35,139 nucleotides of DNA from Chlorobium sp. Its GTDB lineage: Bacteria; Bacteroidota; Chlorobiia; Chlorobiales; Chlorobiaceae. Where the stretch lies: assembly GCA_005843835.1 (NCBI GenBank), contig SZXZ01000037.1, positions 1-35,139 on the forward strand. The letters are read 5' to 3'. Positions 1-35,139 of the stretch are shown piece by piece. The position numbers and the translations under genes are program-made. Positions within the stretch are counted from its first letter, which is position 1; each line of letters starts with the position of its first letter. The notes beneath the pieces were generated by a model that was not told the origin of the DNA, did not search any database, and was given only the letters and a program-made list of their open reading frames with translations.

Positions 1-1
1 A

Positions 2-97
2 GCCAATGAGTCATTCGAACTAATTCGGCGTTCGCTTTACGATAAACAACACAGGAGCAACAGGTTGGCAGTATGCTTGATGTTGCAGCGGAAATGA
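2..97 (+). other. Possible 3' end of an upstream gene
   Basis: One plus-strand frame is open from the window edge to a TGA at 95-97 (about 31 codons, ending LMLQRK). It could be the tail of a gene that starts outside the window. The stretch is too short to recognise a family and could equally be chance, so this is only a flag. From 98 to 181 I see only the leader of the next gene. Confidence 0.2.
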
Positions 98-181
98 AGA
101 CGGGACTACAAAGAACGTTGTAGGACTTATTGTTTTTGCCTGACTGATAAGAAATAATAAAAAGAAGAGATAAGCGCCCTG

Positions 182-1510
182 ATGAAAATTATTGACCGGT
201 ATATTCTGAAATCACATCTCGGGCCGTTCCTGTTTGCATTTATCACTATTATCTTTGTTCTCATCCTGCAGTTTTTTGCCACATTTGCCGATCGATTTGT
301 TGGCAGGGGTATCGAGGTTTCCGCTATAGTAGAACTGATTGTTCTTCAATCCGCATGGATGGTTGGACTTGCTGCGCCAATGGCAGTACTCATTGCGGTG
401 GTCATGGCTTTCGGAGCACTTACCACTACATCTGAAATGACCGTTTTAAGAGCATCAGGCATATCTCTTTATCGTGTCATGATTCCGGTACTCATTGCAG
501 GCCTGTTTCTTTCCGCTCTGGTAGAGCGTTTCAATAATGTTGTGTTACCCCAAGCGAACTTTTATGCAAAATCGCTGATGGTTGATATTGCAAGAGCAAA
601 ACCAGCGTTCGGATTGACTGAAAATGCTTTTTCAACCCTTGTGGACGGTTATTCCATTTTTGTCAGACAGTCAGATGCGCGCACCAAAGAGATCAAGGGT
701 ATTATTATTTACGATACATCCAGGTCTGATAATAGCGCTATGGTGACAGCCGAAAAGGGTACTATCGAATTTTCGCACGATTATCAGTATCTGGTCATGA
801 CACTTTTTAACGGTGAAATTCATGAAATCAGCCAACCTGATCACAAGGCATATCGTAATATGAGCTTTAAAAAGCATCGCTTTGTTTTTGAATCAAGCGG
901 GTTTGGATTTTCACGCAGTTCCACAAGCCGCATGCGTTCAGGCGACGGCGAGCTTTCAGCAAAGGAACTTCTTGTTATTGTAGACGAATTCAAAAAAAGA
1001 ATTACAGCTGCCGAACAAAGAACTCTCAGACCACTTGAATCTCTGGAACGCATTATTGGTGAACGTCAACCTGCAAGTGTTGACCTACGTTATCAGACCA
1101 CGGGCAACAAAAAACCTGTTTCGGAAGCTGTTGCAGAAGAATATGTTGATCGCCAGATCAGTACCTTAGACACCGACTTAAAAAGCATCGAATCAAACAC
1201 AAACATGTATAACAAATACATGGCGGCATACCATAAAAAATTTTCTCTGTCAATGGCCTGTTTTGTATTTGTGCTTGTAGGCGCCCCTCTTGGTGTCCTT
1301 GCGAGACGAGGCGGGTTTGGAGTCGGCGCAAGCATGTCCTTGCTCTTTTTTGTACTCTATTGGATGCTTATGATTTCCGGAGAAAAAATTGCCGAACGTG
1401 GCTTGCTTGATCCTATGGTTTCAATGTGGCTGGCCAATGCTGTTATGGCGTGTATCGGTATCAGCCTTATTATCAGTCTGACCAGCGCAGTATTTAATAC
1501 CTCCCGATAA
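182..1510 (+). CDS. LptF/LptG family lipopolysaccharide export permease (YjgP/YjgQ)
   Basis: A 442-residue inner-membrane protein of the LptF/LptG family, which with LptB powers extraction of lipopolysaccharide from the inner membrane towards the LptC-LptA bridge. It has the family layout: an N-terminal helix starting MKIIDRYILK, two more helices to about residue 110, a soluble periplasmic jellyroll-like region from about 130 to 345, then a C-terminal helix block containing SLSMACFVFVLVGAPLGV and a GGFGVG turn. It is longer than the usual roughly 360 residues because of a charged segment at about 255-335. The ATG is preceded by a purine-rich AAGAAGAGA at 162-170. No second lpt gene lies beside it, so whether it is the F or G partner cannot be decided. 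Its 3' end converges on the thioesterase gene. Confidence 0.88.
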   Translation: MKIIDRYILKSHLGPFLFAFITIIFVLILQFFATFADRFVGRGIEVSAIVELIVLQSAWMVGLAAPMAVLIAVVMAFGALTTTSEMTVLRASGISLYRVMIPVLIAGLFLSALVERFNNVVLPQANFYAKSLMVDIARAKPAFGLTENAFSTLVDGYSIFVRQSDARTKEIKGIIIYDTSRSDNSAMVTAEKGTIEFSHDYQYLVMTLFNGEIHEISQPDHKAYRNMSFKKHRFVFESSGFGFSRSSTSRMRSGDGELSAKELLVIVDEFKKRITAAEQRTLRPLESLERIIGERQPASVDLRYQTTGNKKPVSEAVAEEYVDRQISTLDTDLKSIESNTNMYNKYMAAYHKKFSLSMACFVFVLVGAPLGVLARRGGFGVGASMSLLFFVLYWMLMISGEKIAERGLLDPMVSMWLANAVMACIGISLIISLTSAVFNTSR

Positions 1511-1535
1511 TAGAACGAACAGGCATAGTATCTGT

Positions 1536-1928
1536 TCAGTGGCAGTTATTATCTGTTCCTGATTTTTTATACCCGCAACAAAGCTCTTTTTTAACACCCT
1601 TTTCATCAAGACATACAAAGGTGATATTTGTACTGAATGCCAGTATCCTTTCACCGGTCTCAATACTTTTTTTATAAACATGGACCGTATACTCAATGGA
1701 AGTATGTCCGATTTTGCTCTTTGCAGTTACAAAACAAAGGATAGATCCGCCACGTATACTTTTTTTGAATTCCACCTTATCCATACCAACCGTTACAAAG
1801 TTACAACCGGGATAATCCAGAGATACGGCAATATAACTTACCTCATCGATCCATTTTAAAAGGTTGCCACCAAACAGAAATCCATAATGGTTCAGATGTT
1901 CTGGCAAAACAAGTTTATAGGTTTCCAT
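1536..1928 (-). CDS. Acyl-CoA thioesterase, hotdog fold (YciA/BACH type)
   Basis: A 130-residue single hotdog-domain protein, predicted to hydrolyse acyl-CoA thioesters in the cytosol. The diagnostic helix motif is present: [16 protein letters not shown] (residues 14-29), with the family's catalytic acid at about D28, followed by the strand [15 protein letters not shown], where the family places CoA and active-site contacts. The tail is cysteine-containing and polar ([14 protein letters not shown]), not conserved in the family as I know it. No Shine-Dalgarno is visible before the ATG. The gene is monocistronic, converging on the Lpt permease with about 25 bp between them and diverging from the L,D-transpeptidase genes across a long AT-rich spacer. 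Substrate chain length cannot be read from the sequence. Confidence 0.85.
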
Positions 1929-2274
1929 AGGGAGATTGGATTGCTTTTTAATGATTTCTTATTACCAGGGTTAATTTAGAACAATCGTTTTAGCTAAAAC
2001 AATTTATAAATATTTAAAGACTGTTGATCGATTGCGAGTTGGCTCTTGAAAAAAGCCCACCTTTAATTTGGACTCAATTGTTATAAGATATGTTCAGCGA
2101 TTCGACGAATGATATAAACTACTGCACAATATCCATTTATTATATGGATAACAGTTTAATTTTTTAAGCATTTTTTAGGTTTTCTTTAATCTTCTATTAA
2201 GAGGTAATTCATTAAGATATAGAAATATAAATCAGTAGCACGTATTCCATATTTCAGTTGATTTGAGGAAGGCA
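1929..2274. promoter_or_regulatory. AT-rich divergent intergenic region
   Basis: This 346-bp spacer separates two divergent genes (thioesterase and the first L,D-transpeptidase) and so must hold both promoters. It is strongly AT-rich, more so than the flanking genes. It contains a 7-bp inverted repeat TATCCAT/ATGGATA at 2130-2150 and many A/T tracts. I cannot assign a confident -35/-10 pair. No protein of note is encoded in either strand. Confidence 0.45.
2130..2150. repeat. Inverted repeat TATCCAT-N7-ATGGATA
   Basis: Perfect 7-bp arms separated by 7 bp, about 125 bp upstream of the first L,D-transpeptidase start. There is no T-run after it, so it is not an obvious terminator. It could be an operator or chance in an AT-rich spacer. 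Confidence 0.3.
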
Positions 2275-2997
2275 ATGATTACCAAAAATATTTTGACCCT
2301 ACTCAACAATAAAAACCTCAGCACGAATCGAGTTGTTCAGGCATGGATTATTGGAGGCATGCTTATCCTTGGAGTTTTAGTATGTAATCATCAATCTGCA
2401 ATTACTCAAGAAAACGTCTGCAATATTTTGGTGCTTTGTTCTAAAAATTCCATTTCAAATGAAAATGTCTGCAAGGTTACCCTAATTCCTGAAAATGCTT
2501 CTGATGAGGTTCAGGGACACGCCGATTGGATAGTCAATTCGAAAGACAATCAGGATATGCCGTTTGTAATTCTTGATAAAAAGCGGGCTAAAATTTTTGT
2601 TTTTCAAAAAGATGGAAAAAATCTCGGCTCAGCACCTGCACTTCTCGGTATAGCAATCGGCGACAATTATGTTCCCGGCACCGGACAAAAACAGCTATCA
2701 GAAATCCCGTTCAAAGATCGCACGACTCCTGCCGGCAGATTTATTGCCCGTCTTGGTAAAAATTCGCATGGTGAGGAGGTTTTATGGGTTGACTACGATA
2801 TGGCCATTGCTATTCATGGTGTTGTTACCGGTAATCCTAAAGACCATCGACTTGAGCGCCTGCAGTCTCAAAACCCTAAAGATCATCGCATCTCATTTGG
2901 ATGTATTAATGTGCCGACTAATTTTTATTCTTCAGTCATCAGTCCTTTGTTTACAAGGCGACAAGGGGTAGTGTATGTGCTTCCGGAGACTGCATAA
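2275..2997 (+). CDS. L,D-transpeptidase, YkuD-type domain (first tandem copy)
   Basis: A 240-residue envelope protein of the YkuD L,D-transpeptidase family, which makes 3-3 crosslinks in peptidoglycan or attaches proteins to it. One membrane helix (about residues 19-37, VVQAWIIGGMLILGVLVC) anchors or exports it; the catalytic domain covers about 93-236. The likely catalytic residues are H181 (AIAIHGVV) and C210 in HRISFGCINVP. The arginine usual after the cysteine in YkuD proteins is replaced by asparagine, as in its tandem partner. I prefer the ATG at 2275, preceded by GAGGAAGG at 2265-2272, over a TTG four codons upstream. An oddity is four cysteines in the linker (C38, C49, C55, C66) with a repeated ENVC motif. 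The next gene is a paralogue about 70% identical in the catalytic domain. Confidence 0.85.
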   Translation: MITKNILTLLNNKNLSTNRVVQAWIIGGMLILGVLVCNHQSAITQENVCNILVLCSKNSISNENVCKVTLIPENASDEVQGHADWIVNSKDNQDMPFVILDKKRAKIFVFQKDGKNLGSAPALLGIAIGDNYVPGTGQKQLSEIPFKDRTTPAGRFIARLGKNSHGEEVLWVDYDMAIAIHGVVTGNPKDHRLERLQSQNPKDHRISFGCINVPTNFYSSVISPLFTRRQGVVYVLPETA

Positions 2998-3088
2998 TAT
3001 TTGTTATAATTGTTATTTTTCCTGAAATCTTCATCACTAAGGAACCGATTAAAGGAAAAAAGTATTTTATTATAATACCCTTAAGTAG

Positions 3089-3112
3089 TTCCGCTCCCTA
3101 GTTACTGCGGAA
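3089..3112. repeat. Small inverted repeat between the tandem transpeptidase genes
   Basis: Arms TTCCGC (3089-3094) and GCGGAA (3107-3112) with a 12-nt loop in the 153-bp spacer between the two L,D-transpeptidase genes. There is no T-run on either side, so termination is doubtful. Confidence 0.3.
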
Positions 3113-3150
3113 TAACCAAAAAAAGTAGTAAAACATATTTATTCATAGAG

Positions 3151-3846
3151 ATGAGACGTATTAATCGTTTTTGCTTGACATGGTTGTACAAGGTTGTTAT
3201 TATCGCCGGACTCGTTGTTCTCAGTTTCAATCATGCAGAAGCGAAGGGCAAAAAGGGGGCCGCAGGAAAAGCTTCTCCAGCGTATGTATCCTTAATACAA
3301 GTGCCTGAAGATGTTCGGGAATTTGTAAAAGGGATAGTCAGCTCAAAAGATAATCAGGATATGCCGTTCATAATTCTTGATAAAAAACGGGCTAAATTGT
3401 TTGTTTATCAAAGAGAAGGTAAAAATCTAGGCGGTGCTCCAGCACTTCTCGGTGTAGCAGTAGGTGACGATTATGTTGCGGGCACTGGAGAAAAAAAACT
3501 TTCAGAAATTCCACCGGAAGAGCGCACAACACCCGCCGGCAGATTTAAGGCCCGTCTTGGTAAAAATTCGCATGGCGAGGAAGTACTTTGGGTTGACTAC
3601 GACATGGGCATTGCTATTCATGCCGTTGTAACCAATAATCCGAAAGAACGTCGCCTTCAACGTCTGAAATCTCCCGACCCAAAAGAACATCGTATTTCGT
3701 GGGGGTGTATAAATGTACCCAAGAAATTTTATACAAAAATTGTAAGTCCATCCTTTAAGACCTTCGGGGGAATGGTCTATGTTTTACCCGAGAGCAAGAC
3801 TATGGACGAAGTTTTCGGTACTCCATTACAAACGAGCAGCCTTTGA
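3151..3846 (+). CDS. L,D-transpeptidase, YkuD-type domain (second tandem copy)
   Basis: A 231-residue paralogue of the preceding gene and predicted peptidoglycan L,D-transpeptidase. The N-terminus is a cleavable-looking signal peptide (MRRINRF, hydrophobic core about 14-26, then NHAEAKG), so this copy is probably released into the periplasm whereas the first may stay anchored. A basic, glycine-rich linker (about 32-42) precedes the catalytic domain. Likely catalytic residues are H157 (IAIHAVV) and C186 in HRISWGCINVP. It ends with an extra tail of about 17 residues (KTMDEVFGTPLQ...) absent from the first copy. Close protein and DNA similarity marks a local tandem duplication followed by divergence of the N-terminus. 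It converges on the rqcH gene with about 20 bp between them. Confidence 0.87.
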   Translation: MRRINRFCLTWLYKVVIIAGLVVLSFNHAEAKGKKGAAGKASPAYVSLIQVPEDVREFVKGIVSSKDNQDMPFIILDKKRAKLFVYQREGKNLGGAPALLGVAVGDDYVAGTGEKKLSEIPPEERTTPAGRFKARLGKNSHGEEVLWVDYDMGIAIHAVVTNNPKERRLQRLKSPDPKEHRISWGCINVPKKFYTKIVSPSFKTFGGMVYVLPESKTMDEVFGTPLQTSSL

Positions 3847-3866
3847 GATCGCTCTTTTGCATGCTG

Positions 3867-5510
3867 TTATTCTAGCACGCTCAGAGGTCGGACAGGTTTC
3901 ACAATCAGAACCTCTTCACGTTCAACAATAACCTGACCGGCAGGAAGATTTTTACCGTGCCTCACATATTTTTTCAAAGTATATATCACCGGCACAAGTT
4001 CAGAATGTTTAGCGGCAGAATTCCATGCGGCAATTTCAGCGGCTTGAGTGATTTCATTCAACTGGTTCATGCTCACTCCTTTCAGAATGCAGTGAGAACC
4101 TGCTGCTCCTCGCGCATGCAGCCAGATATCATTCGGTCGTGCATAGGTAAAGGTTAACAGGTCGTTGTTCGCTGCATTTTTACCAATAAACAACGTAGCA
4201 GATGTCGATATTTTAACCGTTCTGAATGGTAAAGCCGAACTCCTATTTTTCGCAGGCAGAGTTTTGGAAGTATTAAGAATGCCTGCATGGCTTTCTACAA
4301 ATTTACGAGCTTCTTTGGGTGTAGCAATATTTTCTGTTGAGGCAATTATTTCTGCCAGCTTGTTTTTTTCGTTCACAAGTCTGGAATTTCTTTCGAGCAT
4401 TGCCTTGAGTTTTCTTTTCGTTTTTGAAGCTTTTAAAAAATATTCTTCTGCATTTTTTTGAATCGAAAGCGCTTCCTTAAGCCTGATAGTTACATCATGA
4501 GCACCAGGTTCAAAAATATTTTTTACAGTGATGCTCTGCCGGTTGATTCTGGGTTCATAAAGTGACGACATGAGCAGATGTCCAAAAGTCTCATAGTTAC
4601 GGGCAAATTCTGCGATCAATTCGGGATTGAAGCTATCAAGCGCTTTTTTCTTTTTTGCTAACTCACGCTCAAGTTTTAAGCGAAGAACTTTCAGCGTCTC
4701 TTTAGTATCAAGAAACTGCCACATTTTTATACTGTAATCAGTGAGTCCCTCAAGAACAGAATCAAATACATGTGTGCGTTCGGCTGCTCCGTGCAAAAGA
4801 GAAAATACCGGTTGACCATGTTCATTTTCATAGACCGCAGCTTCAGGGTCAAGTATTTCGTAAAACACAGATTGAAAAGCTATAAAGAGACCTTCATTAC
4901 CGGTCTCTCGGTTCCATCTTTTCATCACTTCCTTAACAAGGGCACTATCAAAACCCGGAAGGACTGACGCTAGTTTTTCGGGAAGAGTCTCTACATCTCC
5001 AGATGTGAGTCGTTCACAAAACCTGGTTTTGTTCATAGTAAGAGCTTCAAGCTCTCTCAAAACACTAAACGAGTTGTTGTCGCTCTGAAAGTGCAATCCT
5101 TCTAAAGAGTTTTTTTGCTTGAAGGCATCAGTAATTCTGTTTTCCCTGACAAGAATCACGTTAGTTTTTGAACCAAATAACTGCAGGACAATGATGGCGT
5201 TATCAGCAAGCAAAATTTGTATTTCCCGGTCATACGGCGATATCCTGACTGATGAAACCCTTTGATTGCAGGTTTCGATCATCAGATCAGCCGAATTGCG
5301 TGGTTTATTGTGATTATGTTCCTTCGTGGAGAGAGAAAAAAGGGGAGTATGGGTGACCACGACAATATTGAGATGCCGGCTGTCCTGACAAATAAAGCTA
5401 AGAGTGAGTTCATTTTTCAACGTCGAATAAATCTCTATCAGACAACCTCCCGCAAGTCGTTCGTGCAATTCCATGGCAGCATGGTAGAGAGTAAAATAAT
5501 TGTGTATCAT
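3867..5510 (-). CDS. rqcH: RqcH/NFACT-family ribosome quality control protein
   Basis: A 547-residue NFACT protein (older name: fibronectin-binding protein A-like), the bacterial counterpart of eukaryotic Rqc2/NEMF. In Bacillus subtilis, RqcH binds obstructed 50S subunits and recruits tRNA-Ala to add C-terminal alanine tails to stalled nascent chains. Visible parts: NFACT-N about 1-240, including the D94-R95 pair (SPYDREIQI) at the position of the DR motif needed for tailing; a charged coiled coil about 268-395; NFACT-R about 435-535 with GKNAANNDLLTF, ARPNDIWLHARG and SH. The DNA-binding-like helix-hairpin-helix of longer members is not obvious. The ATG at 5510 gives the normal family N-terminus. 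The gene diverges from the dCMP deaminase gene across about 80 bp, and no rqcP-like gene is adjacent. Confidence 0.88.
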   Translation of the reverse strand: MIHNYFTLYHAAMELHERLAGGCLIEIYSTLKNELTLSFICQDSRHLNIVVVTHTPLFSLSTKEHNHNKPRNSADLMIETCNQRVSSVRISPYDREIQILLADNAIIVLQLFGSKTNVILVRENRITDAFKQKNSLEGLHFQSDNNSFSVLRELEALTMNKTRFCERLTSGDVETLPEKLASVLPGFDSALVKEVMKRWNRETGNEGLFIAFQSVFYEILDPEAAVYENEHGQPVFSLLHGAAERTHVFDSVLEGLTDYSIKMWQFLDTKETLKVLRLKLERELAKKKKALDSFNPELIAEFARNYETFGHLLMSSLYEPRINRQSITVKNIFEPGAHDVTIRLKEALSIQKNAEEYFLKASKTKRKLKAMLERNSRLVNEKNKLAEIIASTENIATPKEARKFVESHAGILNTSKTLPAKNRSSALPFRTVKISTSATLFIGKNAANNDLLTFTYARPNDIWLHARGAAGSHCILKGVSMNQLNEITQAAEIAAWNSAAKHSELVPVIYTLKKYVRHGKNLPAGQVIVEREEVLIVKPVRPLSVLE

Positions 5511-5590
5511 GATTGACTAATGCGTTGCATGAGCCCGTTCTTTTTCTCTATTTTAAGAGCGTATATATTTTTCATAATGTATTAAAAAAT

Positions 5591-6124
5591 ATGGCCATGC
5601 CAGAAGAAACAAAGACGGGATGCAGCTGCACCGGAGATGAAAAACATGAACATTCAGAGGTTGAAAAGCGGCTTGGATGGCATGAATATTTTATGAGTGT
5701 CGCACATCTCATCTCTCGCAGGGCTACCTGTACCCGTGGTCATATCGGCTCAGTCATTGTCCGGGACCACAGTATTCTTTCTACAGGATATAATGGCGCA
5801 CCAGCCGGATTACCTCACTGCAACGACAGCAACTGTCGTATTTATCGCAGCACCCATCCTGACGGCACCGTCGAAGAAAATTGCGTCAATACTATTCATG
5901 CTGAAATCAATGCTATTGCCCAGGCGGCAAAACATGGTGTCTCAATTAAGGATTCCGATATATACATTACGGCCAGCCCTTGTATTCATTGCCTGAAAGT
6001 GCTTATTAATGTGGGTATAAAAACAATTTATTACGATAAACCCTATAAAATCGAAAATATTGACGAGCTCCTCAGGCTTTCGGGTATTAAGCTGGTACAG
6101 GTCAACATGGCACATAACCAATAG
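5591..6124 (+). CDS. Deoxycytidylate (dCMP) deaminase, ComEB type
   Basis: A 177-residue zinc-dependent deaminase converting dCMP to dUMP, the precursor of thymidylate. Zinc ligands and catalytic acid: H103-A-E105 and C131-x-x-C134 (SPCIHC). The family-specific front part is present as [24 protein letters not shown], with additional C/H residues (HC at 76-77, C82, C98) that in this family hold a second zinc. I start at the ATG at 5591 because upstream codons in the same frame do not resemble the family; another ATG lies two codons downstream, and neither has a good Shine-Dalgarno. The N-terminal 20 residues are unusually rich in Cys, His and acid ([13 protein letters not shown]). Only 8 bp separate it from ribD, another member of the same deaminase superfamily, so the two are probably co-transcribed. 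Confidence 0.9.
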
Positions 6125-6132
6125 GAGCGACA

Positions 6133-7233
6133 ATGCCGAACAGTGATGAAGTTCTGTTTATGAGGCGCTGTCTCGAACTTGCCTTAAAAGGTGCTGGCAG
6201 TGTAAGTCCTAACCCGATGGTAGGTTCGGTTATTGTACATAATGGTGAAATCATCGGTCAAGGCTATCACGAAAAATTTGGCGGCCCTCATGCTGAAGTC
6301 AATGCCATTGCATCTGTGTCCGACAAGGGATTACTTCGCCATTCAACGTTATATGTCAATTTGGAACCCTGTTCCCATTTTGGAAAAACCCCTCCATGCA
6401 GTGACCTCATTATTGCAGAAGGTATATCCCGTGTTGTTGTCGGGTGCCGTGACCCCCATGATGCCGTCGCAGGAAAAGGTATCGCAAAGCTTCGTGATGC
6501 AGGCATTGAGGTAACCGAAGGTGTTCTTGAAGCTGAGAGCATGAAACTGAATGAAGCATTTATAAAAAGTCATACTGCCGGGTTGCCACTGGTAACACTT
6601 AAACTTGCTCAAACCCTCGATGGAAAAATTGCAACCTCTCTTGGTGCATCCCGATGGATAACCGGTGAAGAGGCAAGGACTGAGGTTCACCGCCTTCGCA
6701 GCATCTACGATGCAGTCATCATCGGTGAAGCAACAATACGGGTTGACGACGCACTTCTTACCGTCCGGCACTGTAAAGGCAGACATCCTCTTAGGGTTGT
6801 TTTAGATCGCAAGTTAAGTCTGCCGTTGAACGCTAAAATTTTCGGGTCTGAGGCTGAAACTATTCTTTTTGCTTCGTCCTCATGGTCTGATTTACCGAAA
6901 GTTGAAGAGTTAAGGCAAAAAGGAGTGACCGTCTTATTTGTCAAAGAGCATGCGGGAGAACTCGATCTAAAAGAAGTGCTTCATGAGCTTCACAAGCGCC
7001 GGATTCTTTCAGTAATGGTGGAAGGAGGCAACAGATTGTCAGCTTCGTTTATTCGCGAAAAGCTTGTTGATAAAATATATATGTTTATAGCTCCAAAGCT
7101 CTTCGGTGGAGACGGTTTAAGCGCTTTCGCGCCTTTAGGCATCAGTCTGCCTGATCAGGCAGTGAATCTGCGATTTGAAAAACCCCGGTATTTCGGGAGA
7201 GACATACTGCTGGAGGCTTATGTTGAGGCATAA
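6133..7233 (+). CDS. ribD: Bifunctional riboflavin biosynthesis protein RibD
   Basis: A 366-residue fusion of diaminohydroxyphosphoribosylaminopyrimidine deaminase and 5-amino-6-(5-phosphoribosylamino)uracil reductase, catalysing steps two and three of riboflavin synthesis. The deaminase domain (about 1-145) has [12 protein letters not shown]53-A-E55, and the zinc motif with C80 and C89 ([14 protein letters not shown]). The reductase domain (about 150-365) begins [16 protein letters not shown] and contains [10 protein letters not shown] and the [12 protein letters not shown] nucleotide-binding strand. AGGAG at 6123-6127 overlaps the stop of the upstream gene and supports translational coupling. 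No FMN riboswitch-like leader is visible. ribE lies about 4 kb downstream, so the pathway is scattered. Confidence 0.95.
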
Positions 7234-7326
7234 AAAAGAGTTTTTGCGACCTGGAGGCTATAGAAGGATGATATTACATGCAACTGCTGTAAGATGGTAA
7301 AAAAACACACAAAAAGGAGGTTGTTT

Positions 7327-7743
7327 ATGCTGGACCGTCTTATCAATAACCCTGATCTTGGAAAGTTGCTTCTTCGGGTTTCAGTTGGCTCCATGATGTT
7401 ATTTCACGGTCTCAACAAACTTCAGCACGGGTATGGGTTTATCACGCCGATGCTTCAGAACGCGAGGTTACCCGGATATCTTTCGCATGGTATTCTGGTT
7501 GGTGAGCTTCTTGCACCTCTGTTTATGGTGCTGGGTCTCTACACCCGACCTGCGGCTTTACTGCTGGCATTTGTCATGGTAATGGCCGTATATCTTGTTC
7601 ATACAAAAGAACTTTTTTCCGTGTCGGCACACGGTGGATACGCCCTTGAACTGCAAGTACTTTATTTATTTGGCTCACTGGCAGTTTTCTTTTTCGGTGC
7701 TGGTCGGTACAGTGCTGCACATGGTAGCGGTCTCTGGAAATAA
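7327..7743 (+). CDS. DoxX family membrane protein
   Basis: A 138-residue integral membrane protein of the DoxX family, with four predicted helices (about 15-33, 52-71, 75-93, 106-125). The family signature is visible in [18 protein letters not shown] and in [23 protein letters not shown]. Its biochemical role is not known in bacteria of this type; some relatives take part in thiol or sulfur redox processes. The start at 7327 is decided by a near-consensus AAGGAGG at 7314-7320; the in-frame ATG 33 bp upstream would place that Shine-Dalgarno inside the gene. The stop codon overlaps the start of the following ABC ATPase, implying coupled translation. Confidence 0.85.
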
Positions 7744-8579
7744 TGGATCATCATCTTCACTACGCGGTCATCGACATTCATCGTGTAACAGCTTATTGTG
7801 GCAGCTCCTGTGTTTTCAGGGACTTTTCACTCACACTTGAAGCAGGCTCCAGTATTGCCATCATAGGGCCAAACGGCTCAGGCAAGACCACTCTGATGAA
7901 ACTACTGTCGCGCGATCTTTATCCTGTTGCAGATCCTGGCAGCCATATAAGGATTTTTGGCAAAGAGCAATGGAACGTATGGGATCTGCGCACCCGTCTC
8001 GGCATTGTTTCCCACGATTTACAACACAATTACCTTTCAGGCGCCGGCGGCATCCAGGTGATTTTATCCGGTATATATGCAAGTATTGATACTTGGCAAA
8101 ACCAGCAGTTCAGTACTGCTGACCTTCAAAAAGCTGAAGCAATCATGGAAAATCTAGGCATCGGAGCATTGAAACATCGTGCTTTTGGTGCCATGTCAAC
8201 AGGACAGCAGCGTCGATGCCTTCTGGGTCGGGCACTCATAAACAATCCTGAAGCACTCCTGCTGGACGAACCGACCACCGGCCTTGATCTTCGCTCAACG
8301 TTTCAGTACATCGAAACCCTTCGTCAACTTTTGAAATCAGGAAAAACAGTAATCCTGGTTACGCATCATATTCACGAAATTCCTCCCGAAATTCAAAGAG
8401 TGGTGTTGATAAAAGAAGGCCGAATTGTCAACGATGGTAACAAAGTCGATGTTTTGACATCCAAATCACTTTCCGATTTGTTCGACTATTCCTTGCAGGT
8501 AATATCGTTGAATGGGTATTTTCAGGTAGTACCGGATACAGAAGATTCCACATTCATGCGGACTACAGTAAATTTTTAA
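7743..8579 (+). CDS. Orphan ABC transporter ATP-binding protein (YlmA/ModF-like)
   Basis: A 278-residue single nucleotide-binding domain. Walker A GPNGSGKT is at 42-49, the Q-loop glutamine at Q94, the ABC signature MSTGQQ at 151-156, Walker B ALLLDEP at 171-177, the D-loop TGLD and the H-loop histidine at H208 (VTHHIHEIPPEI). All catalytic elements are intact. The HEIPPEI segment and overall form resemble the YlmA/ModF-like group of ATPases that often lack a linked permease. None is encoded here: the only membrane gene adjacent is the DoxX protein, whose stop overlaps this start (TAATG). Substrate cannot be predicted. Partner permease elsewhere, or a non-transport role, are both possible. 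Confidence 0.88.
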   Translation: MDHHLHYAVIDIHRVTAYCGSSCVFRDFSLTLEAGSSIAIIGPNGSGKTTLMKLLSRDLYPVADPGSHIRIFGKEQWNVWDLRTRLGIVSHDLQHNYLSGAGGIQVILSGIYASIDTWQNQQFSTADLQKAEAIMENLGIGALKHRAFGAMSTGQQRRCLLGRALINNPEALLLDEPTTGLDLRSTFQYIETLRQLLKSGKTVILVTHHIHEIPPEIQRVVLIKEGRIVNDGNKVDVLTSKSLSDLFDYSLQVISLNGYFQVVPDTEDSTFMRTTVNF

Positions 8580-8601
8580 AGCATTGTTAATATTGTTCTT
8601 T

Positions 8602-8619
8602 TGCTGAACTCCTTCAGCA
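8602..8619. other. Perfect 7-bp hairpin TGCTGAA-CTCC-TTCAGCA
   Basis: Perfect 7-bp stem with a 4-nt loop, 23 bp after the stop of the ABC ATPase gene. No T-run follows on the plus strand (GGTTTGATG) or on the minus strand (AAAAG), so it lacks the second half of an intrinsic terminator. It may still help 3' end protection of the upstream transcript. Confidence 0.4.
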
Positions 8620-8724
8620 GGTTTGATGTTGAAATGAGTCGATTACCTCGTCTGTTAGCTCTTACCGCATCAGGCCTTTTCTAAACAGCAGTTATTTTTT
8701 AATAACAAATAATCCCTAATTTTT

Positions 8725-9225
8725 ATGGCACAAATCACCTTAAAGGGCAACCCAATCGAAACAGTTGGCTCTCTTCCTGCAAAAGGTTCAGAAGCTCCTT
8801 TTTTTTGTCTGGTTAAAACTGATCTCTCAGAGGCCGGACCTGCCGATTTTGCAGGTAAACGACTGGTACTTAACATCTTTCCAAGTCTTGATACTGCCGT
8901 ATGCGCTTCATCTGTACGTCGCTTCAACCAGGAAGCCTCATCACTCGACAACACTGTTGTACTCTGTATTTCCGCTGATCTGCCTTTTGCCCATAGCCGT
9001 TTCTGTGAGGCAGAAGGGTTAAAAAATGTTGTTTCCCTATCAGTATTTCGTTCTCCTGAATTCGGGAAAGATTATGGAGTAACTATCACTACCGGCCCAC
9101 TCAAAGGACTTCTTTCCAGAGCAATTGTTATTATTGATGCTGATGGAATCGTGCGCCATACCCAGCAGGTTGCAGAAATTGTTGATGAACCTAACTATGC
9201 CGAAGCCCTCAAAGCTCTTGTATAA
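8725..9225 (+). CDS. tpx: Thiol peroxidase (Tpx, atypical 2-Cys peroxiredoxin)
   Basis: A 166-residue peroxiredoxin of the Tpx subfamily, reducing hydrogen peroxide and alkyl hydroperoxides with electrons from thioredoxin. The peroxidatic cysteine is C60 in [17 protein letters not shown], and the resolving cysteine C94 in HSRFCEAEG; both positions and their spacing match E. coli Tpx (C61/C95). The N-terminal [18 protein letters not shown] hairpin is also typical. It has its own 145-bp upstream spacer and no visible Shine-Dalgarno before ATG. In an anaerobic phototroph such an enzyme would protect against transient oxygen exposure. Confidence 0.95.
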
Positions 9226-9300
9226 GCAATCATTGGTTACCTTTATTTATTGTCCACCCGGCAATTATGTTGACGGTTTAACAAAAAAATTATTGTTTCC

Positions 9301-11271
9301 ATGTCTGCAAAACCATTGGATAATCCAAGTCCCTCAATTGAGCGTCGGCTTAGCGATATCAATTTTAAAGCTTTAGTCGAAAACAGGCATTTTTATCCGT
9401 CACCGGCATCATGGTCGGATGAAGTGCTTTATTTTCTTTTGCTTGACCGCTTTTCAGATGGAACAGAGTATGGTGGATTTTCCGATTCAGAGGGTAAACC
9501 AGTGACTGGTCAGCAGGAAAAACGCACTACACCGCTGTTTAACTCGCAGACAGACAGCTGCACCACTGATCGGCAGGCATGGTTCGAAGCCGGAAAGACA
9601 TGGTGCGGCGGCACGATCGCCGGATTAAAAGAAAAACTCGGATATCTAGGACGTCTCGGCGTCACAGCAATCTGGGTCAGCCCTGTTTTCAGGCAGGTTA
9701 CCGGCAGTCATGATTACCATGGTTATGGAATCCAGAACTTTCTTGATGTCGATCCGCATTTCGGCACAAGGGATGAACTTAAAGATTTTGTTAAGGCTGC
9801 TCACGAAAGGGGAATCAGGGTGATTCTTGATATCATTATCAATCATGCCGGTGATGTTTTCTCTTACGAGGGCAATCAACGCTACTTTTATTTTCAGGGA
9901 GAATCTTGGCCGGTAAGCGGCTATCGCTTAACAAGCGGTGAGGCAGGAACAATTCCTTTCAGTGAAGCACCAGCTAGTTTTGAAATCGGTGCATGGCCTG
10001 ATGGGGCAATATGGCCTGAAGAGCTGCAATCACCCGATACATGGACACGCCGTGGTGAAATAAGGCAGTGGGATTCGTTTCCCGAGTTTCTCGATGGAGA
10101 TTTTTGCTCCCTTAAGGATATTAACCATGGCGATGCCCCTCGCGACCCTCTCGTCTTACAGGATATGGAACGGCGTGTTACGGAGTTCAGGGTTTCACCG
10201 GCACTTCGTTATCTCACCGATGTCTATCGGTTCTGGATTGCGTTTGCCGATATTGACGGTTTTCGGCTAGATACCGTCAAACACATGGAACCTGGTGCAG
10301 TTCGTTTTTTCGCTACCTCCATCCACGAATTTGCCGAATCCATAGGTAAGGAAAATTTCACAATTATAGGCGAAATAACAGGCGGGCGTTCCTATGCAAC
10401 CACGATTCTTGATACTACAGGCCTTGATGCTGCGCTTGGTATCGATGATATCCCCGACAAGCTTGAATTTCTCGTAAAAGGCTGGAGAAGTCCAGGAAAT
10501 CCTGATACTGAAGAACAGGAAGGATACTTTGATCTTTTTCGCAACAGCATCCTCGACAGCAGGCGTAACCATCAATGGTATTCAAAACATATTGTCACCA
10601 TGCTGGACGACCACGACCAGGTAGGTGTAAACCACAAATTCCGTTTTTGTGGCGACGATGCACGCAGCATTCGGCTACTCCCCGCCGCACTTGGTCTTAA
10701 CCTTATATCTGCAGGCGTTCCGTGCATTTATTACGGAACCGAACAGGCTTTTAATGGTGCTGACCAGCGAACTGATGACAACTCTTACAGCGATGTATTT
10801 CTCCGCGAGTGCATGTTTGGCGGCAAGTTCGGCTCCTTCCAAAGTGCAGGGAAACATTTCTTCAATGAGGAGAGCAATATTTACCGCTTTTTACAAGACC
10901 TGACCCGTGTTCGTCATGAAAACATCGCCTTGCGTCGCGGTCGGCAATACCTTCGTCAGGTTTCAGAAAGTGGTCTTGAAAACGATTTCTACTATCCTCA
11001 GCCAATCAATGGCGAACTGCACTGGGTCATTGGCTGGTCGCGGATTTTTGCAGGATCAGAATGTCTTTGCGCAATTAATACCGATACCGAACTCGATCAT
11101 ACCCTTTGGATTATCGTCGATAGCGTTATTCATTCAGGAGAGAACTGCACAATGCAATGTATATTTTCGACCGATGAACGTCAGCTCGGCAGCAGAACCG
11201 CAGTAATGCCAATTTATGGATCTGCCGTTCAGATCAATGTACCTGCAGCCGGGTTTGTTGTCTACCGTTAA
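9301..11271 (+). CDS. Alpha-amylase family glycoside hydrolase (GH13)
   Basis: A 656-residue GH13 (beta/alpha)8-barrel enzyme acting on alpha-glucans, with all four conserved regions: I DIIINH (177-182), II FRLDTVKH with nucleophile D324, III IIGEITGG with acid/base E358, and IV LDDHDQ with H438 and D439. An N-terminal stretch of about 40 residues precedes the barrel (EVLYFLLLDRFSDG). An insert at about 195-300 between regions I and II contains many aromatic residues and resembles domain B expanded. A C-terminal beta domain covers about 545-656. No signal peptide is present, so it is probably cytosolic and may act on storage glycogen or maltodextrin. It is not linked to other glycogen genes here. 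Hydrolase versus transferase activity cannot be decided from sequence alone. Confidence 0.9.
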   Translation: MSAKPLDNPSPSIERRLSDINFKALVENRHFYPSPASWSDEVLYFLLLDRFSDGTEYGGFSDSEGKPVTGQQEKRTTPLFNSQTDSCTTDRQAWFEAGKTWCGGTIAGLKEKLGYLGRLGVTAIWVSPVFRQVTGSHDYHGYGIQNFLDVDPHFGTRDELKDFVKAAHERGIRVILDIIINHAGDVFSYEGNQRYFYFQGESWPVSGYRLTSGEAGTIPFSEAPASFEIGAWPDGAIWPEELQSPDTWTRRGEIRQWDSFPEFLDGDFCSLKDINHGDAPRDPLVLQDMERRVTEFRVSPALRYLTDVYRFWIAFADIDGFRLDTVKHMEPGAVRFFATSIHEFAESIGKENFTIIGEITGGRSYATTILDTTGLDAALGIDDIPDKLEFLVKGWRSPGNPDTEEQEGYFDLFRNSILDSRRNHQWYSKHIVTMLDDHDQVGVNHKFRFCGDDARSIRLLPAALGLNLISAGVPCIYYGTEQAFNGADQRTDDNSYSDVFLRECMFGGKFGSFQSAGKHFFNEESNIYRFLQDLTRVRHENIALRRGRQYLRQVSESGLENDFYYPQPINGELHWVIGWSRIFAGSECLCAINTDTELDHTLWIIVDSVIHSGENCTMQCIFSTDERQLGSRTAVMPIYGSAVQINVPAAGFVVYR

Positions 11272-11350
11272 GGGTTATATATTACAATACAATAATGGTT
11301 GTAAATCTAATCATGACACCGCTCGGTTTTTATAAGAGAAACGCTATGCT

Positions 11351-12007
11351 ATGTTTACCGGAATAATCAAGGATGTTGGCCGGGTGAGTGGAGTTAAGGG
11401 CCAGAATGGCGGTTTGCGGCTCAGGGTAAGCTACCGGAATTCGCCAGAGTTCACAACCCTGTCAATTGATGAGAGCGTGAGCCTGAACGGCGCCTGCCAG
11501 ACGGTTGTAGCCGTTGGCGAAGGGTGGTTTGAAGTTGACACTGTCGAAGAGACACTTTCCAAAACAACTCTTGGTTCTTTTCAGGTCGGTTCACAGGTAA
11601 ATCTTGAACGGGCTGTTCGGCCTATGGATCGCCTTGGCGGTCATTTTGTGCTTGGTCATGTTGATTGTGCTGCAAAGGTTCATGAAATCCGGCAGTTAGG
11701 TTCAAGCCGCGAAATTTGGGTTTTTTTTCCCGATGTTTTCAGCCCCTTTATTGTTTCGGCCGGATCCATCACTATCGACGGAATAAGCCTTACTGTTGCA
11801 AAGCTCGAAGCATTGCGATTTGCGGTTGCCATTATACCCTATACATTTGCCCATACCACCCTTCATGCATTACAACAGGGAAGCAAGGTAAATCTCGAGT
11901 TTGACATTCTTGGCAAATATGTTGCCAGGCAGCTTGAAACCCGCTCCTCTTCAGTCCAGGCAGATTCCAGGATTGATGAGGGATGGCTTCACGAAAACGG
12001 ATTTTAA
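11351..12007 (+). CDS. ribE: Riboflavin synthase, alpha chain (RibE/RibC)
   Basis: A 218-residue enzyme that dismutates two 6,7-dimethyl-8-ribityllumazine molecules into riboflavin and the pyrimidine substrate of lumazine synthase. It begins with the invariant MFTGII and shows the two repeated lumazine-binding barrels (about 1-97 and 98-195). The first has [16 protein letters not shown], and the second [15 protein letters not shown] with [13 protein letters not shown]. The C-terminal helix [14 protein letters not shown] drives trimer formation in the family. No Shine-Dalgarno is visible. It abuts rarA with no intervening base, so the two are probably co-transcribed although functionally unrelated. 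Confidence 0.95.
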
Positions 12008-13354
12008 ATGCCTGACGCCCCTAGCTCACAGTCTGATCTTTTCGGCTTTTCCGGTTCTCCGGAAAGAGCTGATTATTTTCAGCCTTTTGCAGAACGGGTT
12101 CGACCTCGTACCCTTGACGACATGGCCGGCCAGCAGCATCTCGTTGGCCCTGATGGCCCCCTTCGCAAATTTCTGGCAGGCAATCAGATGCCGTCAATGA
12201 TATTCTGGGGACCTCCAGGATCCGGAAAAACCACTCTCGCTGAAATTTGCGCATCTTCGCTGAACTATCGGTTCGAACAGCTGTCAGCAATTGATTCCGG
12301 GGTTAAAGATGTACGTAAAGCACTCGAAAATGCCGAAAAATCAAGACGTGCAGGTCACCGGACAATTCTGTTTATCGACGAAATTCATCGTTTTAGCAAA
12401 TCCCAGCAAGATACCCTCTTGCATGCCATTGAACAGGGGCTTATAGTACTTATAGGTGCTACAACCGAAAACCCCTCTTTTGAGGTCAACGGCGCATTGT
12501 TGAGCAGAATGCAGGTTTACATTCTTAAACCCCTTGCCCCTGAAGAAATCGAATCGGTTATTAAGCGCGCATTACTTGAAGATCGAATGTTCAATGCTCT
12601 CTCAATTACAATTCCCGATCTGGATTTCCTTATTGAATTTTCCGGAGGCGATGCTCGCAAAGCCCTGAACGCCATTGAGGCAGCCATCGCTCTCCTGCCT
12701 GCAGATGCACACGAAATCGTGCTTGCAAGGGAAGTGCTCGAACATGCTCTGCAGCACAGCGCACCTCTTTACGATAAGGGAGGCGACAGCCACTACGACA
12801 TTATTTCCGCCTTTATCAAATCAATGCGTGGCTCAGATCCCGATGCTGCTCTTTTTTGGCTGGCACGTATGCTTCAAGGTGGAGAAGACCCAAAATTTAT
12901 AGCTCGCCGGATGGTTATTTTTGCCGGCGAAGATATCGGCAATGCCGATCCTTATGCAATAACCCTTGCTGTGTCAGTTTTTCATGCTGTAGAACTGATC
13001 GGCATGCCTGAGGTACGAATTAATCTGGCCCAGGCAGTAACCTATCTTGCCTCAGCGCCAAAATCAAATGCAAGCTATCAGGGAATCAACGAAGCCATGA
13101 GCGAAGCAAAATCCATGCAGGACCTCAGGGTTCCCCTGCATTTGCGCAATGCTCCGACTAAACTTATGAAAGATGAAGGCTATGGTGAAGGATATCAATA
13201 CCCTCATAGTTACAAAGGAAACTTTGTTCAGCAGCAATATTTCCCCGAAGGTATAAACCCTAAGGCATATTACCGCCCTGGAGAAGAAGGGCGTGAAAAG
13301 TATATAAAGGAACGTCTCTCCCTGTTATGGAGTGAACGCTACCGACCATCATGA
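12008..13354 (+). CDS. rarA: Replication-associated recombination protein A (RarA/MgsA), AAA+ ATPase
   Basis: A 448-residue AAA+ ATPase related to clamp-loader subunits and to eukaryotic WRNIP1/Mgs1, acting at stalled replication forks. Walker A GPPGSGKT lies at 68-75, Walker [10 protein letters not shown] at 121-129, and sensor 1 in [18 protein letters not shown] at 150-167. The C-terminal lid and tetramerisation part contain [27 protein letters not shown] and [16 protein letters not shown], all standard for the family. The tail [18 protein letters not shown] is also characteristic. Length is normal. The start codon follows directly on the ribE stop (TAAATG), so translation is probably coupled. 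Confidence 0.96.
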
Positions 13355-13445
13355 TTGCAATGGAGCAATGAACTCTTTTATATTTAGAAAGTCATTTTTG
13401 AGGTCAGTTGCTGATAATTTTTATTTCATCAAGACAAACTTTTTT

Positions 13446-14831
13446 ATGAACAGGTTCAGGTCGATACTTTTCGTCATACTGCAGTTCCTTCTTATTTCAG
13501 CACCATTGTCTGGTTTGCAGGCTGCCCAAGTTTCAGGTGAAATCTCCCTGACACTTGACGACGCCGTCCGTATCGGGCTTGAAAGAAGCCGTACGCTTGA
13601 AATTGCAAAGTTCGATCGTGATATTACCGCACAAAAAATCCGGGAAACCTGGGCTCTTGTCCTCCCTCAGGTTTCAACTGATCTTACCTATACCCGTTCG
13701 CTCAAGCCATCGGTACTTTTTTTCCCTGATATATTTTCAGGTGGTAACGGATCATCATTTATTCCTATTACTATAAGCGCCGACAACGCAGCAACAGCTA
13801 CCATTAACCTTAGGCAGGCAATATTTAATGGTTCAGCCTTTGCAGGAATAAAAGCTGCCGGCATTGTTCGAAAAATAAGCAATGAGGCCTACCGAAACGC
13901 AGAAGCAAACGTTATTGCAGACATTAAACTATCCTACTTCGATGCCCTCATCTCAAAGGATCAGTTAAAGTTGATCCAGCAGAGCATAGCCCGTTGGGAT
14001 CAATCCAAAAAAGATACTGCATCCATGTTTCGCCAGGGTGTAGCCGCTGATATCGACACCCTTAAAGCATACCTCTCTGTTGAAAATCTACGGCCCGATC
14101 TTATCCAGGCCGAAAACCGGGTGGCCACAACCATGACCAGGCTCAAAAACGCCATCGGTATCCCGGCAGACAGCAGTATTGTGCTTACAGGAAAACTCGA
14201 ACTATCCTCTGCCAGCTATCCGCAGGATATAGCAGCAGCATACCACGAAGCAATGGATTTACGCCCTGACCTCAGGCAGCTCGATCTTCAGGTTCAGGCT
14301 GAAGGTGAAAAACTTAATGCCGCCCGAGCCGAAAGGTATCCGGTTATCAGCGCTTTCGGTCAGCTTGAATCGCAGACCGCATTTAACGACAATATAAAGA
14401 CAGCCGATTCACGCTGGCCGGTCTCTTCCTCTGTAGGTCTGCAGGTTTCACTTCCTCTATTTACCGGCTACCGATCCAGTTCTCAGATAGAGCAGGCAAA
14501 AATAACGCAGATGCAGACCAGAACCAGAGTAGAGGATCTCAAAGCCAACATAAGGGCCGAGGTTGAGGTCAGACTATTAAACTTCAGGGAATCACAGAAA
14601 AGAATTGACGTACAGACAAAAACCATCAGCGTCGCTGAACGTAGCTATAAAATATCGTTACTTCGCTTTAAAGAAGGAATTGGTTCACGCCTGGAGCTGA
14701 CGGATGCCGAGCTTCAGCTTAATAAAGCAAAAACTAACTACCTGCAAGCTGTTTACGACTATCTGGTAGCAAGTGTTCAGCTCGAGAAAGCTCTCGGTCG
14801 CGTCCAGACAGTATCATCAGGAAAATCATAA
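13446..14831 (+). CDS. TolC-family outer membrane efflux protein
   Basis: A 461-residue outer-membrane factor that would form a trimeric channel-tunnel for a multidrug or type I export system. From the ATG at 13446 there is a signal peptide (MNRFRSILFVILQFLLISAP, ending near LQAAQ). Two repeats of the OEP domain follow (about 35-235 and 255-455). Typical features are the start LTLDDAVRIGLERSRTLEIA and the late heptad-rich segment LRFKEGIGSRLELTDAELQL. Earlier in-frame ATG codons (13368) exist, but the extra residues overlap or follow rarA and lack signal character. No membrane-fusion or inner-membrane pump gene is adjacent, so its partners must be elsewhere. It converges on the methyltransferase gene with 27 bp between stops. 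Confidence 0.9.
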   Translation: MNRFRSILFVILQFLLISAPLSGLQAAQVSGEISLTLDDAVRIGLERSRTLEIAKFDRDITAQKIRETWALVLPQVSTDLTYTRSLKPSVLFFPDIFSGGNGSSFIPITISADNAATATINLRQAIFNGSAFAGIKAAGIVRKISNEAYRNAEANVIADIKLSYFDALISKDQLKLIQQSIARWDQSKKDTASMFRQGVAADIDTLKAYLSVENLRPDLIQAENRVATTMTRLKNAIGIPADSSIVLTGKLELSSASYPQDIAAAYHEAMDLRPDLRQLDLQVQAEGEKLNAARAERYPVISAFGQLESQTAFNDNIKTADSRWPVSSSVGLQVSLPLFTGYRSSSQIEQAKITQMQTRTRVEDLKANIRAEVEVRLLNFRESQKRIDVQTKTISVAERSYKISLLRFKEGIGSRLELTDAELQLNKAKTNYLQAVYDYLVASVQLEKALGRVQTVSSGKS

Positions 14832-14858
14832 TCACACAAACCTCTGTTCACACCACCC

Positions 14859-15800
14859 TCAGCCCTGTTTTTTAACAAAATAAACCAGGCTTGATGCCGT
14901 CAAAGGCGAAAAAAATCCTTTGGCGGCAAATACCGAAATCCTCCAGAAAAGCTTAAAAAATCTCTTGACTTGAAAAGGCAGGTTTTTCCTTTCGCATAAA
15001 AGTACTTCACTGTGAAAAGTATTGTACAGGAGATCTGGAAGGTAGGGCATCTTTTTAATGACCCTCAGCCTATGTAAAGCGAGCAGTTTTGCAAGGGTTT
15101 CCGGCACAAAATGATAGAGATGTCGAGGTGCGTCATACGCTACCCAGTTTTTCCGATAATACCTGGCATCTGAACCGGCAGGGTTAGGTAATGCAATAAT
15201 AATCTCACCATCCGGCTCAAGCAGCTTTTCAGCATACAAAAGGGCATCGTTTATAGCATGAATATGTTCAAGAGAATGCCATAGCACAATCCGGTCAAAT
15301 TGCTTTCCATCCATTCCGGCATCATCGATTGAAGGACTGATGTTCAGCCCGAAAGATTCTCTTGCATAAGCAGCAGCATCAGTATCAGGTTCAACACCCC
15401 TGATATTCTCAAGAGGTATACCCGAACTGCTATGAAAAAAGTTGAGGAGCTCTCCCGTTGAACACCCTATTTCAAGAATCGTAGTTTTCTGTAACGGCTT
15501 TGCAATGTCTTTCAGGATAAGGTGCGCTCTATAAGACAGGAGCAGTGCTCTTGCAGCAATATAAGCCCTATCTCTCCAGGAGGTTGTGTTTCCTGCGTGC
15601 AGAAATGGATCATACTTCGCACCTCGGTAATGCAACGCAATTTCGGAAGGGTCAGGTCGCGGGTTAAGCATAAGTAACCCTGAAACGGAAGAACAAACAA
15701 TATTCCAATGAGTATTTCCGATACCCTCAAAACGATCGGGTACCTGAATATAAGGGGTAAATTCCCTAGAGTTACTTATGGGGCATTGAGCTGTTTCCAT
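14859..15800 (-). CDS. Class I SAM-dependent methyltransferase with degenerate N-terminal ribbon
   Basis: A 313-residue protein with a Rossmann methyltransferase domain (about 80-235). Motif I is LEIGCSTGEL (109-118), the acidic end of strand 2 is GVEPD (135-139), and LWHSLEHI (173-180) and LLEPDGEIIIALPNP follow. The segment YDAPRHLYHFVPETLAKLL is typical of the Methyltransf_23-like group linked with cell-surface or small-molecule methylation. The N-terminal 50 residues resemble the zinc ribbon that precedes this domain in relatives and end in GLLMLNPRPDP, but only two of the four expected cysteines (C6, C36) remain. It lies 18 bp downstream of the HIT gene on the same strand and is probably in one transcript with it. 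The substrate is unknown. Confidence 0.82.
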   Translation of the reverse strand: METAQCPISNSREFTPYIQVPDRFEGIGNTHWNIVCSSVSGLLMLNPRPDPSEIALHYRGAKYDPFLHAGNTTSWRDRAYIAARALLLSYRAHLILKDIAKPLQKTTILEIGCSTGELLNFFHSSSGIPLENIRGVEPDTDAAAYARESFGLNISPSIDDAGMDGKQFDRIVLWHSLEHIHAINDALLYAEKLLEPDGEIIIALPNPAGSDARYYRKNWVAYDAPRHLYHFVPETLAKLLALHRLRVIKKMPYLPDLLYNTFHSEVLLCERKNLPFQVKRFFKLFWRISVFAAKGFFSPLTASSLVYFVKKQG

Positions 15801-15818
15801 TCCGCAGAGAAGAGAGTA

Positions 15819-16334
15819 TTACTCTTGAGCCCCTGTGAGGTCAGCAAAAGCCTTTTTCAGATTGGTATAGGTTGAGTGCATATCATTGCTGAGCACTTTA
15901 GCATCTGCAAGCACAGGCATAAAATTCGTGTCACCTTCCCAGCGGGGAACGATATGGAAATGAATGTGGGTATCAACGCTCCCACCCGCAACCCTGCCGA
16001 GATTCGCGCCCACATTAAACCCCTGGGGTCTCAAAGTTAGTTTAAGTGCTTTTATCGAAAGATCAGTAAGCTCCATAACCTCAAGCTTGGTCTCCTGATC
16101 AAGATCAGAAAAATCCGGAGTCTGCAAATAGGGAATCACCATCAGGTGTCCACAATTGTAAGGGTAAAGGTTCATGATGATAAAGCATTTTTTTGCCCGG
16201 TAGAGCACAAATCGCTTCTCATCATCTTCGGGAGGGAGGTCGGCGAAAACTGATTTTCCAGTGTCATCGGCAGGCTTTTCATCTTTAAAAGACTGCATGT
16301 ACACTTCACGCCACGGGGAATACATTCTATGCAT
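15819..16334 (-). CDS. HIT family hydrolase (histidine triad)
   Basis: A 171-residue histidine-triad nucleotide-binding protein, probably hydrolysing dinucleoside polyphosphates or adenylated small molecules. The triad is H123-I-H125-F-H127 in DTHIHFHIVPRW. FNVGANLGRVAGGSV upstream of it is the usual nucleotide-contact loop, and MYSPWREVYM near the start matches the bacterial Fhit-like subgroup. I place the start at the ATG at 16334. A longer reading frame to 16391 exists but reads MGSIPIFGTS across the 3' half of a tRNA gene. The gene begins 32 bp after tRNA-Leu(CAA) on the same strand, so it may be expressed from a tRNA promoter. Confidence 0.88.
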   Translation of the reverse strand: MHRMYSPWREVYMQSFKDEKPADDTGKSVFADLPPEDDEKRFVLYRAKKCFIIMNLYPYNCGHLMVIPYLQTPDFSDLDQETKLEVMELTDLSIKALKLTLRPQGFNVGANLGRVAGGSVDTHIHFHIVPRWEGDTNFMPVLADAKVLSNDMHSTYTNLKKAFADLTGAQE

Positions 16335-16366
16335 GGTGAGTGTGTCCCGATTGCTTGTTCTTGAAG

Positions 16367-16451
16367 TACCAAAGATGGGAATCGAACCCACACGAGTTAT
16401 TCACTCACTGGATTTTGAGTCCAGCGCGTCTACCAGTTCCGCCACTTTGGC
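16367..16451 (-). tRNA. tRNA-Leu (anticodon CAA)
   Basis: An 85-nt class II tRNA read on the minus strand. The acceptor GCCAAAG pairs with CTTTGGT (G1-U72 wobble, also seen in E. coli tRNA-Leu), with discriminator A73. The D-arm has GGCGGAACTGGTAGACGCGC. The anticodon stem CTGGA/TCCAG encloses CTCAAAA, giving anticodon CAA for UUG codons. A long variable arm follows, then GGTTCGATTCC in the T-arm. The 3' CCA is not encoded (CTT follows), so it must be added by the nucleotidyltransferase. It lies 18 bp downstream of a second tRNA-Leu. Confidence 0.96.
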
Positions 16452-16469
16452 ATAGTTCATTATAAGGCG

Positions 16470-16551
16470 TGCGAGAGAAGGGAATCGAACCCTCACGCCT
16501 CACGGCACTAGTTCCTAAGACTAGCGTGTATACCAATTTCACCACTCTCGC
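16470..16551 (-). tRNA. tRNA-Leu (anticodon UAG)
   Basis: An 82-nt class II tRNA read on the minus strand. The acceptor GCGAGAG pairs perfectly with CTCTCGC, with discriminator A73. The D-arm contains GTGGTGAAATTGGTATACACG. The anticodon stem CTAGT/ACTAG encloses CTTAGGA, giving anticodon UAG (reads CUA and, by wobble, other CUN codons). A long variable arm and GGTTCGATTCC in the T-arm complete it. CCA is not encoded. It is the first gene of a probable minus-strand unit tRNA-Leu, tRNA-Leu, HIT, methyltransferase. Confidence 0.96.
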
Positions 16552-16655
16552 ATTACAGAACAAGAATATACGTGGTTTTAATTTTAATAAAAACTATATT
16601 TCAACATACTTTTGCGGCGTATTACGCTAAAATCTTCATCTATGTTTATTGCTCA

Positions 16656-17255
16656 ATGCCCATGCAGTTTGATCTACACCGTTTTGCAAACTTTATTTCA
16701 TGGGTGATAAGTCCGGTAGTGGTTGCACCGGTTGCATATTATGCTATAGTGATGCAGGGATACGGCAATGATGCAAACAGTTTATCATACTTGATAGTGC
16801 TTTTTTTTTCAAGCACAATTGCTCCTATCCTCCTGATTTCCGGTCTCAAAAAAATAGGGAAAATCTCTGATTTTAATATCACTTTTCGTGAGCAGCGTTT
16901 TCTTCCACTCCTTGTGTTGGTTGCAGTCAACGCTTTGGGTTACGAATTCATGAAGCATCTCCTCCCTCCAAGACTGTTAACCGGTATTCTGCTTTTCAAT
17001 GCCGTAAACATGATATTCATTCTCCTGATCACCCTTCAGTGGAAGATTAGTATTCATTTATTTACGTTTGCGTCGTCAATTGCTCTGCTTTTTATGCAGT
17101 TTGGTACCATTGCTCTAAGCTTGCTTGTTCTCGTACCCATTCTCATGTGGTCGAGGATATTTCTGAAAGCCCATAACTTTTTGCAAACCCTTGTTGGTGG
17201 TATTGTAGGATTTACGGTGATGTATGCCGAGTTAAAATGGTGGACAGGATTGTGA
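16656..17255 (+). CDS. PAP2-like integral membrane protein with degenerate phosphatase motif
   Basis: A 199-residue protein with about six predicted membrane helices, resembling PAP2-type lipid phosphatases. Traces of the three catalytic motifs remain: basic FREQRF (78-82), S-I-H135 in WKISIH where PSGH would stand, and SR-x5-H (S166, R167, H173) in WSRIFLKAHNFLQ. The aspartate expected four residues after the last histidine is Q177. Whether it retains phosphatase activity is uncertain; some PAP2-superfamily members in related phyla share this Q variant. I start at the ATG at 16656 (another at 16662). The gene overlaps the start of the ferrochelatase-family gene by 19 bp, which suggests co-expression, perhaps with membrane tetrapyrrole or isoprenoid metabolism. 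Confidence 0.65.
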   Translation: MPMQFDLHRFANFISWVISPVVVAPVAYYAIVMQGYGNDANSLSYLIVLFFSSTIAPILLISGLKKIGKISDFNITFREQRFLPLLVLVAVNALGYEFMKHLLPPRLLTGILLFNAVNMIFILLITLQWKISIHLFTFASSIALLFMQFGTIALSLLVLVPILMWSRIFLKAHNFLQTLVGGIVGFTVMYAELKWWTGL

Positions 17256-18301
17256 GCAGGAAAAAATTTGCCGTGATTGTCACCACTTACGGAGAAGTCG
17301 AAAAGCTTACAGTACGAAACTTGTGGCCAAGCTCGAGAAGGATTCTCAAAGTTGTTACTCGTCAGATTGTAAAAATACCGACAGCAATGATCTATTTTAT
17401 TGCTGATTACCGTTCTACAAAGCATTATATCAACTGGAAGCTCAACCGTTACAGTTCATCACTGGCAGCAATCAATCGTGCACAAAAAAATATATTGGCA
17501 CGATCTATTGCCGAAAGCCGAAACCCATTGCTTGAACAAGCCGACATTGACGTAGTTGACGCTTATTATTTTGTTCCGCCTTATCTTGACGACATGCTCG
17601 AGCAGTTCGAGCATACGTATGACGGAGTTGTTGTAGTACCCATGATTCCTGTGGAGTCTTCTTTTTCCTGCGGTATTGCTTGTCAGATGGTTATTGATGT
17701 TTATTCAGACAGCGCTTTTGCAAAAGTAAAGACCTTAAGCAAGTTCTGGAGTGACGAACGTCTCCATCAAATTTATATCGACTACCTGTTCGGACAATTG
17801 TCAGCCGCAGTGCGTTCACAAAAAAATGGTAAAATAGGGCTTGTACTGGTTATCCATGGCACACTGGTTAAAGATCGTGCAGGAAACCCGCCAAAAGTAT
17901 TTACCGGACTCGAAGAGACTATAAAGTTTTTTGAGGTCATGAAACGTAAAATCCTGGCCGACCCGCAAAATATTTTCAGTGATGTTCGTCAAGGCTGTAT
18001 CAATCATTCCACCGGAGGGGATTGGACATCCGATACCATTGAAAAGGCACTGATGGATTATAAAGAGGAGGGGTATGCGGGAGTGGTCATGTTCCCTTAC
18101 GGTTTTTTTGCCGATAACAGTGAGACTGAATATGATTCTTTCAAAAAACTTGATGCGGCCTCATTTCCTGTCTCCCAGTATGTTCGATGTATAAACGATT
18201 CTTTACCATTCGGTCACTGGCTGGCTGATAAGGTGCTTGATGAACTTCAGGCACTCAACAATTTGCAGAAGGCCTTCGACAGTCTCGAATATAAACCTTA
18301 A
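17237..18301 (+). CDS. hemH: Ferrochelatase family protein
   Basis: A 354-residue protein of the ferrochelatase fold, predicted to insert Fe2+ into protoporphyrin IX (heme for cytochromes). The N-terminal strand FAVIVTTYGEVEKLT is in the place of the family's LxNxGxP loop but is changed. The metal-site histidine is H207 in LVLVIHGTLVKDRAG. The second conserved acid site is GFFADNSETEYD (290-300), matching the family's GF-x-D-x-x-ET pattern with E296. Divergence from textbook ferrochelatases is considerable, so coproporphyrin ferrochelatase or another chelatase specificity cannot be excluded; the hemH symbol is tentative. It overlaps the preceding PAP2-like gene, and its 3' end nearly touches or overlaps the TPR gene. 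Confidence 0.75.
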   Translation: MVDRIVSRKKFAVIVTTYGEVEKLTVRNLWPSSRRILKVVTRQIVKIPTAMIYFIADYRSTKHYINWKLNRYSSSLAAINRAQKNILARSIAESRNPLLEQADIDVVDAYYFVPPYLDDMLEQFEHTYDGVVVVPMIPVESSFSCGIACQMVIDVYSDSAFAKVKTLSKFWSDERLHQIYIDYLFGQLSAAVRSQKNGKIGLVLVIHGTLVKDRAGNPPKVFTGLEETIKFFEVMKRKILADPQNIFSDVRQGCINHSTGGDWTSDTIEKALMDYKEEGYAGVVMFPYGFFADNSETEYDSFKKLDAASFPVSQYVRCINDSLPFGHWLADKVLDELQALNNLQKAFDSLEYKP

Positions 18302-18314
18302 AATATTTCCGCCC

Positions 18315-18920
18315 TTGAATGCTGTAAACGACAACGAACGAGAGCAACTGGAGACAGCACTTCAGCAGGAACAGGACAATCCGGACAAACTCTACGAAAA
18401 AGCCCTCCTACTTATTGATCAGCAGGAGAACACTGAAGCACTGGAACTGCTCGACCGCTATATAAGTATAAAACGCCGGGACTCGGCGGCTCTCTATGCA
18501 CGGGCGGTTACCAATCTGTCAATGAGCAATTACCGAAAAGCAGGTTGCGATCTTTTAAAAACAATCGTGCTTGACCCCGGCTTTATGCAGGCCTACAAAC
18601 ATCTTGGATTTGTTCAGTTCACCCTCGGCAAGGAGGAATCAGCACTTAAAACACTTAAGAAAGCACTCGAGATTGATCCTAGATATGCTGGCATATACTG
18701 TGTGCTCGGAGATGCTTATCTTGATCTTGGGGAAGTGGACAAGGCAAAGGAAGCGTTTGAAAAAGCTCTTGAACTCGAACCGGACCATGCAGAACCGCAT
18801 TGTAAAATAGCCATGTACTATCTCTCAAGAGGGGACATGAAAGGTCTCAAAAAAGAGTATGAAATACTTAAAACCCTTGATGCTGCAATGGCCGAACAAA
18901 TTGGAAGCCTCTTTTTTTAA
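18315..18920 (+). CDS. Tetratricopeptide repeat (TPR) protein
   Basis: About 201 residues with four to five TPR units, the clearest being AYKHLGFVQFTLGKEESALKTLKKALEIDP, split here as a helix pair around residues 93-122, and a following unit ending in ALELEPDHAEPH. No signal peptide or membrane helix is present, so it is likely a cytosolic scaffold. The start is uncertain. I chose a TTG at 18315 just after the ferrochelatase stop. An ATG at 18240 would add 25 residues that overlap the ferrochelatase 3' end and do not look TPR-like. Its role is unknown; position suggests co-transcription with the ferrochelatase-family gene and the small membrane protein downstream. Confidence 0.75.
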   Translation: MNAVNDNEREQLETALQQEQDNPDKLYEKALLLIDQQENTEALELLDRYISIKRRDSAALYARAVTNLSMSNYRKAGCDLLKTIVLDPGFMQAYKHLGFVQFTLGKEESALKTLKKALEIDPRYAGIYCVLGDAYLDLGEVDKAKEAFEKALELEPDHAEPHCKIAMYYLSRGDMKGLKKEYEILKTLDAAMAEQIGSLFF

Positions 18921-18928
18921 AAATTATT

Positions 18929-19180
18929 ATGAAACTTTTTCCTGACCTGGACACAAAAAAACGGTTTATGAAAACCGGCCTCCCCTTTATGGTTGGAGTA
19001 GCATGGGCGCCAATCATCTGGATGTTGTCTATAGCTTCTCTTGGACCGGCGTTTTTTTCTCTTACCGGCTCATGGCCAGTTACTCAGACAGCGATTGCGC
19101 TTATCGTATTGCTTGCCACATATATATTGTTGAAGCTATTTCAGCGTATTGGCAGTAGATTTTATAGTAAAGATGAATAA
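18929..19180 (+). CDS. Small two-helix membrane protein of unknown function
   Basis: An 83-residue hypothetical protein with two predicted membrane helices (about 18-40 and 51-71), a charged N-terminus (MKLFPDLDTKKRFMK) and a basic C-terminus (RIGSRFYSKDE), suggesting a hairpin with both ends in the cytosol. I do not recognise the family. Codon use is normal and it begins 8 bp after the TPR stop, which supports it being a real gene in the same transcript. It is the last gene before the NDH-1 operon, separated by 132 bp, and it could be a small accessory protein, but nothing in the sequence proves that. Confidence 0.6.
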   Translation: MKLFPDLDTKKRFMKTGLPFMVGVAWAPIIWMLSIASLGPAFFSLTGSWPVTQTAIALIVLLATYILLKLFQRIGSRFYSKDE

Positions 19181-19312
19181 ACAGCTTAAAAAGCCGGTTT
19201 TTTTCTATGTCCAAAGGAAATTTTTTTTATATTTGCCCACCTGAAAAGAAGAGTCTTACAGGAACCGAAAATTTTTTAATGTCAGACTGGGATTAACTCA
19301 AATTGGCCTTAC
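19181..19312 (+). promoter_or_regulatory. Leader region of the NDH-1 operon
   Basis: A 132-bp spacer between the small membrane protein gene and nuoA. It contains an A-tract/CCGG/T-tract (AAAAAGCCGGTTTTTTT around 19187-19204) that could be a weak terminator for the upstream unit, then an AT-rich stretch (TTTTTTTTATATTTG around 19222-19236) where the operon promoter is most likely. I cannot fix -35/-10 elements. nuoA has no Shine-Dalgarno. Confidence 0.35.
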
Positions 19313-19744
19313 ATGGATCAGACGCTGAGTAATTTTGGTAATGTTTTTGCTTTCCTTGCCCTCGGCGTAGTTTTTGTCGCCGGTGGTTACCTGACAGCCC
19401 GCCTTTTGCGTCCCCAAAGACCTAACCCTGCTAAAAATTCAACCTACGAATGCGGCGAAGAAGCTGTTGGCAGTGCGTGGGTCAAGTTCAATATCAGGTT
19501 TTATGTGGTCGCTCTTATTTTTATCATTTTTGATGTTGAGGTTGTTTTTCTTTATCCATGGGCAACGGTCTTCAAGCATCTTGGAGTATTCGCTCTTGTA
19601 GAGGCTCTGGTCTTTGCAGGTATATTGGTGCTCGGTCTTGCTTATGCATGGGTAAAAGGGGATCTGGATTGGGTAAGACCTACTCCGAATATTCCTAAAA
19701 TGCCTGAAATGCCATCGGAAACATCCGCCTCCCAAAGAGGTTAA
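19313..19744 (+). CDS. nuoA: NDH-1 subunit NuoA (NdhC)
   Basis: A 143-residue membrane subunit of the proton-pumping NADH:quinone oxidoreductase-type complex, forming part of the quinone-site region between hydrophilic and membrane arms. It has three helices (about 8-30, 64-85, 92-112). The conserved loop is [23 protein letters not shown], followed by the acidic helix [13 protein letters not shown] proline/methionine-rich tail ([14 protein letters not shown]) extends beyond the usual end. It is the first of eleven nuo genes in order A, B, C, D, H, I, J, K, L, M, N. No Shine-Dalgarno precedes the ATG, which is common in this operon. Confidence 0.96.
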
Positions 19745-19772
19745 ATACTATTCACAAAATTCATTAGACGCT

Positions 19773-20342
19773 ATGGGTTTACTTGATGCCGCGATAACAA
19801 AGCATAATGTGCTGGTAACCTCGGTTGACAATGTTTTAAACTGGGCCCGGTTATCCTCCCTATGGCCAATGGGTTTCGGTCTTGCCTGCTGTGCTATCGA
19901 AATGATGGCGACCAACGCTTCTAATTACGATCTTGAGCGTTTCGGTATTTTTCCACGCTCTTCTCCCCGTCAGTCTGATCTTATGATTGTAGCCGGTACC
20001 GTAACCATGAAAATGGCGGAACGGGTTATTCGTCTCTACGAACAGATGCCTGAACCTCGTTATGTGCTTTCCATGGGCAGTTGTTCAAATTGTGGCGGCC
20101 CTTACTGGGAGCATGGATACCATGTCCTGAAAGGGGTAGATCGCATTATTCCTGTAGATGTATATGTACCGGGTTGTCCGCCGAGACCCGAATCGCTTAT
20201 TGGTGGACTCATGAAGGTTCAGGAGTTGATTCGTATGGAGCAGATCGGTGTGTCCAGAGCGGATGCATTGAAAAAGCTGGCAGAAAAAAGTGTTGATCCT
20301 CAATTTGTTATTGAGCTTGAGCGTAAGGCAGCAAGCGCATAA
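19773..20342 (+). CDS. nuoB: NDH-1 subunit NuoB (NdhK), carrier of cluster N2
   Basis: A 189-residue subunit that holds the terminal [4Fe-4S] cluster N2 next to the quinone site. The ligands are the tandem pair C39-C40 ([10 protein letters not shown]), C104 (MGSCSNCGG) and C135 (VPGCPPRPE), with standard spacing. The fold is shared with the small subunit of [NiFe] hydrogenases, such as HupS encoded 11 kb downstream. It lies 28 bp after nuoA. A C-terminal helix of about 30 residues ([20 protein letters not shown]) follows the core. All catalytic residues are intact. Confidence 0.97.
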
Positions 20343-20367
20343 TTAAATAAACAGGCATACTGTAAAG

Positions 20368-20886
20368 ATGGAAGAAGGAAAGGTTTTATCGCAGTCAGTT
20401 CAGCTAAGCGCTGCGGCATACGCAATAATACACGAAAAATTCGGTGCGGCTTTATCAGCTTTTGACAGCAACGAAACCATGCCGTTTTTCGAAGTAATTG
20501 ATATATCGCTATGGCCGGAGATTGCCCTCTTCATGCGCGACCATCCAAAGTTGCGGTTCAATTATATGGCATGTCTATCCGGTGTGGATTTTCAAGCAGA
20601 AGATAAAGTTGGTATTGTCTGCAATATCGAATCACTCGGTCAATTCAATCATAAACTTGCGGTTAAAGTCAAGTGTCCTCGCAGCGGTGGATCAATTCCA
20701 AGTGTTGCCTATGTATGGCATACTGCTAACTGGCATGAACGTGAGGCTTATGATATGTTCGGCATGCTCTTTACCGGTCATCCGGATATGAGACGAATTC
20801 TCTGTCCTGACGATTGGGAAGGATATCCGCTTCTTAAGGATTATAAGGTTCAGGAGACTTATCACGGAATAAAGGTACCCTACTAA
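20368..20886 (+). CDS. nuoC: NDH-1 subunit NuoC (NdhJ)
   Basis: A 172-residue 30-kDa-type subunit in the connecting fragment, structural and without cofactor. The signature [11 protein letters not shown] is at 122-132 and is followed by [22 protein letters not shown], which is the family's hallmark end. It is separate from nuoD, unlike the fused NuoCD of E. coli. The N-terminal 35 residues are less conserved. It begins 25 bp after nuoB, without a clear Shine-Dalgarno. Confidence 0.96.
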
Positions 20887-20917
20887 CAGTGTTTTCAATA
20901 GTAAAAGCAGCTCACGT

Positions 20918-22120
20918 ATGCAGGAATTAGATATAGCTGGACAGGGTTCAATCAGGGTTACCCGAAAAAGCAATAACGTTGTTATCCTTGAAAAGGACCT
21001 TGCAACCGAGCAGATGGTTCTCGCCATGGGTCCACAGCATCCTTCAACCCACGGTGTTCTCAAGCTCGAGTGTCTGACTGATGGCGAGGTGATTACCGAA
21101 GCAGTTCCTTATCTCGGGTATCTGCACAGGTGTTTTGAAAAGTGTTGTGAAAATGTCGATTATCCCGCTATTGTGCCCTATACCGACCGACTCGACTACC
21201 TGGCAGGCATGAACAGCGAATTTGCATACGCAATTGCAGTTGAAAAGCTTCTTGATGTCGAAATTCCTCGCCGCGTTGAGTTTATCAGGGTCATTGTTGC
21301 CGAACTCAACAGAATAGCCTCTCACCTTGTTGCTATTGGAACTTATGGAATAGATCTTGGTGCATTTACTCCCTTTCTTTTTTGTTTCCGTGACCGTGAG
21401 CACATTCTTGGACTTCTGGAATGGGCATCCGGAGCTCGAATGCTCTATAACTATATATGGGTAGGTGGTCTTGCCTACGATGTTCCCTCAGACTTCAACA
21501 AGAGAGTCAAGGAATTCGTCGACTATTTCAGGCCACAGACCGTAGAACTCTACAAACTTCTCACCGAAAACGAAATCTTTGTCAAACGTACAAAGGGAAT
21601 CGGCATCATGCCGGCAGACGTTGCCATAAACTACGGCTGGTCTGGTCCAATGCTTCGCGGTTCCGGCGTTGATTGGGATTTAAGAAGAAACGATCCTTAC
21701 TCAGTCTATCCAGAGCTGGATTTTAAAGTACCTCTTCCTGATGGCAAGGTATCAGATATTGGCGACTGTCTTTCACGTCACCTTGTCCGTGCACTTGAAA
21801 TGGAGGAAAGTCTTAAAATTATCGAGCAGTGCATTGATAAAATGCCTTCCTCTGAGGGATTCAACCCACGATCCGCAGTTCCAAAACGTGTTCGTCCAAA
21901 AGCAGGCGAAGTATACGCTCGTGCAGAGAACCCCAGGGGTGAGCTTGGTTTCTATATTCAAAGCGATGGAAAATCAACAAAACCTCTTCGTTGCAAAGCG
22001 CGTTCGTCCTGTTTTGTTAATCTATCAGCAATGAAAGACCTTTCAAAGGGTCAGTTGATTCCCGATCTTGTCGCCATTATCGGCAGTATCGATATCGTTC
22101 TCGGGGAGGTTGACCGATGA
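20918..22120 (+). CDS. nuoD: NDH-1 subunit NuoD (NdhH)
   Basis: A 400-residue 49-kDa-type subunit that with NuoB forms the quinone-binding cavity. The first loop [12 protein letters not shown] is at 37-48, with the conserved quinone-site histidine. [19 protein letters not shown], the [10 protein letters not shown] loop and the terminal [12 protein letters not shown] are all typical. It is homologous to the large subunit of [NiFe] hydrogenases but lacks their nickel-binding cysteine pairs. The stop overlaps the nuoH start by four bases (ATGA), so translation of NuoH is coupled. An N-terminal extension of about 30 residues precedes the core. Confidence 0.97.
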
Positions 22121-23235
22121 CTTTAGCAGCATTGCCGCAATTTAGCATACCTTTACTTATGGGTAACAGTCTCAATGTATGGTCGGAAGCTCTTGTTGGA
22201 TTCAGTCCAATGGGTTTGCCTCTCGGCATGGTTATTCTAGCCGCCATACCCCTTGTATTTATAGCGCTTTACTCGCTTACCTACGGCGTGTATGGTGAAC
22301 GTAAAATATCAGCCTTCATGCAGGATCGCCTCGGTCCAATGGAAGTTGGTAAATGGGGTATCCTCCAGACGATTGCCGACATTCTGAAACTTCTGCAGAA
22401 GGAAGACATTGTTCCAACTTCAGCCGACAAGTTTCTTTTTGTTATCGGCCCAGGAGTCCTGTTCGTTGGTTCCTTTCTGGCTTACGCAGTACTGCCTTTC
22501 AGCTCTGCCTTTATTGGTGCAAGTCTTAATGTAGGTCTCTTTTTTGCCATTGGCATTGTTGCTATCGAAGTTGTCGGTATTCTTGCAGCAGGATGGGGTT
22601 CAAACAATAAATGGTCACTGTACGGAGCTGTCCGAAGTGTGGCGCAGATTGTCAGCTACGAAATTCCTGCCGGTATAGCATTGCTATGCGGAGCCATGAT
22701 GGCAGGCACTCTTGATATGCAGAAAATCACCATGCTTCAGTCTGGTTCTTACGGGTTTGCACATTTCTATCTGTTTCACTCTCCGATTGCCTGGTTACCC
22801 TTCCTTATCTACTTTATTGCGTCGCTTGCTGAGGTAAACCGTGCACCGTTCGATATTCCAGAAGCTGAGTCAGAGCTTGTGGCTGGTTATTTTACAGAAT
22901 ATTCAGGCATGAAGTTCGCCGTTATATTCCTTGCCGAGTACGGTAGCATGTTTATGGTGTCAGCCATCATTTCAATAGTGTTTCTTGGAGGCTGGAACTC
23001 ACCTCTTCCTAATATCGGATCCTTTGCTCTTAACGAGTGGACAAACGGGCCGGTGTGGGGCGCGTTCTGGATTATCATGAAAGGTTTCTTCTTTATTTTT
23101 GTACAGATGTGGCTTCGCTGGACTCTTCCACGTTTAAGGGTTGACCAGCTCATGTATCTGTGCTGGAAAGTTTTGACCCCGTTTGCCTTTGTCAGCTTTG
23201 TGCTGACGGCCATCTGGGAAATATATGTTCCGTAA
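22117..23235 (+). CDS. nuoH: NDH-1 subunit NuoH (NdhA)
   Basis: A 372-residue membrane subunit with about eight helices that forms the quinone entry channel and links electron transfer to proton pumping. Conserved cytoplasmic loops are visible: [15 protein letters not shown] (60-74), [11 protein letters not shown] (87-97), and [17 protein letters not shown] (239-255), which carries the acidic residues thought to couple quinone chemistry to protons. A GGAGG at 22106-22110, inside the end of nuoD, can serve as its ribosome binding site. Length is slightly longer than E. coli NuoH because of an N-terminal extension. Confidence 0.97.
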
Positions 23236-23278
23236 AAGATTTCAACAGTCAATGCAGGAAAGAAATGACGTATAGCTT

Positions 23279-23905
23279 ATGAGTGAGTATTTCAGGAATA
23301 TAAAAACCGGCGCAGTCACCATTGCAACCGGCATGGGAATCACCCTGAAGCATTTCTTCAATGCACTCAATCGCAAGGGCGATGCCGGTGTTGATGATGT
23401 CGACTATTTCCGTCAGGTTGATGGTCTGGTTACCCTGCAGTATCCACGTGAGGTTATTCCAACACCTAAAAACGGACGTTATCGCCTTTACAACAATATT
23501 GAAGATTGTATTGGCTGCGGTCAGTGTGTTAGAGCCTGTCCTATATCATGTATAATGATTGACACCATAAAGGTCGCACCGGATGACCTGGCGGTTTGTG
23601 GTAAAACTTCAGACGGTCAGCAGAAAAAATTCTGGGTTCCGGTTTTCGATATTGATGTGGCTAAATGCATGACCTGCGGTATGTGTACAACCGTATGTCC
23701 AACAGAATGTCTTGTGCATACACCAGTCAGCGACTTTTCAGAGTTTGACCGCAGCAATATGCTGTATCATTTTGGAAATCTCACTCGCCTCGAAGCTGAA
23801 GGGAAACGCAAAAAGCTGGCTGATATTCAGGCTAAAGCTCAAGCCGAAAAAGAAAAAAAGGCTGCTGAAGCTGCAGAGAATGCTACAAACAAGGACGGAG
23901 AATAA
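23279..23905 (+). CDS. nuoI: NDH-1 subunit NuoI (NdhI), 2[4Fe-4S] ferredoxin-type
   Basis: A 208-residue iron-sulfur subunit carrying clusters N6a and N6b. The two motifs are CIGCGQCVRACP (C77, C80, C83, with C87 belonging to the partner cluster) and CMTCGMCTTVCP (C130, C133, C136, with C140). In a complex lacking NuoEFG this subunit is the outermost recognised cluster carrier and therefore a likely docking point for an external donor such as ferredoxin. A 40-residue tail rich in Lys, Ala and Glu (from about 172) extends past the usual end and probably forms an exposed helix. AGGAAAG lies about 26 bp upstream, too far for a good ribosome site. Confidence 0.96.
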   Translation: MSEYFRNIKTGAVTIATGMGITLKHFFNALNRKGDAGVDDVDYFRQVDGLVTLQYPREVIPTPKNGRYRLYNNIEDCIGCGQCVRACPISCIMIDTIKVAPDDLAVCGKTSDGQQKKFWVPVFDIDVAKCMTCGMCTTVCPTECLVHTPVSDFSEFDRSNMLYHFGNLTRLEAEGKRKKLADIQAKAQAEKEKKAAEAAENATNKDGE

Positions 23906-23933
23906 GTGAACTTCTTAATGCGCTCGAATTACT

Positions 23934-24455
23934 ATGAGTAACCTGACATATACGGTCATTTTCTATCTCTTTGCGGCAATCACCGTCTTTTCTGCTGCAT
24001 TTGTGGTGTTTTCGCGAAATGTTATCTATTCCGCTTTTTCACTGCTGTTTACATTTTTTGGTGTTGCAGCCCTTTATGTGTATCTGAGTGCCGATTTTAT
24101 TGCTGTAACCCAGGTTGTGGTCTATGTCGGCGGTATTCTCGTTCTTCTTCTTTTCGGTGTCATGTTTACGAAAAGCATCATGAATACAGATCTTAAAAGT
24201 GATGTTCTCCATATCGTACCCGGAACATTAATAGTCGCTGGTATTATTGGAGCCTTGCTGTATACCTTCTATACTACGCACGGCTGGATGCCATCCGAAA
24301 CTCAACTTCATGGCAGCGTAGTCGAGCGGATCGGTTTTGAAACTATGTCACATTATGTTCTGCCGTTTGAAATGGTCTCCATACTGCTGCTTGCGGCACT
24401 TATTGGAGCAGCATTTCTTGCTCGTTTCGATAAGCCGGACAATAAAAAATCATAA
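23934..24455 (+). CDS. nuoJ: NDH-1 subunit NuoJ (NdhG)
   Basis: A 173-residue membrane subunit with five helices. The central third helix contains the conserved AVTQVVVYVGGILVLLLFGVM stretch (split here around residues 62-80), whose pi-bulge is implicated in coupling in known complexes. No cofactor is present. The start ATG is 28 bp after nuoI. Its stop codon lies next to a GTG in the frame of nuoK, although nuoK probably starts a few codons later. Confidence 0.94.
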   Translation: MSNLTYTVIFYLFAAITVFSAAFVVFSRNVIYSAFSLLFTFFGVAALYVYLSADFIAVTQVVVYVGGILVLLLFGVMFTKSIMNTDLKSDVLHIVPGTLIVAGIIGALLYTFYTTHGWMPSETQLHGSVVERIGFETMSHYVLPFEMVSILLLAALIGAAFLARFDKPDNKKS

Positions 24456-24467
24456 GTGTATAATACC

Positions 24468-24785
24468 ATGGAGCATCTGATACCAATAGGACTCAATCAC
24501 TATCTGACTATATCGGCCTTTCTGTTCGGGTTTGGACTCTTTGCTGTCATGACACGCAAAAATGCCATCGTCGTTCTTATGGGAGTTGAACTCATCCTTA
24601 ATGCCGCAAACATCAATTTCCTGGCATTTTCAAAGTTCAATGGAGGGATAGCAGGAGTAATGTTCAGTCTCTTTATTATTGTTATTGCAGCAGCTGAAGC
24701 AGCTATAGCATTAGCCATTGTCATTAATATTTTCAAAATATTCAAGAGTGTCGATGTATCAAGTATAGATACTATGAAAGAGTAA
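24468..24785 (+). CDS. nuoK: NDH-1 subunit NuoK (NdhE)
   Basis: A 105-residue three-helix antiporter-like subunit. The two conserved buried glutamates are E41 (MGVELILNAANINFLAFS) and E77 (IIVIAAAEAAIALAI), matching the pair essential for proton transfer in E. coli NuoK (E36 and E72). I start at the ATG at 24468, giving MEHLIPIGLNHYL, because the family begins there; a GTG at 24456 directly after the nuoJ stop is possible. The C-terminal 15 residues are soluble. Confidence 0.95.
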   Translation: MEHLIPIGLNHYLTISAFLFGFGLFAVMTRKNAIVVLMGVELILNAANINFLAFSKFNGGIAGVMFSLFIIVIAAAEAAIALAIVINIFKIFKSVDVSSIDTMKE

Positions 24786-24845
24786 CAGGACGATCAGGCC
24801 CAATTTTCAGATTTTAATTTTTTTCGTGTAAACATCACAAGGAAC

Positions 24846-27104
24846 ATGCACAGTTTAATTCAGTTATCAATAGTCGTACTGCTGCTGCCGCTGCTCTCGT
24901 TTGTAATTCTTATCTTTTTTAATCGCAGGCTTCCGCGAAGAGGCGATTTTTTAGGAGTTGGAATACTTGGTACAGCATTTGCAATATCCGCCTACATCTT
25001 CTGGACGGTTATTGTACAGACTTATGATCCGGCATTTAAGGTAGCATGGGATTTTACCTGGATTGATTTAGGCAAGGTACCAGGAATCGGTCCCCTGCAA
25101 ATCAAAATGGGTATCGTCATCGACAACCTCACAGCAATAATGCTGGCGATGGTTACTCTCATAAGTTTGCTTGTCCATCTTTACTCTACAGGGTATATGG
25201 CGGGAGACAAAAATTATGGAAGGTATTTCGCTTTTCTTGGAATATTCACCTTCTCCATGCTGGGCATTGTTCTTTCAGACAACCTGTTCTCTATCTATAT
25301 CTTCTGGGAGCTTGTCGGTCTTTCATCATATCTGCTCATCGGCTTCTTTTTTGAAAAAGACAGTGCTGCAGACGCTCAGAAAAAGGCCTTTCTTGCCAAT
25401 CGCGTCGGTGATATCGGCATGTGGCTTGGTATTCTGATTCTGTATTCACAGTTCCATACTTTCAGCTTCGACCAGATCTATGCCAACCTCGCGGCAGGCA
25501 AGTTTACCATGTCGAACGCCTGGCTTACAGCTGCAGGTATTCTTCTCTTTATGGGTTGTGTCGGCAAATCAGCGCAGTTCCCTCTCCATATCTGGCTTCC
25601 TGATGCTATGGAAGGTCCAACGCCTGTTTCGGCTCTGATACATGCTGCTACCATGGTTGCAGCAGGTGTATATTTTGTTGCCCGCATATTTGTTCTGCTT
25701 ACACCCGATGCGCTCCACGTCATTGCCTTCATCGGTGCATTCACAGCTTTTATGGCAGCAACGATAGCAATCACCCAGAACGACATCAAAAGGGTTCTGG
25801 CATACTCTACAGTATCACAGTTGGGTTACATGGTTCTTGGTCTTGGTGTTGGAGCATATTCAGCCGCTCTTTTCCACCTTGTTACGCATGCATTTTTCAA
25901 AGCCTGTCTTTTTCTCGGTTCAGGTGCTATCATCCATGCCATGCATCACGAACAGGACATGCGCTGGATGGGTGGATTGCGCAAACACATGCCATGGACG
26001 TTTGCAACCTTTACCCTTGCAACACTTGCTCTTGCAGGACTTCCATTAACCAGCGGATTCATGAGTAAAGATGCAATTCTTGCCGGTGCTATTGGTTTCG
26101 CCAATGCTGAAGGCGGGGGAGTATACTACCTGATTCCGGTTCTCGGATTCTTTTCCGCGATGTTGACCGCATTTTATATGGGTCGTCAGATCTGGCTGGT
26201 GTTCTTCGGCGAAAGCCGCACGCATCTGAAGCCTGCAGATAACCATCACAGTGCACATCACGCCCATGGCGATGATCATGATACTCACGGAGCTCATGAG
26301 GTTCACGAAGTTTCATGGAACATGCGGGCACCGCTGGTTATTCTCGCTGTACTATCCGTTTTCATTGTCTACTCCCCGAACCCGCTCGATGGTGCAGAAG
26401 GCTGGTTCATGAAGATGATCAAGACACCTGCAACAGTTGTCGGCCCGGCTAACCATAACTGCGCAGTACAACCAGTCAAGTCCGCGGCCCCGCTTATGTC
26501 CGAGGTACTTCCATCGGTTGCGGCACATGGTGCAACTGATTCTCCAGCTGAAGCTGTTTCTGAACACGGAACTCCTAAGGCGAGCGAACATACGTTTGCT
26601 GATGCTCGTCAGGCTGAGATAGCTCATGCCGCCCATGCCGCTCATTTTCCGGCAATTTATATATCAAGCATTATGGTGGTGCTTGGTATAAGTCTGGCCC
26701 TGGTTGCCTATGTCTTTAAAATTATTGATCCCGATAAAACAGCCGAGACTATTCGTCCACTCTACCTCTTTTCGCTTAACAAATGGTATTGGGACGAAAT
26801 TTACGAGGCAACATTTATTAAAGGCTCTGTTGTTCTGTCTAAAATGCTCTCATGGTTCGATACCAATGTTATTGACGGCATCGTCAACGGCGTAGCCTTC
26901 ATTGTCAAAAAGGTAGCATTTGCCAATAACAGTTTCGATAAATATGTAGTGGACGGACTGGTTAACTTTACTGCTTTTTCTGTCAACACTACAGGTGCTG
27001 TTTTGCGGAAATTTCAGACGGGCAAGGTTCAGACCTACGTGGTGATGCTCCTTGTTGTTGTCTTCGGTTATTTTGTCTTTTATTTTACACGACTGATCTA
27101 TTAA
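24846..27104 (+). CDS. nuoL: NDH-1 subunit NuoL (NdhF) with histidine-rich insertions
   Basis: A 752-residue antiporter-like subunit, the distal proton pump with a long lateral helix. Key residues are E155 in FWELVGLSSYLLIGF and K241 in CVGKSAQFPLHIWLPDAMEGPTP (split at the lysine), both central to proton transfer in the family. It is about 140 residues longer than E. coli NuoL. Two inserts explain this: residues 460-487, with ten histidines in 28 positions between helices, and an Ala/Pro/His-rich stretch at about 535-605 before the lateral helix region. The C-terminal segment (about 640-752) ends with an anchoring helix. AAGGA lies just upstream of the ATG. Confidence 0.96.
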   Translation: MHSLIQLSIVVLLLPLLSFVILIFFNRRLPRRGDFLGVGILGTAFAISAYIFWTVIVQTYDPAFKVAWDFTWIDLGKVPGIGPLQIKMGIVIDNLTAIMLAMVTLISLLVHLYSTGYMAGDKNYGRYFAFLGIFTFSMLGIVLSDNLFSIYIFWELVGLSSYLLIGFFFEKDSAADAQKKAFLANRVGDIGMWLGILILYSQFHTFSFDQIYANLAAGKFTMSNAWLTAAGILLFMGCVGKSAQFPLHIWLPDAMEGPTPVSALIHAATMVAAGVYFVARIFVLLTPDALHVIAFIGAFTAFMAATIAITQNDIKRVLAYSTVSQLGYMVLGLGVGAYSAALFHLVTHAFFKACLFLGSGAIIHAMHHEQDMRWMGGLRKHMPWTFATFTLATLALAGLPLTSGFMSKDAILAGAIGFANAEGGGVYYLIPVLGFFSAMLTAFYMGRQIWLVFFGESRTHLKPADNHHSAHHAHGDDHDTHGAHEVHEVSWNMRAPLVILAVLSVFIVYSPNPLDGAEGWFMKMIKTPATVVGPANHNCAVQPVKSAAPLMSEVLPSVAAHGATDSPAEAVSEHGTPKASEHTFADARQAEIAHAAHAAHFPAIYISSIMVVLGISLALVAYVFKIIDPDKTAETIRPLYLFSLNKWYWDEIYEATFIKGSVVLSKMLSWFDTNVIDGIVNGVAFIVKKVAFANNSFDKYVVDGLVNFTAFSVNTTGAVLRKFQTGKVQTYVVMLLVVVFGYFVFYFTRLIY

Positions 27105-27145
27105 GAGGGATTTACTTTTAATCTGAAAACTTACAGATACGGAAC

Positions 27146-28774
27146 ATGCTGAGTTTAATTGTTTTTCTGCCTATTATTGCCGGTCTGGTTATTCTTGCCG
27201 TGCCTTCTTCGCAAAAGCAGATAATCAGAATTGTTTCATTGCTTGCGGCTCTTGCCCAGGGAGTGCTGGCAGTTCTGATCTGGCGAGCTTATGATCCATC
27301 ACTGCCTGGAATAACAGCAGGACCGGGAGGGAGTCCGCTTGGTTCATTCCAGTTTGTTGAAAAGCTTCCATGGATCAGCCTCAAACTTGGCGGTTTAGGT
27401 TCGCTAAACATCGAGTACTTCCTCGGTGTCGACGGAATATCGGTCACCATGGTCATCCTGACAGCTTTGATATCGGCCATTGGCGTCCTTTCAAGCTGGA
27501 CTATACAGAAACAGGTTAAAGGATACTTTATCCTTTATAACCTGCTTGCATCAGCAATGATGGGCTGTTTTGTCGCACTTGATTTCTTTCTTTTCTATGT
27601 GTTCTGGGAGCTCATGCTTCTTCCGATGTACTTCCTTATCGGTATCTGGGGAGGTCCAAATCGCGAATATGCAGCTATCAAGTTCTTCCTTTACACCTTG
27701 TTCGGCTCTGTCTTTATGCTGCTTGTCATGATCGGCTTATACTTCAGCGTCATCGACCCTGTTACAGGCAATCACACCTTCAGTCTTGTGGCAATGGCGA
27801 ACCAGGCAAACTATATCAAGACAGCCATTCTTGGACCGGATAATGTCATGTGGCGATATGTAGCCTTCAGCGTTCTTTTTGTCGGCTTTGCTATCAAGGT
27901 GCCAATGTTCCCGTTCCATACCTGGTTGCCCGATGCTCACGTTGAAGCCCCAACTCCTATTTCAGTTATTCTTGCCGGTGTGCTTCTTAAGCTTGGCACG
28001 TATGGCATGATGCGTATCAACTTCCCGCTTTTCCCTGAAGTCTTTCATGCTTCGATGTATGTCATCGGTATTTTCGGTGCCATAAATATTATTTATGGAG
28101 CGTTCTGTGCATTAGCACAGCAGGATCTTAAAAAGATGGTTGCATACTCATCAATTAGCCATATGGGCTATGTATTGCTTGGGCTTGCCGCAGGTAACAG
28201 TGAGGGTATGCTTGGTGCACTCTACCAGATGTTCAACCATGGCACTATCACAGCCATGCTCTTCCTTCTTGTCGGCGTTATCTACGATCGTGCCCATACC
28301 CGCCAGATCGACAAATTCGGTGGTCTTGCATCCTATATGCCGGTTTATGCCGCAGTTGTCACTGTAGCATGGTTCGCATCTCTTGGTCTTCCAGGTCTTA
28401 GCGGATTCATTTCCGAAGCCTTTGTCTTTGTCGGTGCCTTCAGTTCTGAAACAACACGTTACATCGCAATGGTATCAGTTCTTGGTATTGTATTCGGTGC
28501 AGCCTATCTGCTCTGGTCACTGCAGAGAATGTTTCTTGGAAAACGTAAACCCGATGCAGCCTACGATCTTGTTGTCGGTGATGACGGTCACGAACATATT
28601 CACTTCCACGACTGGAAAGGTAAAATTGATCTTGACGGCCGAGAACTTGTCATGCTCGTGCCACTGGTTATCATCACCATTTTCCTTGGCATCTACCCGA
28701 TGCCGATTATCGGCATGTTGACGTCAAGTATCAACAAGCTTGTAGAAGTGCTTTCACCCTTGGCGATGAGGTAG
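27146..28774 (+). CDS. nuoM: NDH-1 subunit NuoM (NdhD)
   Basis: A 542-residue antiporter-like proton-pumping subunit with about fourteen helices. Conserved residues are E155 in YVFWELMLLPMYFLIG and K251 in VGFAIKVPMFPFHTWLPDAH. HVEAPTPISVILAGVLLKLG and FGGLASYMPVYAAV are typical loops. A loop before the last helices carries a small histidine cluster (H482, H484, H486, H488) not usual in the family. It begins 41 bp after nuoL with no clear Shine-Dalgarno. Confidence 0.97.
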   Translation: MLSLIVFLPIIAGLVILAVPSSQKQIIRIVSLLAALAQGVLAVLIWRAYDPSLPGITAGPGGSPLGSFQFVEKLPWISLKLGGLGSLNIEYFLGVDGISVTMVILTALISAIGVLSSWTIQKQVKGYFILYNLLASAMMGCFVALDFFLFYVFWELMLLPMYFLIGIWGGPNREYAAIKFFLYTLFGSVFMLLVMIGLYFSVIDPVTGNHTFSLVAMANQANYIKTAILGPDNVMWRYVAFSVLFVGFAIKVPMFPFHTWLPDAHVEAPTPISVILAGVLLKLGTYGMMRINFPLFPEVFHASMYVIGIFGAINIIYGAFCALAQQDLKKMVAYSSISHMGYVLLGLAAGNSEGMLGALYQMFNHGTITAMLFLLVGVIYDRAHTRQIDKFGGLASYMPVYAAVVTVAWFASLGLPGLSGFISEAFVFVGAFSSETTRYIAMVSVLGIVFGAAYLLWSLQRMFLGKRKPDAAYDLVVGDDGHEHIHFHDWKGKIDLDGRELVMLVPLVIITIFLGIYPMPIIGMLTSSINKLVEVLSPLAMR

Positions 28775-28823
28775 AGATAAATTATTAGGTTTGAATGAGG
28801 TAAAAGAATAAACGAAGAGAATT

Positions 28824-30359
28824 ATGTTCGAGCTGCCATCAGGTGCTGAAATTCAAAGTATCATTGCAAGTCTTAACGCAAGCGTTGGATTTTTTATACC
28901 TGAAATTTATCTGTCCGTGCTTTTTATGCTCCTCATCGTTATCGATCTGGTTGCAAAAGGCAAGAAAAACAATCTGCTCTCCATAACATCCCTTCTCGGG
29001 CTGGGGGGCAGCTTATTCTTTATCTACCAGCAGCACTTCCTGCCGGCGCAAGAGCTCTTTTTCGGGATGTATGTTCTCGACGAATTTGCGCTCTTCTTTA
29101 AATACTTCTTTGTGCTTTCCGGCATGATTGCCGTTATCATTACAATGGCAGACGAGCAGTTTGACACAGAAGTAAAAAGCATGGGCGAGTATTATGCCCT
29201 CATCATCGCTATGGTCATCGGGATGATCATGATGGCATCTTCTGCCGATATGATGATGATTTTCCTTTCAATGGAACTTGTCAGCTTTACAGCTTACATC
29301 CTTACCGGTTATTTCAAACGTAATCCCCGTTCTTCTGAAGCAGCGCTGAAATATCTGGTTTACGGTGCGGTTTCATCCGGCCTGATGGTCTACGGTTTTT
29401 CCCTTATATACGGCCTCACCGCCCAGACCAATATCATCAACATTAGCTCTGAGCTTTCTCAACACGGATACGACCCCCTGCTGATGATCCTTGCTTCGCT
29501 TCTTATTTTAGCAGGCTTCGGCTACAAAATTGGAGCGGTTCCATTTCACTTCTGGGCTCCCGATGTTTACGAAGGTGCTCCAACCCCGATTACGGCCTAT
29601 CTATCTGTAGCATCAAAAGCAGCTGGGTTCGCACTGCTCATGCGCTTCTTCTACATAGCAATTCCTCACGGTGGCCCTGTATATGAGGACATTATAGGCC
29701 TCAATTGGGTTACGCTGCTGATTATTCTTTCAGTAGCATCCATGATCTACGGTAACGTAGTGGCCCTGTGGCAGAAAAACGTCAAGCGTCTCCTTGCATA
29801 TTCATCTATTGCCCATGCAGGCTACCTTCTGCTCAGCATTATCGTGTTAGATGCATTCGGCACCCAGGCAACTCTGTTTTACCTGCTTTCGTATTTCCTT
29901 ATGAACTTTGGCGCATTCTATATTGTCATTCTTATAGCCAATAAAACAGGCAGCGAAAACCTCGAAGATTACCGAGGTCTCGGTAAACAAATGCCCCTCG
30001 CCGCTGCAGCTCTGACGGTATTCTTGATTTCCCTCGTAGGTCTTCCACCTACCCTCGGCTTTATCGGTAAACTGATGATATTTTCAGCACTACTGGCAAA
30101 AGGATCCATCTATATTTGGCTTGCACTTATCGGCATCATGACCAGCGTCATATCCCTTTACTACTATATGCTGATTCCTCTTAACATGTACCTCCGCGAA
30201 TCACCGGAATCTGAAGAAAAAAACATGAATCCAGGCATGCTGTCACAAGTACTTATAGCAGTCCTGATGTTCCTGACCATTTACTTCGGCCTCTTCTTCC
30301 AGCCGCTGTCCGACTTCGCAAAATACTCATCAGCAATGTTCGGCTTAAAACTATATTAA
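28824..30359 (+). CDS. nuoN: NDH-1 subunit NuoN (NdhB)
   Basis: A 511-residue antiporter-like subunit, last gene of the NDH-1 operon. Proton-path residues are E151 in IFLSMELVSFTAYIL and K235 in AGFGYKIGAVPFHFWAPDVYEG. The loop GAPTPITAYLSVASKAAGF and LIGLV-like DFRGLGK equivalents (ENLEDYRGLGKQMPLAA) are as expected. GAAGAGA precedes the ATG at a plausible distance. A structured terminator begins 45 bp after the stop, which closes the operon. No nuoE, nuoF or nuoG follows. Confidence 0.97.
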   Translation: MFELPSGAEIQSIIASLNASVGFFIPEIYLSVLFMLLIVIDLVAKGKKNNLLSITSLLGLGGSLFFIYQQHFLPAQELFFGMYVLDEFALFFKYFFVLSGMIAVIITMADEQFDTEVKSMGEYYALIIAMVIGMIMMASSADMMMIFLSMELVSFTAYILTGYFKRNPRSSEAALKYLVYGAVSSGLMVYGFSLIYGLTAQTNIINISSELSQHGYDPLLMILASLLILAGFGYKIGAVPFHFWAPDVYEGAPTPITAYLSVASKAAGFALLMRFFYIAIPHGGPVYEDIIGLNWVTLLIILSVASMIYGNVVALWQKNVKRLLAYSSIAHAGYLLLSIIVLDAFGTQATLFYLLSYFLMNFGAFYIVILIANKTGSENLEDYRGLGKQMPLAAAALTVFLISLVGLPPTLGFIGKLMIFSALLAKGSIYIWLALIGIMTSVISLYYYMLIPLNMYLRESPESEEKNMNPGMLSQVLIAVLMFLTIYFGLFFQPLSDFAKYSSAMFGLKLY

Positions 30360-30376
30360 ACTCTTAGTACTACATG

Positions 30377-30398
30377 CTCAGCACTGAGCACTAAGCAC
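30377..30398 (+). repeat. CTCAGCACT-type short repeat cluster
   Basis: Contains CTCAGCACT (30377-30385) and the related GAGCACTAAGCAC directly after it. With the preceding TG it also forms a near palindrome TGCTCAG-CA-CTGAGCA (30375-30390). The same 9-mer occurs twice after hupD at the other end of the hydrogenase operon. It sits between the nuoN stop and the operon terminator. Confidence 0.5.
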
Positions 30399-30404
30399 AA
30401 AATA

Positions 30405-30432
30405 ACCCCGTATCCTTAAGGATTAACGGGGT
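30405..30432 (+). terminator. Intrinsic-type terminator hairpin after nuoN
   Basis: ACCCCGT (30405-30411) pairs with ACGGGGT (30426-30432); inside, ATCC pairs with GGAT around a TTAA loop, with a 2-nt bulge. The stem is stable, but the following tract is only moderately T-rich (ATCGTGTTT). It lies 45 bp after the nuoN stop and separates the NDH-1 operon from hupSLC. Confidence 0.75.
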
Positions 30433-30729
30433 ATCGTGTTTCCAATACTTTATTCACAAGAAACAACCGATGATATCTGGATATTCAAATTATTACTGAG
30501 AACGAAGAAGCAAGAAAAGTAAATGAAAACATGTATAGACCCATTCAAAACAAAGTTTTACCAGCATTAGACAAGGGTTTCTTATGGTATTTTATCTAAC
30601 AATTGTTATTTTCAAGAATAACTGCATAAGTATCTTTATCTCATTGTTTTTCGGTATATCCTATTTTTCCCTAAAATTGTTAGTATAATTTGCTTTCCGA
30701 TAATCTGATTTTTATAAACCGGAGGTAAA
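30433..30729 (+). promoter_or_regulatory. Promoter/regulatory region of the hup operon
   Basis: About 300 bp of AT-rich non-coding DNA between the nuoN terminator and hupS. It contains the perfect palindrome TAACAATTGTTA (30597-30608) and, overlapping it, GTTATT-N6-AATAAC (30605-30622), both candidate operators. A TATAAT hexamer lies at 30684-30689, 40 bp before the start codon, but I find no convincing -35 at 16-18 bp. I see no -24/-12 (sigma-54) element. The ribosome site GGAGGT is at 30721-30726. No coding potential is evident. Confidence 0.45.
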
Positions 30730-31815
30730 ATGCAAAGTAATCAGACCTTTGCCGATGTATTCAAGGCCGGGGGAGTAAGCCGCAGAGATTTTCTGAAGTT
30801 CTGCTCTCTTACCTCCGTATATCTCGGCCTTTCACCCTCGATGGTGCCAAACATTGTTGAGGCCTTGGAAAAAAAGCCCAGAACGCCTGTAATATGGCTT
30901 CATGGTCAGGAGTGTACCTGTTGTTCAGAATCGTTTATCCGCTCTTCACATCCTACTATTGAGGATATTATTTTCAACTTGATATCGCTTGATTACGATG
31001 ATGTGCTTAGCGCAACGGCTGGCCATCAGTTGGAGGATGTTCGTCGCAAGACCATGAAGGACTACAAAGGCAAATACATCCTTGCAGTCGAAGGCAACGT
31101 ATCTATAAAAGACGATGGTGTTTATTGTATGGTAGGCGGAGATTCATTCCTTAATACCCTTAAGGAAACTGCTGCCGATGCTGCTGCGATTATTGCCTGG
31201 GGTGCCTGTGCTTCATTTGGCTGCGTACAGAATGCTCATCCTAATCCATCTGGTTCTGTTCCAATATCCGATGTTATCAAAGACAAGCCTATCATTAAAG
31301 TGCCAGGTTGTCCGCCTATTTCTGAGGTTATGACTGGTGTTGTTACCCACTTCCATACGTTTGGAACCCTTCCTGAACTTGACCGATTCGGTCGCCCTAA
31401 AGCCTTCTACAACACACGTATTCACGACAAATGCTATCGCAGGGCTTTCTTTGAGGCCGGCATGTTTGTCAGGAGCTTTGATGACGATGCGACAAGAAAA
31501 GGGTGGTGCCTCTATAAAATGGGATGCAAAGGCCCGACTACGTATAACTCATGCTCTAAGATACAGTGGAATGGAGGAACCAGTTTTCCTATCGGCTCCG
31601 GTCACCCGTGTATTGGATGTTCTGAGCCGAACTTCTGGGACAAGGGGCCTTTCTACACCAGGCTTGCTGAAGTTCCATTCCTCGGCAGTGACAGTAACGC
31701 CGACAAGATAGGCGTGATTGCCGTTGGTGCAGCTGCAGCAGGTGCTGCCGCTCATGCAGCGATTACAGCGGTCAAAAAGGCAAAAGCAGGCACTGAAGAT
31801 AACGACAATGCATAA
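30730..31815 (+). CDS. hupS: Uptake [NiFe] hydrogenase small subunit (HupS/HyaA), group 1, six-cysteine proximal site
   Basis: A 361-residue electron-transfer subunit of a membrane-bound H2-oxidising hydrogenase. The twin-arginine motif SRRDFLK (17-23) starts a Tat signal, with probable cleavage after A45. Proximal cluster ligands are C62, C65, C160 and C194. Two extra cysteines, C64 (ECTCCSES) and C165 (ACASFGCVQ), give the six-cysteine set of the [4Fe-3S] cluster of O2-tolerant enzymes. The distal cluster uses H232, C235, C260 and C266; the medial one C275, C294 and C297. A C-terminal Ala-rich helix (about 327-345) anchors it to the membrane. GGAGGT lies just upstream. Similarity to E. coli HyaA runs the whole length. 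First gene of hupSLC. Confidence 0.96.
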
Positions 31816-31830
31816 CCCACGGAGTAGCAA

Positions 31831-33549
31831 ATGGCCAAAAAAATAGTTGTTGATCCGATACCCCGTATTGAGGGGCATCTACGAATAGAGGCAAAACTGA
31901 ATGATAGTAATGTTATTGAAGATGCCTACAGCAGTGGCACAATGTGGCGCGGTATAGAGGTTATACTCAAAGGCCGGGACCCAAGGGATGCATGGGCATT
32001 TACAGAGCGTATCTGTGGTGTCTGTACAACAGTGCATGCTCTTGCTTCGGTTCGGTGTGTTGAAGATGCACTTGGTATTGATATTCCGGTTAATGCACGA
32101 ATCATCAGGAACCTGATGAATGCGACTCAGGTTACCCAGGACCATCTGGTTCACTTTTATCACCTTCATGCTCTGGACTGGGTTGATGTTGTCAGCGCTC
32201 TCAAAGCAGATCCGAAACAGGCTTCTGTTATAGCGCAGAGTATATCATCGTGGCCAAAATCATCTGTAGGTTATTTCAAGGATCTTCAGCAGCGCCTTGT
32301 TGGTTTTGTCGAAAGCGGTCAGCTTGGGATTTTTTCGAACGGCTACTGGGGTCATCCGGCATACAAGCTTCCGCCTGAAGTGAATTTAATTGCTGTAGCT
32401 CACTATCTTGAGGCTCTGGATTTCCAGAAAGAGATCGTCAAGATTCACACTATATTTGGAGGCAAAAACCCGCATCCGAACTATCTGGTTGGCGGTATGG
32501 CTTGCGCTATTGATCCTAACAAAGATACAGCTATCAATATCGAGCGCCTCTCGATGATTAAAAAAATCATCGACGATACTACTGCGTTTATTGACCAGGT
32601 TTACATTCCTGATCTTATAGCGATTGCTGGATATTACAAAGGATGGCTTCATGGAGGCGGACTCGGTAACTACCTCAGCTATGGCGATTTTCCCGAAACA
32701 ACGCTGGCTGATTTCAAAACTCTGCTTTGGCCTCGAGGTGCGATTCTCAACAAGGATCTCAAGACCGTTATTGATGTCGATCCAAGGGATGCATCACAGG
32801 TTACTGAAGAGGTCAGTCACAGCTGGTACACCTACTCTAAGGGGGATGCAAAGGGACTTCATCCATGGGATGGCGAGACAAGCCCTAAATATACCGGTCC
32901 TAAACCTCCATTTGAGCACCTCGATACCGACAAAAAATACAGCTGGCTTAAGACCCCGCGCTGGAAAAACCATCCAATGGAAGTTGGTCCGCTTGCCCGC
33001 GTGCTGATAGCTTATGCTAAAGGCGATCCAATGATCAAGGATACTGTTGGTATGGTGCTTTCTAAACTTGAGGTCGGACCCGAAGCTCTCTTTTCAACAC
33101 TTGGCCGCACGGCAGCGAGAGGTATTGAATGCAAGCAGACTGCAGGCTTCATGCGCCATTATTATGATCAGCTTGTAGCCAACATCAAAACCGGTGATTA
33201 TCGCACCTTCAACAGCGATCGCTGGGAACCTTCCACCTGGCCTGCCGAGTGCAAGGGATTCGGTTATACTGAAGCTCCACGTGGTTCTCTCGGTCACTGG
33301 ATTCATATCAGCGACCAAAAGATTAAGGAATACCAGATTGTGGTGCCTTCCACCTGGAACGCCTCTCCACGTGATGCCAATGGCAATTCGGGCGCATACG
33401 AGTCAGCACTGAAGGGGACTCCCATGATTAATCCTGAACAGCCACTTGAGATTCTCAGAACAGTGCATTCATTTGATCCGTGCCTTGCCTGCGCTTCTCA
33501 TCTCTTCGATATGAACGGTAACGAGATTACAACGGTTAAAATCGTTTAA
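31831..33549 (+). CDS. hupL: Uptake [NiFe] hydrogenase large subunit (HupL/HyaB)
   Basis: A 572-residue catalytic subunit that splits H2 at a Ni-Fe(CN)2CO centre. Nickel ligands are C62 and C65 in ERICGVCTTVHALAS and C551 and C554 in DPCLACASH near the end. Maturation requires proteolysis after H557, removing a 15-residue tail (LFDMNGNEITTVKIV), the job of HupD. The internal sequence HYLEALDFQKEIVKIH and FGGKNPHPN is typical of group 1 enzymes. It has no signal of its own and is co-exported with HupS by the Tat route. GGAG at 31821-31824 is its ribosome site; it lies 15 bp after hupS. Confidence 0.97.
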   Translation: MAKKIVVDPIPRIEGHLRIEAKLNDSNVIEDAYSSGTMWRGIEVILKGRDPRDAWAFTERICGVCTTVHALASVRCVEDALGIDIPVNARIIRNLMNATQVTQDHLVHFYHLHALDWVDVVSALKADPKQASVIAQSISSWPKSSVGYFKDLQQRLVGFVESGQLGIFSNGYWGHPAYKLPPEVNLIAVAHYLEALDFQKEIVKIHTIFGGKNPHPNYLVGGMACAIDPNKDTAINIERLSMIKKIIDDTTAFIDQVYIPDLIAIAGYYKGWLHGGGLGNYLSYGDFPETTLADFKTLLWPRGAILNKDLKTVIDVDPRDASQVTEEVSHSWYTYSKGDAKGLHPWDGETSPKYTGPKPPFEHLDTDKKYSWLKTPRWKNHPMEVGPLARVLIAYAKGDPMIKDTVGMVLSKLEVGPEALFSTLGRTAARGIECKQTAGFMRHYYDQLVANIKTGDYRTFNSDRWEPSTWPAECKGFGYTEAPRGSLGHWIHISDQKIKEYQIVVPSTWNASPRDANGNSGAYESALKGTPMINPEQPLEILRTVHSFDPCLACASHLFDMNGNEITTVKIV

Positions 33550-33561
33550 AAGGAGTCTGTT

Positions 33562-34245
33562 ATGGGGAGATTAATTGAAGAAATCTATGTCTGGAGGCTG
33601 CCTGTCAGGTTGTATCACTGGATCAATGCCTTGTGCACCGTAGCTCTCTTTGGAACGGGTCTGTATATTGCCTTTCCTTTGTTCAATCCGCCCCTTGGTG
33701 AAGCGGTATTTTACAGGGGGATGTCTTGGTGGAGGTATATCCATTTTGCCTCTGCATTTATTTTTACCGCCAACTTTCTTTTCCGCATGTACTGGGCGGT
33801 GTTCGGCGGAGATAAATATGGACGATTCGGCGGATTCAGACCATGGTCGCCTTCGTGGTGGGGCAAACCATTCCGTGAGCAGGTTGAGTCATATCTTTTC
33901 TTGCGGTCGAAAGAGCCGAACTATGTAGGGCATAACCCTGTCGCAGCTTTAGCCCACTTTTTGTTCATTTTCTGTGGGTCGAGCTTTATGATATTTTCAG
34001 GGTTAGCCATGTATGGCGAAAACAATCCGGGCGGGTTTAATTCAGTCTGGTTCGGTTGGATGATACCGCTTTTAGGTGGCAGCTACACTCTGCATTGGGC
34101 GCATCATCTTATGGCTTGGATTTTCCCGATTTACCTTATTATGCATCTTTACGCAGTTTTCCGTCACGATGTGGTAGATCGCACCAGTGTTACCTCTTCG
34201 ATAATTACAGGATATAAGCATAAGGTCGAAGAAGAACCTGTCTGA
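33562..34245 (+). CDS. hupC: Hydrogenase cytochrome b subunit (HupC/HyaC)
   Basis: A 227-residue diheme cytochrome b that anchors HupSL to the periplasmic face of the membrane and passes electrons to the quinone pool. Four helices are visible. Likely heme-ligand histidines are H19 (LYHWINA), H61 (YIHFASAF), H181 or H182 (HWAHHLMAW) and H195 (IMHLYAVFRHD), and the loop GHNPVAALAHF is as in HyaC. AGGAG at 33551-33555 precedes the start; it lies 12 bp after hupL. A strong terminator-like hairpin follows, 46 bp after its stop. Confidence 0.95.
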   Translation: MGRLIEEIYVWRLPVRLYHWINALCTVALFGTGLYIAFPLFNPPLGEAVFYRGMSWWRYIHFASAFIFTANFLFRMYWAVFGGDKYGRFGGFRPWSPSWWGKPFREQVESYLFLRSKEPNYVGHNPVAALAHFLFIFCGSSFMIFSGLAMYGENNPGGFNSVWFGWMIPLLGGSYTLHWAHHLMAWIFPIYLIMHLYAVFRHDVVDRTSVTSSIITGYKHKVEEEPV

Positions 34246-34291
34246 CGAGATCTTGCCTTATGACTTTGTAGTGAATATCCAGCGAAATAAG

Positions 34292-34331
34292 ACCCATTGC
34301 AGGGGAGAGTCAATCCTGCAATGGGTTTTTG
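34292..34331 (+). terminator. Strong intrinsic terminator between hupC and hupD
   Basis: A perfect 12-bp stem, ACCCATTGCAGG (34292-34303) pairing with CCTGCAATGGGT (34315-34326), with an 11-nt loop and an immediate T-run (TTTTTG). This is a textbook Rho-independent terminator for hupSLC. hupD begins only 30 bp later, so it must rely on read-through or on a promoter in this short gap. Confidence 0.85.
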
Positions 34332-34360
34332 TATGTTGTATCAATCAATAAACGTATACA

Positions 34361-34834
34361 GTGAAGTATAATCGTATCAATATCATAGGACTGGGAAATG
34401 TTCTTTACGGCGATGAAGGATTTGGAGTATCAGCAGTCAACAGCTTACAGGAATCTTCCTCTTTTCCGGATTCTGTTCACTTTATTGATGGTGGAACTCA
34501 GGGGATTTATCTGCTCGATTTCATAGAGTCAGCTGATGCCGTGATTGTTTTCGATGCACTTATTCCTCTCGATTATGACCGGCAGGTTTATGTTTATTGG
34601 AACGAAGAACTTCCTGACTTTATCCATCGCAAAATGTCATCTCACCAGATGGGCTTCAGCGAAATGCTCGGCATAGCCAAACTGCACGGCAAAATGCCAA
34701 AAGAGATTGTGATGATAGGAGCACCACCCAAAGATCTAGAACTCAACATAGGATTAAGTCCCGAGCTCGCCCTACTTTTGCCGATAGCTGTAGAAGAGGG
34801 AAGGGCAATCATCAACAGCTGGATAACAGAGTAG
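34361..34834 (+). CDS. hupD: Hydrogenase maturation protease HupD (HyaD/HybD family)
   Basis: A 157-residue endopeptidase that removes the C-terminal tail of HupL once nickel is inserted. The nickel-sensing residues are E19 (GNVLYGDEGFGV), D65 (VIVFDALIPL) and H95 (KMSSHQMGF), at the positions known from HybD. The start is GTG at 34361, as the family begins with INIIGLGN a few residues later; no Shine-Dalgarno is evident. It is separated from hupC by a terminator-like hairpin and converges on folE. The general maturation genes hypABCDEF are not in this window. Confidence 0.93.
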   Translation: MKYNRINIIGLGNVLYGDEGFGVSAVNSLQESSSFPDSVHFIDGGTQGIYLLDFIESADAVIVFDALIPLDYDRQVYVYWNEELPDFIHRKMSSHQMGFSEMLGIAKLHGKMPKEIVMIGAPPKDLELNIGLSPELALLLPIAVEEGRAIINSWITE

Positions 34835-34838
34835 CTTT

Positions 34839-34872
34839 GATGCGAAATGGCAGATACCTGCCATTTCGCATC
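34839..34872. terminator. Long perfect hairpin between hupD and folE
   Basis: A 15-bp perfect stem, GATGCGAAATGGCAG pairing with CTGCCATTTCGCATC, around a 4-nt loop, located 5 bp after the hupD stop and between convergent genes. No long T-run follows on either strand, so it is a hairpin with terminator position more than a complete intrinsic terminator. It could work for both directions. Confidence 0.6.
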
Positions 34873-34884
34873 TCTATCTCAGAA

Positions 34885-34907
34885 CTCAGCACTCAAACCT
34901 CAGCACT
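34885..34907 (+). repeat. Two CTCAGCACT repeats
   Basis: Direct copies of the 9-mer at 34885-34893 and 34899-34907, 14 bp apart, preceded by a partial copy (CTCAG) at about 34878. The second copy runs into a T-run (CACTTTTTATT). It is the same 9-mer as found after nuoN, in the same orientation. Confidence 0.5.
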
Positions 34908-34912
34908 TTTTA

Positions 34913-35139
34913 TTACGGTTTGATGAGTCGCAAAAACTCGTTTCTCGTGGATTGCGAACTGATGAACTGTCCCGACATAGCGGATGTAGTGGTAATGGAA
35001 TTAAGCTTTTCAACACCTCGCATTACCATACACATGTGTCGAGCCTCAATAACCACTCCAACACCTTTAGGGTGCAATACATTCTGTATGGCATCCCTGA
35101 TCTGCTGAGTAAGCCTCTCCTGCACCTGTAGTCTCCGTG
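34913..35139 (-). CDS. folE: GTP cyclohydrolase I (FolE), 3' part only
   Basis: The C-terminal 75 residues of GTP cyclohydrolase I, the first enzyme of tetrahydrofolate (and pterin) synthesis from GTP. The gene runs off the right edge of the window, so the start is missing. The visible part reads [12 protein letters not shown], then [20 protein letters not shown], which contains the zinc-binding cysteine, and [10 protein letters not shown], followed by TRNEFLRLI near the stop. All are family hallmarks. A GTG within QVQERL is not the true start since the frame continues upstream with conserved sequence. It converges on hupD. Confidence 0.93.

Follow-up and report, generated by a model that had tools for sequence, protein, structure and literature searches.

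A group 1d-type uptake hydrogenase with the six-cysteine proximal-cluster signature in a Chlorobium genome

The window, a stretch of 35,139 nucleotides of Chlorobium DNA, carries four hydrogenase genes on one strand, in the order hupS, hupL, hupC and hupD (Table 1). A nuo gene cluster lies upstream, and neither inverted repeats nor terminators were found in the gap between nuoN and hupS when it was searched for them. This arrangement recurs in other genomes, with nuoN preceding hupS in 51 of the 72 loci whose upstream sequence extends over 700 bases or more. In another part of the window (2263-3846), two tandem, similar open reading frames of 244 and 231 aa look secreted and, by eye, L,D-transpeptidase-like.

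Table 1. Features of the hydrogenase locus and its upstream neighbourhood, in window positions
Feature	Position	Strand	Description
nuoB to nuoN	19773..30359	+	nuo gene cluster upstream of hupS; named by ORF inspection only; outside the hydrogenase
hupS	30730..31815	+	[NiFe]-hydrogenase small subunit; 361 aa; TIGR00391, E 1.6e-153; six-cysteine proximal-cluster set
Codons C62-T63-C64-C65	30913..30924	+	Hyd-1 C17, C19, C20; C64 is the first supernumerary Cys
Codon E121	31090..31092	+	Hyd-1 Glu76
Codons C160 to C165	31207..31224	+	Hyd-1 C115, C120; C165 is the second supernumerary Cys
Codon C194	31309..31311	+	Hyd-1 C149
hupL	31831..33549	+	Large subunit; 572 aa; NF007550, E 1.4e-226; PDB matches
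hupC	33562..34245	+	b-type cytochrome of the hydrogenase; passes electrons on to quinone; above cut-off for TIGR02125 (E 2.1e-65)
hupD	34361..34834	+	Endopeptidase for hydrogenase maturation; starts with GTG; above cut-off for TIGR00072 and just under it for TIGR00140

The cysteines of HupS occupy residues 25, 62, 64, 65, 133, 160, 165, 194, 235, 260, 266, 275, 294 and 297. The initial annotation had equated six of them (62, 64, 65, 160, 165 and 194) with the proximal-cluster set of E. coli Hyd-1 (17, 19, 20, 115, 120 and 149), and this correspondence proved exact: HupS matches both C. necator HoxK (5mdj_S; E 1.8e-138, query 46-356 against chain 1-311) and Hyd-1 (3uqy_S; E 2.1e-133, query 46-352 against chain 1-307) over gap-free stretches of equal length, so that the numbering is offset by precisely 45. 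The Tat signal that had been suspected in the preceding residues is recognized by TIGR01409 at residues 16-45. In an alignment of 11 sequences, the columns of C64 and C165 hold cysteine in HoxK, HyaA, the Azospirillum and Rhizobium proteins and one Bacteroidota protein, and glycine in all four standard (4C) references, as the initial annotation had stated for positions 19 and 120 of such enzymes. Likewise, E121, part of an LAVEGN motif, aligns with the glutamate of the six-cysteine (6C) rows, as expected of a Glu76 equivalent, where the four 4C rows have aspartate. A displacement of C64 or C165 from positions 19 and 120, which had been named beforehand as the outcome that would speak against the signature, was looked for in this alignment and did not appear; together with the PDB matches, the alignment rules out that the two residues are misaligned. 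A chance origin of the signature is excluded because HupS is homologous over its full length and the signature is conserved across 84 rows from Chlorobia.

The large subunit contributes two CxxC motifs (C62/C65 and C551/C554), a glutamate, E59 within ERICGVC, equivalent to Glu73, and a histidine, H215, equivalent to His229; for the roles of these two residues we follow PMC3940037, according to which Glu73 is typical of O2-tolerant enzymes and its replacement weakens the O2 tolerance of S. enterica Hyd-5. Residue 59 is glutamine in 6/6 4C references. Glutamine also occurs here in a number of 6C rows, namely both Neomarinimicrobiota, one Chlorobia protein (G087), four from Bacteroidota and eight others, and the large-subunit Glu73 is therefore supportive, but not diagnostic on its own. 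Moreover, the best PDB match of HupL is the O2-sensitive, standard (4C) hydrogenase of A. vinosum (3myr; 785 bits), followed by Hyd-5 (783 bits) and Hyd-1 (729 bits), which means that the large subunit is not nearest to an O2-tolerant one. The host of that enzyme is, like Chlorobium, an anaerobic phototroph. An Isp-type, A. vinosum-like enzyme of group 1e, as this top match might suggest, is nevertheless ruled out by the small subunit, its cysteines and E59: the A. vinosum enzyme has glutamine at the Glu73 position, its small subunit matches HupS far more weakly (337 versus 465 bits), and the gene adjacent to hupL encodes the cytochrome b HupC.

To place HupS in a phylogenetic context, we computed a tree of 72 rows in which the columns of C64, E121 and C165 were masked. 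A single branch (100/97) parts the 4C from the 6C proteins, with the 4C rows being long-branched and their mutual relations unsure. HupS falls on the 6C (group 1d) side of this branch, in line with the placement that the initial annotation had proposed to examine by a tree. This side also harbors the Acidobacteriota, Pseudomonadota and Bacteroidota, which form one clade each, and the Neomarinimicrobiota (Fidelibacterota). The Chlorobia proteins constitute one clade (100/96) that is joined to two Neomarinimicrobiota sequences (L124, L125; 100/97). These are their nearest relatives outside the class, with six cysteines and 71-74% identity, compared to 54-59% for Bacteroidota, although their large subunits have glutamine at residue 59 where Chlorobium HupL has glutamate. 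Chlorobia HupS therefore does not simply follow the phylum and may have been transferred between phyla.

Within the class, HupS is found in 77 of 98 genomes, and wherever one of the six positions is readable in the 84 Chlorobia rows, some genomes being counted twice, it is a cysteine. Close relatives of HupS are 94-96% identical, and those that are named belong to Chlorobiaceae; the named ones were retrieved with a pattern requiring CC and are unusable for counting 6C frequency. This breadth, together with the recurrent nuoN neighbourhood, rules out a strain-specific or contaminant gene, and the six-cysteine state is inherited in an old Chlorobia lineage rather than specially acquired by this strain. 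There are exceptions to its presence. In one single-contig Chlorobiaceae genome (G016; L074, G016:C1:1357500-1364500), hupS is split between frames, with hupL, hupC and hupD readable, and in another genome (G020), which has a cydA-type oxidase, a search for HupS gave no match. HupS was also absent when looked for in two further families of the same order, f3 and f4 (G088 to G097). Their genomes encode FMO and COX1-type oxidases, and they may be aerobic; O2 exposure alone is thus no explanation for the retention of HupS.

Taken together, the six cysteines, E121, the masked-tree placement, E59 and the combination of a Tat signal with a b-type cytochrome partner support the assignment of HupSLC as a membrane-bound uptake hydrogenase of group 1d, that is, of the six-cysteine, predicted [4Fe-3S] type. 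The O2-tolerant-type reading of the initial annotation is thereby backed by alignment, tree and large-subunit glutamate. Its implied surprise at finding this signature in an anaerobe, by contrast, is not warranted, as green sulfur bacteria carry it as a rule: a 2015 survey found only 6C enzymes in this group and anaerobes among the 6C group (PMC4486115), and a 2021 study, which found group 1d HyaB in 82% of the Chlorobium populations, proposed that it supplies electrons to the reaction centre (PMC8125076). A group 1d enzyme was likewise reported for Ca. Chlorobium masyuteum (PMC8302410), and HydDB labels the group with both aerobic respiration and oxygen-tolerant anaerobic respiration (PMC5037454). 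These Chlorobia enzymes (HyaAB/HupSL; PMC8125076, PMC8302410) are of the same organism class and enzyme type as HupSL and differ from it by ordinary sequence divergence only. HupS is one more member of the known 6C set, and its gene is ordinary.

The best characterized enzymes for comparison, C. necator MBH (HoxKGZ) and E. coli Hyd-1 (HyaABC), share the six cysteines, Glu76, Glu73, His229 and the cytochrome b partner with HupSLC, and their small subunits are 56-60% identical to HupS. In C. necator MBH, replacement of C19 or C120 by glycine reduces O2 tolerance (PMC10583674). Unlike these systems, the Chlorobium enzyme resides in an anaerobic phototroph, its O2 tolerance is a prediction from sequence, and HyaF/HoxQ and, essentially, HyaE/HoxO are lacking, so the locus is not of the proteobacterial MBH operon type (hox/hup/hya). 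The 6C marker was reportedly also the subject of a 2012 paper by Pandelia and colleagues, which PMC4486115 cites.

The host genome (2.09 Mb in 140 contigs, 88.7% complete) encodes the FMO protein (FmoA) and therefore belongs to a green sulfur bacterium. The initial description of the host as a presumed strict anaerobe needs qualifying, as the genome encodes a cbb3-type oxidase: one contig (C96, locus L081, 17-3884, minus strand) carries ccoN and ccoO, both complete, together with ccoG and a short ccoP for a single-haem protein of 153 aa, with CcoN belonging to the TIGR00780 family (E 3e-160). Such cbb3 clusters, including a CcoP of 138 aa, have been published for green sulfur bacteria (PMC10158934). 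A cydA gene, present in 49 of 98 Chlorobia genomes, was not found in the host genome. Among 67 Chlorobiaceae genomes, each at least 90% complete, a cbb3-like COX1 accompanies hupS in 53 of 59 cases, compared to 2 of 8 genomes without hupS (raw Fisher p = 2e-4). Upon correction for ancestry on a tree of the FMO gene, however, five independent contrasts are left, of which about two agree, none disagrees and three show no difference; linked retention of hupS and cbb3 is thus not significant, and five contrasts cannot reach significance. The initial suggestion that the enzyme oxidizes H2 at oxic-anoxic boundaries, or that its cluster serves high-potential operation, is plausible and gains some support from the cbb3-type oxidase genes of the host.

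Our preferred explanation, to which we assign a probability of roughly 0.75, is that HupSLC is a clade-inherited group 1d enzyme with a [4Fe-3S]-type cluster that oxidizes H2 in the periplasm. Judging from homologous crystal structures, C64 and C165 would ligate the proximal [4Fe-3S] cluster, which would be able to donate two electrons at physiological potential, and an attack by O2 would therefore end in a readily reactivated state. Electrons would leave via HupC to menaquinone, a cytochrome bc complex and the reaction centre, and the main uses may be photoautotrophy and the recycling of nitrogenase H2, with the 6C cluster possibly enabling the enzyme to survive, and perhaps to help consume, O2 that leaks into the chemocline. 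Four points count against this explanation. The literature searched yielded no spectroscopy, electrochemistry or growth experiments that address how well a Chlorobia hydrogenase tolerates O2; the best PDB match of HupL is an O2-sensitive enzyme; families f3 and f4 lack HupS despite their oxidase genes; and HyaF/HoxQ is missing from the class and HyaE/HoxO essentially so, an objection that is weak given the distribution of HyaF/HoxQ in other 6C genomes.

This distribution bears on the idea that the signature is decorative, with the cluster maturing as an ordinary [4Fe-4S] cubane when HoxO and HoxQ are lacking. HyaF/HoxQ (PF04809) was absent from all 98 Chlorobia genomes searched, and HyaE/HoxO yielded just two marginal matches (G070 and G095, the latter without HupS) that are probably thioredoxins; in addition, maturation has been doubted for a cyanobacterium lacking both factors (PMC5186783). 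Yet HyaF/HoxQ is encoded in 16 of 16 6C genomes from Pseudomonadota and in 0 of 29 others (20 Bacteroidota, seven Acidobacteriota and two Neomarinimicrobiota). HyaF/HoxQ thus marks a lineage and is probably not needed by 6C enzymes in general; its absence is diagnostic neither of maturation under anaerobic conditions nor of a cluster that does not work, and we regard a cubane in HupS as highly improbable. It also seems improbable, if less so, that the cluster is a phylogenetic relic of a 6C enzyme from an O2-exposed ancestor, now without a selected function beyond stable H2 oxidation. Lineage alone would indeed predict the six cysteines, which are fixed across the Chlorobia clade and its sisters; but identity among the Chlorobia proteins falls to about 77% while both supernumerary cysteines stay invariant, a pattern that speaks for ongoing selection, and the nesting of some 4C Firmicutes among 6C enzymes (PMC4486115) suggests that the cysteines can be lost.

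The cluster could also be kept for high-potential operation and not for O2, as a redox up-shift that biases the enzyme towards H2 oxidation, in a chain of quinone, bc complex and reaction centre where it never meets O2. The expected acceptor, menaquinone, does not rank among the high-potential quinones, which counts against this proposal, as does the fact that 57 of the 59 hupS-bearing Chlorobiaceae genomes of at least 90% completeness encode a cbb3 or bd oxidase, so that O2 is probably met. No terminal oxidase was detected in the other two, O2-tolerant enzymes show an overpotential requirement (PMC4747160), and PMC4486115, which places many phototrophs and nitrogen metabolizers in the 6C group, leans towards a redox up-shift; in view of these points, we consider a purely redox-related role possible, albeit on the doubtful side. 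Conversely, the 6C hydrogenase and the cbb3 oxidase might form an H2-fuelled, O2-consuming chain that protects the cells in the chemocline, which would imply an O2-tolerant enzyme whose [4Fe-3S] cluster matures without HoxO and HoxQ. This proposal is tentative and, in our estimate, unlikely to hold in full, and the same applies to the order envisaged for the chain, from HupSLC through menaquinone, the bc complex and cytochrome c to cbb3.

Chlorobia have kept the cluster in a mostly O2-free life and have no HoxQ, the proteobacterial factor, which would make them a good test case for whether [4Fe-3S] clusters serve O2 tolerance or redox tuning. Should the enzyme prove truly O2-tolerant, the 6C signature would not mark aerobic life, and burning H2 could allow green sulfur bacteria to clear O2 from the chemocline.
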